Assembly: GCF_003026215.1 (NCBI RefSeq)
Contig: NZ_PYOC01000001.1
Coordinates: forward strand, 62,001 to 126,000
Length of the DNA stretch: 64,000 nucleotides
Direction: 5' to 3'
DNA from: Photobacterium indicum
Lineage (GTDB): Bacteria; Pseudomonadota; Gammaproteobacteria; Enterobacterales; Vibrionaceae
Shown here: positions 1 to 64,000 of the stretch, piece after piece
How positions within the stretch are numbered: position 1 is the stretch's first letter
How the letters are laid out: each line of letters starts with the position of its first letter
Notes under the pieces: generated by a model
Database searches by the model: none
The model's input: the letters and a program-made list of their open reading frames with translations, nothing else
What the model was told of the DNA's origin: nothing
Program-made: the position numbers and the translations under genes

Positions 1-467
1 ACAATAGAGGGAGGGATCAAAATGCCCAATGTACCCGCATTCGCAATGACACCTGCTGCAAAGCTTTTCGGGTAACCCGCCTTCACCATACCAACGATAA
101 CAATCGAGCCAATTGCCGCAACCGTCGCAGGGGAAGACCCCGACACTGCCGCAAACAACATACACGCCATCACCGATGCCATTGCAAGACCACCACGAAT
201 ATGACCGACAGCATCAATGGCAAAATTTATTAATCGTTTGGCAACTCCCCCTGTTGATAGAAAAGCAGAAGATAAAATGAAAAATGGAATGGCTAATAAT
301 GTGTAATGTTCACTGGTTGCTTCAAATAACTTTAGGGCAATAGAAGCCAGTGAATCATTCGAGAATAGCAAGATAGTTGCGACACTGGATAACCCGAGCG
401 CAATCGCGATGGGCATACCAATAAACATACAGAAAAACAGTAAGCCGAATAATGCAAAAATAGTCAT
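1..467 (-). CDS. dctM: TRAP transporter large permease DctM, N-terminal part
   Basis: Large membrane subunit of a tripartite ATP-independent periplasmic transporter, the part that carries the carboxylate across the inner membrane with sodium. Only the first 155 or so codons are here; the rest lies beyond the left edge. The translation begins MTIFALFGLLFF, shows several strongly hydrophobic stretches and the Gly/Ala/Ser-rich segment with AVSGSSPATVAAIGS and NAGTLGILIPPS, which is characteristic of the DctM family. The ATG at 467-465 lies 2 bases after the dctQ stop, the usual tight coupling. Family assignment is secure; the substrate cannot be read from the sequence. Confidence 0.9.
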   Translation of the reverse strand, partial: MTIFALFGLLFFCMFIGMPIAIALGLSSVATILLFSNDSLASIALKLFEATSEHYTLLAIPFFILSSAFLSTGGVAKRLINFAIDAVGHIRGGLAMASVMACMLFAAVSGSSPATVAAIGSIVIVGMVKAGYPKSFAAGVIANAGTLGILIPPSI

Positions 468-469
468 AA

Positions 470-1030
470 CTACTGCCCTTCTTTGTTGCTAGGGGGTAAT
501 TCCGTTTGATCATTACCTTCAGCGAGATGCATACTTTCTTTGGCTTCATCAGCAAAGCCAAAACCAAGCCGCTCACCTTTAATTACTTGAATCGCCAAAA
601 CAACAATACGTAATGTCAGTAATAAAAAGCCAAACAATAAGCAACTCATTGCTTTCCATTTTTCAATGGCAAAATCTTCCATTTCGATGCCAATCAAATG
701 CATCTTACTCAGGTAAATCCAGCTGCCATAAAGAAACATACCGCAATACGCGAGACACATTGCCAATGCAATTAACGTAACGACTTTTTGACTTGACTTA
801 GGCAGTTTTTTTACAAAAGCATCGACACCAATGTGTGCTCCTTCTCGAATACCCCAAGAGGCTCCCATTAATACCATCCACGCCGACATATAAAGGGTTA
901 ACTCTTGTGCCCACAACAACCCCGTATTAAAGACAAACCGTAAAACAACTTCGATAAATACCAACAATGTTGTCGCGACTAATAATAATCCAATTGCTGA
1001 TTCTTCGAACTTATGAAGAAACTTAATCAT
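470..1030 (-). CDS. dctQ: TRAP transporter small permease DctQ
   Basis: Small membrane subunit of the TRAP carrier, pairing with DctM in the inner membrane. About 186 residues with four hydrophobic segments (roughly residues 10-30, 40-60, 78-105 and 120-145) and the motif WAQELTLYMSAWMVLMGASWG between the first and second, typical of the DctQ family. I chose the ATG at 1030 because GGAGCAAGGGA sits just before it; an upstream in-frame start at 1063 would run through the dctP-dctQ intercistronic hairpin region and lacks a ribosome site. Charged, hydrophilic C-terminal tail. It lies between dctP and dctM in one operon. Confidence 0.9.
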   Translation of the reverse strand: MIKFLHKFEESAIGLLLVATTLLVFIEVVLRFVFNTGLLWAQELTLYMSAWMVLMGASWGIREGAHIGVDAFVKKLPKSSQKVVTLIALAMCLAYCGMFLYGSWIYLSKMHLIGIEMEDFAIEKWKAMSCLLFGFLLLTLRIVVLAIQVIKGERLGFGFADEAKESMHLAEGNDQTELPPSNKEGQ

Positions 1031-1047
1031 TCCCTTGCTCCTAATGC

Positions 1048-1077
1048 AAAGGTGCCAAAGCAAGCTCTGGCACCTTT
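1048..1077 (-). terminator. Intercistronic stem-loop between dctP and dctQ
   Basis: A perfect 10-bp inverted repeat (AAAGGTGCCA at 1048-1057 and TGGCACCTTT at 1068-1077, 10-nt loop) lies just after the dctP stop. In the transcript it is not followed by a run of U, so it is more likely an RNA-stabilising or partial attenuation hairpin that keeps binding-protein mRNA in excess than a full terminator. The role is inferred; the repeat is seen directly. Confidence 0.7.
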
Positions 1078-1087
1078 CACAACGGTA

Positions 1088-2074
1088 TTACTGGTTTGAA
1101 GCAACGGCCGCTTGAATCAGTTCAGGACCAATCTCTTTCTCAAACTGCTTCCATACAGGTTTCATTGACTCTATCCATTGCTGGCGATCGTCATCAGACA
1201 ATACAATGACTTTGCTTCGCCCTGAATCAATGATCGCCTGCTTATCAGCCATGGCTTTATCATTCGCGACTTTGTTACCGTAAACAATTGCCTCATCAAG
1301 TGTTGTTTTCACATCGGCACGTACATCATCAGGCAATCCCATCCAGAATTCTGCAGAAGTCACTACTAAGTAATCCAATACCCCATGATCTGACTGAGTA
1401 ATATAAGGCTGAACTTCGAAGAATTTTTTCGAATAAATGTTAGACCATGTATTCTCTTGCCCATCAATGGCTCTGGTTTGCAGTAGCGTAAAGACTTCAG
1501 AAAATGGTTTTTTCAAAGGAACTGCATCAATCGCTTCAAACTGAGCTGCTAGTACATCTGAACTCATAATACGGAACTTCTTACCTTTCGCATCAGCGGG
1601 TACTTGTAACGGGCTACTTGCCGAAATTTGTTTCATGCCATTATGTAAATAACCTAAACCAACATAGCCTTTTTTCTTTAAGGAATTCAGTAGTTCTTGT
1701 CCTGAGTCACTTTGCTGGAAACGATCGACCGCATCCATATCTTTAAACAAGAAAGGCAAATCAAAAATCTGTAATTTCTTGGTGTATTTATTAAACTTTG
1801 ATACCGATGGTGCAGCCATTTCAACGTCACCCAAAATCATAGCTTCTAGCACTTTGTTATCACCAAAAAGCTGTGAATTTGGATACACCTTAACTTCGAC
1901 TTTATCTGGCATACGCTCGGCAATTAATTGCTGAAACTTAATCGCCATTTGTCCTTTGGGTGTGTTTTCTGCCACAACGTGCGAGAACTTGATTTCGATA
2001 GGTGCAGCATGTGCAAATCCCGCTACGCCAAACGCAAGTGTCAACGCTGTAAGGGTCGTCTTCAGATATTTCAT
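1088..2074 (-). CDS. dctP: TRAP transporter periplasmic solute-binding protein DctP
   Basis: Periplasmic receptor that captures a dicarboxylate-type ligand and hands it to DctQM. Mature family features: IKFSHVVAENTPKGQMAIKFQQLI near the N-terminus, the internal PLKKPFSEVFTLLQTRAIDGQEN segment and the conserved Arg in GKKFRIMSS expected to bind the ligand carboxylate. A cleavable signal peptide (MKYLKTTLTALTLAFGVAG, then AHA) starts at the ATG at 2074, preceded by GAGGAC; the longer reading from 2104 lacks a signal-like start. About 328 residues, normal for the family. First gene of the minus-strand dctPQM operon. Close resemblance to C4-dicarboxylate receptors, exact ligand unknown. Confidence 0.92.
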   Translation of the reverse strand: MKYLKTTLTALTLAFGVAGFAHAAPIEIKFSHVVAENTPKGQMAIKFQQLIAERMPDKVEVKVYPNSQLFGDNKVLEAMILGDVEMAAPSVSKFNKYTKKLQIFDLPFLFKDMDAVDRFQQSDSGQELLNSLKKKGYVGLGYLHNGMKQISASSPLQVPADAKGKKFRIMSSDVLAAQFEAIDAVPLKKPFSEVFTLLQTRAIDGQENTWSNIYSKKFFEVQPYITQSDHGVLDYLVVTSAEFWMGLPDDVRADVKTTLDEAIVYGNKVANDKAMADKQAIIDSGRSKVIVLSDDDRQQWIESMKPVWKQFEKEIGPELIQAAVASNQ

Positions 2075-2104
2075 TTCAATGTCCTCTATCCTTAATAAAC
2101 CCAC

Positions 2105-2479
2105 TACTTTTTATTGTTATGAAAGTGGGATGTCCTGAAAAATGCTTAAACAAACGATAAGTGGTATTACATTTACTTTGTCGAATTGGCTAATACACCA
2201 TGAGATTAAAACGCAATGTTAAATCTACGTTAAATTATGGTCGCAATATTGATGAAATGAACAGGGCGAATTGACACAAAAAATAACAATTTTGCAATTA
2301 AAGAGGAAAGATGAGAGGTCTCGCAGATAAAAGGGGCGTAAATACACCCCTTTTGTAATTAAGCATGTTTTTTCATATGGATAAGCTAACAACATAAATT
2401 TGTGAGCTGACAGCTATTTTTCGGTTTCACGCAGGTCTACTGATAATACAACAGACCTTTGTATCCTATATCGATAACC
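2105..2479. other. Intergenic region upstream of dctP and downstream of lysE
   Basis: No gene found. It should hold the dctP promoter on the minus strand; I looked for a GG-N10-GC sigma54 element, as used by dct genes in relatives, and did not find a convincing one. It also contains the hairpin annotated at 2329-2354 and a weaker 6-bp inverted repeat (AGGTCT at 2433-2438, AGACCT at 2453-2458) just downstream of lysE. Confidence 0.5.
2329..2354. terminator. Candidate bidirectional terminator
   Basis: AAAAGGGG at 2329-2336 pairs with CCCCTTTT at 2347-2354, with a further GT/AC pair inside and a short AAAT loop. A-tract on one side and T-tract on the other make it a possible terminator in either direction; on the minus strand it lies about 125 bases after lysE. 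Confidence 0.5.
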
Positions 2480-3088
2480 CTAACTTTTTAATACCAATGC
2501 TACGCTTAATCCCATTAGCCCCACACCACATAATTGTTGAATTCGTTGCTTCCATTGATTCACATAACCTTCAAATGCGGGTGCAGATAAAGCATAAGCC
2601 ACAAGACCGAACCATAGACAGTGAAGTAGTGCAAGATACCCACCATACAATACTGCCAACGCAGGGCTACTGCCTTCAGCAGTAATAATCTGGCTGAATA
2701 AGCTTATGAAGAACAACATCGTTTTTGGGTTAAACAAGTTACAGAAAAAACCTTGTCGCCAATACGCAGCACCAGGCAGATCCGTCGTATGCCCTTTCTC
2801 TAACATTACAGACGTGCGGGCAAACAATGCAGTAATTCCCAAATAAAACAGGTACCCCGCGCCTGCATATTTAACCAGTGAAAATAACACCGCATTCTGT
2901 GAAATTAAGTAACCGATCCCCAGCATTGAATAACCAACATGTATACCAATCGCAGTGCTAATGCCACACGCTGTTAATAAGCCAGCACGGCGACCATTGG
3001 CTAAACTGTTTTTTACCACTAAAACAAAATCAGCTCCTGGACTTATAACGATTAAGATACCCAACAACAGTAAACCCACAATTTCCAT
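2480..3088 (-). CDS. LysE/RhtB-family amino-acid exporter
   Basis: Inner-membrane exporter of amino acids or related small metabolites. The 202 residues hold about six hydrophobic segments and the N-terminal family signature GILIVISPGADFVLVVKNSL, plus GYLFYLGITALF and FFCNLFNPKTMLFF, all typical of LysE/RhtB proteins. The ATG at 3088 follows AAGGAGTGAGCA. It is divergent from a LysR regulator 80-95 bases away, the classic arrangement in which the regulator controls the exporter in response to its substrate. The exported substrate is not determinable from the sequence. Confidence 0.88.
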   Translation of the reverse strand: MEIVGLLLLGILIVISPGADFVLVVKNSLANGRRAGLLTACGISTAIGIHVGYSMLGIGYLISQNAVLFSLVKYAGAGYLFYLGITALFARTSVMLEKGHTTDLPGAAYWRQGFFCNLFNPKTMLFFISLFSQIITAEGSSPALAVLYGGYLALLHCLWFGLVAYALSAPAFEGYVNQWKQRIQQLCGVGLMGLSVALVLKS

Positions 3089-3183
3089 TGCTCACTCCTT
3101 CATAACAACATATAGCTATTGTAGGTAACTTCGCCACTCGCTAAAATCGAATAAAAGTCACCTTTATTGTGAGTTTAATTCAC

Positions 3184-4089
3184 ATGAGACATTTAAAAGC
3201 ATTTCAAATTTTTCATACTGCCGCCACCTCAAGAAGCTTTACTGAGGCTGCAGCGAAGTTGTGCCTGACACACGGTGCAATCAGTAAACAAATTAAAGTA
3301 TTGGAAGAGTATGTAGGTAAACCATTGTTTGTTCGTCATGGAAGGCATGTCAGCCTGACGCCAGATGGTGAAACCTTGGCACACTACACCCAAGATGCTT
3401 TTCGCACGCTACAGGCAGGTATAGATAAAGTCATGACGTCGTCACATACAGCCATTGATGTGTCTTGTGAACCAACACTGACCATGCGTTGGCTTATGCC
3501 CCGTTTAGTCGACTTTCAAGATCAACATCCCGACATTGATGTACGTCTATCAACCGCAGGCGGACCAGTGAATCTACAACGGGCTGGTTTTTCACTTGCG
3601 ATTCGCCGTGACGATTTCGCTCTTGATCAAGATTATGACAAAGTACATTTAGTGGAAGAATGGGTCGGCCCCGTCTGTTCACCGGAATATTGGCAAACAG
3701 TTTGTCCTAGCGAAGCAAATGAAAATGCTTCCTTGAAAGCTTCATCCCTGCGGCTGCTACATACACATACTCGGGCAACTGCTTGGCAAACATGGGCAAC
3801 AGACGCAAAACAAGCGGTACTGTTAGATGGGCAACATCGTCATTTTGATCATTTCTACTTCTGCTTACAAGCCGCTATCGACGGGTTAGGTATTGCCATC
3901 GGATCATATCCCTTGGTGAAAGATGATTTAGCGCGTGGGGCGCTTATTGCTCCTTTCGGTTTCATTCCTTCTCACCATAATTATGTGGTATACAAAGAAC
4001 GCCATACCGATGATTCACAACACACTGCATTCATTAGCTGGCTTCAACAGCAATTGTCGCAAATGACCCCAACAGATAGCACTAACTAA
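3184..4089 (+). CDS. LysR-family transcriptional regulator (GcvA-like)
   Basis: DNA-binding regulator of about 301 residues. An N-terminal winged helix-turn-helix (residues about 1-60, RSFTEAAAKLCLTHGAISKQIKVLE) is followed by a substrate-binding domain with the GcvA-type phrase PTLTMRWLMPRLVDFQDQHPDIDV. I prefer the ATG at 3184 giving MRHLKAFQIF; a GTG at 3169 is in frame but lies inside a palindrome (TGTGA at 3168-3172, TCACA at 3180-3184) that may be an operator. Divergent from the lysE-like exporter, which is its most likely target. Neither start has a strong ribosome site. Confidence 0.88.
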   Translation: MRHLKAFQIFHTAATSRSFTEAAAKLCLTHGAISKQIKVLEEYVGKPLFVRHGRHVSLTPDGETLAHYTQDAFRTLQAGIDKVMTSSHTAIDVSCEPTLTMRWLMPRLVDFQDQHPDIDVRLSTAGGPVNLQRAGFSLAIRRDDFALDQDYDKVHLVEEWVGPVCSPEYWQTVCPSEANENASLKASSLRLLHTHTRATAWQTWATDAKQAVLLDGQHRHFDHFYFCLQAAIDGLGIAIGSYPLVKDDLARGALIAPFGFIPSHHNYVVYKERHTDDSQHTAFISWLQQQLSQMTPTDSTN

Positions 4090-4096
4090 CACGATC

Positions 4097-4122
4097 AAAA
4101 AAGGCCATCATTTTTGATGGCC
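4097..4122 (-). terminator. Rho-independent terminator of the nucleotidase gene
   Basis: GGCCATC (4103-4109) pairs with GATGGCC (4116-4122) around a 6-nt loop, and six A residues at 4097-4102 give a U-tract on the minus-strand transcript. It lies about 50 bases after the nucleotidase stop. It also ends the convergent LysR gene from the other side, less strongly. Confidence 0.8.
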
Positions 4123-4174
4123 TCAAATAACATTACACTGTATTAAACAATACTAAAACAACATGTAAAACTGT

Positions 4175-6157
4175 TTATTGTGCGCGATTAAATGTAACCA
4201 CTTCGTAGCTTAATGGCGTAACGGTTTGACGCTCTGCCGCAATGTAATCAATCATCGCTTGAGCATCGGTATTACACACGGTATTTGCCGCTTTACAATT
4301 AGGCGCTGCACCTTGGTAATTTACTTTGTATTTATTGCCTACTTTTGCGATATTTTTCACATCAAAACCCGTTAATTTACCATCAACGTAAGCTAAATCG
4401 ACACGGCCTGAGCTGTTCTTCTGTGCTTCATACAGTGGTGTCCAACCATCGTTACCCGTTGCGTTGTAATTATTCAGCGCAATGTTGTACACCTTGCTGT
4501 TTTCAATCTTCGTCCATACTGGGTTTGCTTCTGTACCTGTCATTATTTCAACAGCATCAAGTTTACCCGCTTCTTGCGCTTTCGTTTCAGTAAAGCTGTA
4601 ACGAATATGACCGCCATAAGGGAACTTACCCGCATGTGAACCTTCAGGTAAGGTCGCGGTTACTGTACTGTCGATTAATGCCTTAATCGCACTACCTTTA
4701 ACGGGCAGTACCGACATAAAGTTAGAAAATGGCAGCATTTCTAACGACACATTACCTTCACGGTATTCGCCCGCTTCAATGTTTGTTCTAATGCCACCAG
4801 CACCAATCAGTGCAAAGTCCACCTTCATGCCAGTCACTTTTTGTACTGCTGCTGTATTCGCCCAATAGTACTGACCTTCCGCAATTAAAGGTGCTACATC
4901 TGAACCGTGTTTGTCAGTACCACGATCGCCTGGACGACGCTCATGAATCAACTCAACAGGTACTTGTGCGATTGTCTTTCCGTATGCTTTATCAACCGCA
5001 GGCTTGTATTTAAAATTGATTAAATTACGCATGTTTGCATCTTCATCCGTAATTTCGATGTTATCTTCTTGCTCAATAAACTTAACAACACGTTGTGTGG
5101 CTGCTGCGTCAAACTTTTCACTCGTTTGGCGTGCTGGCTGAGTATAAAATTCATCATTGCTTAATAATGTGTTCTTACCATTACAGTTAACGACATCACC
5201 TTGCAGATTAAAGCCGACTTGTAGACGACCAATCGCTTGCGCATATTGACCCGCCTGAACAACACACGTTTGACCGACACCATTTGGGTTTTTCACCAAT
5301 TGTGCGTAAATACCGTCATTGTTCATGCCTAAATTGGTAAAATCACCCAGTAATGTATGCGAGTGGCCACCAACAATCAGATCGATACCATTCACTTTTG
5401 ACGCGATATCGACATCAATTGAATTACCAATATGTGTCACTGCAACGATATTATTAATACCTTTGGCTTTTAACATATCAACGGTAGTCTGCGCCGATTC
5501 AACCATATTAAAGAACTGTACATCACCCGTATTAGGTGCAAGGTTTGGCATATCATCGAGTGCGATACCGAATACCGCTACCAGATCTTTATCGGTTGGT
5601 AAATTATCGAGATCATCAACAACGGTTTTCTGGTTGCCATCAAATGCGTAAACCATAAATGGCCGTAGGTTAGTTTGATCTTTTAGATCGGCATCTTCGC
5701 TTGTATCAATGTTTGCCGCTAAAACAGGAAAATTAATACTTCCAATGAATTCATTCAATTTCTTGTTGTTCAAATCAAATTCATGGTTACCCAATGCCAT
5801 TGCATCAATGCCCATTTTACTTAGCAATTCAGCATTCATCGCGCCTTGGTTTAGCTTAAAGTAAGCGCTGCCCTGCCACGCATCACCACCATGTAAGAAC
5901 AAAAAGCTGTCATTTTTTTGCTTCGCATCTTGCTGGTATTCATCAGCCATCGTGAGTAAGCGCGGGTATCCACCGAACTCGTTATAAACTTTATCGCCGT
6001 TCGCTTCAAAACTCGATTTAACAGGATCAAAGTTAGAGTGAGTATCGTTAATATGTGCCACTGTTAAATTAAATACAGCGTCAGGTTGAGAACTTTGTGA
6101 GCAGCCAGCAAGAATCAAGGCAACAGATAATGCTGTAAGTGGCTTGAAAAACGTCAT
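4175..6157 (-). CDS. Surface 5'-nucleotidase / UDP-sugar hydrolase lipoprotein
   Basis: Secreted enzyme that dephosphorylates nucleotides so nucleosides can be taken up. A lipoprotein signal ends in LAGC (Cys19). The N-terminal metallophosphatase domain shows HINDTHSNFDP (about 35-45), GGDAWQGSAYF, ALGNHEFD and GGHSHTLLGDF, the two-metal binding set. The C-terminal substrate domain shows GAGGIRTNIEAGEYREGN and LPFSNFMSVL, and near the end NYNATGNDGW. Length 660 residues is within the range for such nucleotidases, slightly long. The ATG at 6157 is preceded by GGAAAG. A strong PurR-type box lies about 100 bases upstream, fitting purine salvage control. Monocistronic, with its own terminator. 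Confidence 0.92.
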   Translation of the reverse strand: MTFFKPLTALSVALILAGCSQSSQPDAVFNLTVAHINDTHSNFDPVKSSFEANGDKVYNEFGGYPRLLTMADEYQQDAKQKNDSFLFLHGGDAWQGSAYFKLNQGAMNAELLSKMGIDAMALGNHEFDLNNKKLNEFIGSINFPVLAANIDTSEDADLKDQTNLRPFMVYAFDGNQKTVVDDLDNLPTDKDLVAVFGIALDDMPNLAPNTGDVQFFNMVESAQTTVDMLKAKGINNIVAVTHIGNSIDVDIASKVNGIDLIVGGHSHTLLGDFTNLGMNNDGIYAQLVKNPNGVGQTCVVQAGQYAQAIGRLQVGFNLQGDVVNCNGKNTLLSNDEFYTQPARQTSEKFDAAATQRVVKFIEQEDNIEITDEDANMRNLINFKYKPAVDKAYGKTIAQVPVELIHERRPGDRGTDKHGSDVAPLIAEGQYYWANTAAVQKVTGMKVDFALIGAGGIRTNIEAGEYREGNVSLEMLPFSNFMSVLPVKGSAIKALIDSTVTATLPEGSHAGKFPYGGHIRYSFTETKAQEAGKLDAVEIMTGTEANPVWTKIENSKVYNIALNNYNATGNDGWTPLYEAQKNSSGRVDLAYVDGKLTGFDVKNIAKVGNKYKVNYQGAAPNCKAANTVCNTDAQAMIDYIAAERQTVTPLSYEVVTFNRAQ

Positions 6158-6249
6158 TCACTTTCCTTTTTAATCGGTTTGAGAAGATTTATATACAAAA
6201 ATGCCCCGCAGCAGCGAGGCGCAGGCACTATAGCCAATATTGTTTTACC

Positions 6250-6265
6250 GCGCAAACGCTTGCGG
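6250..6265 (-). promoter_or_regulatory. PurR-type operator upstream of the nucleotidase gene
   Basis: The core GCAAACGCTTGC fits every defined position of the E. coli PurR core GCAANCGNTTNC; overall 13 of 16 positions match ACGCAAACGTTTGCGT. It sits in the divergent promoter region, about 93-108 bases before the nucleotidase start. The match is seen directly; PurR binding is inferred. Confidence 0.7.
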
Positions 6266-6280
6266 TTATTCCTTGTACGG

Positions 6281-6298
6281 AAAAAGAATATTCTTTTT
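6281..6298. repeat. Perfect 18-bp A/T-rich palindrome
   Basis: AAAAAGAATATTCTTTTT reads identically on both strands, 15 bases from the PurR-type box, between divergent promoters. Possible operator or terminator-like element; function unknown. Confidence 0.45.
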
Positions 6299-6486
6299 TC
6301 GCTTCAATATACTGAGAACTCACCCAGAAAATTCACATTAAATTGGACTAATTCCTCTTAAATACCAATTTCTGTTGAAAAAGATGCTTTCATCGCAACA
6401 AGAAATATAAAACAACGTGCAATTATTTATTGAATATTGTTCTATTGATATTTATTATACCTCTACCTTTTAAATAAATAACAATA

Positions 6487-7149
6487 ATGACAATGAAACG
6501 ATTACTTTTAGCAGCAATAGCACTCACTAGCCTTACCGCCAATGCCACTCAGTCTTACTCTTTCCTTTCTGGTGGTTATCAATTTACTCGTGTAGCAGAA
6601 AATGGCATGGGACAATATTTTGCTGACAAATACAACAATAGTGAAGACAGCAAATACTTACATGGGCTGTACTTTCGCGGCAGCTGGAATTTTTATGATC
6701 ACTTCTTTGCTGAATACCGCACTGGCGCTACTACCCGCTCTTCGTCAACACTTGTTCAAGACTACCTCGCTATGGGTTACTACATTCCACTAGCTACAGA
6801 CACTAGCATATATGCATCGATGGGCTATTCAGGCTACAACGCGGAACGAGATATTGATGCTGGCTGTGGTCTTTTAGACAACGATAAAGAGTGCAAAAAA
6901 CGTACATTCAGTGAGGATGGTAGCGGAATATCTGGAGAGATAGGGCTACGCTTTAAACCACTACGTTGGCTACAAATGGAACCCTCATACCGCTATACCG
7001 ATTTTGGTAAAAAAGGACAACACGAGTTGCGCCTCACCAACTTAATCGAGTTCACACAACACTCTGCATTAGAATTGAATGCGGGTTACCGCCATTGGGA
7101 TAACCTAGATGAAACCAATTACCAAGTCGGTTATCGCTACAGCTTTTAA
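6487..7149 (+). CDS. Outer-membrane beta-barrel family protein
   Basis: Exported protein of about 220 residues with a signal peptide (MKRLLLAAIALTSLTANA) and then alternating aromatic and polar residues ending in TNYQVGYRYSF, a terminal Phe and strand pattern typical of small outer-membrane barrels. A Cys pair (about residues 126 and 136, CGLLDNDKEC) probably forms an extracellular-loop disulfide. Two starts, ATG at 6487 and ATG at 6493, are equally possible; neither has a clear ribosome site. It is divergent from the nucleotidase and upstream of a large exported phosphatase-like protein. No specific function recognised. Confidence 0.75.
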   Translation: MTMKRLLLAAIALTSLTANATQSYSFLSGGYQFTRVAENGMGQYFADKYNNSEDSKYLHGLYFRGSWNFYDHFFAEYRTGATTRSSSTLVQDYLAMGYYIPLATDTSIYASMGYSGYNAERDIDAGCGLLDNDKECKKRTFSEDGSGISGEIGLRFKPLRWLQMEPSYRYTDFGKKGQHELRLTNLIEFTQHSALELNAGYRHWDNLDETNYQVGYRYSF

Positions 7150-7168
7150 CGCACACTAAATAGCAAGT

Positions 7169-7215
7169 GGTAACAAATAGCTCCATATCCAATGTGATAG
7201 TTAAAATTTGTTACC
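7169..7215. repeat. 10-bp inverted repeat after the barrel protein gene
   Basis: GGTAACAAAT (7169-7178) pairs with ATTTGTTACC (7206-7215) across a 27-nt loop, about 20 bases after the stop codon. No U-tract follows, so it may be an mRNA-end hairpin or an operator. Confidence 0.4.
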
Positions 7216-7420
7216 GCTCTATTTACCACATGTTTTTCTACGTAGAACCACTAAGTCTATAAATGAGCGCCTTGCCTAGAACCAAATAAATTCTCGCTGA
7301 AACGAGCACCTCGACGTAATTTGGGTATAAGATAAAGCCAAAGGAATTTACCATTGTATACTCAAGAAAACGCCCTATAAGTGAGGCTTTTTTGGGTATA
7401 TTGATGATCATGAGTGGTAT

Positions 7421-10387
7421 ATGAAGCCCAATTATCTAAACAACGTTGAACTAACACACACATCAAAAACGCCAAGAAAACCATACCTACGCATGCTTTC
7501 CGCCGCAATGGTGAGCAGCTGTATGTTCAGTCAATCAGCGCAAGCAGATATCGGGAGCACACCTGTCGTTGGTGCTTTCTATAATTCCACTCAGATCATT
7601 AAAGAAAAAATATATTCGGGTATCAATAAGACAGCAGTCACTACCCGTGATGCGACCTTATTTACGATTGGTGGTGTCACTTTAGACGCCTACATACTAA
7701 CACTTCCACTTGATGCTAAAGTGAAAGCTCGAGTTATCAGCCGCTTAACGAACCCTTTGTATTCAATACAACTTGGGCACTTCTTGTATATGTTTTACGA
7801 CCGCTATACCGGATTAGAAAACACCGATATTTTCAAAAACTATCTACAAACGGTATACACAGAACAAGCTCTAAAACAGTACGAGCACTCATTATTAAAC
7901 TACGATGAACTCGATATAAATCCGACAGCAACATCTGATGATACGGCTAAAAATGCAGGGTTATCATTTAATAATCAGTTCATCGTATCCATGGTCACCA
8001 TTTACGATACCCTGTTTAATAACGATGAATGGCTACTAGGTAACAATTTACCAGAACACTATACGTACCTAACAAAAAGCCCTGAAGATCTAAAACTGAT
8101 TAATACGATCCAAGCGTTAGTCATTGAACTGATGACGCAATATAGCCAATCGATAGAAAACGGTGAAATTAAAGCGGCAATCATGGCTATTATTAATGAC
8201 GCCAAGCCTGAAAACGCCCATAAGCCGAATAATAAAGCTCAAGCAATCACAATTACCTTGGTCGATTTCGTTCGCTTAAATGTTTTAAAAGGCTACCGAC
8301 AATATTCATTAGAACAACACCGTATCGATGCATTCAGCCATTGGATGGAAAACACCTTCAACCAAAACCCGTTTGAACTGATTCAATTTCTACAGAGCCA
8401 AAATAATAAACGTTATGGTGTGCAAATAACGGTTGATGGTTTACAGCAAGGCATGATCAATGCGCTGGCAGGAAACAACTCGCCGACTCAACCGTATAAT
8501 CCATTTATTGATCATGCCTACGCTACGCACCTTAACGCTATTAAATACCAACCTAAACACGAAGAGACAATCCAGCCTGAACATCAGCAACAGTTGGATT
8601 ATTTAACATCGTTAGCAACAAATAGCCCATCACCAGTCAACGATGCGCATTACTTACCGTTCTTCAAATCCCTGTATAAAAACTATTCTCGCAGTATTGC
8701 TGAAGCCGGTATTTCATCGACACCCACGATCAGCGTGCGAAACCTTCCTATCATAATGACAGGAGCAAATGTCGCTGGCGATGGCGGAACAGGTATCCCT
8801 AACTTTCACTTTGTTGACCGTAAAATAGATCGTGCCTACTACTTCTTCGGCAACGATGCTTTGCAACTCGATCGTCTAATAGAAGATAACCATGTACAAA
8901 CCATGTTTGATCGTCTTAATTACCTCAAAACCTTGAACTGTAATGCACAATACGATTGGAACGCACAGGTCAGTTATGACGGATTAATCAACCTCGGCGT
9001 CGGTGAAGCTATTCGTGATTTTGGCGAACAACGCTGTTTACGTGAACTCACTAACCGCGCAGAAGTTGAGAAAGAGTTAAAGGTAGCAAGATCTGCCTTG
9101 ATCAAGCAGATCAATAATTACCAAAACATTAGCCTCTGGACACCACTCACCCGTATTACGAAGAAAAAATACATCCATGAACAGATTACACAGCTGGCAC
9201 TGCGTGATGAACAAGGCATGCCAGATTATGTCTTAATCTATAACCCATGGCCGGATCATTTTGCCCACTTTACCGGCCCTTTCAGTGACGAAGTCATTGC
9301 TCCAACAGGAGAATTAAACCGTCTCGATTACTGGTTAACACAATTTACTCAAACCTATAAAGATGCAGGTATTTATGATCAAACATTGTGGGGAATGGCG
9401 GGCGATCATGGTTTAACGCCCGTTTTCTATGCGTTAAACCCTGAAAAACAAGTACTAGAGCAGCTCGAAAAAGACTATGGCATTACCTTAAAAATAGAAA
9501 AAATATCATCGGATGAAGGCGAAGGACCCAAGATAACCAATGCACTGAATTACCCTAGCAATAAGGGAATCGATGTTGTGGTTGCCTCGACAGCTGGAGG
9601 TAATTTCATGATGGATTTCTTTAACTCGGCACAGGGTTGGTCATTCCAACCTCATTACAAAGAATTAACCCAATGGCGACCACTCGAGAGTACCGTTAAA
9701 GGGAAATCCATTGATATGATCAGTGAGATCAGTCATCGCTTAAGTGAAACCCTAGATTACCTTGTTGTGCGTGAAAGTAACTGTAACCTCAATCGCTGCA
9801 CAATCCGTCTTGTCGCTCACCGCAATGGCAAACGTATTGACGAAAGTATTCAGCGTAAGGGAGAGCATGCTTTTTATTCCTCATTCAACAATAACAACAT
9901 ACCGCAATTGCTCGACATTGAGTCTACCAATCCTTATAGCCGAGCATTAACCCCGCAAGAACGTTACGAAAAACAAAAACTCATTAAGATGTGTATCACA
10001 GACGCACAAGAAAATGATGTTGATACCTGGTGTAATCAAAAGCAATGGCGACAACTAACCAGCATGACACCACGTCCTGATTCGGTTAATCAGCTCGCCC
10101 ATCTTTATGATGAAGATCGTGCTGGCACCGTTAATCTATTCCCCAAAGAAGGCATTGGTTATAACACCATAGTGCCTGGGCGACATGCTGGTGAACACTA
10201 CCTTGAAAAAGATGCATTTATTGGTTTCTGGGGCGCGCCCGTCGGTAATGGCGAACAACTAAAATCGGTGGCTAATGGCTCGCTCGCTCCCACAATTTAT
10301 CAATACATCACACGCGAAAACGTCGTTGTTGGTAAAAATGGCTGGGGATTCCCATCTGTACTGCCTAAACTGGCAATAAAACCGTAA
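7421..10387 (+). CDS. Large exported alkaline-phosphatase-superfamily protein
   Basis: Protein of 988 residues with a signal region (hydrophobic MLSAAMVSSCMFSQSAQA after about 24 polar residues). The N-terminal 430 residues are helical and of no family I recognise. From about residue 440 it resembles type I phosphodiesterase / alkaline-phosphatase-fold proteins: GANVAGDGGTGIPNFHF (about 446), NPWPDHFAHFTG (about 608), GMAGDHGLTPV (about 658) and GRHAGEHYLEKDAF (about 915) give the Asp/His set expected for two metals. Substrate unknown. The start at 7421 has only a weak GAGTGG before it; an internal ATG at residue 25 is an alternative. Followed by a good terminator; appears monocistronic. Confidence 0.7.
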   Translation: MKPNYLNNVELTHTSKTPRKPYLRMLSAAMVSSCMFSQSAQADIGSTPVVGAFYNSTQIIKEKIYSGINKTAVTTRDATLFTIGGVTLDAYILTLPLDAKVKARVISRLTNPLYSIQLGHFLYMFYDRYTGLENTDIFKNYLQTVYTEQALKQYEHSLLNYDELDINPTATSDDTAKNAGLSFNNQFIVSMVTIYDTLFNNDEWLLGNNLPEHYTYLTKSPEDLKLINTIQALVIELMTQYSQSIENGEIKAAIMAIINDAKPENAHKPNNKAQAITITLVDFVRLNVLKGYRQYSLEQHRIDAFSHWMENTFNQNPFELIQFLQSQNNKRYGVQITVDGLQQGMINALAGNNSPTQPYNPFIDHAYATHLNAIKYQPKHEETIQPEHQQQLDYLTSLATNSPSPVNDAHYLPFFKSLYKNYSRSIAEAGISSTPTISVRNLPIIMTGANVAGDGGTGIPNFHFVDRKIDRAYYFFGNDALQLDRLIEDNHVQTMFDRLNYLKTLNCNAQYDWNAQVSYDGLINLGVGEAIRDFGEQRCLRELTNRAEVEKELKVARSALIKQINNYQNISLWTPLTRITKKKYIHEQITQLALRDEQGMPDYVLIYNPWPDHFAHFTGPFSDEVIAPTGELNRLDYWLTQFTQTYKDAGIYDQTLWGMAGDHGLTPVFYALNPEKQVLEQLEKDYGITLKIEKISSDEGEGPKITNALNYPSNKGIDVVVASTAGGNFMMDFFNSAQGWSFQPHYKELTQWRPLESTVKGKSIDMISEISHRLSETLDYLVVRESNCNLNRCTIRLVAHRNGKRIDESIQRKGEHAFYSSFNNNNIPQLLDIESTNPYSRALTPQERYEKQKLIKMCITDAQENDVDTWCNQKQWRQLTSMTPRPDSVNQLAHLYDEDRAGTVNLFPKEGIGYNTIVPGRHAGEHYLEKDAFIGFWGAPVGNGEQLKSVANGSLAPTIYQYITRENVVVGKNGWGFPSVLPKLAIKP

Positions 10388-10420
10388 GGCTGCGGTATTG
10401 AATAAAGTGATAAAATGCAA

Positions 10421-10445
10421 AAACAGCCCGACACGCGGGCTGTTT
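10421..10445. terminator. Bidirectional rho-independent terminator
   Basis: AAACAGCCCG (10421-10430) pairs perfectly with CGGGCTGTTT (10436-10445), loop of 5. It lies 34 bases after the large phosphatase-like gene. The minus-strand side carries a longer T-run. Confidence 0.8.
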
Positions 10446-10642
10446 ATTAATGGCGAATATCCCTTCATACTAAAGATATAAAACGACTGACTGCCTTGTG
10501 AACAAAACCTAATTTCTATAAATACCTCACTGATATTTATAGAAATATTATTCGTCGTTTCATTCTTGAAAATTGAGCTTTCACTCAAAAAACTATCTAT
10601 TTTATCAATTCAGATTGATTATTACACCTCGAAAGTTCGTCC

Positions 10643-10660
10643 GCCTCTCTTTTTAGAGGC
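10643..10660 (+). terminator. Short hairpin in the leader of the small membrane protein
   Basis: GCCTCT (10643-10648) pairs with AGAGGC (10655-10660) around a T-rich loop, ending 10 bases before the ribosome site of the small gene. It could modulate its expression; it is too short and lacks a T-tract for a confident terminator. Confidence 0.3.
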
Positions 10661-10680
10661 AATACTCAGCAAGGTGAGAA

Positions 10681-10839
10681 ATGAAAAAATCAATCATGTA
10701 TCCACTCGTCGCATTCGCTGCTGTCGCGTTAGGTACTCATGCTCTTAACCATAATTGGTTTTCCGATATAGAAGTCTCGTTCATGCTCTTACTGATTCCG
10801 GTAAGCACTATCATCGCTTCGGAACTGTTAAAAGCATAA
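10681..10839 (+). CDS. Small two-segment membrane protein, 52 residues
   Basis: Not recognised as a named family. The 52-residue product begins MKKSIMYPLVAFAAVALGTH and has two hydrophobic stretches (about residues 5-20 and 33-48) separated by a polar, Asn/Trp-containing turn, suggesting a small inner-membrane hairpin. The start is supported by AAGGTGAG 3 bases ahead, and the reading frame uses ordinary codons. It stands alone between a terminator and a 490-base gap, with a short hairpin in its leader. Real gene status is likely because of the strong ribosome site; function unknown. Confidence 0.6.
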   Translation: MKKSIMYPLVAFAAVALGTHALNHNWFSDIEVSFMLLLIPVSTIIASELLKA

Positions 10840-11329
10840 ACAACACCCCTGCTATACGTTCATAACCGCAACATGTAGAAATGTAGCCCTGCCAATAAAA
10901 GACAGCCCTACAAAGTATTGGAGACATGAAGCTATGTTAAATGAACTGCTTTTTGTATGAGATTACATTCACCATGTAATCTCACACAGCTCCCACAATG
11001 ATAAATAACGTAGAACCACCCGATTAAACCAATCACTACCCCTGTAATTAACGACAACTTTCCTTTTTGTTCTATTCTATTTAGAGCAACGTAAACAACC
11101 CGCCAATAAAGCAAGCAGTAGCAATACCTAACTAAAACCGACACAACCCTACCGCTACCAGTGCTACCTATTCCGTTAGAGAGCTAGGTTGTACAAACAG
11201 TCGTTATTGATCTCGCGTAGATACACTTCTTAAAATAGTGCGGGTGTCATAAGAGACATATAAAAAAGCCAATCTAAACTAATAGATTGGCCATGAAGAC
11301 TACATTAAATGATGAAGCAATAATGAGTA
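10840..11329. other. 490-base gap with one doubtful small ORF
   Basis: Contains a possible minus-strand reading frame at 10932-11144 (70 residues, GTG start after TAGGGTT) with one hydrophobic segment, LSLITGVVIGLIGWFYVIYH. The start and composition are unusual (many Cys and Tyr in the first 20 residues), so I do not call it a gene. The hcr terminator lies at the right end. Nothing else seen. Confidence 0.4.
11262..11291 (-). terminator. Terminator of the hcp-hcr genes
   Basis: GCCAATCT (11268-11275) pairs with AGATTGGC (11284-11291); the A-run at 11262-11267 gives a U-tract on the minus-strand transcript, about 40 bases after the hcr stop. Confidence 0.85.
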
Positions 11330-12682
11330 TTAGTTGAGTGCTACAACGAGATCTTCCTCAACGGTACTTGAACAGGCTAATACATACCCTTGTGCAATTT
11401 CTTCTGCGGTAAGCGTTTCAGTACTGGTCGATTTTACTGAGCCTTTAGTGACTTTGCATTTACACGAGCCACAAACACCCGCACGACAAGCACCAATAAT
11501 AGGTACACCATTATTTTCTAATACTTCTAATAATGATGAGCCTTGTGTTACCTCTTTCTCTACAGAAAAGTCAGGAACGTGCAGCATAACACTGGTTGTT
11601 GCAGCGCCTGATGAGATCAGATCTTGTTGCTCATTATTTGCAGCAGGAGTAAAGCTTTCTTGGAAGAAGTTAGCCATATCGAAATCACTTTCTTGGGCAA
11701 TATTCTCTACCGCTTTCATAAAACCAACAGGACCGCACAGGAAGATAGTGCGTTCTTTGAGGTCGGGATATAGCTGTTGAATAACGTCTGAACTCACCAT
11801 GCCAGTTTGATGTGACAAAGCACTGCTACCCGCCTTTTTATTAGCACTGTCATCGGCACTAAAACTGGCAAAGCCTTCACTATTTTCTAACAGCAACTGC
11901 ACGTTAAAGTTGCGATATTGAGCAAGTAACGTCTTCATTTCATCATGGAAGATAACATTGTCTTTGTCTCGGGCACAATGTAAGAATTCAATATCAGTGT
12001 CGCTATCATGCGTTAACAATGTTTTGGCTATCGACATAACAGGGGTGATACCACAACCCGCACTGATGAGTAGTAGCTTAGGTTTGTGCTTGCAATCACT
12101 ACTATTGAATTGACCAGCGATGTTTAATGCTGACAAGCTATCGCCGATGTTTAGATTGTCGGCAAGCCAGTTAGACACTAAACCATCTGGTACGCGTTTA
12201 ATGGTTAAGCGTAATTGTTTTTGTTGCGGTACAGAACTAATTGAATAAGCACGATAATGTGTTTTGTTATCTATTTTGACGGCTAATGTCACGAACTGAC
12301 CAGGCTTAAAATCAAACAATGTTTCATCGGCGGCAGCAAAGGTAAAGCTCATCGAGTCATGTGTTTCTTCTTCACGTTTGACTAAGATTAACGCTGTTGT
12401 TGAAGGTGACCATGGCGCTGGTTTTTTAATAACATTAGCGGTTGGTTCGCCAAGAGAGAGTGCTGCCAACTTTGGTTTAGTAAATTGAGGCTTTGCAAAT
12501 GTTTTTGTGGTGTCTGATTTAGCGGTATTCTGTGAATCACCACCGAGTGAAAAGCTAAGCTTAGGTGTAGATAGCTTTGGTGATGACGGTTTTGTTGATT
12601 GACCAAGACCTGAACTATTTAGTTTAAGTGGCTTAAGAGCCGGTGCTGATAGTGTTGATGAAGGCGTTTTTGAAGAAGACAT
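11330..12682 (-). CDS. hcr: Hybrid-cluster protein reductase Hcr
   Basis: NADH oxidoreductase that reduces Hcp. After an unusual N-terminal extension of about 90 Ser/Pro/Thr/Lys-rich residues come an FAD domain (RAYSISSVP), an NAD-binding domain (LISAGCGITPVMSIAKTLL and FLCGPVGFMKAVE) and a C-terminal 2Fe-2S ferredoxin domain (CRAGVCGSCKCKV then LACSS). About 450 residues against roughly 320 in E. coli Hcr; the excess is the N-terminal extension and a Ser/Lys-rich insert in the NAD domain. I use the ATG at 12682; a GTG at 12691 is in frame. It lies 192 bases after hcp, with tandem repeats between them. Confidence 0.9.
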   Translation of the reverse strand: MSSSKTPSSTLSAPALKPLKLNSSGLGQSTKPSSPKLSTPKLSFSLGGDSQNTAKSDTTKTFAKPQFTKPKLAALSLGEPTANVIKKPAPWSPSTTALILVKREEETHDSMSFTFAAADETLFDFKPGQFVTLAVKIDNKTHYRAYSISSVPQQKQLRLTIKRVPDGLVSNWLADNLNIGDSLSALNIAGQFNSSDCKHKPKLLLISAGCGITPVMSIAKTLLTHDSDTDIEFLHCARDKDNVIFHDEMKTLLAQYRNFNVQLLLENSEGFASFSADDSANKKAGSSALSHQTGMVSSDVIQQLYPDLKERTIFLCGPVGFMKAVENIAQESDFDMANFFQESFTPAANNEQQDLISSGAATTSVMLHVPDFSVEKEVTQGSSLLEVLENNGVPIIGACRAGVCGSCKCKVTKGSVKSTSTETLTAEEIAQGYVLACSSTVEEDLVVALN

Positions 12683-12807
12683 TATTTGCACCCATGGCTG
12701 TAATAATTAAAGGTTGAATGTGTGTAAGAAGGGGAATGAGCATTGATTAAAGTCGATCGATGTTTGATAGCTGTCGAACGCCTTTAACCAATGCAGCATA
12801 TGATCGC

Positions 12808-12875
12808 TATTTATTAGCGAGTACTATTTACTAACGAGTACGATTTGTTAGCGAGCACTATTTATTAACAAGTAT
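12808..12875. repeat. Four tandem 17-bp repeats between hcp and hcr
   Basis: Units at 12808-12824, 12825-12841, 12842-12858 and 12859-12875 vary around TATTTATTAGCGAGTAC. The last unit ends in the first base of the hcp stop codon, and the partial match TATTTACCCGC continues into the hcp 3' end, so the array looks like local expansion from the gene end. Confidence 0.85.
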
Positions 12876-14539
12876 TATTTACCCGCTAACATAGTCGCTA
12901 AGTCAGTTTCAACATCACCAACACTGCGCATATCAAAGTTATCTTGTAATGCTTTGATTAAGTTGTCAGTTAAGAATGCAGGTGCTGTTGGGCCGGTATA
13001 AATACCTTTGATGCCTAAAGCGAATAGCGTTAATAATACAACAATCGCTTTTTGCTCAAACCAAGATAAAACGATGCTTAATGGTAGCTCGTTCACACCA
13101 CAATCAAACTCTTCTGCCAGTGCTAACACTAACTGAATTGCAGAGTAAGTATCGTTACATTGACCGATGTCTAATAGACGTGGAATACCATTGATATCGC
13201 CAAATTCTTTCTTGTTAAAACGGTATTTGCCACAAGCCAGAGTAAGTACAACTGAATCTTCAGGTGTATTCACAGCAATGTCAGTGAAGTAGCTACGTTC
13301 TTCTTTATCACCGTCACAACCGCCGATTAGGAAGAAGTGCTTGATGTTACCCGCTTTAACTTCATTGATAACTGCAGGTGCAGCAGCCATTAATGCGTTA
13401 CGACCAAAGCCAACAGTGATCATGTGTTCGATTTCAGTATGCGCAATACCTTCTTGCGCTAAAGCACAGTCAATAACTTGTGAGAAATCATCGCCTTCAA
13501 CATGAACAACACCAGGCCAGCCAACAATGCTACGAGTAAATAGACGATCTGCGTATTGACCTACGTTTGGATTGATTAGACAGTTTGATGTCATCACAAT
13601 TGCGCCAGGGAAGTTAGCAAATTCTTTTTGTTGATTCTGCCAAGCGCTACCGAAGTTACCAACTAAGTGTGGGTACTTGTTTAATTCTGGGTAACCGTGT
13701 GCTGGTAACATTTCACCATTGGTATAAACGTTGATACCTTTGCCTTCAGTCTGTTGTAGAATTTTTTCTAAATCATGTAAGTCATGACCAGAAACAAGAA
13801 TACACTTACCAGCAACAGGCTTTACGTTTACTTGTGTTGGTTGTGGGTGACCAAAGGTATTTGTTTCGCCTCGGTCAAGTATTTCCATAATGCGGTAGTT
13901 AAGTAGACCAATTTGCATTGATGTTTCAAGCAGAGCATTTGCATCTGTTGGATCAGTACCTAAAAACGCCATGATTTGGTGGTATTCAGCGCAGATTGAT
14001 TCTTCACTTTGACCAAGTACATTTGCATGTTCCATGTATGCTGCAGCACCTTTAAGGCCGTACAAACATAATAAACGTAAACCAATGATGTCTTCATGCA
14101 GTTCTTCGTGACCACGGTTTACAGCCGCTTCAGGTGCAAAGTTCATGATTTCTTCAGCGGTTGCTGGTAACACAAACTGCGCTGCTGGTGATAATTCAGG
14201 TAATGCTTCACCAGCTGCTGCTGCTGCTGCCATTACTTGGGTGCTTAATTGGATCTTATAACGCTCAGCAATCTCAGTGTATTCAGTAATACGCTCTGGC
14301 ACAAAGTTCACGTTAGTTAATGTAGAGAAGAAAGCACGTGGTGCCCAAGCATCAATTTCAGCATCGATAATGTTGTATTTACGCGCTAGTTCTGCCCAGA
14401 AAGATACGCCTTGCAAGTTAAATACTAATACGTCTTGTAGATCAGACACATCAGCCGTTTTACCACACATACCTTGAGTATAAGAACAACCTTTAGCTGT
14501 AGGTGTTTGGACAGTTTGCTCACATTGAATACAGAACAT
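12875..14539 (-). CDS. hcp: Hydroxylamine reductase / hybrid-cluster protein Hcp
   Basis: Iron-sulfur-oxygen hybrid cluster enzyme that protects against nitrosative stress (NO and hydroxylamine reduction). The N-terminal Cys pattern C-X2-C-X11-C-X6-C (MFCIQCEQ, then GCSYTQGMC) is the 2Fe-2S type of facultative enterics rather than the 4Fe-4S type. Hybrid-cluster ligands are visible in [31 protein letters not shown] and [11 protein letters not shown]. 554 residues, normal length. ATG at 14539 follows CGGAG. Transcribed from a sigma54 promoter with NorR-type sites, downstream of norR in the same direction, then hcr. Confidence 0.97.
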
Positions 14540-14598
14540 TTAAGACTCCGTTATAATTATATTATTAATATCGAGTTAACGATGATTTCAGAACCTAA

Positions 14599-14616
14599 AT
14601 GCATCTAACGTGCCAA
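14599..14616 (-). promoter_or_regulatory. Sigma54 promoter of hcp
   Basis: On the minus strand TTGGCACGTTAGATGCAT carries GG and GC exactly 10 bases apart (GG at 14614-14613, GC at 14602-14601), matching the -24/-12 consensus TGGCACG-N4-TTGCA with one substitution. The start of transcription would be near 14589, 50 bases before the hcp ATG. The upstream sigma54 activator NorR supports the reading. Confidence 0.85.
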
Positions 14617-14670
14617 CTTTTATCCTGTTGATTTTTAATGATTTTCTTTTTTATTGATATAATCTTCGAT

Positions 14671-14681
14671 GTGGTTATCAC
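14671..14681. promoter_or_regulatory. Candidate NorR enhancer site A (weaker)
   Basis: GTGGTTATCAC fits the NorR half-site rule GT-N7-AC and is a diverged copy of the palindromes at 14690-14708 and 16318-16336. Centre about 87 bases upstream of the predicted hcp start of transcription. Confidence 0.6.
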
Positions 14682-14682
14682 A

Positions 14683-14715
14683 ACGCACTTGATGTGATAA
14701 TCACATCAAGTGCGT
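14683..14715. promoter_or_regulatory. Candidate NorR enhancer site B inside a 16-bp inverted repeat
   Basis: ACGCACTTGATGTGAT (14683-14698) and its exact complement (14700-14715) flank one base. The centre TGATGTGATAATCACATCA contains GT-N7-AC and shares both 8-base arms with the site upstream of norR. It is about 110 bases upstream of the predicted hcp transcription start and also lies just after the norR stop, so it could in addition cap the norR mRNA, although no T-run follows. Confidence 0.7.
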
Positions 14716-14726
14716 TTATATTAATT

Positions 14727-16295
14727 TTATACTAGCTCTGCAGTACGTAACTCTTTGGGTTCAATACCGAGTTTTTTTCCCATTTTGTATAAATTACCGC
14801 GATCCATCTGTAAAAAATCCGCTGCTTGCGCCCACACAAAATTTGATTGCTGTAGGGCATGGGAAATAAGCTTGGTTTGATAAATTTCAACGGCACCGCG
14901 TAGTTCAAACGATGTCGTGGGCAAGTCATCGTTTTCTGAACCTGTCGAGTTAGAGTAAGTATGGCTCACTTCATCAGACAGGTGTTCCTGTAAGATCAAG
15001 CTTTGCTGTGCCTGAATAGTCCGTAAGCCTGCACGCATTAAGGTATGTTCTAATTCTCGAACATTACCAGGCCAACTATAACCAGTTAGTGCAGTTAAGG
15101 CTTTCGGGTGTAATTGTAATTTAGCCACATTGAATTGAGTACGTACTCGGTCAAGTATATGCCCAGATAATACCGCTATATCACCTTGTCGATGACGCAG
15201 CGGTGGCACATTTATCGGGAATACATTTAAACGGTGAAATAGGTCACTTCGAAAACGACCTGCCGCGACTTCTTCGGTTAATTCACGGTTAGTGGCTGCG
15301 ATAATACGGACATTAACCATTAAGTTCTTATCTGCACCAACACGCTGCACTTCACCTTGCTGGATAACGCGTAGCAACTTTGCTTGCATTAATAAAGGTA
15401 ACTCACCAATTTCATCTAAGAATATCGTACCGCCATCAGCCAATTCAAATTTACCTGCACGATGACTGTTTGCACCAGTAAAAGCACCTTTAACATGACC
15501 AAACAATTCACTTTCAGCCAGTGACTCTGGAAGTGCTGCACAGTTTACGTAAATCATCGGCTGTGTAGCACGTGATGAATTTGAATGTACAGCATGAGCG
15601 ACGAGCTCTTTACCTGTACCTGTTTCACCACTGATGAGTACCGCATAATCAGAGTAGGCAACCATACTGATATTATCACGCAAATTTTGGATTTCAGGAC
15701 TTACACCCACTAACTCGCCACCTTTTTTACGCGCTTCTTGGATCAAGACTTGATTCATGTTTTTCTGTTGGCGATGGCTTTTTCGCAGGGCTTCAACTTG
15801 ATTTACATTTCTAATTGTCGCCGCGGCTAACGCTGCAAAGGTCGCAACAGTAATATCATCAATGCTGTTAAAAGCCCCGACCTGCATAGCATCAAGAGTG
15901 ATAAGCCCGACTAAATGATCTTCGACATATAGACTACACCCCATACAGTCATGCACGTTTACCGATCGGTTTGGATCGTTTTTTAATAATCCATCAAATG
16001 GGTCGGGTAAGGTTGAAGTTGCAGGAAATCGTACCGGCTCACGACTGGTTAAAATAGCGTGAAGACGAGGGTGTTGCTGCGGATCGAACTTCTGACCGAG
16101 TACTTCATCTGATAAACCATTAACGGCAGCTGCAGACAATAAACCAGAATCATCCAGAATAAACAAAGCACTAGCATCACAAGGTAGTACTGATTGCAGT
16201 GACTGCATTAAACGTTGGTAATGGTGCCCTGAAGGCAAATTTAAATTGAGATCGAGTGCAATCTGTAACATCGCTTGGTCGAGAGTCGTTTGCAT
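14727..16295 (-). CDS. norR: Nitric-oxide-responsive sigma54 activator NorR
   Basis: Enhancer-binding protein that senses NO through a GAF-domain iron and activates sigma54 promoters. GAF domain residues about 15-170 with the NorR-type phrase RFPATSTLPDPFDGLL; AAA+ domain about 190-425 with Walker A GETGTGKE, the sigma54-contact loop GAFTGA, Walker B GGTIFLDEIGELP and the Arg finger region RSDLFHRLNVFP; C-terminal Fis-type helix-turn-helix ending near MDRGNLYKMGKKLG. 522 residues. A palindrome matching the hcp-side NorR site lies 23-41 bases before the start, indicating autoregulation. Upstream of hcp and hcr on the same strand. Confidence 0.95.
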   Translation of the reverse strand: MQTTLDQAMLQIALDLNLNLPSGHHYQRLMQSLQSVLPCDASALFILDDSGLLSAAAVNGLSDEVLGQKFDPQQHPRLHAILTSREPVRFPATSTLPDPFDGLLKNDPNRSVNVHDCMGCSLYVEDHLVGLITLDAMQVGAFNSIDDITVATFAALAAATIRNVNQVEALRKSHRQQKNMNQVLIQEARKKGGELVGVSPEIQNLRDNISMVAYSDYAVLISGETGTGKELVAHAVHSNSSRATQPMIYVNCAALPESLAESELFGHVKGAFTGANSHRAGKFELADGGTIFLDEIGELPLLMQAKLLRVIQQGEVQRVGADKNLMVNVRIIAATNRELTEEVAAGRFRSDLFHRLNVFPINVPPLRHRQGDIAVLSGHILDRVRTQFNVAKLQLHPKALTALTGYSWPGNVRELEHTLMRAGLRTIQAQQSLILQEHLSDEVSHTYSNSTGSENDDLPTTSFELRGAVEIYQTKLISHALQQSNFVWAQAADFLQMDRGNLYKMGKKLGIEPKELRTAELV

Positions 16296-16317
16296 GCAGA
16301 AACCTTAACATCGAGAG

Positions 16318-16336
16318 TGATGTGATTTTCACATCA
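16318..16336. promoter_or_regulatory. NorR-type palindrome upstream of norR
   Basis: TGATGTGATTTTCACATCA is a perfect 8-base-arm palindrome with a 3-base centre and the GT-N7-AC pattern, sharing both arms with the site at 14690-14708. It begins 23 bases before the norR start, a place suited to autorepression. Confidence 0.7.
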
Positions 16337-16416
16337 TGGCGTAATGGCTGTAAATGGAAGTCTGTTGAAACGTCGCGATAACTGCACTTTTGTTGATCTG
16401 GGCTAATTTAGGAAAC

Positions 16417-17343
16417 CTATTTATTTCCGCTACGTGTTTGTCCCGATCCTATAAACTCCTTACATAACCAAGAACGCAATGTAAGTACACTTTCTTGGGT
16501 TAATTTTTCAGGCGGGCATACAAAATAAAAATCTTGATGAGGATTGGGTACTGCTTCACCTACTTTGGTTAATACACCATGACGAATATCATCACGCACA
16601 AATAGCTCATGTGTAATCAATACCCCCAAACGTCGAGTAATGGCTTGCACCGCTTGTATAGAAGCAGTAAAGGTTAAATTCTTCTGCTTATTAGGCACAA
16701 TAAAACCATTGGCTTCACACCATACCAACCAATCGTATTTTCGGCGCGGGTTCGTCACAAAGATAGCTGGGTATTTCTCTAACAGGGCTTCGGGGGATTT
16801 ATCATCTAACCCTTCAAGTAAATGCGGGCTACAGACCATAATCAGCTCATCACTCCCTAACTTTTCACAGTAATATTCTTTCCATTCATCTGCTTTACCA
16901 TGAATCAGGGCGACATCGATACCTTCTCGATTGAGATCAAACGTCTGCGTTAAGTTCGAAATACGAACATCTATGTGCGGAGCAATATCTTGAAATTCAG
17001 GTACACGAGGGATCCACCAATGCAAAGCAAGTGAATGCACCATGTTAACCATTAAGCGATTATGATTGATGTTATTGTGGTGCATTAACTCTTCGCTGGC
17101 ATCTACAATTTGTTCTAATGCAGGAGCGATTTTTCGGTAATATTTTTGACCATTCTGATTTAATTCAACCCGACGACCAACCCTATGAAATAAAGGCAAA
17201 CTTAGCTGAGTTTCTAGTGCCTTTATTGCCTGACTCACTGCCGAGTGACTCACACTGAGTACCGCTGCCGCTTCAGTCATACTGCCTGTTTCTGCTACAG
17301 CCACAAAAGCATAAATAGATTTAAGGGGGATTAACTTTCGCAT
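16417..17343 (-). CDS. LysR-family transcriptional regulator
   Basis: Regulator of 308 residues: N-terminal helix-turn-helix (GSMTEAAAVLSVSHSAVSQAIKALE, about residues 19-43) and a GcvA/AmpR-like effector domain (HSLALHWWIPRVPEFQDIAPHIDVRI). ATG at 17343. It is divergent from an EamA-family exporter 93 bases away, which is the likely target, and tail-to-head behind norR with 121 bases between. Effector unknown. Confidence 0.88.
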   Translation of the reverse strand: MRKLIPLKSIYAFVAVAETGSMTEAAAVLSVSHSAVSQAIKALETQLSLPLFHRVGRRVELNQNGQKYYRKIAPALEQIVDASEELMHHNNINHNRLMVNMVHSLALHWWIPRVPEFQDIAPHIDVRISNLTQTFDLNREGIDVALIHGKADEWKEYYCEKLGSDELIMVCSPHLLEGLDDKSPEALLEKYPAIFVTNPRRKYDWLVWCEANGFIVPNKQKNLTFTASIQAVQAITRRLGVLITHELFVRDDIRHGVLTKVGEAVPNPHQDFYFVCPPEKLTQESVLTLRSWLCKEFIGSGQTRSGNK

Positions 17344-17435
17344 CTGTAAGTTTTCCTAACAGTTTAAGTTAATATTATTCGCTTTTTTGATGAGTGCAAC
17401 CGTTCTATACTTTTTAGTCTCTAAGGAGTGGTAAA

Positions 17436-18359
17436 ATGATAACTGACTCACGCCCTGTAATCTTCATGCTGATATCAACGTTTAGCTTATCTCTCAATAG
17501 CTTACTGGCTAAGTTTTTGAGTGAAAGTTTAAGTATTGAAATGCTCAGTTTTCTACGTTTTTTATTTCCAGCCGTACTGTTGTTATGGTTGATGGCACTA
17601 ACAAAGTGGGCGGTTCCCGATAGAAAAATGTGGAAAGCATTAGGTGTGCGCGCCTTTTGTATTGCAGCGAGCCAGTTGTGCTTTTTGTTTGCTATTAATC
17701 GCCTCAGCTTAGTTGAAACGGTTGTCTTATTTAGCACCGGTCCTCTTTTTATCCCCTTGTTAGAAAAACTATTATTTAAAATACAAATTAAAAACACTAC
17801 CTTAATCAATTTAGCAATCACATTTACAGGTGTACTTTTGATGGCAGGTGGTACATCAGGAATAGAATTAAAACCTGAACTTCTCGTAGGTTTAGGGGCA
17901 GGGGTATTTAATGCAGGCTCTCAAGTAAGTTTATACCGAGTGAGTAAAGGCTCACTATCACCTATCGCCCTGAATGCTTGGGGATTCTTACTTGCTGCAG
18001 TCATCATACTTCCTGTCGCTATCTTTCAGACAGATGCCTTAGTGCTTCAACAAACAGTAAACAACATGACTGATATACAGACATTATTATTCCCCATGTT
18101 GATCTTACTGGCTGTATGCATTGTCAATACCCAAGTATTCCGAGTAAAAGCTTATCAACTATCAAGCTCTAGTTCACAACTCGCCCCTTTAATTTTCACT
18201 AATTTAATATTTTCATTTGTTTGGCAAATCATTTTTTTCAATCAGTCATTAGAATGGAATAAAGTAACAGGTATAAGCTTGATTATTATTGCCACTTTAC
18301 TTAATACTTCCCTCCCTTTAATTGTAAGGAAAATAAGAGTTCAGCTCATAGAAAACTAG
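17436..18359 (+). CDS. EamA/DMT-family membrane exporter
   Basis: Inner-membrane protein of 307 residues with about ten hydrophobic segments in two repeats, opening with SRPVIFMLISTFSLSLNSLLAKFLSE-type sequence (residues about 4-29) and containing RFLFPAVLLLWLMAL and a second EamA half after residue 145. Such proteins export amino acids, nucleosides or other metabolites. AAGGAGTGGTAAA precedes the ATG at 17436. Divergent from the LysR gene at 16417-17343, which probably controls it. Substrate not determinable. Confidence 0.85.
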   Translation: MITDSRPVIFMLISTFSLSLNSLLAKFLSESLSIEMLSFLRFLFPAVLLLWLMALTKWAVPDRKMWKALGVRAFCIAASQLCFLFAINRLSLVETVVLFSTGPLFIPLLEKLLFKIQIKNTTLINLAITFTGVLLMAGGTSGIELKPELLVGLGAGVFNAGSQVSLYRVSKGSLSPIALNAWGFLLAAVIILPVAIFQTDALVLQQTVNNMTDIQTLLFPMLILLAVCIVNTQVFRVKAYQLSSSSSQLAPLIFTNLIFSFVWQIIFFNQSLEWNKVTGISLIIIATLLNTSLPLIVRKIRVQLIEN

Positions 18360-18720
18360 TCGAAGATAAAATATACACTCACAATAAAAAAGGTTATGTT
18401 GTAAATATAATTTGCACTTATAATCATACAGTTGAACAATCATTAGACATTCTCAATAATTAACACCTTTCTTAAAACAAACAGACTTATCGTTATTATG
18501 ACTTAATTGTTAATTATACTTAAACCGTTCTCACTATTACCGACTTCATTCTTAATGTTAATATACCGTCAACAATCATTTGAATTAGCATTGTTATAAT
18601 CACTACGCTGATTATCCTTATTAATAGCCGTAACAATTCAAATAAAAGGTAGCGATATAATAAAGCTATCAAAAAGAACATATCCGGTTAGTTATTTAAT
18701 GACGTTAAATAGGGGCAGTT
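18360..18720. other. 361-base AT-rich leader before the di-haem protein
   Basis: No gene seen. Close to the next start codon there is an inverted repeat, TATTTAA (18693-18699) and TTAAATA (18705-18711), immediately before the ribosome site AGGGGCAG, which could hide or expose the site. No promoter could be assigned with confidence. Confidence 0.4.
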
Positions 18721-20397
18721 ATGATATACGTTAAAAATAAAAAACAACTTCCGACAAGAACTTTGACTTCTTTACTTGTGTTATTTGCTATTTCGCAAGC
18801 CAACGCATCTGGTTTGGCAAGTGATTTAAATCAGAGCAGCCAAACGAATGAGCCTCAATTAGAGCACATAGAACAATCTGAACTTAACATACTCGTCAAT
18901 AATGATCCTGCCGCAGCGTTTATTACCGCCTTTGAAGTCGGTGACGAATTATTTGAAGCTCCTGCTAATGAATTAGATGGCGCAGGGGCTAACGTTGGGG
19001 AAGGTCAACGGTTTGCGAAGTTTCCTCGAATGGATCTTAACGGTTACGGTGAATGGGCAACCCACACTCCAGCCCGAGTAACAGGTCCAAACTCTCAGGC
19101 TTGTATTGAGTGTCATTTCCAAGCGGTTAGTGATGGTTCGGGGCCTATTTCAGGCAATAATGTCCGCGACCCAATGCGCAGCGGACAGATAGGAGATTTC
19201 ATTACTCGCCAGCCTCCGCATATTTTTGGTATTGGTGCAAAACAAAAACTAGCAGAAGAGATGACCGCAGAACTACTTGCGATAAAAGCCGCGGCTATCG
19301 CGCAAGCAACCAGTTATAACACAATGGTCACTAAAGATTTAATTGCAAAAAATATCTCTTTCGGGAAGATAAAAGCGAACCCAGACGGTAGTGTAAACAC
19401 TTCGATGGTAGAAGGTGTCGATGAAGACTTGATCGTGAAACCCTTACAATGGAAAGGGGTTGAACTTAGTATTCGAAGCTTTGTTAGAGGAGCAGAAAAT
19501 AACGAGATAGGGTTACAAGCAACAGAGCTTGTAGGTAATTATGATGGTGACTATGATGGTATAATCAATGAAATTTCTGTTGGCGACATTACCGCACTTG
19601 CTATTTACCAGGCAGGTCAACCACGTCCTGTCACTAAAACAGAGTTGGCCGATCTTGGTTTAATGGAATTAAGCTACCAAGAAAGAGCAGATATTCTAAA
19701 GGGTAAAGATCTCTTTAACCAAGTGCAGTGCGCTTCTTGTCACGTACCGACCCTTTACCTTGATGACTCAATATTTAGTGAGCCAAGCCAAAGTGCCACA
19801 CACCGAGATGCCCTATTCCCTAACGGGGATTCACCTGCTAGCCACGGCTTAACGCCAGCGAATGCTATCACCTTCGATTTAGCCGCTGACATGCCTGATA
19901 ATATTATTACCCTGCCAAATGGCAATGTTGTACACCTTGGTAACTTTAAGAAAGACAATTATGGGCGTACCAGTGTTGATATATATTCAGACCTAAAACG
20001 TCATGATCTTGGGTATGAAATTGCAGAATCAGTCGATGAAGAAGGTACAGGTGCATCTGTATTTATAACCCAACCACTATGGGGGGCAGGATCAACCGCA
20101 CCTTACATGCATGATGGTCGCTCACCAACGATCACAGATGCCGTTATGAATCACGGTGGAGACGCTGCAACCTCGCGTTCACTATTCAAGCAACTTTCTC
20201 CAACTTACAAACAAGCACTCGTTGCCTATGTTGAAAATCATATTTTATTGTTAGCTGAGGAAGAAGAGGCAGCAGCTGAAGCTCCTATCTATTCTGAACC
20301 TGTCGCACCTACAGAACCTGAAGCACCTACTTATTCTGAACCTGTAGCACCTACTGCACCTGAAGAACCAGTCTACTTCCAAAGAACAAGACGATAA
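18721..20397 (+). CDS. Periplasmic di-haem c-type cytochrome oxidoreductase
   Basis: Exported protein of 558 residues with a signal peptide (TRTLTSLLVLFAISQANA) and two haem-binding motifs, CIECH (about residue 130) and CASCH (about residue 339). The second half, with LWGAGSTAPYMHDGRSPTITDAVMNHGG, matches the MauG/cytochrome c peroxidase and di-haem oxidoreductase superfamily; the Met in YMHDGR is a likely axial ligand. The C-terminal 35 residues are an imperfect Glu/Pro/Ala repeat (EAPIYSEPVAPTEPE, EAPTYSEPVAPTAPE) that looks like a flexible tail. ATG at 18721 behind AGGGGCAG. Reaction unknown. Monocistronic, with a terminator at 20418. Confidence 0.82.
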   Translation: MIYVKNKKQLPTRTLTSLLVLFAISQANASGLASDLNQSSQTNEPQLEHIEQSELNILVNNDPAAAFITAFEVGDELFEAPANELDGAGANVGEGQRFAKFPRMDLNGYGEWATHTPARVTGPNSQACIECHFQAVSDGSGPISGNNVRDPMRSGQIGDFITRQPPHIFGIGAKQKLAEEMTAELLAIKAAAIAQATSYNTMVTKDLIAKNISFGKIKANPDGSVNTSMVEGVDEDLIVKPLQWKGVELSIRSFVRGAENNEIGLQATELVGNYDGDYDGIINEISVGDITALAIYQAGQPRPVTKTELADLGLMELSYQERADILKGKDLFNQVQCASCHVPTLYLDDSIFSEPSQSATHRDALFPNGDSPASHGLTPANAITFDLAADMPDNIITLPNGNVVHLGNFKKDNYGRTSVDIYSDLKRHDLGYEIAESVDEEGTGASVFITQPLWGAGSTAPYMHDGRSPTITDAVMNHGGDAATSRSLFKQLSPTYKQALVAYVENHILLLAEEEEAAAEAPIYSEPVAPTEPEAPTYSEPVAPTAPEEPVYFQRTRR

Positions 20398-20417
20398 CAC
20401 TTCGAGTATTTGATACT

Positions 20418-20460
20418 AATAAGCCGAAAAGAGCGTATAAACTTTTTTCGGCTTATTTAT
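20418..20460 (+). terminator. Terminator of the di-haem protein gene
   Basis: AATAAGCCGAAAA (20418-20430) pairs with TTTTCGGCTTATT (20445-20457). It lies between this gene and the convergent feo genes, so it may serve both directions. Confidence 0.8.
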
Positions 20461-20478
20461 TATTTAATAATAAAATTT

Positions 20479-20667
20479 TTATATCACTTGCTTGAGTTCT
20501 ATTTTTTGGCCTATAAAAGGGGCTTTTTTCACTGCTTTAGCAGAGCGACATTGGCCACTCTCAGCGCATCCGATACAGGTTGAACCTTTACGCTTTTCAC
20601 TGATTATTTTTAAAATGGCGAGCACAATAATTACAGTTATTACAAGAGATACAATTATATTTGTCAT
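20479..20667 (-). CDS. FeoB-associated Cys-rich membrane protein
   Basis: Small protein of 62 residues with one N-terminal membrane segment (IIVSLVITVIIVLAILKII) and a cytoplasmic Cys cluster, CIGCAESGQC, matching the FeoB-associated Cys-rich membrane family. It probably assists ferrous iron handling with FeoB; its role is not well defined in the family. Its ribosome site GGGAAC overlaps the end of feoB and the start is 10 bases after the feoB stop, so the two are translationally coupled. Confidence 0.88.
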   Translation of the reverse strand: MTNIIVSLVITVIIVLAILKIISEKRKGSTCIGCAESGQCRSAKAVKKAPFIGQKIELKQVI

Positions 20668-20677
20668 AACGAGTTCC

Positions 20678-22681
20678 CTATGCTGTATGCATATTTAACT
20701 TTTTTTGAGCCAAGCCTTCACCTTTATATATAAAGTAAAGCAAAGCCCCTACAAGTATCAAAGTAACCGCTAGGCCGTATATAAACCCTTGGCCTAATAC
20801 TCCTGTTGTGATTAAAGTACCAGCCTGATAAGTGATAAATGCAACCACATACCCCATCCCAAATTGGAATGCGATACCTGCCCATAGCCATTTTTTATCT
20901 TCCATTTCTGCGTTCATTGCACCTAAAGCCGCAAAACATGGTGGCGTAAATAGATTGAACATCAAGTACGATAATGCGGCCACTGAAGATAAACCCATAA
21001 TACTTGCAACATCTGAACCGCCAGAAATCAATGCGAGCTCTTCTGTATCAATAAAGTTAGTAATGCCATAAACAACCGCTAATGTACCAACCACATTCTC
21101 TTTTGCAATGAACCCTGTGATTGCAGCTGCCGCCAATTGCCATACACCAAATCCGAGTGGTATTAACACTAATGCAAATGGCGATGCAATGCTTGCCAAG
21201 ATACTTGTTCCGGCGGCACCTTCAGCAACCACCTCAAACTGCCAGTTAAATGTTTGCATTACTTGTACAACGGCGTTACATAGCAGAATAATGGTACCCG
21301 CTTTAATAATAAATGCCTTCGCTCTTGAGAGAGTAGAAATAACGGCTCGTTTTACACTTGGGAATCGATATTCAGGTAATTCCATGATGAAGAATGAGCG
21401 CGCATTTTTTTCGCCCGTAATACGCACAACAACCAATGCACCAAAGGTGATGATAGCAATGCCTAGAAAGTACATAGATGTTCCAACCCATGCTGCATCA
21501 TTGAAAAAGACACCTGCAAATAATGCAATGACTGGAAGTTTCGCACCGCAAGGCATGAATGGGGTTAACATCGCAGTCGTTCTTCTTTGTCTTTCGTTTT
21601 GTATTGTTCTTGTTGCCATGATGCCTGGAATTGCACATCCAGTACCAATAACCATTGGAATAATGGATTTACCAGATAAACCAAGATGTTTAAAAAAGCG
21701 ATCCATAATGACGGCAACACGTGCCATATAGCCACAATCTTCAAGTAATGCGAGCAAGAAAAATAGCACCATGATCAATGGCAAGAACCCGACTACAGCG
21801 CCAACACCACCGATTATACCGTCTAACAGTAACGCGCCTAATACAGGTGAAACGTCGCTACCTAATAATCCTTCGACTAAGCCGTAAAATGCATCGATCC
21901 AACCCACCAGCAGATCCGCTAAAACAGGCCCTAAATGCGTTTGTGAAATAGAAAACACGCCCCACATGATCAGTGCAAAAACAGGAAGTCCTAGCCATTT
22001 ATTAGCGACAACCCTATCGACAGTATCTTGTACTGTTTGTCTATTATTTTGGACTTCTCTTTGTTCTACTTTTTCTACGATGTTTTTTACAAATTCAAAG
22101 CGTTTAATATCTGAAGCTTCGACTAATTTAGCATTGCTTAAATCAACACCATCACTAACGAAAGGCGCAGTTTGGTGTTTGCCTGTAAGCTCAATGACTG
22201 TGGATACAGCATTATCTAACCCATTTTTAGCGCTTTTTGTAGAGATCGTTTCAACGACAGGGCAGCCAAGCATTTCACTTAGTGCTTGAATATCAATGAC
22301 TGTTTTTTTGCTCTTAATTAAATCACTTTTATTAAGTGCCACCACAACCGGAATATTAAGTTCTAAAAGTTGAGTCGTGAAGAATAAACTGCGACTTAAA
22401 TTTGTGGCATCGACAATATTAAGGATCACATCTGGCTTTTCATTCTTCACAAAATCTCGCGTAATCGCTTCTTCTGAAGAAAAAGGTGACATTGAATAAG
22501 CGCCAGGTAAATCAACAACAGTAATTTCAGCATTCGTTTCATTAAACGCTTTTTTTACTAGCCCTTCTTTTTTATCTACGGTAACTCCCGCCCAGTTGCC
22601 AACATGGGCAGTCTTCCCCGTTAATGCATTGAATAAAGTGGTTTTTCCACTATTGGGGTTACCTGCTAATGCTATTTTCAA
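20678..22681 (-). CDS. feoB: Ferrous iron transporter FeoB
   Basis: Inner-membrane Fe(II) transporter with a cytosolic G domain. The N-terminus carries GNPNSGKTTLFN (G1), DLPGAYS (G3) and NKSD (G4); the membrane part shows paired gate motifs with MVIGTGCAIPGIMATRT and LTPFMPCGAKLPV. About 667 residues. I place the start at the TTG at 22681 because AAGGAG lies 7 bases before it and the product then begins MKIALAGNPNSGK like other FeoB proteins; upstream in-frame codons are only Leu-rich leader and Fur-box flank. Second gene of feoA-feoB-Cys-rich, with its own Fur-type box. Confidence 0.95.
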   Translation of the reverse strand: MKIALAGNPNSGKTTLFNALTGKTAHVGNWAGVTVDKKEGLVKKAFNETNAEITVVDLPGAYSMSPFSSEEAITRDFVKNEKPDVILNIVDATNLSRSLFFTTQLLELNIPVVVALNKSDLIKSKKTVIDIQALSEMLGCPVVETISTKSAKNGLDNAVSTVIELTGKHQTAPFVSDGVDLSNAKLVEASDIKRFEFVKNIVEKVEQREVQNNRQTVQDTVDRVVANKWLGLPVFALIMWGVFSISQTHLGPVLADLLVGWIDAFYGLVEGLLGSDVSPVLGALLLDGIIGGVGAVVGFLPLIMVLFFLLALLEDCGYMARVAVIMDRFFKHLGLSGKSIIPMVIGTGCAIPGIMATRTIQNERQRRTTAMLTPFMPCGAKLPVIALFAGVFFNDAAWVGTSMYFLGIAIITFGALVVVRITGEKNARSFFIMELPEYRFPSVKRAVISTLSRAKAFIIKAGTIILLCNAVVQVMQTFNWQFEVVAEGAAGTSILASIASPFALVLIPLGFGVWQLAAAAITGFIAKENVVGTLAVVYGITNFIDTEELALISGGSDVASIMGLSSVAALSYLMFNLFTPPCFAALGAMNAEMEDKKWLWAGIAFQFGMGYVVAFITYQAGTLITTGVLGQGFIYGLAVTLILVGALLYFIYKGEGLAQKKLNMHTA

Positions 22682-22721
22682 AACAAATCTCCTTATAATG
22701 TATAGTAATAATAATAACAAT

Positions 22722-22740
22722 GATGATGATAATCATTACT
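22722..22740. promoter_or_regulatory. Fur-type box between feoA and feoB
   Basis: GATGATGATAATCATTACT matches 16 of 19 positions of the Fur consensus GATAATGATAATCATTATC. It lies 41-59 bases before the feoB start, implying an internal iron-regulated promoter. Confidence 0.75.
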
Positions 22741-22751
22741 ATAGGTAGGCA

Positions 22752-22779
22752 TGACAATCCTTCGCTGGATTGATTGTCA
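22752..22779 (-). terminator. Hairpin between feoA and feoB
   Basis: TGACAATC (22752-22759) pairs with GATTGTCA (22772-22779). No U-run follows in the feoA transcript, so it may be an RNA-processing or partial termination hairpin separating feoA from feoB. Confidence 0.45.
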
Positions 22780-22826
22780 CCTTAATATTGCCAAGCGTTA
22801 ATCGCTTGTATTGTTATATATGAACG

Positions 22827-23111
22827 TTAGACAAGCACAGCTTGCGCTAAGTCACTTCCGATACTGTATCTCGCATCTTTAATGCTAATGACGTAACTCT
22901 CTGACAATATCGAAATCAATGTTATGGTTTCACCTTTAAAACAACCCAGTGTAAATAGGAAATTTTCAATGTCGGCATCGCCTGCAACCACACCTTTAAT
23001 AAGGTATTCTTGATTCACTTTTGCTTGAGATAAGTTTTGAGCTGTTTGGTGTGTAGTTTCTAAGTCTTCTGATGATAATGTCATTGCATCATTAAATATT
23101 GTACTGTTCAT
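22827..23111 (-). CDS. feoA: FeoA-family ferrous iron uptake accessory protein
   Basis: Cytosolic SH3-like accessory of FeoB. 94 residues; the C-terminal two thirds show the FeoA pattern EYLIKGVVAGDADIENFLFTLGCFKGETITLI and the closing DARYSIGSDLAQAVLV. The first 25 residues are a polar extension not usual in short FeoA proteins. First gene of the feo set, separated from feoB by 145 bases that hold a hairpin and a second Fur-type box. Its own Fur-type box is about 80 bases upstream. Confidence 0.92.
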   Translation of the reverse strand: MNSTIFNDAMTLSSEDLETTHQTAQNLSQAKVNQEYLIKGVVAGDADIENFLFTLGCFKGETITLISILSESYVISIKDARYSIGSDLAQAVLV

Positions 23112-23414
23112 AGTTACTTATCCAGATATAGCACTTTTAGCCTTCGTGTATCTCTCTGTTCTGACTAACGTCATAAAAACACTGACCAAATGATAACTAT
23201 TATTATTTTTATTCATCTTACTATGATCGCCTTTAAATCTATTGATATAGATCAATACCTCCTTAGTGGTAAATTATATTTTTACGAAGGTGATGCTAGA
23301 AGATGTTCAGCAAATGCATGCCGAGTCGCTAACCAAAGCGTGTATGGCGCAGGTTTTGTGGGGGTATCAAAGTGATGCGCCGTTAGGGGTGTCGCAGATT
23401 TTGAACTCAATAAG
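23112..23414. other. feoA promoter region and spacer to IS6 scar
   Basis: No gene supported. Holds the Fur-type box at 23191-23205. A 61-codon plus-strand reading frame at 23190 is of low-complexity start, overlaps the Fur box and is not called. Confidence 0.5.
23191..23205. promoter_or_regulatory. Fur-type box upstream of feoA
   Basis: TGATAACTATTATTA fits the 7-1-7 Fur model (TGATAAT-N-ATTATCA) at 12 of 14 arm positions, 80 bases upstream of the feoA start. Confidence 0.65.
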
Positions 23415-23530
23415 ATTTACGTAGGGAGAGATCTACCTTTATGAATCGCCTCTCAATGTTGAGGTTGTTTACCCGTAATCATTGAGCTCATCACTGGGTA
23501 GATCTGCCTTATCTGATTATTTGCAGCAAT
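23415..23530 (-). mobile_element. IS6-family element end, short remnant
   Basis: Read on the minus strand this stretch is clearly related to 53937-54041: GCAAATAATCAGATAAGG, then similar spacing of GCAGATCTACCC, TCAATGATTAC, GGTAAAC, GATTCAT and GATCTCTCCC. It keeps a degenerate terminal repeat (GCTGCAAATAATC) and the tail of the transposase frame with stops. Only about 115 bases remain. It lies between feoA and an orphan sugar-binding protein gene. Confidence 0.75.
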
Positions 23531-23602
23531 GCCATTATTCAGCGCTGTTAATGTGCGCTTTCGTTATGTATCTCGTAATCTATAGAACTACCATAAATCA
23601 CA

Positions 23603-24865
23603 TTACATTGCCGCTTTAACAGCCCGTGAAAGCTTATGTGCAGCTTCTTTAGGGTCTGCATCTTTTTGATTGAAGAAAGTACTAACCACATCGAAAATGG
23701 CGCTTTGTACATAACTGGTCGTCGATAACCCTTGCGACATGCTTGGCACTAAATCACCACTTTGTGCCGTTGCTTTAAAGGCAGCCATCGAGTCAAGTGC
23801 ACACTGATCAAACTTTGCCATGTTCATGTCGGTTCGAACTGGTATCGACCCTTTATTTAAATTAAATATTTGCTGAAAATCTTTGGTCATGATTGTTTTC
23901 GCGAGATCTTTCTGTGCTTGCTTATCTTCTTCTGCACCGCTGAGTTTGAAAAAAGCAAAGCTATCGATATTAAAGGTGAATTGATTTGTTGTACCTGGGG
24001 CAGGTGCACAAATATAATCTTTCCCCTGCACTTTTCCGGCTTCTGCAAATTCGCCTTTGGCCCAGTCACCCATGATTTGCATGGCCGCTTCGCCTTTAAT
24101 AACCATTTCGGTTGCTGAGTTCCAACGACGACCACCCGATTTGGGATCGATATAGTTTTTCATTCTTTGAAACTGAGTAAACACATCCACCATTTTTTCG
24201 CCAGACAATACATCCATATCTAGCTCAACAAAGGCTTTATTGTAATCTTCAGAGCCCAGAACGGCTAAAGCAACGGTTTCAAATAATGTGGCGTCTTGCC
24301 AAGCTTGTCTTCCATGAGCCAGTGGAATAATGCCAGCCGCTTTGATTTTATCTGCGACGTCAAAAAACTCATCAAGTGTGGTGGGAACCGTCACCCCCAC
24401 TTTCTTAAATACCTCGGGATTCGCCCATAACCAATTTACACGGTGAACATTAAAAGGTACGGCCACATAGGTGCCATCGTATTTCATGATATTCGCAACA
24501 ACAGCAGGAATAATCTGATCCCATTGTTCAACTTGCGCTACATCATTAAGGCTAGTAAGAAAGCCTAACCGCCCCCACTCTTGAATGTCATGTCCTTTAA
24601 TTTGCGCAGCAGAAGGCGGGTTGCCTGATACTGCACGCGTTTTCAGTACCGTCATGGCACTTTCACCACCACCACCCGCGACGGCAAAATCTTTCCAACT
24701 GTTACCTTGCTTTTCTATCTTTTGCTTGAGTACATCAACAGATTTCGCTTCACCGCCAGATGTCCACCAGTGAAGTACTTCCACCTCACCGGCATGGCTA
24801 TTGGCTGTCATACCTGAAAGCGTGAGAGCAAATGTAATACTCAGCAATGTTCGGGATAATTTCAT
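23603..24865 (-). CDS. ABC sugar-binding protein (GtsA-like), orphan
   Basis: Periplasmic binding protein of 420 residues with signal peptide ([20 protein letters not shown], then ANSHA). The mature part [21 protein letters not shown] and [19 protein letters not shown] is typical of family 1 sugar receptors related to the glucose-binding GtsA proteins of pseudomonads. Its usual membrane permeases and ATPase are not next to it: downstream lie 72 bases and then an IS6-family scar, which suggests that the rest was lost. Upstream on the same strand is a GltR/GtrS-like two-component pair, which in pseudomonads controls glucose uptake. Sugar specificity is inferred only. Confidence 0.88.
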
Positions 24866-24958
24866 GTCTTGCTCTATATGCTATAACCACAATAAGACAC
24901 TCTTACGTGATAATTTGGGTATATGTGTACTTAAAACACTTCTCTTTAAATAGAGACC

Positions 24959-26404
24959 CTAAACAGTTTTAACCAAACGCGGAATAAAGACTTTGACCTC
25001 TAAACCACCTTGCTCTGAATTATGGATAGTGAGATCCCCGCCGTGGGCATGCAAGATATTCCGAGCAATGCCCATGCCTAAGCCGTGCCCTTCGTCATCT
25101 TTTGCTACACGAAAATAAGGTTCAAACACATCTTCTAATAATGCTTCTGGAATACCATCGCCTTGGTCTTTAATGATTAGCACGACGTCTTCAGGTTCAT
25201 CTGAAATGATTAACTCAACGTGCTTTCCGTATTTCACGCCATTATCAATAAGATTACTTAGACACCGCTTCAATGCGAGGGGCTTACCCATTAGAGGCGA
25301 CACCTTGGTATCTGGAATCACTACATGTATTTGTTCCGTGTTATGACGTTCAGCAATACTGTGCAGCATTTCAGAAAGATCCACTTTAACGAGGTTCTCG
25401 TGTAAATCGGTATCTCGCACAGTTTGCAGCGCCCCTTTTACCATCATCTCTAATTCATCAAGATCGCGGTTAAACTTCTCAATTTTGGTGTCATCATCCA
25501 TCAATTCCACCCGTAAACGCAGCCGCGTTATCGGTGTTTTTAAATCATGTGAAATCGATGAGAACAGGTGTTCACGGTCGTCTATATAACGCCGTAACCT
25601 CTGTTGCATCCGGTTGAATGCTTGAGTTGCCGTTACAAGTTCACTCGCCCCTTCTTCTTTTAGAGGTGGCTGATAAATATCTAAACTCAATGCATTGGCA
25701 GCATTCGCCAACCGCTTTAATGGCTTGGTTTGACGGCGGATCATTAGGTAAGTGAAAAAAAGCAATAATGCCGTAATGAAAACCAAGAAGATAACTTGCT
25801 GCTTAGTAATAATTTCATCTTCGAGTGTAACGTAAGGGGCTGGCAATAACGCTGCAATATATAACCACTCATTTTCAGCAAGCTCAATTTGCACCACTAA
25901 GATCGGCGGATTCAGTGGCTCTAAGCTCAATGTGTAGTGCGCCCAAGACGGTGGTAGATCACTCAGTAAAATATCATTTTTTAAGACATGTAATGTTTCA
26001 GGTCGTGAAAATTCCACTTTAATTTCATCAAGTCGCGGTAATTTTTCGCTCAATACATTTTCAAAGACTGTAACAGCCGTATTTTTCATCACAGAGTTAG
26101 GGATGGGTTCAATACGAATTTCTTCGGTATTAAAAGAGACGAAAAAACGTGTACCCCCCATATTCCGTAATTGGTCTAAAACAATGTGACGATATTCTAA
26201 TGGCAAGGATTGAAAGAAATTAACCGTAGAGGCAAACATGTTAGCCATACTGGCCGAGGTAGATTCTAAGCCTTCAAGATCACGTTGTTTTGATTGACCA
26301 TACCAAATCATGGTCGCAATCATTTGAGCAAGAAAGACAGCCAGAAGTGTAAACCACAACGTGCGAGCCAATAAAGACTTCGGCCAAAGAGATTTCAATG
26401 TCAT
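24959..26404 (-). CDS. Sensor histidine kinase (EnvZ type, GtrS-like)
   Basis: Inner-membrane sensor. Hydrophobic segment near the N-terminus (LWFTLLAVFLAQMIATMIW), a periplasmic domain of about 160 residues, second segment (QVIFLVFITALLLFFTYLM), HAMP linker, then the His box SSISHDLKTPITRLRLR, N box NLIDNGVKYG and ATP motifs DQGDGIP and GLGMGIA. I prefer the ATG at 26404 because AAAGGCG lies before it; the frame is open to an ATG at 26437. It follows an OmpR-type regulator and precedes a sugar-binding protein gene, so sugar sensing is a reasonable inference. Confidence 0.88.
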   Translation of the reverse strand: MTLKSLWPKSLLARTLWFTLLAVFLAQMIATMIWYGQSKQRDLEGLESTSASMANMFASTVNFFQSLPLEYRHIVLDQLRNMGGTRFFVSFNTEEIRIEPIPNSVMKNTAVTVFENVLSEKLPRLDEIKVEFSRPETLHVLKNDILLSDLPPSWAHYTLSLEPLNPPILVVQIELAENEWLYIAALLPAPYVTLEDEIITKQQVIFLVFITALLLFFTYLMIRRQTKPLKRLANAANALSLDIYQPPLKEEGASELVTATQAFNRMQQRLRRYIDDREHLFSSISHDLKTPITRLRLRVELMDDDTKIEKFNRDLDELEMMVKGALQTVRDTDLHENLVKVDLSEMLHSIAERHNTEQIHVVIPDTKVSPLMGKPLALKRCLSNLIDNGVKYGKHVELIISDEPEDVVLIIKDQGDGIPEALLEDVFEPYFRVAKDDEGHGLGMGIARNILHAHGGDLTIHNSEQGGLEVKVFIPRLVKTV

Positions 26405-26481
26405 TTGAATAGTCGCCTTTTGCAATAAACCACTCATACCTGAAATACCAAAAGTATCAAAACACGTCTGGATTGTTTATC

Positions 26482-26531
26482 AAAAAAAAGAAGATGGGAG
26501 CCAACCTAAGCATGATTGTTTTTCGGCTGGC
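26482..26531 (-). terminator. Possible attenuator between regulator and kinase
   Basis: GCCAACC (26500-26506) can pair with GGCTGGC (26525-26531) with one G-U pair, and an eight-base U-run follows 10 bases later on the minus-strand transcript. The gap between stem and U-run is long, so only partial termination is plausible. Confidence 0.35.
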
Positions 26532-26549
26532 ATTATAGAAAAGTGAAGT

Positions 26550-27275
26550 CTAGCTTTCGTATTTCACTTCAGGGATGAAGATATAACCATTACCACGGCT
26601 TGTTTTGATAATACGCTGCGTTTTGCCTTTATCGCCTAAACGTTGACGTAAGCGGCTTAATTGCACATCAATACCACGCTCTGATGGTAAGGCTTCTCGA
26701 CCACGCGTGGCACAAGAAATCGTATCGCGATCTAAAATTTCGTTAGGGCGCGACAGAAACAACATTAACAACGAAAAATCACTGCCAGTTAACTCGTAAT
26801 CTTTGCCCTTTTCTAAGTCATATAAACGATGAGAAGCCGTCTCTAAACGCCAATGAGAGAACAAAATAGACTTGGGTGTTTCAGGCATTTTCTGCGTGAC
26901 GGTTGGTTTAACACGACGCAATAATGCTTTAATACGTGCCATTAACTGCCTAGGACTAAAAGGTTTCGCAATATAATCATCTGCACCGAGCTCTAACCCA
27001 ATGATCTGATCCATTTCATCCGACACAGCTGTCAGCATAATAATTGGCACATCTGACGTTTTACGAATGTATTGACACAAAGTGAACCCATCGTCACCCG
27101 GCATCATCACATCCATTAAAATTAAGTCAGGGTATCCACCCGCTAAACGGCGCTTCATTTCTTCACCTTCAGCAGCGGTGGTGACAGTAAAACCAGACTT
27201 GGTCAAATACTCGTCTAAGAGCTCGCGAATCTCCTGATCGTCATCAACGACGAGCACTTTTTTGTTCGCAATCAT
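26550..27275 (-). CDS. OmpR-family response regulator (GltR-like)
   Basis: Two-domain regulator of 241 residues. Receiver domain with acidic pair DDD (11-13), phosphorylation Asp55 in LILMDVMMP, and the Lys in IAKPFSP; C-terminal winged helix with DVQLSRLRQRLGD and IIKTSRGNGYIFIP. Partner of the downstream histidine kinase, 146 bases away. The pair plus the sugar-binding gene recalls GltR/GtrS of pseudomonads. Confidence 0.9.
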   Translation of the reverse strand: MIANKKVLVVDDDQEIRELLDEYLTKSGFTVTTAAEGEEMKRRLAGGYPDLILMDVMMPGDDGFTLCQYIRKTSDVPIIMLTAVSDEMDQIIGLELGADDYIAKPFSPRQLMARIKALLRRVKPTVTQKMPETPKSILFSHWRLETASHRLYDLEKGKDYELTGSDFSLLMLFLSRPNEILDRDTISCATRGREALPSERGIDVQLSRLRQRLGDKGKTQRIIKTSRGNGYIFIPEVKYES

Positions 27276-27899
27276 TATGGAATTCCTTCTAACCTAGCGA
27301 CATTACACGGTTCATTAACACAGAGTTGATAGTGTTAATCAATGTTAAAGGGAAATCACTGCAAACTAATAGAAACTTTGACTTAGACAGTGTTTTTTTA
27401 AAGCAAATAATCGCTCAAACGAATTTTCGCGGCTTTTACAACCAAAATGACAATCACTGTACCAGCCAAATAAACAACCATGTGCATAGTGTGTCGTTAA
27501 CGATCAAAGTCGAATAAGAATGCAATCATTAGCAGCAATAGCGACAAGAGTTAAATGATTCAAATCTTATAATAAAGACGCGAGCAAAAAGAATGCTCTT
27601 CGTTTTCATAAAAAACGAACCAATTATCAATATCACCTGTCTAACCAAGGTAATTCAGACAAAAGAGAGCATTATCGAATCTTTTGCCAATCAGTAAGTT
27701 AAATGTAAAGTGAACAGTCTGAATAAATTAATTATTCATACAATCAATATGTTAGATATGAAAGTGTAACCTTGATTGCCATGGTCAAATTAGCAGCAAT
27801 CTCGATCAACTAGTCATTTTTGACAGCTTGTGTTCGTAAATAATATTCATTTTGCTATAACTTAATTACAGGCTAACAAGTAAAGAGAGAAATGACTTT
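27276..27899. other. 624-base intergenic region before hpf
   Basis: No gene supported; a 63-codon plus-strand frame at 27326 has no ribosome site. The promoters of the two-component operon (left) and of hpf (right) must lie here. A candidate hpf promoter is listed separately. Confidence 0.5.
27820..27848 (+). promoter_or_regulatory. Candidate sigma70 promoter of hpf
   Basis: TTGACA at 27820-27825 is a perfect -35 hexamer; 17 bases later is the modest -10 ATATTC (27843-27848). The ATG is 52 bases beyond. Confidence 0.45.
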
Positions 27900-28256
27900 A
27901 TGAAAATAAACATTCAAAATCACCATGTATCACTCGGTGAAGAGACAAGAACAGACATTGAAACTAAATTCAGCAAGATCGTCTCTCATTTCCCAGATCT
28001 AGTAAGCTCTGACATTATAATTACGAAAGAACATAACCAACACCGCGTAGAAGTTTTTACTAATTATGAAGGTACACGAGTTTCAGCAAAAGCAACAGAA
28101 AGCATAATGTACCCAGCAATTGCTGCGGCATTAAAAAAGCTAGAAACAGGCTTACATAACCGAAAAGGTCAATTAAAAGCAGACCTACACGCAAAGCCAA
28201 CTAGCACAAAACCTGAAATTGCTTCAGATATCATCCAAGAGATGAAACTAGTTTAA
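27900..28256 (+). CDS. Ribosome hibernation-promoting factor, HPF/RaiA family
   Basis: Cytosolic protein of 118 residues that binds the small ribosomal subunit in stationary phase. It opens MKINIQNHHVSLGEETRTDIETKF-like (residues 1-24) with the basic strand and helix pattern of the family, including VEVFTNYEGTRVSAKATESIMYPAIAAALKKLETGL. Start ATG at 27900 with AGAGAG upstream. Short form, lacking the C-terminal dimerisation domain of long HPF. Followed by a long imperfect hairpin at 28285-28316. Confidence 0.88.
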   Translation: MKINIQNHHVSLGEETRTDIETKFSKIVSHFPDLVSSDIIITKEHNQHRVEVFTNYEGTRVSAKATESIMYPAIAAALKKLETGLHNRKGQLKADLHAKPTSTKPEIASDIIQEMKLV

Positions 28257-28284
28257 TCACTCACAGATTGATTAATAAATGGTT

Positions 28285-28316
28285 GTAAGTTCGATCTCAC
28301 ACGAGATTGGACTTAC
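28285..28316. terminator. 14-bp hairpin after hpf
   Basis: GTAAGTTCGATCTC (28285-28298) pairs along its full length with GAGATTGGACTTAC (28303-28316), allowing two G-U pairs, around ACAC. No T-run follows; a stable mRNA 3' end or rho-assisted stop is likely. Confidence 0.55.
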
Positions 28317-28402
28317 ATAAAGTAGAAAGATATACAGCTAACTCCCCCCCTTCCCTACACTCGCATCACTTCACCTCAAAAAATAATACTTTCACCTCAC
28401 CT

Positions 28403-28852
28403 TTATAATGGTAATGGTGTTCCCGATTTAACCGATCTAATCGCTAAATTAGTATTAATGTCTTTTACCATACTCAACGTCTGTAGCTTGCGCATAAACG
28501 ATTCGTAATGGGTCAAATCTTTACTCACCACTTCCAACAAATAGTCGTATGACCCCGAAATAACATGGCAGCTAATCACTTCTGACATGCAATTCACCGC
28601 ATTTTCAAATTCACTAATGGCTTGGTCACGGTGGTTACTCAGACTCACATTGACAAAAAATGTCATCATCAAACCCAGTTTTTTCCGATCCAGTTTGACT
28701 TGGTAACCCGAAATAATACCGTCTGATTCCAACTTTTTAATTCGACGTGCACAAGGCGATGTCGATAGCCCAACACTCTCGGCAATATCAGCCGTTGTTT
28801 TACGAACATCACTCTGAAGTTCCGCTAATATTTGTTTATCTTTCTTATCCAC
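28403..28852 (-). CDS. Lrp/AsnC-family transcriptional regulator
   Basis: Amino-acid-responsive regulator of 149 residues. N-terminal helix-turn-helix (DKQILAELQSDVRKTTADIAESVGLSTSPCARRIKKLE) and a C-terminal RAM effector domain (VISCHVISGSYDYLLEVVSKDL). ATG at 28852. Divergent from an EamA exporter 178 bases away, its probable target, in the pattern of amino-acid-triggered export. Confidence 0.9.
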   Translation of the reverse strand: MDKKDKQILAELQSDVRKTTADIAESVGLSTSPCARRIKKLESDGIISGYQVKLDRKKLGLMMTFFVNVSLSNHRDQAISEFENAVNCMSEVISCHVISGSYDYLLEVVSKDLTHYESFMRKLQTLSMVKDINTNLAIRSVKSGTPLPL

Positions 28853-29030
28853 CAGCTTATCCCTTTTCTAGTTTTGATAAAAATAGCTAACTTATCATTC
28901 CATATTAGAAAATATCACCAATATTGAGTAACAACCAACACTACTTTGCCAACATTACCCTGCCGTTGTTACCGATAATAAAGTACTGCACAAGCTGTGC
29001 TAGCAATTATCGATAACAGAATGGTGAGAC

Positions 29031-29948
29031 ATGGAAATCCTAAAAAGAAAAGAGTTCGGCTTTGGCCTAATGGCAATGGGAGTAACATTACTGATTTGGG
29101 CGAGTTTTTTTATCTCACTGCGCGCATCGAGCCAATCAGCACTCACTATTGGGGATATTGCATTATTACGCTTCTTACCTGCCGCACTCGTTTTTGGCTG
29201 GCTTGCCTTCCCCAAAGCAGCAAAGATTAAACACACCCCAAAACGCTATCTGTTTGCTATCGCTTTTGGTGCCGGCTTACCTTTTTTATTACTAGCCGCT
29301 AATGGATTACGTTATGCCCCCGTAGCTGATGGTGCATCTTTGATCCCTGGTATCTTGCCCTTGTTTGTAACGTCTATTGCGGCTATTTGCTATCGGGAAC
29401 GTATTTCTTCAATGAGAAAAGCCGGCATTATGCTGATATTTCTTGGTATTTGCCTGTTTCTAGCAACCTCTCTATTAAGTGGAAGCGGTCAAATCGCCAC
29501 GGGGCATGCATTGCTTTTAATGGCGAGCTTCAGTTGGGCGTGGTTTACTATTGCAATGCGAGTATCGGGCTTAACCCCTATTGAAGGCGGGGCGGTATTA
29601 TCACTCTCGGCATGTATCTGCTTACCTGTTTTGTACTTATTGGATTTCGTTGATTTTAACTTACTGAATGCGCCTGGCAGTGAGATTGCTTTTCATTTTA
29701 TTATCCAAGGTATTGCTGCCGGGCTTATTGCGAACTTCACTTTTGGCTATGCTATTTCACGTTTAGGCGCTGAAATGAGTGCCGCACTAGGATCTTTTAC
29801 CCCTGTGTTAGCCGCTTTAATTGCCGTGCCTATGTTTGCTGAGTCACTGAATATGAATACCATTTTGGCAATGATGCTGATTGTTCTAGGGGCTATTTCA
29901 GCCAGTGAGATAATTACAACCAAGAAGGTCGCAATAAAAGTGGGTTAA
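29031..29948 (+). CDS. EamA/DMT-family membrane exporter
   Basis: Inner-membrane protein of 305 residues with ten hydrophobic segments in two EamA halves; the first includes LLIWASFFISLRASSQSAL and RFLPAALVFGWLAF, the second GHALLLMASFSWAWFTIAMR. GGTGAGAC precedes the ATG at 29031. Divergent from the Lrp-type regulator. Likely exports an amino acid or related compound; substrate unknown. Unrelated in detail to the EamA protein at 17436. Confidence 0.87.
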   Translation: MEILKRKEFGFGLMAMGVTLLIWASFFISLRASSQSALTIGDIALLRFLPAALVFGWLAFPKAAKIKHTPKRYLFAIAFGAGLPFLLLAANGLRYAPVADGASLIPGILPLFVTSIAAICYRERISSMRKAGIMLIFLGICLFLATSLLSGSGQIATGHALLLMASFSWAWFTIAMRVSGLTPIEGGAVLSLSACICLPVLYLLDFVDFNLLNAPGSEIAFHFIIQGIAAGLIANFTFGYAISRLGAEMSAALGSFTPVLAALIAVPMFAESLNMNTILAMMLIVLGAISASEIITTKKVAIKVG

Positions 29949-30010
29949 TTAACATTAACTCTTACCTAAAAAATCACGGACACACCATTTCAGCAAACTA
30001 TATTTTCAAG

Positions 30011-30027
30011 CCCCACAACTTGTGGGG
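30011..30027. repeat. 17-bp palindrome upstream of ypdA
   Basis: CCCCACAA (30011-30018) and TTGTGGGG (30020-30027) flank one base, 72 bases before the ypdA start. It may be an operator or the end of the preceding exporter transcript; no T-run follows. Confidence 0.45.
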
Positions 30028-30098
30028 TTAAAGACACGCCCCATGTACAATCAAAACTAAACATCTCTTCTATCCAACCCACACTAAGGCTTTTCTCT

Positions 30099-31751
30099 GT
30101 GTACACCGAACAATTTATGATGCTGCTGGCGGTATTTGAACGCGCAGCACTGATGCTAATGGCATTATTTTTCTTAACGCGTACCAATCTATTCCAGCAT
30201 ATTGTTATCAAAACCCAACGGCATCCGATTGAAACTGCGCTTATCTCTGCACTCTTCATTCTATTTGCTGTTTTTAGTACCTACACGGGCGTCAATGTTG
30301 ATGGTTCACTCATTAATGTTCGTATTATTGCAGTCTTATCTGGTGGGATCATTTTTGGGCCTTGGGTAGGAATTCCCGCAGGCATTATTTCAGGCTTACA
30401 CCGCTATCTTATCGACATGAACGGACCAACATCGGTAGCTTGTTTAATTTCCAGTACGATTGCAGGGCTATTGGCAACATGGATTCATTTTAAATGCCAC
30501 AAAAAATCGTACGCAAAGTGGGGCATTCTTGCTGGTATGTTCTGCGAAATCTTAACCATGATTTTAATTGTGAGCTTATCTGAGAATAAGCAGCTGGCTT
30601 ACACCATTGTGGAACATATTAGCGTCCCCATGATCGCAGGGGCGGTGTGCATTGGGCTCATTATTAAATTGGTTCAAGATTTAGATGAAGAAAAAGATTT
30701 AATCGCTGCCAAACAAGCAAAACTTGCTCTCGATATCGCGAATAAAACTCTGCCCTATTTTCGAAATAATCATCGAGATTCACTGACGAAAGTATGTGGC
30801 ATTATTCGCGAAGAAACCCATGCAGATGCCGTCGCCATTACTGATGTAAAAGACGTATTAGCTTACGTCGGCATAGGGCAAGAAAACTACTTGGATGCGT
30901 ACCATAAGATCAGTGTGATGACCCAACAAGCCGTCAGTACTGGTGAGCAAATCATTAGTAATAATCTTAATGTGCACGGCTTTCATTCACTGTTAATTAT
31001 TCCACTATGGGAAAACGGTGCCGTTAGCGGAACGTTAAAAATATTCTACCACCAGCCACACCGCATTCGACCGTCATTACGTGAAATGACGATCGGCTTA
31101 TCGCAATTGATTTCCACTCAGATGGAAGTCTCACGTCTTGAACAGTTGAAAGCCATGACCAGCAAAGCTGAACTTTCTGCACTACAAAGTAAAATTAATC
31201 CGCATTTTTTATTCAATGCATTGAATGCCATTTCAACGTTAGTGCGTATTCACCCTGATAAAGCACGTCAATTGATTGCTAATTTAGCGGATTTTCTGCG
31301 ATATAATCTCGAACGTAATAATGACTTGATCGATATCCAAGAAGAGTTACAACAAGTAAGAGATTATGTCGCCATTGAGCAAGCTCGCTTTGGTGACAAG
31401 CTAGAAGTAACGTTCGATGTTGATGATGTGCATCCAACGATTCCCTGTTTATTGATTCAGCCGTTGGTAGAAAATGCAATTCAGCATGGTATTCAGCCTT
31501 CTCGTCAGCCCGGTAAAGTGAATATTTCGGTAAAGCGGGATGCTGAACGATTCAAAATAACTATTCAAAACACAGGAATAGGGATTAGCCAAAATGCCAT
31601 TGATAAGCTCTATAACGGCACAATGGAAAGCCACCATATTGGTTTAATGAATGTACATCAGCGGATTTCATTATTGTATGGCGAAGGTTTATACATCAAA
31701 CGTCTTGAGCAAGGCACAGAAGTCGTATTTTACGTCAACGAATTGAAATGA
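30099..31751 (+). CDS. ypdA: LytS-type pyruvate-sensing histidine kinase YpdA
   Basis: Inner-membrane kinase of 550 residues. The 5TM-LYT sensor domain (about 1-205; MLLAVFERAALMLMALFFLTR, GSLINVRIIAVLSGGIIFGPWVG), a GAF domain (about 215-345), the His box KINPHFLFNALNAIS (about 364-378) and the ATP-binding LLIQPLVENAIQHGI match E. coli YpdA closely along the whole length. The start is a GTG at 30099, which places the N-terminus as in E. coli YpdA; ATGs 18-21 bases downstream are alternatives. Ten bases from ypdB and followed by a YhjX-like carrier, exactly the E. coli YpdAB target. Confidence 0.93.
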   Translation: MYTEQFMMLLAVFERAALMLMALFFLTRTNLFQHIVIKTQRHPIETALISALFILFAVFSTYTGVNVDGSLINVRIIAVLSGGIIFGPWVGIPAGIISGLHRYLIDMNGPTSVACLISSTIAGLLATWIHFKCHKKSYAKWGILAGMFCEILTMILIVSLSENKQLAYTIVEHISVPMIAGAVCIGLIIKLVQDLDEEKDLIAAKQAKLALDIANKTLPYFRNNHRDSLTKVCGIIREETHADAVAITDVKDVLAYVGIGQENYLDAYHKISVMTQQAVSTGEQIISNNLNVHGFHSLLIIPLWENGAVSGTLKIFYHQPHRIRPSLREMTIGLSQLISTQMEVSRLEQLKAMTSKAELSALQSKINPHFLFNALNAISTLVRIHPDKARQLIANLADFLRYNLERNNDLIDIQEELQQVRDYVAIEQARFGDKLEVTFDVDDVHPTIPCLLIQPLVENAIQHGIQPSRQPGKVNISVKRDAERFKITIQNTGIGISQNAIDKLYNGTMESHHIGLMNVHQRISLLYGEGLYIKRLEQGTEVVFYVNELK

Positions 31752-31761
31752 AGGTCACACC

Positions 31762-32484
31762 ATGTTGAAAGCCCTAATCGTAGAAGATGAATATTTAGCA
31801 AGGGAAGAGCTGACGTATTTAATTGAGCGCCATAGTAACATTCAGATTATCGCTACCTTTGAGGATGGTTTAGAAGCCTTTAAGTATCTCCAAACCCATA
31901 AGGTCGATATTGCTTTTTTAGACATTAATGTGCCGTCGATCGATGGCATGTTACTAGCACGTAACATTCATCAATTTTCTGAAAAACCGCATATTGTATT
32001 TACGACAGCCTATAAAGAATTTGCGGTCGATGCTTTTGAACTTGAAGCCTTTGATTACATACTAAAGCCACTGAACGAAAAACGTATCATCGGGTTATTA
32101 GCCAAACTAGAAGCAACCCATCAATGCCAAGTCGCCCCACCCGAAAAAGTCAGGGCTAAAACGATTAACTTGGTTAAAGACAACCGCATTTTTGTTACCG
32201 CCGTTGACGATATTTATTATGCTGTGGCTAATGAGAAAGTAACCAATGTATTTACCAAAGAAGGTGCTTTTATTGTCCCTTTCACTATGAGTGAATTAAT
32301 CAATCGCTTACCTGAAAAAAGTTTTTTCCGCACCCATCGTTCTTACTGTGTGAACATAGAAAAAATTCAAGAAATCATTCCTTGGATAAACTGTACCTAC
32401 CAACTTAAAGTACACGGTATCGGCAGTGAAATACCAGTGAGTCGTAGCAATATAAAAGCATTTCGTGAATTAATGAAATTGTAA
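31762..32484 (+). CDS. ypdB: LytTR-family response regulator YpdB
   Basis: Regulator of 240 residues: receiver domain with Asp54 (IAFLDINVPSIDG) and the KP pair (YILKPLNEKR), then a C-terminal LytTR DNA-binding domain (about 135-240; FFRTHRSYCVNIEKIQEI). Partner of the kinase upstream. In E. coli, YpdB activates yhjX through two direct GGCATTTCAT repeats 11 bases apart; the next gene here has that arrangement upstream. Confidence 0.93.
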   Translation: MLKALIVEDEYLAREELTYLIERHSNIQIIATFEDGLEAFKYLQTHKVDIAFLDINVPSIDGMLLARNIHQFSEKPHIVFTTAYKEFAVDAFELEAFDYILKPLNEKRIIGLLAKLEATHQCQVAPPEKVRAKTINLVKDNRIFVTAVDDIYYAVANEKVTNVFTKEGAFIVPFTMSELINRLPEKSFFRTHRSYCVNIEKIQEIIPWINCTYQLKVHGIGSEIPVSRSNIKAFRELMKL

Positions 32485-32499
32485 TTCATGCCGCTATAT

Positions 32500-32530
32500 T
32501 GCACTTCATTCCGCACTTATTGCATTTCAT
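32500..32530 (+). promoter_or_regulatory. YpdB direct-repeat operator of the MFS gene
   Basis: TGCACTTCAT (32500-32509) and TGCATTTCAT (32521-32530) are separated by exactly 11 bases and each match the E. coli YpdB motif GGCATTTCAT at 8 or 9 of 10 positions. They lie 114-144 bases before the ATG of the YhjX-like gene, starting 15 bases after the ypdB stop. Confidence 0.8.
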
Positions 32531-32643
32531 TTTTTATTCATTTCTCCCTATTGTCATCTCCAACGTAGACCGTATTTTAGTAGCTTAACAAGGTGACAAA
32601 CACTGTCGCCTTCATGCTTTTAAATTCGTTGGAGATTAACGTT

Positions 32644-33858
32644 ATGGCGACTCAAATATCAAACCGAGATCGACTCTTTACGTTGTTTGGCACTATCATC
32701 ACCCAATTTGCTTTAGGGTCGGTGTATACGTGGAGTCTATTTAACTCTCAGCTGGCAGACAAGCTATCAGAGCCCGTTAGCCGTGTAGCTTTTTCTTTTG
32801 GTATTTTAAGCTTAGCGTTAGCCGTTGCATCATCGTTGTCTGGCAAACTGCAAGAACGCTTTGGTGTACGTAAAGTCACTATTTGCTCTGGACTATTATT
32901 AGGTGCAAGCTTATTGCTGACAGCCCATGCATCTAACCTGATTTTACTGTATGTCTTCGCGGGCTTGTTAGTGGGCTTTGCCGACGGTACCGGTTACCTG
33001 ATGACCTTATCTAACTGCGTGAAGCTCTTTCCCGAGCGTAAAGGTTTGATCTCTGCGTGTGCAATTGGCGCGTATGGTTTAGGTAGCCTTGGGTTTAAAT
33101 ACATCAACATGTACTTCCTAACAAACACTGGATTGGAAAACACGTTCAGCACTTGGGGAGTTATAGCCATGGTCATGGTTATCCTTGGCGGTCTAATGAT
33201 GAAAGATGCCCCTAAACAAGAACAACAAAATACAGCAGAAACGCCAGTTCGTGATTACACCCTGGCAGAGGCAGTAAAATGCTCACAGTTTTGGATGCTA
33301 GCATTGGTCTTTCTAACTGTGTGCATGAGTGGTCTGTACGTTATTGGTGTCGCAAAAGATATTGGTGAAAGCTATGTGCACCTTCCTATGGCAATTGCAG
33401 CAACCTCAGTCGCTATCATTGCCGTAGCAAACCTAAGTGGTCGTTTAGTGCTTGGGGTGCTTTCAGATAGCATTAGCCGTATTAAAGTCATCGCTATTGC
33501 ACTCTTCATTTGCTTAATCGGTGTGTGTGCGCTACTTTTTGCGCACCAAAGTACAGTTAGTTTCTATTTTGCTGTCGCATGTATTGCATTTAGTTTTGGC
33601 GGCACAATTACTGTATTCCCATCATTGATCAGTGATTTCTTCGGCTTAAACAACCTAACAAAAAACTACGGCTTAATTTACCTTGGCTTTGGTATCGGCA
33701 GTATTATTGGTTCTATTGTCGCATCGCTCTTCGGTGGGTTCGCCGCAACCTTCTACCTTATGTTAGGGCTATTGGTGGTCTCGCTCATCATTGCGCTCAC
33801 TATCAAGCTTCCTGGTTCGCAGCAAGATAACCTTCCTGCCCAGCCAATCATGGCTTAG
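32644..33858 (+). CDS. YhjX-like MFS transporter (OFA family)
   Basis: Twelve-segment major facilitator of about 404 residues, of the oxalate/formate antiporter-like branch (TQFALGSVYTWSLFNSQLADKL, LYVFAGLLVGFADGTGYL, VFPSLISDFFGLNNLTKNYGLIY). E. coli YhjX belongs here and is induced by YpdAB when pyruvate is outside. Start ATG at 32644 is set by TTGGAGATTAACGTT; the frame is open upstream to 32593 but crosses the promoter. Directly downstream of ypdB with an apparent YpdB operator. A role in pyruvate movement is inferred from the family. Confidence 0.9.
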   Translation: MATQISNRDRLFTLFGTIITQFALGSVYTWSLFNSQLADKLSEPVSRVAFSFGILSLALAVASSLSGKLQERFGVRKVTICSGLLLGASLLLTAHASNLILLYVFAGLLVGFADGTGYLMTLSNCVKLFPERKGLISACAIGAYGLGSLGFKYINMYFLTNTGLENTFSTWGVIAMVMVILGGLMMKDAPKQEQQNTAETPVRDYTLAEAVKCSQFWMLALVFLTVCMSGLYVIGVAKDIGESYVHLPMAIAATSVAIIAVANLSGRLVLGVLSDSISRIKVIAIALFICLIGVCALLFAHQSTVSFYFAVACIAFSFGGTITVFPSLISDFFGLNNLTKNYGLIYLGFGIGSIIGSIVASLFGGFAATFYLMLGLLVVSLIIALTIKLPGSQQDNLPAQPIMA

Positions 33859-33876
33859 CCATTCACAGTAAGAAAA

Positions 33877-33911
33877 CAAAAAGAGAGAGCCAATTGCTCT
33901 CTCTTTTTTTT
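33877..33911. terminator. Strong bidirectional terminator
   Basis: GAGAGAGC (33883-33890) pairs with GCTCTCTC (33896-33903), flanked by an A-run (33877-33882) and eight T (33904-33911). It ends the MFS gene and the convergent aguA. Confidence 0.92.
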
Positions 33912-33947
33912 CCACCCTATCTTCTCAATGACGAATAGACTACTTCA

Positions 33948-35039
33948 TTAAACCTTAGGAATTTGTTGGGTAATACAGTGAATATTGCCGCCACCCAATA
34001 ATATTTCACGCGCATTCACCCCCGTTACTTCATAGTTTGGATATAAATCAGCTAACAACAGCGCGACGTCTTTATCGTGTTTCTCATCCAGCAACGGATA
34101 AATAACATGATTATTTGAAATCAGGTAGTTGGCGTAAGATCCTGCTAAACGCTCGCCCGGTACTCGCTCCATCCCTTCTGATACATCGACACCATTCGCT
34201 TCATCTTCTGAAATATACAGTGGGCCCGGCATCGGCAGTTTATGGATTTTAATCTGGCGACCTTTGGCATCAGTCTCGGTTAATAATACGTCCATCGCTT
34301 TTCGTGAAATAAGATACTGAGGATCTGTTTCATCATCACACCATGTCAGTGCAATTTCACCTGGGCGTACAACGTGAATCAAGTTATCAACGTGTCCGTT
34401 AGTCTCATCGTTATACAAACCTTGAGGGATCCATATTACCTTTTCAATAGAGAGATTTTCTTTCAGTACATCTTCAATCTCTTCACGAGTTAGATCAGGA
34501 TTACGGCTTGGGTGAAGCAAGCATTCTTCAGTGGTGTATAACGTTCCTTCACCATCCACATGAATAGAGCCACCTTCTAGTACGATAGGGGCACGATAGC
34601 TATCATCGCCTAACGTTTCACACACTTTTCGTGCGACAGCGTCGTCTTTATCCCATGGGAAATAGAGCCCATCAACCAATCCGCCCCACGCATTAAAGTG
34701 CCAATCAACACCGCGTCGTTCACCATGATCATTCACCACATACGAAGGGCCGATATCACGCATCCAAGAATCATCGGTACTCATTTCTAGTACCTGAATA
34801 TAACTCGGTAATACTACGCGGGCATTTTCAAACTGCTCGGCACTCACCACCATAGTAACCGGTGTTGTTTTCGCTATGGCTTTGGCGACTTCTACAAATG
34901 TTGCTTGTGCTGGTTTTGCGCCATAACGCCAATTATCGGTACGCTCTGGCCATGCCATCCATATAGCAGATTGAGGTTCGTGCTCTGCTGGCATTCTAAA
35001 TCCATCTTGCTTTGGGTTTGTGCTTAATTGTTTAGTCAT
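33948..35039 (-). CDS. aguA: Agmatine deiminase AguA
   Basis: Cytosolic hydrolase converting agmatine to N-carbamoylputrescine and ammonia. About 363 residues of the PPAD family: MPAEHEPQSAIWMAWPER at the start, ARDIGP-type MRDIGPSYVV, LEGGSIHVDGEGTL, NDETNGHVDN (His/Asp) and the catalytic Cys in GGGNIHCITQQ near the end. The ATG at 35039 is preceded by AAGGTGA; a GTG 9 bases upstream is in frame. Downstream of the antiporter gene, 33 bases away, in one minus-strand operon. Confidence 0.95.
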   Translation of the reverse strand: MTKQLSTNPKQDGFRMPAEHEPQSAIWMAWPERTDNWRYGAKPAQATFVEVAKAIAKTTPVTMVVSAEQFENARVVLPSYIQVLEMSTDDSWMRDIGPSYVVNDHGERRGVDWHFNAWGGLVDGLYFPWDKDDAVARKVCETLGDDSYRAPIVLEGGSIHVDGEGTLYTTEECLLHPSRNPDLTREEIEDVLKENLSIEKVIWIPQGLYNDETNGHVDNLIHVVRPGEIALTWCDDETDPQYLISRKAMDVLLTETDAKGRQIKIHKLPMPGPLYISEDEANGVDVSEGMERVPGERLAGSYANYLISNNHVIYPLLDEKHDKDVALLLADLYPNYEVTGVNAREILLGGGNIHCITQQIPKV

Positions 35040-35072
35040 GATATTCACCTTTATAATTTATATATACCATCG

Positions 35073-36491
35073 CTATGCAGTATGTTCTTGGTAATCTTGT
35101 GATTTATTGGCTTGTTTTTTCTTCGCTATAGCCAGCTTCAATAAATATTCACCAATCGCAATAGTCAGCAACACACCAATTAATACAGGCGCGCTATAGG
35201 TCCAATTAACGGAGAGCGAAATCAAATCAGGGAAAATAAACAATACAACAGCCTGCGCAATAGTAAGGAAGCACACAGTGCTTAATAACCACTGCATCCC
35301 CATACCACCAGGTACACGGAAAGGACGCTCAAATTGACTATCACTAATACGTAACTTCAAATACGACGGGAACATGAATAAATAAGGTAAAAGGAAAATA
35401 CAGCTTGAGAATGCAAACACTGACCAGAATAATTCATCACTGCTTTGGGCAAAGATGGCATACGCTAAGATAACTGCAGTCGAGAGTGCACCAGTAATAT
35501 TATTAGCACCGATAGGGGTATCATGCTTTTCAGACATCTTACCTACGACATCAGGCAGTTCGCCTTCACTTGCGGCTTCTGCTGCTGCACGGCTTGCGCC
35601 CATTGTCCATGTCACCATGTTACCAATGAAGGTCAGCAGTGCCATTGTGCCGATAATGTAGACCATCATCTGACCAAAATCACCGTCACCAAACAGTTTA
35701 CGTAACGTATCGATAATACCAGCAACTAAACCAATATCTTGAACAGGTAATGCCATCAAAATACCAACAGTACCAAACACATAAAGAAAGGCTGTAATTA
35801 TGGCCGCGAGGAAAATGGCTTTGGGCATATCGCGCACATCTTTCATTTCTTTGGTCATGGTTGCGACAAGCTCGAAGCCCATCAAATTAAACACCAACGC
35901 AGGCAGAAAGGCGACCCCAGTATCTAAGCTTGGCATCATGGCGGAAAAGCTAAATTCATTTGCAACACCATGTTTAGCGGCGTAGATAAAGCCACCGAAA
36001 CCCAATACAGAAATAACCGCGATTTTCAGTATTGCACCAATATTTGTAACCCATACACCCACATCGACCGATACATTACAAATCCAGATCGTTAACCATG
36101 TTAGTACAATACAAATAACGACTTGCCAGAATAAAGATAAGCCAGGGAAAAATAATTCAGAAAACATACCCGCAAACATAATATAAACAGCAGGCATCCA
36201 TAACCCGACATTTATCCAGTAAAACCATGTTGTTCTTACTGCCCATTTATAACCAAAGGCTTTTTTAACCCAATCATAAATTCCCCCTTCACCGGGGTAG
36301 GTTGTACTCAATTCAGAAGTAATTAATCCATAAGGAATAACAAAAACAACCAGTGTTAAAATCCACCAGCCAATAGAGCTCACCCCTATCGATGCTGAAG
36401 CCGTTAATGTATCGACAACAATAACGGCGCATAAACTAAAGAGAGCCAGACTTGTGACCCCCATCTTTCCTGTCGATGCTTGCGTGTCCAT
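35073..36491 (-). CDS. APC-family antiporter, probably agmatine/putrescine (AguD-like)
   Basis: Inner-membrane amino-acid/polyamine antiporter of 472 residues with twelve hydrophobic segments and the APC start ALFSLCAVIVVDTLTASASIG. GEGGIYDWVKKAFG and GFELVATMTKEMKD are family signatures (basic amino-acid/polyamine exchange). Transcribed into aguA, so agmatine in, putrescine out is the likely exchange. Its promoter shares the region of the FNR-type box on the other strand. Confidence 0.9.
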   Translation of the reverse strand: MDTQASTGKMGVTSLALFSLCAVIVVDTLTASASIGVSSIGWWILTLVVFVIPYGLITSELSTTYPGEGGIYDWVKKAFGYKWAVRTTWFYWINVGLWMPAVYIMFAGMFSELFFPGLSLFWQVVICIVLTWLTIWICNVSVDVGVWVTNIGAILKIAVISVLGFGGFIYAAKHGVANEFSFSAMMPSLDTGVAFLPALVFNLMGFELVATMTKEMKDVRDMPKAIFLAAIITAFLYVFGTVGILMALPVQDIGLVAGIIDTLRKLFGDGDFGQMMVYIIGTMALLTFIGNMVTWTMGASRAAAEAASEGELPDVVGKMSEKHDTPIGANNITGALSTAVILAYAIFAQSSDELFWSVFAFSSCIFLLPYLFMFPSYLKLRISDSQFERPFRVPGGMGMQWLLSTVCFLTIAQAVVLFIFPDLISLSVNWTYSAPVLIGVLLTIAIGEYLLKLAIAKKKQANKSQDYQEHTA

Positions 36492-36780
36492 AATCCATCT
36501 CCATGGTTATTCAAACGTATAATATTTATTTTTATTACTAAGACTTCTCACGTGTTGGTTATTATCTAAACAGACCACGCAGCATTGTTTCGTTATTAGA
36601 ATCACTTATCGACGAGTTCACCTTTAATGATGATAAAGGCGTGACCTGAAATTCAGATATAGCTACTCAATCCCTCTTATTCGATAAAATTGATTCTGAT
36701 CAAGTGAATAAGATGCCATTAAGGGATACTTTTCATGCCAACCAGTATTGTTAGATAAATCATTAAACAGGGAGAGTGGC
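36492..36780. other. Divergent promoter region of the agmatine genes
   Basis: Lies between the minus-strand aguD-like/aguA pair and the plus-strand carbamate kinase remnant and TetR gene. Contains the FNR-type site annotated at 36690-36703. No coding region supported; a minus-strand frame at 36663-36881 is antisense to the remnant. Confidence 0.5.
36690..36730 (+). promoter_or_regulatory. FNR-type class II promoter
   Basis: TTGATTCTGATCAA (36690-36703) is a perfect TTGAT-N4-ATCAA FNR box. A -10-like GATACT (36725-36730) places the transcription start near 36737, putting the box centre about 40.5 bases upstream, the class II activator position. It points to the carbamate kinase remnant and the TetR gene. 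Confidence 0.75.
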
Positions 36781-36840
36781 ATGAAAAATAACAAACCAAT
36801 CATTGTTGTTGCTGTAGGTGGAAATGCTTTATTGCAATAA
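36781..36840 (+). pseudogene. Carbamate kinase remnant (first 19 codons)
   Basis: The frame MKNNKPIIVVAVGGNALLQ then stop is the N-terminal start of carbamate kinase (family pattern KPIVVAxGGNALLQRGE), with an intact ribosome site, GGGAGAG, 4 bases before the ATG. After the premature stop none of the three frames continues the family sequence; 59 bases later the TetR gene begins. The rest of the gene appears deleted. The enzyme would have recovered ATP from the carbamoyl phosphate made by putrescine carbamoyltransferase. Confidence 0.8.
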
Positions 36841-36899
36841 TATAAGAATAATAGTGGCTCAAATAATCTCGATATGTACACAAAAAATAAGAGGGCGAG

Positions 36900-37523
36900 A
36901 TGAAAAAGGAATCAACAGATCAAAGGCTTAAAAGGATTCATAAAGCTGTCACTCATCTCGTCGCTCATCGTGACGTCAATTCAATCTCTATTTATGATGT
37001 CGCCAAAGAAGCCGCGATTGCAGCATCTACCGTTTACCATCATTACCCTAATATTGAAGCGTTAATATACGAATTGATGGAAGACATTTTCGTTGATTTC
37101 ACAAACGTCTTACAAGACTCTATCATCGCTGAAAGAATCCATCATTGGAGTGACATCAACCGGATGATTGAACAAGGGTTTGTCACTTACTACAGTAACA
37201 ACCCACTTGTTCAGCGCATTTTACTTGGGCAACACATATACGCTTCTATCCGCCATGCTGATGCACAAAATGACCTATTACTGGCCGAACATGTCGAAGC
37301 AATTTATCGTCAATACTTCGTATTGCCAGAGCTACCTACCAATGTGAATATTTTTGCCATAGCTTTGCAAGTTGCCGATAAAGTTTACTCAATGAACTAC
37401 CGAGAAAATGGCAGTATTCCACCAGAAATGGCACGTGAAGCTATCACGTTAACAGAAGCTTACTTAGGCACTTACCTACCTAAGAATTTACCAAGAAAGC
37501 CAATAGAAGTAATCACACACTAA
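36900..37523 (+). CDS. TetR-family regulator of the agmatine genes
   Basis: Regulator of 207 residues with an N-terminal helix-turn-helix (SISIYDVAKEAAIAASTVYHHYPNIEALI, about residues 28-56) and a C-terminal ligand domain with no recognised signature. AGAGGGCGAG precedes the ATG. It stands between the divergent antiporter/aguA operon and ptcA, so control of agmatine use is the best inference (agmatine-responsive regulators of this kind are known elsewhere). Ends with a strong terminator. Confidence 0.85.
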   Translation: MKKESTDQRLKRIHKAVTHLVAHRDVNSISIYDVAKEAAIAASTVYHHYPNIEALIYELMEDIFVDFTNVLQDSIIAERIHHWSDINRMIEQGFVTYYSNNPLVQRILLGQHIYASIRHADAQNDLLLAEHVEAIYRQYFVLPELPTNVNIFAIALQVADKVYSMNYRENGSIPPEMAREAITLTEAYLGTYLPKNLPRKPIEVITH

Positions 37524-37541
37524 GCCATCTTTTAGCCTGAC

Positions 37542-37577
37542 AAAAAAACGTTTATAACTACGGTTATAAACGTTTTT
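37542..37577. terminator. Perfect 15-bp terminator after the TetR gene
   Basis: AAAAACGTTTATAAC (37544-37558) and GTTATAAACGTTTTT (37563-37577) flank TACG. T-runs in both directions. Confidence 0.9.
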
Positions 37578-37887
37578 CTGCTGCTTAGCATTTATTATCC
37601 ATAGCCATTAATAAAAATAGACCTTTTATAATTTAAGATATTTAGACAGCGCTATTTAAACATCAGAATCAATTATCGACTATTAATCGCCATGCAAATA
37701 ATTATTTGTGATTTATACCATGAACATTTTTCGTTTATTTGAAAACAAATCGATTAGTGATTCTAGTTTAAGTATTAATCACCGAACCAGCACATAATAA
37801 AAACATAAAGAATAGATAGAACATCTTATTACATGTCGTAACTTATTACACGTTTCGACAACAACCGTTATTTAGAAGGGAAAAATC
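37578..37887. other. Leader and promoter region of ptcA
   Basis: AT-rich, no gene and no FNR-type box found. It must hold the ptcA promoter. Confidence 0.4.
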
Positions 37888-38934
37888 ATGAAAACGCCAT
37901 CTTCAAGCGCTACTAATTTGAATAAAGAAGGTTTACGTCATTTCCTGAAAACTCAAGATTATTCTAAAAAAGAGTTAAACGATATTCTTGAACTAATGGC
38001 AATGCTAAAACAAGCACGCCATGACAATGCATTACCCCAGCTATTCAAAGGTAAATCTGTTGCTATGATTTTCGAGCAACCTTCAACTCGTACACGTGTC
38101 TCTTTTGAAACAGCCGCAACTATGCTTGGTGGCCATGCTTTATTCTTGTCACCAAAAGATATTCACCTTGGTGGTAAAGAGTCACTTGAAGACACAGCGC
38201 GAGTATTGTCTCGTATGGTTGATGTCATTATGGCGCGTGTTGATGATCACAGCACGGTTGCAGGCTTAGCTGAACAAGCAACTGTTCCCGTTATCAATGG
38301 TTTATGTGACTGGTTACACCCGACTCAAATTATGGCAGATTTATTTACCATGCTTGAGCACCTACCTGAAGGTAAAACGCTTAGTGATTTAACGGTTGCC
38401 TTTGTGGGTGATGCCACCAACGTTGCCTCTTCGCTGATGTTTGCATGTACTAAGTTTGGCATGACCTTCAAACATATCTGCCCTGAACGTTTTAAAGCAC
38501 CACAGAAGTGGGTCGATATTGCTTTAGACAACTGTGAAACATCTAACGGTAAGCTCGTTATTACCGATAATACCGACGAAGTTGCTGGCTGTGACATTAT
38601 TGTAGCCGATAGCTTCTACTGGTTTGGTCAGGAAGATGAAAAAGATATCCGTCTTTCAACGTTTATCCCTGATTACGTTGTAACTGAAACCATGATGGAA
38701 AAAGCAGGGCCAGATGCAATGTTCATGCACTGCTTACCAGCCAATGATCAACGCGAATGTACTCGAGAAGTGATGGAGTCACCACGATCTGTTATTTTTG
38801 ATGAAGCAGAAAACCGCCTAACAGCCCAAATGGCACTGCTAGTTTACTTCACTCACAATCATATTAAGCAACCAAGCCAAGAAACACTGGCCAAACACAA
38901 AATGAAAATTGAAAGTTTCTTAAAAACAATATAA
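37888..38934 (+). CDS. ptcA: Putrescine carbamoyltransferase
   Basis: Cytosolic enzyme that phosphorolyses N-carbamoylputrescine to putrescine and carbamoyl phosphate. 348 residues with the carbamoyl-phosphate loop STRTRVSFE (about 69), HPTQIMADL, and HCLPA. Segments such as DIHLGGKESLEDTARVLSRMVDVIMARVDDH and VINGLCDWLHPTQ resemble enterococcal putrescine carbamoyltransferase more than ornithine carbamoyltransferases, and the C-terminal extra helix (QETLAKHKMKIESFL) is a mark of that enzyme. AGAAGGGAAAAATC precedes the ATG. Completes the agmatine deiminase route with aguA; the kinase step is missing nearby. Confidence 0.88.
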   Translation: MKTPSSSATNLNKEGLRHFLKTQDYSKKELNDILELMAMLKQARHDNALPQLFKGKSVAMIFEQPSTRTRVSFETAATMLGGHALFLSPKDIHLGGKESLEDTARVLSRMVDVIMARVDDHSTVAGLAEQATVPVINGLCDWLHPTQIMADLFTMLEHLPEGKTLSDLTVAFVGDATNVASSLMFACTKFGMTFKHICPERFKAPQKWVDIALDNCETSNGKLVITDNTDEVAGCDIIVADSFYWFGQEDEKDIRLSTFIPDYVVTETMMEKAGPDAMFMHCLPANDQRECTREVMESPRSVIFDEAENRLTAQMALLVYFTHNHIKQPSQETLAKHKMKIESFLKTI

Positions 38935-38953
38935 ACACCACCTAAAACATAAG

Positions 38954-38993
38954 TAAAAAAAGAGCATGGAATCGTTATGATTACATGCTCTTT
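38954..38993. terminator. Bidirectional terminator between ptcA and the DUF3157 gene
   Basis: AAAGAGCATG (38959-38968) pairs with CATGCTCTTT (38984-38993), extended inside by AATC/GATT. A long A-run gives a strong U-tract for the minus-strand gene. Confidence 0.8.
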
Positions 38994-39047
38994 AGGGTTA
39001 CGTTACTTTCAAATATCTACATTTCGTATTTAAATTCTTACTTTTAA

Positions 39048-39692
39048 TTACCAATGCTCAACTTCAACAATTTCAGCACTGATAAAGTAAACCGAATTTT
39101 TAGGCACAGAAAAAGTAATAGGGTTTCCTTTTTGCTGGGTTTTAGGTCTAAAATACGTGTCAGGAAGACGTTTTATTGATGACCAAATTTTAGCTTCTTC
39201 ACTGCCTATTTGATTCCCATTTTCATCGTTCAAGGTAACCTTTACAATCACTGTAACGACCGATTGCAAACTCTGATTTGTCATCATTGTCGGAATAACA
39301 AGCACACCATCATCATACTCGGCAGCTGTAAGTAACACATCAATACCACTATTACTCAGTTGTTGAATGTTTTTACTTGCACCCAGCTCTATACGCGCGC
39401 CTTTAGGTGCCTGAGCAAGAGGAATCGCACTAACCACAGGAATAGCTGCAGCACTCTTCGTAATACTAGAGCTAGCAGGTGCTATTGGTACTGCGCTTGT
39501 TGTTTCGATTGGCGTCGATTTCACTTCTACAGGTAAAGCGGTGGTCTTTATTGCTTGGTATTCCCATGTGAAGTCATCATGTAATACAACTTGTCGACCA
39601 TCTTCTAACATCACCACTTTATCTGCGGCCCAAGCACTATTTGTTGCTGTTAGGGCTATCAATACCCCACACAGCTGGCTCATTATTCTCAT
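39048..39692 (-). CDS. Exported DUF3157-family protein
   Basis: Protein of 214 residues with signal peptide (MSQLCGVLIALTATNSAWA after three residues). The N-terminal mature part VVMLEDGRQVVLHDDFTWEY is the mark of the DUF3157 family, of unknown function, found in vibrios and relatives. A low-complexity Pro/Ser/Ala/Thr linker follows (about 50-95), then a beta-rich domain (VDVLLTAAEYDDGVLVIP-like). ATG at 39692 follows AAGGGA. Convergent with ptcA. Confidence 0.78.
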   Translation of the reverse strand: MRIMSQLCGVLIALTATNSAWAADKVVMLEDGRQVVLHDDFTWEYQAIKTTALPVEVKSTPIETTSAVPIAPASSSITKSAAAIPVVSAIPLAQAPKGARIELGASKNIQQLSNSGIDVLLTAAEYDDGVLVIPTMMTNQSLQSVVTVIVKVTLNDENGNQIGSEEAKIWSSIKRLPDTYFRPKTQQKGNPITFSVPKNSVYFISAEIVEVEHW

Positions 39693-39920
39693 GTTATATC
39701 CCTTACCAAAGCTTTATTTCTTATTCTTATAAGAATAGTAACAGGTTTACTGTCCAAATAATGTTGTATACATCCATCATAAATATATACCCAAGTTACA
39801 ACCTTATCGGTGATGCTGTTCTATCTATTTAAATACTCAATACTACGAGTGATTTCATTAGGGCAATCTGCACTGCCTGAATGAACTGCGAAACCCAAAG
39901 TACACTAACGTTACGACGGT

Positions 39921-40397
39921 TTACTGCTTTTGTAATATATAATTTTCAGCTAAATCGCCAGTGATTCGCTTCCCTTCACGGTCTAAACGAAACAAGCGCC
40001 TTTCTCCAACAAAGTACTGAATACTACTTCCATTATCGTTGAGCAACGTGACTGTATTACCAGCAGCATTCCATTCAAGTTGACCACTGCGCTCGACATC
40101 ACCACCTTCTTTTCCTTGGTAGGTTTCAGTTAGCATATAAGAGCCGTCTTGCCTAAGCATTAGCTGTGTTTCTATACCCGAGCAATCAGCACACGGTAAA
40201 ATGCCATTGTATGTACCATTCCAATCCAGTGCATTACGTGCGTTATGTGCATCTGCAATAACTTCTGCTTGATCTTGAATTGCAGCGACGATAGTAGATT
40301 CAGCCTGCTCAGGTTGCACTGCTTCTGTTGAAGCCTTTTGATCGCAGCCAACCAATAATAATCCCATAACTGTTACAACAAGTAGATTTCGTTTCAT
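39921..40397 (-). CDS. NlpE-like copper-resistance lipoprotein
   Basis: Outer-membrane lipoprotein of about 158 residues. The signal MKRNLLVVTVMGLLLVGC ends in a lipobox Cys; the mature domain WNGTYNGILPCADCSGIETQLML matches the NlpE N-terminal domain, with its CADC motif. NlpE reports surface stress to the Cpx system in E. coli. The ATG at 40397 follows AGGTG; the frame is open to 40436 but that start lacks a signal. Only the N-terminal NlpE domain is present. Confidence 0.83.
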   Translation of the reverse strand: MKRNLLVVTVMGLLLVGCDQKASTEAVQPEQAESTIVAAIQDQAEVIADAHNARNALDWNGTYNGILPCADCSGIETQLMLRQDGSYMLTETYQGKEGGDVERSGQLEWNAAGNTVTLLNDNGSSIQYFVGERRLFRLDREGKRITGDLAENYILQKQ

Positions 40398-40692
40398 CAG
40401 TACACCTATATACAACTGCCTATCGATAACTTTCAATTATAGCGATACATCTGTCTGCTAACGGTCAGTAAAGTGTTAACTGTTAGTCAGAATAAATATG
40501 CGGTATTTAGTGAGTATAATTCCTTGATTAAAAAAATATTAATACTGGTTTAATTAAACTCGAATAGACGCTGTGAAGGGAAAAGAGAATAGTAATTGCA
40601 AAACAACACGGCGACTTAATCCTATGTACATTCCCATAGAAAATACATTAAGCGCTTATAACTACATCACAGAGATACGATAAGGTAATACT
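40398..40692. other. Divergent region between the NlpE-like gene and the ornithine carbamoyltransferase
   Basis: No gene. I searched for ArgR boxes; only weak half-matches such as AGAATAAATATGC (40491-40503 area) are present. No convincing operator. Confidence 0.4.
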
Positions 40693-41694
40693 ATGTCTTT
40701 TAATCTTCGCAACCGTAACTTTCTAAAATTACTTGATTTCACAGGTAAAGAAATCGAACACCTCATAGCATTGGCGCAAGACTTAAAACATGCCAAGTAT
40801 GCGGGCACTGAACAACAGAAGCTGAAGGGTAAAAATATAGCTCTCATCTTTGAAAAAACCTCCACTCGTACCCGTTGTGCGTTTGAAGTAGCAGCCCATG
40901 ATCAAGGAGCACATGTCACTTACATTGGCGGTGGCTCGCAAATGGGTCATAAGGAAAGTACTAAAGATACTGCCCGTGTTTTAGGTCGTTTCTATGATGG
41001 CATTGAATATCGTGGTTTTGGGCAGGATGTCGTTGAGATTCTAGGAGAGCATGCCGGCGTGCCGGTTTGGAATGGTTTAACCGATGAATGGCACCCAACT
41101 CAAATCATCGCAGATTGGATGACAATGCTAGAGCACGGTAACGGCAAGCGCCTAAATCAAATGAAACTCGCCTATATGGGCGATGCAAAAAATAATATGG
41201 GTAACTCACTAATGGTTGGCGCGGCAAAAGTGGGAATGGAAATCCGTCTTGTTGGCCCTAAAGCCTACTGGCCAGATCCGACTCTTGTTGAGAAGTGCAA
41301 TGAGTTGTGCAAAATTTCAGGCGGTAAAATTGTCATTACCGATAATGTCCAAGAAGGTGTTGATAACGTAGACTTTATTTACGGTGATGTATGGGTTTCT
41401 ATGGGTGAGCCGGAAGAACTGTGGGAAACACGCATAAACGACCTAGCACCCTACCAAGTGAATATGTCAGTTATCACAGCAACGCAGAACCCTGCGGTTA
41501 AATACATGCACTGTTTACCTGCATTTCATAATGACGAAACACGAGTGGGTAAAAAGATAGAAGAAAAATTCAATATGAAAGGTCTTGAAGTAACAGAAGA
41601 TGTTTTTGAATCTTCTTACACTATTTGTTTCGATGAAGCAGAAAATAGAATGCACTCAATTAAAGCAATTATGGTTGCAACCTTAGGCGATTAA
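40693..41694 (+). CDS. argF: Ornithine carbamoyltransferase
   Basis: Cytosolic enzyme joining ornithine and carbamoyl phosphate to citrulline, or the reverse in arginine catabolism. 333 residues with the carbamoyl-phosphate loop [24 protein letters not shown], the ornithine-binding SMG motif ([12 protein letters not shown]) and HCLPAFH. AAGGTAATACT precedes the ATG. Could be the catabolic form (arcB); no other arginine gene adjoins to decide. The final 93 bases recur at 44541-44633. Confidence 0.93.
41602..41694 (+). repeat. 93-bp direct repeat, copy 1 (3' end of argF)
   Basis: Identical to 44541-44633 at 90 of 93 positions, same orientation, ending exactly at the TAA stop. Copy spacing is 2939 bases. 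Confidence 0.95.
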
Positions 41695-41734
41695 TAGTCA
41701 ATAATTCGCACCTAACTAAGAAATCCTATCTACC

Positions 41735-41760
41735 AAAGCCGTATTTTTACGGCTTTTTAT
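41735..41760 (+). terminator. Terminator of argF
   Basis: AAAGCCGTA (41735-41743) pairs with TACGGCTTT (41748-41756), loop TTTT, followed by T residues. About 40 bases after the stop. Confidence 0.85.
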
Positions 41761-42052
41761 CGATCTATGCTACCGATAGCCCTATGCATCATAGTGCGAT
41801 CCCTGTCTTTTGATCAGATCGTGATATCGAAACGAAGTTCAAGAAATCCCCAGTTTTTAAGCTAGGGATTTCCGTATAAGAGACAGGCCAATTGGCGACC
41901 TTTTCCGTATCTGGACGTTACAGGATCACGCTCGTTCTATTCCAATTTAACGTAAGAGACATTTCTATCTGGAAATAAGGCAGGGCACTTTAAAGTGGGA
42001 TAAACAGGATTTTTGAGGCTAGAGTCAAAAAAAACAAACAAAAATACACGTG

Positions 42053-42065
42053 CTGGTCTGACCAG
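42053..42065. promoter_or_regulatory. FadR/GntR-type operator overlapping a promoter
   Basis: CTGGTCTGACCAG is a perfect 13-bp palindrome matching the core of FadR operators (CTGGT-N3-ACCAG). The extended -10 TGCTATTAT (42066-42074) begins one base beyond it, so the operator would sit between -35 and -10, ideal for repression. Confidence 0.55.
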
Positions 42066-42079
42066 TGCTATTATCTGTA

Positions 42080-42137
42080 TTTACAGACGTGTAACTTTAT
42101 ATAGGCTCATTTCAATATTTTAATGAGCTTTTTTTTT
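42080..42137 (+). ncRNA. Candidate short transcript from promoter to terminator
   Basis: The extended -10 predicts a start near 42080; the terminator at 42105-42137 would end it after under 60 bases. No open frame lies between. It may be a small RNA or the leftover of an operon whose coding part was removed. Sequence evidence is limited to the promoter and terminator signals. Confidence 0.35.
42105..42137 (+). terminator. Rho-independent terminator of the mini unit
   Basis: GCTCATT (42105-42111) pairs with AATGAGC (42122-42128), followed directly by nine T (42129-42137). Confidence 0.85.
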
Positions 42138-42384
42138 GCTTATTACCTCGAGCGTTATGTTCAAAATCTTTACCAATATCCGCCCCTGTCTGATATGGCT
42201 CTGTCACAAATAGGGCTCCATTAGCATTCATTGATATGTGTAATGCGCCTTATGTTGTCTTTTTCAGAAATCATGCCTTCTTCAAACGGATGTTTTCACC
42301 GCTGATGCCTTCTTCACCGCATTGATAAAAATTGGTTCTATGATTAATAAGGCTGGTGATGAATACATTTGCTAAGGAGATGTC

Positions 42385-43089
42385 ATGTTACATCAATTGG
42401 TACTATTGCTTATGGCTCCGGTATTGTTACCACAAGGGATTTTTATTCGTAAATCAACGCCTAGATTAAAAGAAGCCGCAGGCCCACGTTATGGAATTGA
42501 AGGGCAAGGTAAGCCTCTTCGTCTACTTCTCATTGGTGATTCTGCCGCTGCGGGGGTTGGAGTTGAACATCAATCACAGGCGTTATCAGGGCAGCTTATT
42601 AGCACGCTATGTGATCAATTTAGAATAGATTGGCAGTTAATAGCTAAAACAGGTGTTACTACAAAAGAAGTATGGCTAAAGCTTTCAGATCACCCCAAGC
42701 AAGACTATGACATCGTTATTGTCTCTTTAGGAGTAAACGATGTGACGACGCAGTTGAGTTCAAGCGAATGGATAAAACAGCAAAAGCGCCTTGTTGCTCA
42801 GTTACGAGATTGCTTTTCTTGCCAACAAATTATTCTCACCAAGATCCCCCCTATGGATAAGTTTCCTGCGCTTCCCAACCCGCTTCGTTGGTATTTAGGC
42901 AGTAAAGCCAAAGCCTTTAATCGAAAGCTTGAACGCTGGGTTTCCACTCAAAGTGATTGCGAAATCGTTACCATTGAGCCCCCATTAGATCCCGACCAAA
43001 TGGCGAGTGATGGATTCCATCCTGGGCCTAAGATCTATCAATACTGGGGAAATGCCGCAGCTCAAGTCATCAAGGCGCGCTGGTTATAA
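42385..43089 (+). CDS. SGNH/GDSL-type esterase
   Basis: Hydrolase of 234 residues with the SGNH blocks: IGDSAAAGVGV (catalytic Ser, about residue 52), the Gly region near AKTGVTT, SLGVNDVTT (Asn) and DGFHPGPKIYQYW (Asp and His near the end). The N-terminus (MLHQLVLLLMAPVLLPQG) is a membrane anchor or signal without a clear cleavage site. CTAAGGAGATGTC precedes the ATG. Acts on an ester of lipid or polysaccharide type; substrate unknown. Lies alone between non-coding stretches inside the repeat-bracketed segment. Confidence 0.85.
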   Translation: MLHQLVLLLMAPVLLPQGIFIRKSTPRLKEAAGPRYGIEGQGKPLRLLLIGDSAAAGVGVEHQSQALSGQLISTLCDQFRIDWQLIAKTGVTTKEVWLKLSDHPKQDYDIVIVSLGVNDVTTQLSSSEWIKQQKRLVAQLRDCFSCQQIILTKIPPMDKFPALPNPLRWYLGSKAKAFNRKLERWVSTQSDCEIVTIEPPLDPDQMASDGFHPGPKIYQYWGNAAAQVIKARWL

Positions 43090-43610
43090 CGGAATACTCC
43101 CCCGATCTTACGTAAGAAATTACGGCGCCTGAGATATTACGACGTAGACCAGTCAGCCTAAAACGTTAAACATAAACAAGCATTCCTCATACGCGAATGC
43201 CATTGCCCGCTTAGCCTTAAATGAAGCATACTCTATGTCTTGTAGGTAATCGCTTATAGCTAACTCTGATTTAATATCATGTTAAAATAATACTTCACCT
43301 TTTTTGAAATGACTGAACATTATCAGATCACATAGATACATAGTCCACTGTCTTCAAATTTCGACCAAAGTCCCTTTACTATAACTATCACGCAGTAGAT
43401 AAAGCTACCTATAATTAATAATTCAGTGCGGTATGTGAAATTACTATTTAAGTGTCACATTTTCACCGTAACTTGAAGTTCTTCTGATATGAAAATATCA
43501 CTTAAACTAGTAAGCAACTAAAAAGAAGTAAGTTTAAAATGTTTTTTTTTAAATGATGACTAGTATAGATTAAGGAAAGGGACACGTTATAAAAAGAAGG
43601 AGGAATAAAA
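43090..43610. other. 520-base non-coding stretch
   Basis: AT-rich. Only a 10-bp palindrome CTTACGTAAG (43107-43116) soon after the esterase gene was noticed. No gene or clear promoter. Confidence 0.4.
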
Positions 43611-44252
43611 ATGACTGACATAGTTATGGAAGTATTGAGAGCATTTCTAGTCGGGGGGGTGATTTTTTCTCTTCTTAAAGCACAGCACGCCAAAGAAATC
43701 AGTCAGATTAGCGGTTGGCGATACATAGTAGCTGGATTTTGCTTGATCTTCTTCGGTACATTAATCGACATCACCGATAATTTCGACGAACTAAACCGAT
43801 TCGTGATAATTGGCGATACCGAAGTTCAGGCATTTTTAGAAAAGGTCGTTGGTTATCTTCTGGGTTTCCTTCTACTCGCTATAGGAATTCGGAAGTGGTT
43901 ACCAAAAATAATCGAACATGCTGAACTGGTTCAAGATAAACATAATCTTAAAGTTCAAGAAGAACGAGTTAAAGTGTTACGGGCCACAATGAGAACAGTA
44001 CAGGATATTGTTAACAACTTTTTGAACAATTTACAGCTGTTTCAATTGGAAGCTGAAGATAAAAATGCTCTGGAGCCTGAGTCATTGGTGCTGTTGGATT
44101 CCATAATCCAAGATACAGCGACTAAGCTGAAAAAGCTGGGAGATCTCAAATCAACACCTGAGAAACAGATAGCAGGCGGCGTCTTCATCGACTACGAGGC
44201 AGGCTCGCCCCAAGACAGTGACTTTGTTGCAAAACATTACCAGACTAAATAG
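43611..44252 (+). CDS. Membrane protein with DHp-like helical tail, unknown function
   Basis: Not assigned to a named family. 213 residues: three hydrophobic segments (about 8-24, 38-56 and 82-98) and then a long charged helix and a helical hairpin, VLRATMRTVQDIVNNFLNNLQLFQLEAE and LLDSIIQDTATKLKKLGDLK-type sequence. The hairpin looks like the dimerisation domain of a histidine kinase, but the phospho-His position is not present and there is no ATP-binding domain. Very strong ribosome site AGAAGGAGG 9 bases before the ATG. It could be a signalling decoy or adaptor; this is inference from the shape only. Confidence 0.7.
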   Translation: MTDIVMEVLRAFLVGGVIFSLLKAQHAKEISQISGWRYIVAGFCLIFFGTLIDITDNFDELNRFVIIGDTEVQAFLEKVVGYLLGFLLLAIGIRKWLPKIIEHAELVQDKHNLKVQEERVKVLRATMRTVQDIVNNFLNNLQLFQLEAEDKNALEPESLVLLDSIIQDTATKLKKLGDLKSTPEKQIAGGVFIDYEAGSPQDSDFVAKHYQTK

Positions 44253-44297
44253 GTTTGCATCAATATATGAACCCGTGAATCATTGTAGTGGAAGAGT

Positions 44298-44417
44298 GAA
44301 TTTAAGCTTGAAGCGGCCCAATTAGTACTCGACCAAGATTACACCGTTATTGAGGCTGCTGAAGCGATGAATGTGGGTAAATCCACTATAGATAAATAGG
44401 TTCGCCAGCTAAACTAA
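44298..44417 (+). pseudogene. IS3-family transposase OrfA fragment
   Basis: EFKLEAAQLVLDQDYTV then IEAAEAMNVGKSTIDK matches the helix-turn-helix start of IS3-type OrfA proteins. An in-frame TAG stands where the family has Trp (before VRQL), a second stop follows soon, and no start codon or OrfB remains. A decayed scar. Confidence 0.8.
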
Positions 44418-44540
44418 AGATCGTTAAAGGACAGTGTTGGGTCTGGTTAGATTGCATTGCGCACAGATTCTGCTCGTGAAAGTACCGGATATGGACAAGA
44501 GCTAATTATTTAAGGGGAATATCGTGAGTTTATCGGGGAG

Positions 44541-44633
44541 GTTTTTGAATCTTCTTACACTATTTGTTTCGATGAAGCAGAAAATAGAATGCACTCAATT
44601 AAAGCAATCATGGTTGCGATCTTAGGCGATTAA
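44541..44633 (+). pseudogene. 93-bp direct repeat, copy 2 (detached argF 3' end)
   Basis: Repeats argF 41602-41694 with three substitutions, including the stop codon; the frame still encodes [20 protein letters not shown] and on to the stop with a single Thr to Ile change. Nothing upstream belongs to argF. It is either one boundary of an inserted segment or the remains of a second carbamoyltransferase gene. Confidence 0.9.
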
Positions 44634-44671
44634 TTGCGCCTTTTGAATGTACTTATCTAAATTCCAGGTAC

Positions 44672-44695
44672 AAAAAAGGCCGCCTAGGCGACCTT
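44672..44695 (-). terminator. Terminator of the cold-shock protein gene
   Basis: AAGGCCGCC pairs with GGCGACCTT (one G-U pair and one mismatch) around TA; six A at 44672-44677 give the U-run on the minus strand. Located 25 bases after the stop. Confidence 0.85.
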
Positions 44696-44719
44696 CTATC
44701 ATTTCTTTTTATTAAAGAA

Positions 44720-44929
44720 TTATAAAGCTACAACGTTTGCAGCTTGAAGACCTTTTTGGCCTTGCTCTACTTCAAAAGAAACTTTTTGACCTTCAGCAAG
44801 CGTTTTAAAGCCTTCTGAAGCGATTGCACGGAAATGTACGAATACGTCAGCGCCGCCGTTGTCTTGAGTGATGAAACCGAAACCTTTCTCTTCGTTAAAC
44901 CACTTTACGATACCAGTTGTGTTAGACAT
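44720..44929 (-). CDS. CspA-family cold-shock protein
   Basis: RNA-binding beta-barrel of 69 residues: [18 protein letters not shown] (RNP1, KGFGFIT) and DVFVHFRAI (RNP2), a normal CspA-type protein that melts RNA structure at low temperature or in stationary phase. AAGGGA lies before the ATG at 44929. A -10 hexamer TATAAT (minus strand, 44990-44985) predicts a leader of about 50 bases with a 14-bp palindrome. Confidence 0.95.
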
Positions 44930-44955
44930 GTTTGTCCCTTATTTAATATTCAAAT

Positions 44956-44969
44956 GTCGCATATGCGAC
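44956..44969 (-). promoter_or_regulatory. 14-bp palindrome in the cold-shock gene leader
   Basis: GTCGCATATGCGAC lies between the predicted -10 (44990-44985) and the start codon; in RNA it would form a hairpin or, in DNA, an operator. A related inverted repeat, GCGACATA (45102-45109) with TATGTCGC (45118-45125), lies farther upstream. Confidence 0.45.
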
Positions 44970-45254
44970 GTGATAATTTGCTGAATTATACACTATTACG
45001 CTAAATAAAAGGAAACATATAGGCACATAACGATAACGTTTTTGTAACTGTAAGTTTAACTTGTACTTGATGCTGCATGTAATAACTCTCTGAATTGCTG
45101 AGCGACATACTAACAGATATGTCGCTTTTGTACAGCTAAATTCCGTTTTTTTACTCTAAAAACTGTTATAAACAAAATAATCAGTGGCTTAACTGTTCCC
45201 CTTAATCATAAAATGCCAGGTTATACAGCGCCTTACACAATTAAATCATTGTCA

Positions 45255-45446
45255 TTACAGAATTTCTTTTACTCGCCCAACATCACCACTTTCTAAACGA
45301 ACTTTAATACCATGAGGGTGCGTTGCAGATTTAGTCAGTAAATCTTTCACAATACCTTTCGTTAAATTGCCTGTACGTTGATCTTCTTTTAAAACGATTT
45401 GTACTTCTAATCCAGCATGAATATCTGAGCGGCTTGTACCATTCAT
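45255..45446 (-). CDS. YwbE-family small basic protein
   Basis: Conserved protein of 63 residues: SRSDIHAGLEVQIVLKEDQRT, GNLTKGIVKDLLTKSATHPHG and IKVRLESGDVGRVKEIL match the YwbE family (DUF2196) nearly end to end. Function unknown; the fold is thought to be a small beta-barrel. Alone, with 325 bases to the cold-shock gene. Confidence 0.9.
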   Translation of the reverse strand: MNGTSRSDIHAGLEVQIVLKEDQRTGNLTKGIVKDLLTKSATHPHGIKVRLESGDVGRVKEIL

Positions 45447-45561
45447 TGTTAATCACTACTTAGTTAAAAAAATTAATATAACAATTGTATACCCAGGTTA
45501 CCTCAAGGTACTCGTTTCATCGAGAATTTATTGCAGGGATTACAGAGTATGTAGGTAACGA

Positions 45562-46557
45562 TTAATTGATCATTGTAAAACGGTCAAAAAAGGAGACAGT
45601 TTCCATTAGCACTTGGTTGCGTAGTTCATCTTTCTCCATCAATAATTCATGCCTAGCTTGCTCTATCACTTTGATCCGACATTGCTCACTCACGCAACTG
45701 AAACGACGCTGCGCTTTATTATCGACTATTGTGTCGTTACCTGCCTGTAATAACAAAACAGGGGTCTTCAATTTTTCCGCATCACGAATACAATCATTTG
45801 CCGCTGTTAAAGCTTGCCACAACCAGCGAGCACTAGGGCCTCCAATACGCAGCTCAGGGTGCACTTGATATAAATGTTTCGCCCATACGTAGCGTAATAA
45901 GCTTTGGCATTGATCATTCTCTGCGAAAGGGGCTTCATGGTATGCCTTCTGTCCAAATAAATAAGAAGGTTGTTGTTGATATTTCGCTGCAACTTTAGTC
46001 AACATTTTTGCCATAAACGGCGCGACACAATGTAGAGCAGCAGGCATGCGAATGCCAAACATTGGGGCATTTAACACTGCAGCATCAAATATATAGGGAT
46101 GTTGCTCTAAATATAGCGTCGTTATTGCCCCCCCCATTGAATGCGCCAAAATAAACGCATGTTTATAATCAGCTGGCTTTACAATGGTATCAACAAATTG
46201 ATGTAGATCTTCAACGTAGTCATTAAAACTATCAACGTGACCGACTTCAGGATCTGTGGTTATACGCCCTGAAGCACCTTGCCCGCGGTGATCAAGCGCA
46301 AACACATCAAACCCACGACGACTAAACTCATAGAATACTTCTTGGTATTTCCAAACACTTTCATTGCGACCATTAACAATAACAACACACTGTGTATTCT
46401 TTTTATGGGTAATACTGATCCAACGAATCGGTATATTACTGACACCCATAAATGTATTTTGCTGCCGTTGTTGCCACATTTGATGAATTTCATGTGCCAT
46501 TAGTGTGGTAAAGCTCGACTCCTTCGTGACGAACTCTGTGGTGCATAATTGAGTCAT
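45562..46557 (-). CDS. pldB: Lysophospholipase (PldB-like alpha/beta hydrolase)
   Basis: Hydrolase of 331 residues. Monoacyl-phospholipid hydrolase family: NGRNESVWKYQEVFYEF-type start, DHRGQGASGR, nucleophile Ser in AHSMGGA, Asp in AGNDTIVDN and His in ARHELLMEKDELR. It removes the fatty acid from lysophospholipids. Starts 9 bases after a patatin-like phospholipase gene, so the two may act in sequence. Full length, no signal peptide. Confidence 0.9.
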   Translation of the reverse strand: MTQLCTTEFVTKESSFTTLMAHEIHQMWQQRQQNTFMGVSNIPIRWISITHKKNTQCVVIVNGRNESVWKYQEVFYEFSRRGFDVFALDHRGQGASGRITTDPEVGHVDSFNDYVEDLHQFVDTIVKPADYKHAFILAHSMGGAITTLYLEQHPYIFDAAVLNAPMFGIRMPAALHCVAPFMAKMLTKVAAKYQQQPSYLFGQKAYHEAPFAENDQCQSLLRYVWAKHLYQVHPELRIGGPSARWLWQALTAANDCIRDAEKLKTPVLLLQAGNDTIVDNKAQRRFSCVSEQCRIKVIEQARHELLMEKDELRNQVLMETVSFFDRFTMIN

Positions 46558-46566
46558 TTTAATTTC

Positions 46567-47529
46567 CTATGCACAAATTTTTTCTTTGTTACTCTCAGGC
46601 TTAGCATTTACACCAAAGTTACGTCCAACTGTCGCCATAAAATAACGACCAGAACGATGTCCTAGCTGATAATCATGCTCTAACGAATCGCTTGTACTGC
46701 CGATTAACTTGGAATGCAGTTCTTTTGTTGGATGAATCTCGTAGATGGTTGCATCTTCCGGTGGGTTATTCAGAAACTCTTGGGTCTGTCGGTAATTTTC
46801 TTCATGCTCTAGCAACAAGGCTATAACTTGAGCCGCCTTGGTTTTACCCAGTGCTTTTTTTATAATCGACATCCAACAATGATCAAAATGTGCAGTAATA
46901 GGTACAGTACGAATCACTACAATATGCCGGAATCCGCGCTCATAAGCTTCTTGAACAGGAATAGGTGCACCAACACCACCATCAACCCAATATTGCTGCT
47001 TATTCAATATAGGTTGACGACGTAATATCGGAATTGCACATGATGCCTTTAAAGCAACATGCCAATCGTCATTATCTAGATCAAAAAAAGTAGCTTGATG
47101 ATTGTCAGCATTGCTAGCACTGGCAAGTACTGTACACGAGCGCATATTCTTATGGCCTTGCTGCCAATCTAGAGGTAAACGAGTTTGCGTTTGCTCTAAT
47201 AACCAATCAAGATTTAAACCTTCTTTACCAACCAAAAAACGGTAAACATCAAAAAAATCGTGATCTGTCGTTGCCTCTGTAATAACACGATACGCATGCT
47301 TAGTTTGACCACATATGAACGATGCCAAATTTAATGACCCAGCAGAGGTGCCAACCATTAATGAAAACGGATTAAAATCAGCCTCTAAGAAGGCATCTAA
47401 TACGCCAGCAGTAAAAATGCCCCGCTGCCCGCCACCTTCAGTAACCAAAGCAACTTTCGTGACATCAGGGCAGAGAAAAGACAATGATTCATAATTTTTA
47501 ATGGCGCATGAGATATGCTTTCCTGACAT
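46567..47529 (-). CDS. Patatin-like phospholipase
   Basis: Acyl hydrolase of 320 residues with Ser-Asp dyad: oxyanion GGGQRG (about 33), nucleophile GTSAGS (about 61) and DGG (about 185). It also carries a long C-terminal region (HEENYRQTQEFLNNPPED) typical of YjjU-like proteins. No signal peptide. Upstream of the lysophospholipase gene, 9 bases apart; phospholipid to lysophospholipid to glycerophosphodiester would be the joint route. ATG at 47529. Confidence 0.9.
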   Translation of the reverse strand: MSGKHISCAIKNYESLSFLCPDVTKVALVTEGGGQRGIFTAGVLDAFLEADFNPFSLMVGTSAGSLNLASFICGQTKHAYRVITEATTDHDFFDVYRFLVGKEGLNLDWLLEQTQTRLPLDWQQGHKNMRSCTVLASASNADNHQATFFDLDNDDWHVALKASCAIPILRRQPILNKQQYWVDGGVGAPIPVQEAYERGFRHIVVIRTVPITAHFDHCWMSIIKKALGKTKAAQVIALLLEHEENYRQTQEFLNNPPEDATIYEIHPTKELHSKLIGSTSDSLEHDYQLGHRSGRYFMATVGRNFGVNAKPESNKEKICA

Positions 47530-47681
47530 TAGATTATCCCCTAAAGACTCATTAATGGTTAATGTGTCGTAAGGGTAATCTTATTGACTTTGTTTGAATA
47601 TTTGATAGTTTCTATCACTTCGTTAAATAAAACTTAACGTGATAAGGCACTTTTAATGTTCTTCTGGTTAGTGTTTGTAAT

Positions 47682-47712
47682 AAAAAAAGCAGCTACCAAA
47701 GTAACTGCTTTT
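47682..47712 (-). terminator. Terminator of the RidA-family gene
   Basis: AAAAGCAG pairs with CTGCTTTT, extended by TAC/GTA past one mismatch, loop CAAA; the A-run at 47682-47688 supplies a U-tract on the minus strand. Confidence 0.85.
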
Positions 47713-47778
47713 CTATGTGCATATTGCACTTCGCTCAATTACAGCATAACCGCAAAATAGCCATATGGACTACTGAGC

Positions 47779-48126
47779 TTATTTTTCTACTGCAATCACA
47801 GAAATCTCAACAAGCAACACATCACGCGCCATACTTGCTTCAACACAAGCACGAGCAGGTGCATGACCTTCAGGAACCCAGTTATCCCACACGGCATTCA
47901 TTTCAGCAAAATCTTTCATATCTTTTATGTATAACGTTGCTGAAAGCATATGTTCTTTATCACTACCGGCTTGCTCAAGTAATGCTTCAACTTTCTCTAA
48001 CATTGTTTCTGTTTGTTCTTTAATACCTTGAGTTGCGTCTTTACACACCTGACCACATAGGTAAATTGTTCCGTTATGCTTAACAATACGGCTCATACGT
48101 GCGCCAGTTTCCAGACGTTCAATCAT
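47779..48126 (-). CDS. RidA-family protein
   Basis: Protein of 115 residues of the reactive-intermediate deaminase family (YoaB-like): [41 protein letters not shown] and [15 protein letters not shown]. The Arg of PARACVE is the ligand-binding Arg of active deaminases, so enamine/imine hydrolysis is possible. Alone with its own terminator. Confidence 0.9.
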
Positions 48127-48350
48127 TATTAACTACCTTTTATTAAACAGACCCTAGTGATATACCAATCGAGAATGGTATTAAATGCTCGAATACAAAG
48201 CATTCAAGGAATATTGTAACGGGAAAAGTCTCTATTTTCGACCATATAAGAATGATTTAAAATAACAAGAAACGCTCACTTGATCTCTCCCAAGATTTTA
48301 TAAGAGAATGACTGACATAATAATCATAAAATCATCAGTAGTAATAAAAA

Positions 48351-48698
48351 ATGAAAAATATCAAAGCACTGAATTATATTGTTATTTGCACTTCCATTGC
48401 TTTATCTAGCACAGCATTTGCCTCAGGTAATGCGTCTGCGAGTATAACAGCAGATACTAATGCAGGAAAAATGAAAGCGTATACTTGTCAATTTTGTCAT
48501 GGTAGCAATGGAATTGCAGCTAACCCTGCCTATCCAAATATTAATGGCCAAAATGAACAATATCTCTACCAATCAATGAAGGCTTATCAAAACGGTGAGC
48601 GTACGAATACAATGGGGAAGATGATGAAACAACAGTTATCAAGCTTACAAAATCAAGATCTCGCAGATATTGCAGCCTATTATTCAACGATGGATTAA
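48351..48698 (+). CDS. Periplasmic c-type cytochrome
   Basis: Small exported electron carrier, 115 residues with signal peptide (about 1-25, ending TAFA). One haem motif CQFCH (about residue 46) followed by GSNGIAANPAYPNINGQNEQYLYQSM, as in cytochrome c4/c553-like domains; Met ligand probably in NTMGKMM. No partner gene beside it. The ribosome site is weak. Confidence 0.88.
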   Translation: MKNIKALNYIVICTSIALSSTAFASGNASASITADTNAGKMKAYTCQFCHGSNGIAANPAYPNINGQNEQYLYQSMKAYQNGERTNTMGKMMKQQLSSLQNQDLADIAAYYSTMD

Positions 48699-48834
48699 CC
48701 TACTTGAAATGTGGTAAATAACTCACTTATAACGTATCAAAAATAAATATGTTTAACAAACCATTATTCACAGGCTGTATGTTTGGGAGTGTGATATTAT
48801 TATATAATATTGAACAGCGCTGAAAATGACTCTT

Positions 48835-49308
48835 TTAATTTAACTTTTTAGACAAAATACGTGATTGTGTTTCAAAACCAAGTGTATCGTAAAATTGTTG
48901 TGCACCGTTATTAAAAGCCATCACTTCAAGCCTCATTTCATCTACACATTCACCAATGGCCCATAATTCAACAGCTTCCAACAACTTCTTGCCAATGCCC
49001 TGACCTTGATATTCATCCAAAACAACGATTGTTCGTACTCGACATAGTTTTTTCTTTTGAAGAAACGTTACTGTTGTATTTTCAGTAATACTCGCAAGTA
49101 CAAACCCTGTTATTTCATCATTTCTTTCAGCAATAATAAATACCGTGTTATCAGCACTAAAATTACTTCGCCAATAACTTCTATCTCGGTGAACCCCTTC
49201 AGGTTCAGCAAAAACATGGGGCGCGCCATTATAATGCTGAGTATTTATCTGTTGTGCGAGAAAGCAGATACACTCTAAATCCTTTTCTACCGCTATTCGT
49301 AAATTCAT
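48835..49308 (-). CDS. GNAT-family N-acetyltransferase
   Basis: Acetyl-CoA dependent acetyltransferase of 157 residues; the CoA loop is seen in VLDEYQGQGIGKKLLEAVE, followed by NGAQQFYDTLGFE. Substrate unknown. ATG at 49308. Stands alone. Confidence 0.88.
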   Translation of the reverse strand: MNLRIAVEKDLECICFLAQQINTQHYNGAPHVFAEPEGVHRDRSYWRSNFSADNTVFIIAERNDEITGFVLASITENTTVTFLQKKKLCRVRTIVVLDEYQGQGIGKKLLEAVELWAIGECVDEMRLEVMAFNNGAQQFYDTLGFETQSRILSKKLN

Positions 49309-49479
49309 AATGAGTTATTATGCGTCCCTAGTACATTCACGTATTAAAATCTTGCCACCAGAGTAACGTAATAACATTGCTAGACATGGCATCGATAGAA
49401 CGAGTCTTTAATTTGTTCTGATTATGTGTCTGATTAACTTTTCGTTCATACACAAATTATAATGTTGGATACAAGCATA

Positions 49480-51447
49480 TCACTTAATAGGGGGAAACGT
49501 TATTCGCTCCCCTTCTGCGGTCAAAATAGAAATATCACAAGGCTTGCCTTCTGCATCTAAACGCAGCTCACCGATAGCACTGCGATTAATTAACCTATGA
49601 CCACCAGCAACATCAGGATCACGCTTACTGATTTTTAAACGCTTACGTTTAGTAAACCAGTTCAATGGCGAATGCGGACTATATAAAGCACGATCCATTG
49701 CATCACAGAAGCGGAGTAATTGATTAGGAAATTCATTCTTAATCCCGCTACAGGTTATTTGGTAGATATTGGGGCTGCTGCGACGAAAGCGCATTTTTAT
49801 ATCGTAAGCAAACGAGTAATGCACATCACCTGATAAGATCACGAAATTGGTTGGCGTTTTAGTATGCGTAAAGATACTCAATAATGTATTGGCCGATCCC
49901 GGATGCGTCATCCAGTTCTCAGCATCAATCACTAGAGGCTGACCAATCCACGTCATTGCTCGCTGCAATGTTTCGATAAACTTCACGCCAAAGATGGGCG
50001 CTGCCGATACGATGATCACAGCAGGTTGATGCAATAATTCATGCTGCATTTCAATTAACGCTTCCCAGTCCATCAACCCTGATGGCTTATTCATTTTAGA
50101 TTCTGACCGCCAACGACGAGTACGCGTATCTAGAACAACCATCTTAGGGGTCGTTTCAATGGTGTAATGCCATTGCTCGAACCGATACAAATGATCGATA
50201 AAAACGTCTTGATGGGTAGCTGTGGGTGTAGCGAAATATTGCCTCGCGAGCATTAAAAACGATTCATCAAAATTTTGAGGAGCATTGCCCCAGCCCTGAC
50301 ATAACCAATAACTTAATAAGCCATTACCGATGATTCGTCGTGAAAAAGCATTGTCGTTAGCGGCTTTTTCCCACCCTACGGTTAAATTCCAGTCATCGGT
50401 TACATCATGATCATCAAAAACCATATAGGTAGGAATATGCGCCATTAAGCGTTGAACTTGCGGTAAACCTGCAACAAAATCATCAATATTCTGTTTTTCA
50501 TCTTGCCATAGCTGTTGCCATTTAGGCGTGAGTATCTGCTCACCACTGCGGAAATCATTTTTCTGTAATCGCGAGGAATCGACTAATGCCCACAACTGCG
50601 GCGACCAAACCAAGATATACATAGCGAAAAACTCACTAAAAGTAATTAGATGGTTTTCACTTTCACTTGAACTAAAAACGGGCGAACCACGATGAGGAAC
50701 CCAACTGGTTGATAGTCCTTTCTTGCGCAAGAATGTACGAAATAGTGAGGCTTCATCATGGTAGTGCGGCAAGATTTTATCACGCCCATAGAAGTTACAA
50801 TCATGCTGATACAAACTCGCACTATCTGCGACGGGGCTTTGTACAAACGTCTCATCAGGTAAACCAAGCAAACCAATCACTTGCTGAATCACATCCAACA
50901 TAGGGCCTGCGACATGATCAGCATAAATCTGATCCCCACTCATCATTAGTAATGAAGGGCGCTCAAGCGTTTTTTGCCCAGCGACTTGGTTATCGGCAGC
51001 CACTAAACTGTCTTTGCTAGGGTAATGTGGATTTCGGCATGAGCCATGCAGTACGTAATCTGCTCGGGGATTAATGGTTAACGATAGGCGCTGTTCTTCA
51101 TCATATAGAAGGCTGGGCACTAAATGTGTGATATCGCCATCTTGAGTATCTAATTGATATTCCAATACCGTATCGACTGGAAAATCACCCTGAAATTGCG
51201 CTAATACTACCCAAGCAGATTTGCCGATTTGGATCTGTGCTTGTTCATCTATCGTCGCATGGTAAAACGCACTCTCTTGACCTTCATGGAATAATGAAAA
51301 AGTGGCAATAAGCGGTTTCGATGTGACTAACCAAACGGTAATGTCGCTTGGTGTTACTTTTCGTAAAATCGGGCCAGCCAGCAATAGTGGTAAGGCAGTT
51401 GAAGAACCAATAAACGAAGACATAGCAGTAGACGAACAATCAGACAT
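49480..51447 (-). CDS. PhoD-like metallophosphatase
   Basis: Phosphodiesterase/phosphatase family protein of 655 residues. Metal-site motifs: HGSCRNPHYPSKDSL (about 133), MMSGDQIYADHVAGP (about 168), VFDDHDVTDDWN (about 325) and LSGDVHYSFAYD (about 550). The first 130 residues form a PhoD-type N-terminal beta domain. No convincing signal peptide or Tat motif, so it may be cytosolic, unlike classical PhoD. A second ATG lies 8 codons in. Substrate not known. Confidence 0.85.
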   Translation of the reverse strand: MSDCSSTAMSSFIGSSTALPLLLAGPILRKVTPSDITVWLVTSKPLIATFSLFHEGQESAFYHATIDEQAQIQIGKSAWVVLAQFQGDFPVDTVLEYQLDTQDGDITHLVPSLLYDEEQRLSLTINPRADYVLHGSCRNPHYPSKDSLVAADNQVAGQKTLERPSLLMMSGDQIYADHVAGPMLDVIQQVIGLLGLPDETFVQSPVADSASLYQHDCNFYGRDKILPHYHDEASLFRTFLRKKGLSTSWVPHRGSPVFSSSESENHLITFSEFFAMYILVWSPQLWALVDSSRLQKNDFRSGEQILTPKWQQLWQDEKQNIDDFVAGLPQVQRLMAHIPTYMVFDDHDVTDDWNLTVGWEKAANDNAFSRRIIGNGLLSYWLCQGWGNAPQNFDESFLMLARQYFATPTATHQDVFIDHLYRFEQWHYTIETTPKMVVLDTRTRRWRSESKMNKPSGLMDWEALIEMQHELLHQPAVIIVSAAPIFGVKFIETLQRAMTWIGQPLVIDAENWMTHPGSANTLLSIFTHTKTPTNFVILSGDVHYSFAYDIKMRFRRSSPNIYQITCSGIKNEFPNQLLRFCDAMDRALYSPHSPLNWFTKRKRLKISKRDPDVAGGHRLINRSAIGELRLDAEGKPCDISILTAEGERITFPPIK

Positions 51448-51558
51448 AAACAGAACACAACCCTAACTAGACACTTCACTAGAAACTATCTGGAATCATA
51501 CCCTTTTTTTGAACGAAGTGAGTTACCTGAATGTAAAGTTATGAATAGATTAGAAAGG

Positions 51559-52449
51559 TCAGGCGTCTTCCGAGAACATTATTTCCATCTGTGAATACAT
51601 CCAATTCATAACAGGACCATTACCTTTATCACGGCGTTTCACCACACCCATTTCAACCACTAATGAATCGGGGATATGTTTGGTTGATAACTCAACAAGA
51701 TCATTGGCATACCACTCTGCACTTGCTACATGTTCAGGCACTAAAGCCCAACCAACACCACGAATTACCAGCGCTGTAATATAGTAATAACTGTCTATAT
51801 GCCAATATTGAGAAGAAATAGATTTCGCCTGTGTATTTCCCATACGGTCACATATCACCAATTGACGGTATTGGTTAAGATCGGAAAATGTAGGCACAGC
51901 AATCTTTGCTAATGGATGATTTGAAGCGACAACCAATGATTGACGAAACTGCCCTGTAGGCACAAATTCAAGGCTATCGGGTAATTCTTTGAGATAAAAC
52001 AGAATACCGAGATCTGCTTTTTCTTCATCTACCCATTTGGCTATATCATCTTGAGAGCCATTGATTATGGTTAATTTTAATAAAGGAAAACGTTGGGCAA
52101 TTTTCTCAAAAAAACATTCAAATGCAACAATGGGTACCGCTTCATCCATCGCAACCGTTAACGACAATTCTTCACCAGAGCTCACAGTAAGTGCACGAGA
52201 CTGTAATCGCTGGCATTGAGATAATACCGCTTGGGCTTCGATAAACATATCCTCACCTTGTAGCGTTAATACAGGTAACCGTGCCGTTCTATCAAAAAGC
52301 TCAAACCCTAAATCCGCTTCTAAATTAGCAATCGCGGTACTTATTCTCGATTGTGCTTTCCCCAGCTTTCGCGCTGCTGCAGAAAACGAACCTTGTTTAA
52401 CTGAGGTAACAAACGCTTCAAGTTGATCCAATGTCCAGTTCATTTTCAC
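51559..52449 (-). CDS. LysR-family transcriptional regulator
   Basis: Regulator of 296 residues with N-terminal helix-turn-helix (GSFSAAARKLGKAQSRISTAIANLE, about 19-43) and an effector domain. Divergent from the MATE exporter 93 bases away, whose expression it probably controls. Effector unknown. Confidence 0.9.
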   Translation of the reverse strand: MKMNWTLDQLEAFVTSVKQGSFSAAARKLGKAQSRISTAIANLEADLGFELFDRTARLPVLTLQGEDMFIEAQAVLSQCQRLQSRALTVSSGEELSLTVAMDEAVPIVAFECFFEKIAQRFPLLKLTIINGSQDDIAKWVDEEKADLGILFYLKELPDSLEFVPTGQFRQSLVVASNHPLAKIAVPTFSDLNQYRQLVICDRMGNTQAKSISSQYWHIDSYYYITALVIRGVGWALVPEHVASAEWYANDLVELSTKHIPDSLVVEMGVVKRRDKGNGPVMNWMYSQMEIMFSEDA

Positions 52450-52542
52450 TCCATAAGCATCCGATAATCGGATGGATACTAACTTCCATCAATCTGTATA
52501 ACAAGCATAATGTGTTTCATCATATTTAGTGAAGACAATTCT

Positions 52543-53916
52543 ATGCAAGACGCTCCAATTACTATTGATTCTAATGAATCCATTGCTCGTACCTTTTGGC
52601 GTTATGCTATCCCTTCTATCGCAGCGATGGTTGTTAATGGTTTATATCAGGTTATCGACGGTATTTTTGTTGGCCATTATGTGGGCTATGAAGGTCTTGC
52701 TGGTATTAACATCGCATGGCCGATTATTGGTATTATTGCAGGTTTAGGCATCATGATCGGCATGGGTGCTGGTAGCTTGCTATCAATTTATCGTGGTGAA
52801 GGCAACAATGCTAAAGCACAACAAACCTTGTCTAGCAGCCTTTGGTTAATTGCGCTATTTGGTGCGTTATCCATGCTAATGATTCATTTCTTTGGTGCGA
52901 CATTGCTCACAGCACAAGGCGCTATTGGTGATACGCTCAACTTCAGCCTCGATTACATCAATGTATTTACTTGGGGAGCGGGGTTCACCATAGCCGCAGG
53001 CGCATTGCCGATGCTTATCCGTAATGATGACAGCCCTAACTTTGCAACCGGATTAATGATTCTTGGCGCAGTGATGAACATAATCCTAGATTATCTATTG
53101 ATTGGTCTATTTGATCTCGGTTTAAAAGGTGCCGCAATCGCGACAGTTATTTCGCAACTCACCGTCTTTATTATTGGGGTGGGATATTTTTTCTCGGCAC
53201 GTTCTCAGATAAAAATAAATAAACTAACCCTCAATTTTTCAATTGCTTCGAAAGCGGTAACACTCGGAGCATCGAGCTTATTTATGTTTTTGTACTTTAG
53301 CTTCATTGTCGCATTACACAATAAGCTTTTCATGGTGTATGGCTCTTCTATACATGTTGGCGCTTTTGCCATTATTGGTTATTTGGGCACCATGTATTAT
53401 CTAATTGCAGAAGGTATTGCTGGTGGTATGCAGCCACCAGTAAGCTATTACTTTGGTTCTAAACAAATAGATAAGATTAAAGCAACAGTCATGCTGGCAT
53501 TAAAAATCATTCTTATATCTGGTATTGCTTCAGTTGCGCTATTGAATATCTACCCTGAAACCGTAATCAGCTTGTTCAGTAAAAATGACCCATTACTGTT
53601 TGCCGAAACACAAAAAGGTTTACGTTTGCATTTATTTGCACTTTACCTTGATGGCTTTATTTTCTTGGCTTCTGTGTATTTTATGGCCGTAAACCAAGGT
53701 GGTAAAGCGCTCGCTATTTCAGTAGGCAATATGCTGATACAGTTACCATTTTTGTTTTTCTTACCACAATGGTTAGGCGTAAATGGTATTTGGCTTTCTG
53801 TACCGATCTCAAATATTGTACTTACCTTAATTGTTGCACCTATTTTATGGCGAGATATTCAACGCAGCAGCCACAGACATTCAGTGCAGCTTGCTAATAT
53901 GGTTCGTTCACAGTAG
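52543..53916 (+). CDS. MATE-family efflux transporter
   Basis: Inner-membrane multidrug/toxin exporter of about 457 residues with twelve hydrophobic segments in two halves; FWRYAIPSIAAMVVNGLYQVIDGIFVGHYVG is the MATE signature start and YIAEGIAGGMQPPVSYYFGS-like sequence (about 300) opens the second half. The ATG at 52543 gives the expected N-terminus; the frame is open upstream to 52510. Paired with the divergent LysR gene. An IS6-family remnant begins 11 bases after the stop. Confidence 0.9.
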   Translation: MQDAPITIDSNESIARTFWRYAIPSIAAMVVNGLYQVIDGIFVGHYVGYEGLAGINIAWPIIGIIAGLGIMIGMGAGSLLSIYRGEGNNAKAQQTLSSSLWLIALFGALSMLMIHFFGATLLTAQGAIGDTLNFSLDYINVFTWGAGFTIAAGALPMLIRNDDSPNFATGLMILGAVMNIILDYLLIGLFDLGLKGAAIATVISQLTVFIIGVGYFFSARSQIKINKLTLNFSIASKAVTLGASSLFMFLYFSFIVALHNKLFMVYGSSIHVGAFAIIGYLGTMYYLIAEGIAGGMQPPVSYYFGSKQIDKIKATVMLALKIILISGIASVALLNIYPETVISLFSKNDPLLFAETQKGLRLHLFALYLDGFIFLASVYFMAVNQGGKALAISVGNMLIQLPFLFFLPQWLGVNGIWLSVPISNIVLTLIVAPILWRDIQRSSHRHSVQLANMVRSQ

Positions 53917-53926
53917 TCCTTTCACC

Positions 53927-54444
53927 GGGGCTGTTGCAAATAATCAGATAAGGCAGATCTACCCGCGATGGGCTTAATGATTACTGGTAAACAGCCTCTA
54001 CATTGAAGAGACGATTCATGAAGGCGGATCTCTCCCGCACAAGGTTTTTACGTTCATCATTGCGTAACCAGAAATCAAATTGCCCCTTGTTCAACATCCG
54101 TAATGATTCGAATCCCTGGATGGTTGACTAGGCTCGCTTTCGTACTTTGAAACCGCCGCTGGCTACAACGAGCTTCTTATTACGCGGCTTCTCTATTACG
54201 TTTGTGGGAAAAATAGAAATCCAGCGTCTCGCCTTGTTTATTGATGGTGACGTAACTTCTTGCGAAATGCCGGTGCATACTCAATGAACCAACGATAAAT
54301 GGTCGAACGATTAACCGAAATCCCTCGCTCTGCCAGCATGTCGCTGAGGTTTGCGTGACTCATTGGGGTCGAACCATACCAGTGAAGGCACCAAAGAATG
54401 ATTTCAGGGGCAAAGTGTTTCCATTTGAATTCGGGGTTGGCCAT
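53927..54444 (-). mobile_element. Decayed IS6-family insertion element
   Basis: The left terminus GGGGCTGTTGCAAA (53927-53940) is an IS6-type inverted repeat end (compare IS26, GGCACTGTTGCAAA). Inside are pieces of one transposase gene on the minus strand. The matching repeat at the far end was not found, so that end is lost or too diverged. The terminal 100 bases are repeated in inverted orientation at 23415-23530. Confidence 0.82.
53981..54444 (-). pseudogene. IS6-family transposase, broken
   Basis: Three blocks remain. 54444-54238 is an intact N-terminal frame of 68 codons (WKHFAPEIILWCLHWYG, then SVNRSTIYRWFIEYAPAF). A second block, shifted in frame, 54246-54180 reads INKQGETLDFYFSHKRNREAA then stop. 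A third, 54122-53981, reads IQGFESLRMLNKGQFDFWL and ends FNVEAVYQ. The catalytic Asp and Glu segments between them are deleted, so no active transposase can be made. Confidence 0.85.
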
Positions 54445-54555
54445 TGAGTCGCTGGATTAAATGAGGAAAGCAGCGAGAGCCTTTTCTCAGAAAGCCATTG
54501 GCTAACATGGCCAGTCAGAATACGGGATTATTAACGGCAGTTATGCCTTCAATAC

Positions 54556-55758
54556 TTATATTTTTGATTGATACTGAGCATATTCGATACCAATAGATGG
54601 TAAAATATAATTTACAATCAACTCTAATGGATAATCTTCATCCTGATCAATATATGCTCCTGATGTAATAACAAACGTTAACTCTAAATCTGGAATAATG
54701 AACATTTCCTGTCCGCCAGCTCCTCTCATTCCAGCGATTTTTAACTGTTCTCCATCTTTAGTAATAAATGGAAACCACCAATTATGACCATATTCAATTG
54801 TCTTTTCAGGCCAAAATTTACCTTTTGGTTTTAAGCTCTCTTCAGCCCATTGCTCTGAAAAAATACGCTCTCCATTCCAAAGGCCCTTATTTAAGTATAA
54901 CTGGCCCAATTTAGCAAAATCACGAGATCTTAAATATAATCCAGACGAACCTAAATAATCGCCAGTTACCTCATGAGCAAACCAATCATAATTTGATATT
55001 TCAAGCGGATTGAATAATGCCGTTTCTGCATATTGTCTAAGATTCATCCCCGTAACATTTTCGATAACGCCGCCTAACAGTACGCTCATAGCACCTTGGT
55101 AAACAAATTTTTCACCCGGCTGATAAGCAATACCTTTCCCAAAAATATAGGAATATGGGTCATCAGATAGCCACATATTCATAGCATCACTATTTCTTTC
55201 CTCCCATTCTTTCCAATCAAGGCCACTATTAAAGTCCAAGGCATGTTTTAATTTAATATTCTTTTTCTTATCTAAATCTAGAATGTTTTCATTTGCATAA
55301 TAATCAAATAGTGGTGTATCGATATCTGATATTTCTTTCTTATATAGTAAATTACCGATCAGAGTTGATGTTATCGTCTTTGTTACAGATCTCATTTGGT
55401 GATAAGTATCAGGTGCTGATGGATAGGGATCTGGCATGGGAGTGCCATCTATTGAGCTTCTAACTGGGTAATATTGTTCAAAAACTAACTGATCATTACG
55501 AGTAATAAGTAACGATTGTATTCTTTTTGATTTACGTAAAGTTACATGATTATGTAAATCAATCAGTGTGTTCTGGTCAAAACCTTCTTGTTCAGGCAAG
55601 CTTACTTTCCAGTCATTTTGACTGGCTTTTTGAGTCCAGCTAAAAGTACTTACATCGACTTTGGGTGGATAAAATACAATCCAACATATTAAAATCACGG
55701 GTACTAATATGACAGATATTTTTAATCCTAATTTTATGTAATCATTTTCCTTGATCAT
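54556..55758 (-). CDS. Membrane-anchored serine hydrolase (beta-lactamase family)
   Basis: Protein of 400 residues with an N-terminal membrane segment (LGLKISVILVPVILICWIVFY) and an extracytoplasmic class C beta-lactamase-like domain. The SxxK motif is SVTK (in MRSVTKTITSTLIG, about 123); the YxN position looks like VYQGAMSVLLGG and the third motif like AGMRGAGGQ, both variant. It is more AT-rich than its neighbours. Real substrate unknown; esterase or peptidase is as likely as lactamase. GGAG precedes the ATG. Confidence 0.85.
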   Translation of the reverse strand: MIKENDYIKLGLKISVILVPVILICWIVFYPPKVDVSTFSWTQKASQNDWKVSLPEQEGFDQNTLIDLHNHVTLRKSKRIQSLLITRNDQLVFEQYYPVRSSIDGTPMPDPYPSAPDTYHQMRSVTKTITSTLIGNLLYKKEISDIDTPLFDYYANENILDLDKKKNIKLKHALDFNSGLDWKEWEERNSDAMNMWLSDDPYSYIFGKGIAYQPGEKFVYQGAMSVLLGGVIENVTGMNLRQYAETALFNPLEISNYDWFAHEVTGDYLGSSGLYLRSRDFAKLGQLYLNKGLWNGERIFSEQWAEESLKPKGKFWPEKTIEYGHNWWFPFITKDGEQLKIAGMRGAGGQEMFIIPDLELTFVITSGAYIDQDEDYPLELIVNYILPSIGIEYAQYQSKI

Positions 55759-55818
55759 TACTACTCCAGCTTATTGCACACAAAAAAAAAACAAAAAAAC
55801 ATTTGTATGACTCAATAG

Positions 55819-57126
55819 TCACGCCGTTTTTAACGAAGCGCACAGTTGATCAAGCAACAAGGCTCTTTGTCGGAAGTCCACAAAGAAGTTATTAATGAGT
55901 AACACAACGCCACTCCCTGTTTCCGGATCAATCATGACTCGTGACAAAATGCCTGGCCCACCACCATCATGCCCCCAGAATGTGCCGTGTCGGGTCGTTC
56001 TAAATTGGAACCACCCCAGCCCAAGCACGCTGCCCGTTCGTGGATCACTGCGCTGAACCTGCCACATACTGTCGATGGTTTCTCTTTTAAGTAATGGCGT
56101 CTCGGTATTGTACTGCGGCAAAAATGACTGCATAAAGGTGGTTAATGCCGTTGTGGAAGAGCCTAATAATCCAGCTGCATTAAAAGGAGAAAAATAACTG
56201 CAATCATCAAAGGCGAAATATGTTTTATTTCCATCAAATGGTATCGCTGTCTGACTTAAGTAACCTCGCTCTTTCATACTTTGGGTAAATACAGCCATGA
56301 CTGGAGCACGAGGGCTATTTTTCGCTTCATACGGTGTAATTATTTTTTGTTGATCCAAATCGTTCTTCTGCCAACCAATATCTTTTATTCCTAATATAGA
56401 AAAAATATATTTATGCGTGTATTCCTCGAAAGAGAGGTTTGTCACTTGTTCAATCAGATAGGCTGCTAATAAAGCATTCAGGTTTGAATAACCAGCGATC
56501 ACACCAATGGGATCCGGTGTCACATTCGCAAAGTCTCCCGGCCGATATAGGTCAAAAGCCAGATCTGGATTGTAATTAATGTCGTTAGGGGCGAGGTAAG
56601 ATGTAATCCAGCCTTTCAGATCAACGGAATAATCTTTACAGAAAAAATCTGCCATGCTGTCTGGTGCTGATGTCATTCTTCGCGAAGACAAAGATGAAGT
56701 GTGGGTTAACAATTGATAGGGAGTGATTGGGGTGTCAGGAAAGTGTGGATTACGTAAGTCAAATCCTAAATAGTCACTAACATCCCCATCCAGTTTAATC
56801 TGACCTTTTTCCACCAGTTGCATCACGGCAGTCCAAGTGATTAACTTGGAGACTGAGCCTATGGTTGGCCATATACTTTCAAGAGTTGCAGGCTTTTTAT
56901 TCTCCAAATTCTGATAACCAACACTTTTCCCCCAGGCCAGCTCACCATTTTTGATTAGCGCTGCACTGATACTGGCCGCCGGTAGAGCAGTTAATGCATT
57001 TTCTAGCAAGTCATCAAGTGCCTCCTCTGGTGTCTGCTGCTCGGTAAGAAGCCAGGCTCCAGTTCCACCAGCCAATCCTGTTAGCCCGACACCTTTTAAT
57101 AGCGTTCTTCTCGAAATACTATTCAT
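55819..57126 (-). CDS. Tat-exported serine hydrolase (beta-lactamase family)
   Basis: Protein of 435 residues. The start SRRTLLKGVGLTGLAGGTGA is a twin-arginine signal. The hydrolase domain has GSVSKLITW (Ser/Lys), YSNLNALLAAYLIEQ (Tyr/Asn) and FWGHDGGGPG (His-Asp-Gly), a complete class C type set, unlike the neighbour at 54556. 60 bases from the next gene, which lies downstream on the same strand, so perhaps co-transcribed. Substrate unknown. Confidence 0.87.
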   Translation of the reverse strand: MNSISRRTLLKGVGLTGLAGGTGAWLLTEQQTPEEALDDLLENALTALPAASISAALIKNGELAWGKSVGYQNLENKKPATLESIWPTIGSVSKLITWTAVMQLVEKGQIKLDGDVSDYLGFDLRNPHFPDTPITPYQLLTHTSSLSSRRMTSAPDSMADFFCKDYSVDLKGWITSYLAPNDINYNPDLAFDLYRPGDFANVTPDPIGVIAGYSNLNALLAAYLIEQVTNLSFEEYTHKYIFSILGIKDIGWQKNDLDQQKIITPYEAKNSPRAPVMAVFTQSMKERGYLSQTAIPFDGNKTYFAFDDCSYFSPFNAAGLLGSSTTALTTFMQSFLPQYNTETPLLKRETIDSMWQVQRSDPRTGSVLGLGWFQFRTTRHGTFWGHDGGGPGILSRVMIDPETGSGVVLLINNFFVDFRQRALLLDQLCASLKTA

Positions 57127-57464
57127 TTGTCACTCATCCCTAAATATAACGCAATCTTCATTTTCCTCTTTTAACGGGATTGCGAAAACGAAAGTATTTA
57201 CCCAGGCTGCATCAATGCGGTGATACACACTAAATTCATGAAAAATAGTAGCTCTTGCTTAACTAAAAGATCGTCTTGGCCCAGTTCTGTTATTCCTGTA
57301 ATACCTATTATTTCCCAAACAAAAAATTATTCTTATTACAATATTCCAGTTTATATCTCAGTACGGAGGAAACCACTTGCTTTAAATATGTGGGATGAAA
57401 CTAATCACAGTAAGTTCGGTCAAGCTTAAAAAGCCACTAAACCTTAACCACTACAAAACATTTA
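57127..57464. other. 338-base intergenic region
   Basis: Separates the minus-strand hydrolase from the plus-strand copper-related pair. No gene supported; a 69-codon plus-strand frame at 57220 lacks a ribosome site and family resemblance. Confidence 0.4.
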
Positions 57465-58016
57465 ATGCAACAAGTTACGATATTGCGCTATTTTTTGATA
57501 GCATACTCAGCCTTATACAAGGAAGTGATAAACGCATTGGAAGCTAGCCGTAGAAATTTTAGTAAGAACAGTCGTAGGGTAAGTGCGCTTATCGTATTGT
57601 CGATCGTGCTAAACGGCTTTCTATCGTCTATTGTTGTGCTTAACCCAACCGCATTTTCTGGCAATAGTAATTGGTTAACAGCACCGCTCACTGAAAAAGT
57701 ATTAATTTGTACAGCAGAAGGTCTGCAATGGATAGACCCAAGTACGTTACTGCAAAAGAATGCTCAACAATCAGCAATAGCCAGTGACAAATCATCGCTG
57801 AATCACAACCAATACCAACATTACCAATTTCACTGCCCGCTCTTAAAGCACCACCAACCCGCAGAACTATTGGCGTATTTGGGTATATTCATCCTCTTTG
57901 CAATATTAATTGTGGTGATGCTTAAGAGGCTCTCGCTTTGCCCCTTTTTCTGCTATGAAAAAATGTACCTTATTTATGCACCTAAACAATCTCCGCCCTC
58001 TTCATTATCGCTATGA
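57465..58016 (+). CDS. DUF2946-like membrane protein, possibly copper-related
   Basis: Protein of 183 residues with one membrane segment near residues 41-60 (VSALIVLSIVLNGFLSSIVV) and another near the C-terminus (LLAYLGIFILFAILIVVML). The middle carries VLICTAEGLQWIDPS and YQFHCPLLKHH, a Cys/His arrangement that recalls the DUF2946 family found near copper genes. The next gene is a PCuAC copper chaperone, supporting that. No clear ribosome site; the true start could be slightly different. Assignment tentative. Confidence 0.55.
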   Translation: MQQVTILRYFLIAYSALYKEVINALEASRRNFSKNSRRVSALIVLSIVLNGFLSSIVVLNPTAFSGNSNWLTAPLTEKVLICTAEGLQWIDPSTLLQKNAQQSAIASDKSSLNHNQYQHYQFHCPLLKHHQPAELLAYLGIFILFAILIVVMLKRLSLCPFFCYEKMYLIYAPKQSPPSSLSL

Positions 58017-58104
58017 AAAAATAACTAAAAAAATCAGCTAACAATTAGAAGAAAATATCCACCCATGCACAATGCTGCTTGAAAACAAGTAAACGAGGTG
58101 GAAC

Positions 58105-58611
58105 ATGGAGAAAGTCATGAAAAAAAGTACATTCATCACCCTGCTATTCAGTAGCGCACTATTTCTATCAAACTTTGCAAATGCGCACAATTATAAAGCA
58201 GACGACTTGCAAATTGACCACCCTTGGTCAAAAGCAGTACCACCCAATTCATCGGTTGCTGCAGCTTTTTTCAATGTAACGAATCATGGCAACGAAAATG
58301 ATGTATTGATCAGTGCTGAATCCCCAATTGCTGGCAAAGTGGAATTGCATGCTCATATTCATGAAGACGGCATGATGAAGATGCGTGAAGTCAAATATAT
58401 TGAGTTCCCAGCAAATGATAGTACGGCACTAAAACCGGGTGCCAACCACATCATGTTTTTTAACCTTACTAAGGTGCCAAAACTAGGCGATCGCTTTCCA
58501 CTGACACTGCACTTTAAAAACGCGGGGGAAATTACTATTGAGGTTGCCGTTGAGAAAGCAACATATCAGATGGAAATGAAACCTGAAAAAACACAAGAGC
58601 AGCACCATTAA
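58105..58611 (+). CDS. PCuAC-type periplasmic copper chaperone
   Basis: Exported protein of 168 residues (164 from the second start). Signal peptide MKKSTFITLLFSSALFLSNF then ANA. The copper site follows the family pattern: His in ELHAHIHEDGMMKMREV with Met, then HIMF in PGANHIMFFNL. A His-rich end (EQHH). These proteins deliver Cu(I) to cytochrome oxidase. Both the ATG at 58105 (GAGGTGG ahead) and at 58117 (GGAG ahead) are possible. 88 bases from the membrane protein gene upstream. Confidence 0.9.
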   Translation: MEKVMKKSTFITLLFSSALFLSNFANAHNYKADDLQIDHPWSKAVPPNSSVAAAFFNVTNHGNENDVLISAESPIAGKVELHAHIHEDGMMKMREVKYIEFPANDSTALKPGANHIMFFNLTKVPKLGDRFPLTLHFKNAGEITIEVAVEKATYQMEMKPEKTQEQHH

Positions 58612-58640
58612 CGACTAAATAACCACCGTTCACTAACATC

Positions 58641-58678
58641 AAGCCGTTTCTTTTGTTCTCGCAAAGAAGCGGCTTTTT
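58641..58678 (+). terminator. Terminator of the copper chaperone gene
   Basis: AAGCCGTTTCTTTTG pairs with CAAAGAAGCGGCTT with one G-U pair and one bulge, followed by TTTTT. About 30 bases after the stop. Confidence 0.85.
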
Positions 58679-58836
58679 GATAGATAAGATAATTACTCGA
58701 AACCAGCCCCTCCACTTCCTTGCATGAAATCTATTTGTACCACAAAATGAAGTGATTGAAATTTATGCATTCAGCACCCACTACGCTGGATGTTTATCGC
58801 TATCAGGCAAGATGAGTCATATCACAAGGAGTTAAC

Positions 58837-59718
58837 GTGTTAGAAAAAGTTATTGGCATACTCTTTCCGGTGTTTGCAATTGTACTTGTGGGTTATGCCA
58901 TAGCGAAGTTACTCAAACCCGATTTCAAACCGATTAACCGGATTAATATGGATGTGTTTTGTCCTGCATTGATCTTTTCATCTTTAGTGATGATGAAACC
59001 CGATACCACCCAGTTATGGCTATTGGTCGCGGCTGCATGTGCAGTATTATTGCCGGGGCTATTAATGATCCCACTTACCCGCATGAATAAATTATCTTTC
59101 AAGGCGTGGGCACCACCGCAAATGTTTCGGAACAGCGGTAACCTTGCCATTCCATTGTTTGGCTATACCTTTGGTGAATCGGCAATGGGGGCGGCGGTAT
59201 TACTTTTTGTAGTTGCAACCACTCTACACATCACTCTAGGCATGGCGTTACTGAGTAATAAAGAATCACTCTCGCTCAAACAACTTTTTAAAACGCCACT
59301 CTTACTGGCGACGCTGGCAGCATTAGCTTTTAATTTATTGAATATACCGATATGGCAGCCCTTATACGAAGCCACGCATTTACTCGGTCAAGCATCGATA
59401 CCTGTCATGCTGCTGTCGTTGGGAACACAAATGGTCAACCTACATAAGTCAGGTATACGGGTAGGCTTAATGACTACCCTATTTAGCTTAACCACTGGTG
59501 CCATTAGTTTTGCTGTTATTTATTTCTTTTTACCCTTACCACATCAACAACTGCAAATGATGGTGTTATTCACTATGCTACCGCCTGCGGTAATGAACTT
59601 TTTGTTTGCTGAACGCTTTAATATCGAACCTGAAAATGTGGCATCAATGGTGTTATTTGGCAATTTTTTCGCCATCATTACATTGCCTTTATTACTTTGG
59701 ATCGCACTGGCAATCTAG
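58837..59718 (+). CDS. AEC-family transporter
   Basis: Auxin-efflux-carrier-family membrane protein of 293 residues with ten hydrophobic segments: FPVFAIVLVGYAIAKLL at the start and FRNSGNLAIPLFGYTFGESAMGAAVLL in the middle. Members move carboxylates such as malate or other small organic compounds. Start is a GTG at 58837 after AAGGAGTTAAC. Stands alone; substrate unknown. Confidence 0.87.
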   Translation: MLEKVIGILFPVFAIVLVGYAIAKLLKPDFKPINRINMDVFCPALIFSSLVMMKPDTTQLWLLVAAACAVLLPGLLMIPLTRMNKLSFKAWAPPQMFRNSGNLAIPLFGYTFGESAMGAAVLLFVVATTLHITLGMALLSNKESLSLKQLFKTPLLLATLAALAFNLLNIPIWQPLYEATHLLGQASIPVMLLSLGTQMVNLHKSGIRVGLMTTLFSLTTGAISFAVIYFFLPLPHQQLQMMVLFTMLPPAVMNFLFAERFNIEPENVASMVLFGNFFAIITLPLLLWIALAI

Positions 59719-59875
59719 CCCGATAGTGACACCGCGAATAATGGAATGCCGTATTTAGCAATGAGGAAATGATTACAATGCATTTCGCATGCGTCCTTTT
59801 CTTGGTTTACTCCCAAATATCTGCGACAATCCTCACGAAATAAAAATTATTAACTTATAACTACACGGCGCACCC

Positions 59876-60169
59876 ATGAAACTATTAATTCGCAACCTTG
59901 ATCGCATCACAACTGAAGCTGAACTTCAGGCAATGTTTGAGACTCACGGTAAAGTGCAATCTTGCTCATTGGTCATGGATAAAGAGACTGGCGCTTCAAA
60001 GGGTTTTGCATTTGTTGAAATGCCAAAAATTGGCGAAGCAAAAGCTGCAATGCAAGCGCTTAACGGTCTAAAAGTTGCTGGTAATAAAATTCGCGTTAAA
60101 AAAACTGACGTGGCTCCAGGTGCAAGCAACAGCACAGAAGACAGCGCAAGCGACGATACTAACGAATAA
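59876..60169 (+). CDS. RRM-domain RNA-binding protein
   Basis: Protein of 97 residues with a single RRM: RNP2 LLIRNLD (about 3-9) and RNP1 KGFAFVEM (about 42-49). A short acidic Ser/Asp/Thr tail (GASNSTEDSASDDTNE) follows. Such bacterial proteins are often cold-induced; their targets are mostly unknown. Terminator follows. Confidence 0.93.
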   Translation: MKLLIRNLDRITTEAELQAMFETHGKVQSCSLVMDKETGASKGFAFVEMPKIGEAKAAMQALNGLKVAGNKIRVKKTDVAPGASNSTEDSASDDTNE

Positions 60170-60199
60170 TCAGTTCGATTCATGTTCTGATATTTGATA

Positions 60200-60228
60200 A
60201 AAGGGGGGTATATATTGCCCCCATTTTT
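60200..60228 (+). terminator. Terminator of the RRM protein gene
   Basis: A run of G (60203-60208) pairs with CCCCC (60218-60222) around a T/A-rich loop, with flanking A and T runs, 34 bases after the stop. Confidence 0.85.
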
Positions 60229-60445
60229 ATGCCTAATTTTCTTCTCACCTTATATTTCGATAACAATTACATTGCCGCTCTTCCTTTCTCAAGCCCTATA
60301 CTCTATTTTCTACCCTAGAAATAAAAACCACAAAAAGACTCACTTTTATGTGTTTTCAAAGTTAACATGACACTTAGTGTTAATTTTATTCATAAGTAAA
60401 GCACTAAGATGATTCCACTATCTAGCTGAACTAAGGAATCATCTA

Positions 60446-60976
60446 ATGAAATATATTTACTTATTATCTGTGTTGACGACTGCCGTTTCATTCAATAGCC
60501 AGGCACTTGAAATAACAAGTCAGGATATTCATGAAGGGCAGCTAATGGCAAAAACATTTGAATACTCAGGCATGGGATGTGATGGTGGAAATCAATCACC
60601 ACAATTGTCTTGGTCTGATGCGCCGAAAGGAACAAAAAGCTTTGCGATTACTGCTTTTGACCCAGACGCACCGACAGGCAGCGGATGGTGGCACTGGACA
60701 GTATTAAATATTCCAGCAACAACACACAACCTGCCACAAGGTGCATCAGGTAAATTAACGCAAGGCTTAGAAACACGAACAGATTATGGTAAACCTGGCT
60801 TTGGTGGTGTGTGTCCACCTGTGGGTAATGGTATGCACCGCTACCAATTTACAGTGTGGGCATTACCACAAGAGAAAATCGATTTGCCTGCAGATATTTC
60901 ACCTGCCGTTGTAGGGTTTACACTCAATAGTATGGCAATAGATAAAGCAATATTAACCGCAACGTATGTTCGTTAA
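60446..60976 (+). CDS. Exported YbhB/YbcL-type PEBP-family protein
   Basis: Phosphatidylethanolamine-binding-protein (Raf kinase inhibitor-like) fold, 176 residues with signal peptide (MKYIYLLSVLTTAVSFNSQA). Family marks: GGNQSPQLSWSDAPKGTKSFAI, DPDAPTGSGWWHW and PPVGNGMHRYQFTVWAL. Bacterial members have no settled role. Followed after 21 bases by an AraC-type gene, so the two may be co-transcribed. Confidence 0.93.
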   Translation: MKYIYLLSVLTTAVSFNSQALEITSQDIHEGQLMAKTFEYSGMGCDGGNQSPQLSWSDAPKGTKSFAITAFDPDAPTGSGWWHWTVLNIPATTHNLPQGASGKLTQGLETRTDYGKPGFGGVCPPVGNGMHRYQFTVWALPQEKIDLPADISPAVVGFTLNSMAIDKAILTATYVR

Positions 60977-60997
60977 TTAAATCACTTGGGGTGTCAG

Positions 60998-61819
60998 TTG
61001 AAAGCACTAATTTGGGTCAATACCTACCATGCAACAAAACCACAACCATTACGGAATGTGCCAATCTACACCCCAAGTATTATTGCTGTTCAGTCTGGTC
61101 GAAAAGTGCTGAAATGGCATGATGATGCGTTAACATTCAATAAAACAAACTGGCTAGTTATCCCTGCTAGCCAACAACTCACGTTTATTAACGAGCCACA
61201 TCAAGCACACTTTAATTCCACTCAGATCTCGTTTTTGAGTCCCCCTTCTGAAACAATAATGAGCGCGCTCGATAATCATAACGATAAGAAGATCCATTCC
61301 CCACCACATATCGGAAAGCCCTTAATTGCTACAGATGCAGCCCTCGATTTTGTCTTCTCGCAATTAGTTGCCATCGTGAAACAGAAGCTAAGTATTGAGG
61401 TGCAACGGCACTATTTAAATGCCTTCTATCAACAGCTGTTGGAGATAGGCGTATTGCATTTACTTTTTCCTGCATCTACTTTGTCGATGCGCGAAAAAGT
61501 CAGCCGATATTTATCCGCTAACCCTGCGGATCACCACTCTATCGAAGCAACCTGCAGGCACTTTTCGACCAGCAAAGCGACGTTAACTCGCCACTTGGCC
61601 AAGGAAGATACGCTATTTCGCGATGTGTTGGCTGAAGTGCGCATGTTGCACGGGCTCAGCTTGATGCAGCAATTTTCGTATACACAGCTTGAGCTTGCAC
61701 TGCGTTGCGGCTATCAATCTGAAGCACGCTTCAGCCAACGCTTTCAGCAACAATTTGGAATTACCCCGAAGCAATATATGAAAACAGTTATGAAGACCGC
61801 CACGAAAAATACAGCATAA
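60998..61819 (+). CDS. AraC-family transcriptional regulator
   Basis: Regulator of about 273 residues. N-terminal cupin-like sensing domain and C-terminal double helix-turn-helix (from about 170; SIEATCRHFSTSKATLTRHLAKE, then YTQLELALRCGYQSEARFSQRFQQQFGITPKQY). No ATG fits: I take the TTG at 60998 (MKALIWVNTYH) with GGGGTG 4 bases before it; a TTG at 60986 is the alternative. Close behind the PEBP-family gene. Confidence 0.85.
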   Translation: MKALIWVNTYHATKPQPLRNVPIYTPSIIAVQSGRKVLKWHDDALTFNKTNWLVIPASQQLTFINEPHQAHFNSTQISFLSPPSETIMSALDNHNDKKIHSPPHIGKPLIATDAALDFVFSQLVAIVKQKLSIEVQRHYLNAFYQQLLEIGVLHLLFPASTLSMREKVSRYLSANPADHHSIEATCRHFSTSKATLTRHLAKEDTLFRDVLAEVRMLHGLSLMQQFSYTQLELALRCGYQSEARFSQRFQQQFGITPKQYMKTVMKTATKNTA

Positions 61820-62117
61820 GATATCGCCTACCTTAACGTGAAAAATCGCTATTCATAAACCGAAATTTAAGCCGAATTAATATTGAGGATTAAACACTTT
61901 CACGGCGCTAATAATGGTGAATAGTAATGACCTACCAGACATAAAAATATAAATAAAACCACCTAAAGCAATGAATAGACGCAATTAACAAGCATCATAT
62001 TCACCAAGCAAATGATTTATTTTCAATACAAGATCACAGTTTATAAATTATTCCCGGAAAGAGTATTTTCATTAACTACCATCAATTACTCATCGGAGGT
62101 CAGATAAGGAAAGATAA
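61820..62117. other. 298-base region before the lipase operon
   Basis: Promoter region of the lipase operon; no operator recognised and no gene. Confidence 0.4.
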
Positions 62118-63059
62118 ATGAAACAATTAATTGTACTACTCACTCTTTGCTTAGCAGCAGTCACATGCCAAGCATCAACCAGTGCGGACAATGCTACACA
62201 AAAAGGCTACACAGAAACCCAATACCCCATCGTTTTAGTGCACGGGTTATTTGGTTTTGATTCACTTGCAGGGTTTGATTACTTTTACGGTATCCCTCAA
62301 GAACTCAGTAAAAGTGGTGCTAAAGTTTATGTTGCCCAAATATCAGCTACTAATAGTTCAGAGCTACGTGGCGAACAACTGCTTTTACAAGTTGAAGAAG
62401 TACTTGCTGTAACTGGCGCTGAAAAAGTAAATCTTATTGGGCATAGCCATGGCGGACCAACAGCACGTTATGTCGCATCCGTCGCCCCTCAATATGTCGC
62501 TTCAGTAACCAGTATTGGCGGTGTCAACAAAGGTTCAACTGTTGCCGATATCATGCGAGGAACCATTCCTGAAGGCTCATTACCAGAAGGGATTGCGGTT
62601 AAATTGGCTGGAGGGTTAACTACACTCATTGGGCTACTTTCTGGTGGCAGTGATCTACCCCAAGATCCACTGGCATCACTTGAAGCCTTAACTACTGCAG
62701 GTTCTTTGGCGTTTAATCAGAAATACCCTGAAGGAATCCCAACATCAGACTGTGGCGACGGTGATTGGGTTGCCGATAACGGGGTGTATTATTACTCATG
62801 GACGGGCACTTCAAACTACACCAACGTACTCGACCCTATTGATCCTGCGATGTTGATTTTAGGCTTCGCATTCGATGAACCGAATGATGGACTAGTGGGT
62901 CAGTGTAGCTCACACCTTGGGAAGGTTATTCGCGATGATTATAAAATGAATCACCTCGATGAAATTAACGGTTTACTAGGTATTCATCATTTATTTGAAA
63001 CGGATCCTAAAACCCTTTATCGCCAGCATGCTAACCGCCTACAGCTACAAGGATTGTAA
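62118..63059 (+). CDS. Secreted triacylglycerol lipase (family I.1/I.2)
   Basis: Extracellular lipase of 313 residues with signal peptide (MKQLIVLLTLCLAAVTCQA). Oxyanion HGLFGFDSLAG, nucleophile Ser in GHSHGGPTARYV (about 110), Asp in EPNDGLVG and His in SSHLGKVI. The Cys pair (SDCGDGDW and GQCSSHLG) fits the structural disulfide of Pseudomonas-type lipases. Secretion would be by the Sec and type II route after folding by the foldase encoded 2 bases downstream. Confidence 0.93.
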   Translation: MKQLIVLLTLCLAAVTCQASTSADNATQKGYTETQYPIVLVHGLFGFDSLAGFDYFYGIPQELSKSGAKVYVAQISATNSSELRGEQLLLQVEEVLAVTGAEKVNLIGHSHGGPTARYVASVAPQYVASVTSIGGVNKGSTVADIMRGTIPEGSLPEGIAVKLAGGLTTLIGLLSGGSDLPQDPLASLEALTTAGSLAFNQKYPEGIPTSDCGDGDWVADNGVYYYSWTGTSNYTNVLDPIDPAMLILGFAFDEPNDGLVGQCSSHLGKVIRDDYKMNHLDEINGLLGIHHLFETDPKTLYRQHANRLQLQGL

Positions 63060-63061
63060 TC

Positions 63062-63991
63062 ATGAAAAAGACCGCACTTAAAATATCTATCGAGCTTGGT
63101 GCCTGTATTGCTGGTATCTGTATTTTTGCTGCGGTCATACTCAACTTGCACCTGTTTAATACTGATAAGGCAGTACCTTTGTTAACAACATCGATGCCAG
63201 CACCGTCAGCAATCAAAGCCACTTCGCAAAACGATACCAATATTGATGTTGATTCTAATCGAGATACCTTCGAATATTTTCTCTCTGGTTTAGGTGAAAA
63301 AGACATTGATACTCTAAAAAAGAATTTTGCCGAATTTAATGAACAACAAAACCCCACAGTTAAAATCGATGAAGCTCTGTTTCAACAATATATCGACTAT
63401 AAAGCAGCATTATTTGCCTTAGAACGTACGACGAGTAACGGTGCAACCTCAGTAAATTCTCAGCTTTTCGCAATACATCAGCAGTTATTAGAAATACAGC
63501 GACAATTCTTTACCCCCGAGCAGCAACAGGCATTATTTGGGGAAGAAAACCAATTACGCGAACTCGCTTTAAAGCAACAAGAGCTCAAACACCAAGCGCA
63601 ATCGCCTGCTGACTACCAACAACTTTGGCAAGATGAATTAAACCAGTTCCCCCCCAACTTACAAGAAAGCTATCGCAACGCTAGCCTGCTCAACCGATTA
63701 AAATTAACCAAAGATATGGATGCACAAAGCCAGTTCTTAATACGGGAAGAGCTCGTGGGCAGTGAAGCAGCCATGCGGCTCACAAATTTAGATCAGCAGC
63801 GAGAAAGCTTCAAGCAACAAGTTGATAAATACTTAATAGAACGAGAACAGATATTACTCAATACAAACAGTAACCAAGATGAGAAATTACTAGCCATACA
63901 AACACTGCGTGAACTCACATTTGAATCCGACCAATACCGCCGGATTCAAGCATTAGAAAATATTCATGATCAACAAGCCACGGTATATTAA
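63062..63991 (+). CDS. Lipase-specific foldase (Lif)
   Basis: Steric chaperone that stays anchored in the inner membrane and folds the lipase in the periplasm. 309 residues: N-terminal membrane anchor (IELGACIAGICIFAAVILNLH), Ala/Pro/Thr-rich variable linker, the family motif RxxFDYxLSAxGE seen here as RDTFEYFLSGLGE (about 67), and a long Gln/Leu-rich helical body that clamps the enzyme. Complete, stop at the right end of the window. Two bases from the lipase gene, which is the normal operon. Confidence 0.93.
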   Translation: MKKTALKISIELGACIAGICIFAAVILNLHLFNTDKAVPLLTTSMPAPSAIKATSQNDTNIDVDSNRDTFEYFLSGLGEKDIDTLKKNFAEFNEQQNPTVKIDEALFQQYIDYKAALFALERTTSNGATSVNSQLFAIHQQLLEIQRQFFTPEQQQALFGEENQLRELALKQQELKHQAQSPADYQQLWQDELNQFPPNLQESYRNASLLNRLKLTKDMDAQSQFLIREELVGSEAAMRLTNLDQQRESFKQQVDKYLIEREQILLNTNSNQDEKLLAIQTLRELTFESDQYRRIQALENIHDQQATVY

Positions 63992-64000
63992 ATAAGTCGA

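Follow-up and report, generated by a model that had tools for sequence, protein, structure and literature searches.

The window, by which we mean the whole 64-kb stretch of DNA analysed here, comes from a marine bacterium with a Photobacterium-like genome, near Photobacterium profundum, and it holds an agmatine cluster in which a frame of 19 codons stands between the antiporter and regulator genes. The features of the locus are listed below in window coordinates; L004, to which several of them refer, is the nearest relative locus, that of Photobacterium profundum ATCC BAA-1252.

33948-35039, reverse strand: agmatine deiminase gene aguA, intact (TIGR03380, 604.9 bits against a cut-off of 381.8)
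35073-36491, reverse strand: amino-acid/polyamine antiporter gene, called AguD (antiporter-family matches, all below curated cut-offs; the gene adjoins the cluster in relatives)
36598-36697: 100-bp module with three anchors, copy 1 (arm AGAATCACTTATCG, CGTGA at module positions 43-47, arm TGATTCT at the end)
36690-36703, forward strand: FNR-type box TTGATNNNNATCAA, an exact match and one of two exact ones in the 64-kb window, its centre 84 bp before the kinase start
36725-36730, forward strand: -10-like GATACT, 31 bp downstream of the FNR-type box, centre to centre
36770-36774, forward strand: GGGAG, Shine-Dalgarno-like, retained from the former kinase gene, with identical letters in L004
36781-36840, forward strand: kinase stump MKNNKPIIVVAVGGNALLQ, read directly, with ATG at 36781 and the stop codon TAA at 36838-36840, matching the N-terminus of the L004 kinase
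36837-36839: deletion junction, at which L004 5053-5939 (887 bp) is absent and 36838 is an extra T
36900-37523, forward strand: intact gene of a TetR-family regulator, preceded by a ribosome-site-like AGAGGG (36890-36895) of its own
37665-37764: 100-bp module, copy 2, between tetR and ptcA, in the same register (strict pattern in 16 of 24 loci)
37888-38934, forward strand: putrescine carbamoyltransferase gene ptcA, intact (TIGR04384, 520.5 bits against a cut-off of 500)

The aguA gene is the only agmatine deiminase match in the genome (E up to 1e-60). For AguD the best match is a GadC-type model, at 181.2 bits against a cut-off of 650; the position of the gene is conserved in relatives, and its role is presumed to lie in agmatine/putrescine exchange. 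Genes for the deiminase, the presumed antiporter and PtcA are common to the window and the AgDI clusters of Enterococcus faecalis and Streptococcus mutans (aguBDAC). From the AgDI set the agmatine deiminase and the putrescine carbamoyltransferase are found here and the in-cluster carbamate kinase is absent (deleted): it completes the set in most sister clusters, whereas 19 codons of it stand in the window. The window differs further from the Gram-positive AgDI systems in that its genes lie in two divergent groups and its regulator is of the TetR family, the AguR of those systems belonging to another. PTC-annotated clusters are described as essentially identical in composition in PMC3282769, which also lists a Photobacterium profundum PTC.

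On the right side of the cluster, homology to L004 ends at window position 38943, while that to L005 (P. frigidiphilum) runs on to 42143 and passes an ornithine carbamoyltransferase gene (window 40693-41694); this side (38944-42143) thus varies among close relatives. In another close relative (G068 C3:2109452-2110186) the agmatine deiminase match spans only positions 112-357 of 357, which suggests a truncated deiminase in a cluster that still holds its kinase.

Translated, the 19 codons agree with the L004 carbamate kinase (residues 1-19) at 18 of 19 positions (95%; tblastn, L019 row), and 56 of the 57 bases are equal, the sole difference being one that changes an amino acid (K3N). This match is far beyond chance, since both flanks can be aligned to L004 around a single break (window 31786-36837 with L004 1-5052, 97.2% and gap-free; window 36839-38943 with L004 5940-8043, 97.2% with one gap in 2105 positions). 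The frame contains the N-terminal GGNALL segment of carbamate kinase (TIGR00746, NCBIfam), and its 19 codons fall well short of the full length of that model, about 309 positions. The junction reads CAA-TAA in frame, so it was the cut that produced the stop codon; the junction can equally be read as a somewhat larger deletion at the shared CAA and a subsequent duplication of three bases. The preliminary description had the start of a carbamate kinase with its ribosome site and then a stop, and this is confirmed by the 18 shared residues and the retained GGGAG, as is the origin from a carbamate kinase by the intact genes at the same spot in relatives. It had placed the missing gene between 36840 and 36900; relatives do hold an intact gene here, but 36841-36899 is the old spacer before the TetR gene and the missing 887 bp belong at 36838.

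The full kinase gene is present in the close relatives L004, L005, L020, L021, and L022, which assigns the deletion to the window's own line, and the allele with this deletion was seen in a single genome among those examined. Taken together, these results make it very probable that one recent deletion, of about 887 bp, took away the rest of the agmatine-cluster carbamate kinase gene and left the 19-codon frame as its stump. With a start and ribosome site kept, the body gone and the neighbours intact, the locus resembles an ordinary deletion-scar pseudogene, from which it differs in nothing essential; related clusters also lack the same gene, with other remnants or none.

We give very little credence to the reading that assembly or sequencing created a false deletion and that the cell has an intact kinase gene here. 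The genome is a draft in 39 contigs, and the call rests on the assembly of the one genome that carries the allele. However, both contig ends are at least 27 kb distant from the junction (window C1:62001-126000), and the breakpoints share at most three bases, CAA. A comparison of the 120-bp sequences around them gives only one exact match of 7 bases or more, a 7-mer that does not lie at the breakpoints, so no repeat is present to mislead an assembler. Moreover, other species also lack the kinase at this position.

Searching the genome collection once with the TetR protein yielded 15 loci from named organisms (10 Photobacterium, 2 Vibrio, 1 Izhakiella, and 2 Psychromonas), of which 11 hold an intact carbamate kinase of about 303 residues between antiporter and TetR and four (L008, L010, L014, and L015) have none there. 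A TetR tree of 33 rows was drawn from the window and 45 loci (L004-L048), with 13 left out that are apparently second copies (L019, L020, L022-L025, L028, L029, L031, and L034-L037); TetR matches with no assigned locus lay outside its scope. The kinase is absent beside TetR in 10 of the 33 rows, namely the window and nine others, and the tree needs at least seven changes of kinase state, four of them forced by well-supported branches, or five when L042-L044 are removed. Shuffled labels gave a mean of 8.8 changes, with 51 to 58 of 500 shufflings as low as seven; several branches are long and the deep branching order is uncertain, and parsimony does not distinguish a gain from a loss, such that a reading as independent losses assumes that the kinase was present first.

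What remains at the spot differs between lineages. In L010 (Photobacterium lipolyticum; 5428-6000), where the breakpoint differs from that of the window, there are only kinase tail fragments ahead of tetR, read by eye as FIILTDSGSVCL and a terminal SGTHIRA followed by the stop, and in L027 essentially just the sequence past the kinase gene remains. On contig C23 of G058, apparently the same genome as L010, a kinase lies about 0.5 kb from a second ptcA. L042 and L043 (G161 and G160) carry two TetR paralogs about 8 kb apart, and the only kinase of these genomes (E up to 1e-60) is found about 7 kb off, some 100 bp from the second TetR gene; this arrangement is perhaps a merged double agmatine cluster.

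The preliminary description had proposed that the short frame survives as a leader for the TetR gene, keeping its translation coupled, and had named conservation of the frame in distant relatives as a sign of this. When a kinase-like start was sought on either strand in the nine other kinase-less regions, it was found in none (0/9), and the proposal finds no support in the spacing or the fold either. The stop lies 59 nt ahead of the TetR start (90 nt for the L004 kinase stop), a ribosome-site-like sequence of its own precedes TetR, the region is predicted to fold no more stably than shuffled sequences (z of +1.26 and +0.51), and the only change from L004 within the frame is one that alters the peptide. 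The frame does have a ribosome-site-like sequence and would stand first on the presumed transcript, and a G-to-C change that is in the window but not in L004, L005, L021, or L022 lets an upstream AUCUCG pair, in the predicted fold, with the CGAGAU of the TetR start region; this six-base pairing is weak and could be chance. In having few codons behind a ribosome-site-like sequence and ahead of a gene, the window frame is like attenuators and leader peptides, but it lacks their conservation, overlap or close spacing, structured leader, and run of regulatory codons. With one genome as the basis, nothing supports selection on the 19-residue peptide. We rejected the leader peptide, on conservation, spacing, and fold, as a highly improbable explanation; most likely, the 19 codons are just a remnant of the kinase gene.

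The remaining genes give the impression of a cluster that is alive. Values of dN/dS between the window and L004 (AguA 0.041, AguD 0.022, TetR 0.084, and PtcA 0.015) look like those of constrained genes, and much of the difference behind them may predate the deletion.

A search of the rest of the genome for a full carbamate kinase, as the preliminary description had suggested, found three other full-length ones free of internal stops, at 386.4, 370.5, and 349.5 bits (TIGR00746), two of which exceed the cut-off of 358.25 bits while the third falls just below it. By gene names assigned from sequence, one lies between arcA and arcB, followed by pyrBI-like genes, in an arcABC-like operon, the second behind a hydantoinase/dihydropyrimidinase-like gene, and the third downstream of a purA-like gene. 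No kinase linked to agmatine genes was found elsewhere in the genome. All three are on contigs other than that of the sole agmatine deiminase gene, and a transfer of the kinase to a second agmatine locus was rejected on these grounds. The earlier statement that the route yields no ATP unless another kinase exists is weakened by these three genes, of which none is on the deiminase contig; one of them may serve the agmatine pathway here. In L109, no FNR-type box stands directly before arcA; its one exact box, at 11433, is about 620 bp from the start of an antiporter-like gene. Neither this nor gene linkage thus gives a sign that a substitute kinase is expressed together with the cluster.

Across the genus, a kinase (E up to 1e-60) is present in 35 of 52 genomes: in 19 of the 19 with a PtcA match (E up to 1e-125) and in 16 of the 33 others (Fisher p = 0.0001, uncorrected for kinship). 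Outside the genus, all 30 PtcA genomes have at least one kinase at the same thresholds. This brings the family total to 49 of 49 PtcA-match genomes with at least one carbamate kinase, although only 18 of the 49 matches pass the curated cut-off of the PtcA family (500 bits) and a part of them may represent related transcarbamylases. In the genomes whose cluster lacks the kinase, the number of kinases is three in our genome, five in G058, one in G073, two each in G074 and G166, four in G271, three in G287, and one each in G034, G160, and G161. No genome of this family was thus seen to have a PtcA match and lack a kinase altogether, but the kinase need not be in the cluster.

Seven of the 52 genus genomes have the deiminase but no kinase, and none of these is among the PtcA matches. 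The AguB route was checked with TIGR03381 on 13 genomes: the amidase AguB adjoins AguA in six of these seven, with none found in G084 (74% complete). No TIGR03381 match (E up to 1e-60) was found in the PtcA genomes G058, G067, G068, G073, and G074, or in our own genome, for which the AguB route was rejected.

From these observations we infer a course of events. The deletion would be tolerated because another kinase turns the carbamoyl phosphate released by PtcA into ATP, the likeliest substitute being ArcC of the arcABC-like operon; alternatively, the carbamoyl phosphate could go to other uses. Downstream, tetR would still be driven from the former kinase promoter and its FNR-type box, in which case transcription of the stump is probable and its translation possible, and the stump would need no function of its own.

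The box at 36690-36703 was named by the FNR-type consensus. It is exact in 23 of 27 antiporter-TetR regions, with one mismatch in the other four, and the -10-like GATACT is alike in many, not all, of the 23 regions compared. Together, the two are a possible promoter of the former kinase-tetR transcript. The box also overlaps the right arm of module copy 1, whose geometry consists of inverted arms 86 bp apart with YGTGA at positions 43-47 and which is kept where the kinase is gone. Among rows of the module the arms are 95% identical and most of the interior 38%, a comparison that is partly circular in that the rows were picked by a pattern fixing the arms. A box-anchored search of the whole preceding stretch repeats the arm test without such row choice, and it placed the best left arm 92 bp upstream in 26 of the 27 regions and 93 bp upstream in L015. 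This arm is letter-perfect in 22 of the 27, with one mismatch in L010 and L016, three in each of L042 and L043, and four in L044; the module centre reads CGTGA in 24, CTTGA in two, and TGTGA in L044.

When both arms were sought by pattern with any total length from 74 to 104 bp, every pair at a cluster locus measured 99 to 101 bp, and none was found by pattern in L045-L048, which belong to a more distant TetR branch. Outside the 16 of 24 loci with the strict pattern, copy 2 retains one recognisable arm in some loci and none in L017 and L018. In our own genome, exact seven-base arms 85-87 bp apart occur at only two places, the two module copies. Across 329 family genomes the arm pattern matched in 49, of which 23 have it in the agmatine cluster and 26 elsewhere by coordinates, and a reversed control pattern matched in 13 genomes of the 329; the matches outside clusters may be about what background gives. 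G186 (C4:30815-30914) and G295 (C1:622521-622620) carry diverged forms of the 100-bp module, the seven-base outer arms being unchanged, and there they adjoin the ptcA and kinase genes of another type of agmatine cluster.

A role of the module as RNA was rejected: consensus folding gave -1.6 and -3.5 kcal/mol on 23 and 14 rows, and no Rfam match exceeded its gathering score (best 26.1 bits against a gathering score of 48). The fixed spacing, the free interior, and the lack of a sign of RNA folding point to protein-bound DNA; a TetR protein on the arms with CRP or FNR at the centre is our guess. With somewhat less than even confidence, we offer a wider reading in which the cluster loses its kinase time and again and relies on one in common with arginine breakdown, selection guarding instead a rigid scaffold of two modules flanking tetR, with a CRP-like YGTGA near the dyad. 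On this scaffold the TetR regulator and CRP or FNR may build a bent or looped complex that controls antiporter, tetR, and ptcA jointly, and the stump would simply mark where its first transcript begins. The titles and abstract beginnings surveyed in the literature showed nothing on the loss of the agmatine-cluster kinase or on the 100-bp module.

The 19-codon frame is a real deletion scar in a living agmatine cluster, ordinary as an object and mildly interesting because several lineages lack this gene. It provides an exact and recent case in which the cluster of a pathway has dropped that pathway's ATP-yielding enzyme, the same gene being missing at this spot in several lineages while each examined genome keeps another carbamate kinase, and it raises the testable question of whether the kinases of separate fermentation pathways are interchangeable in the cell. 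The conserved 100-bp module is the most promising lead to come from this locus and offers a concrete target for studying the regulation of agmatine use in these bacteria.
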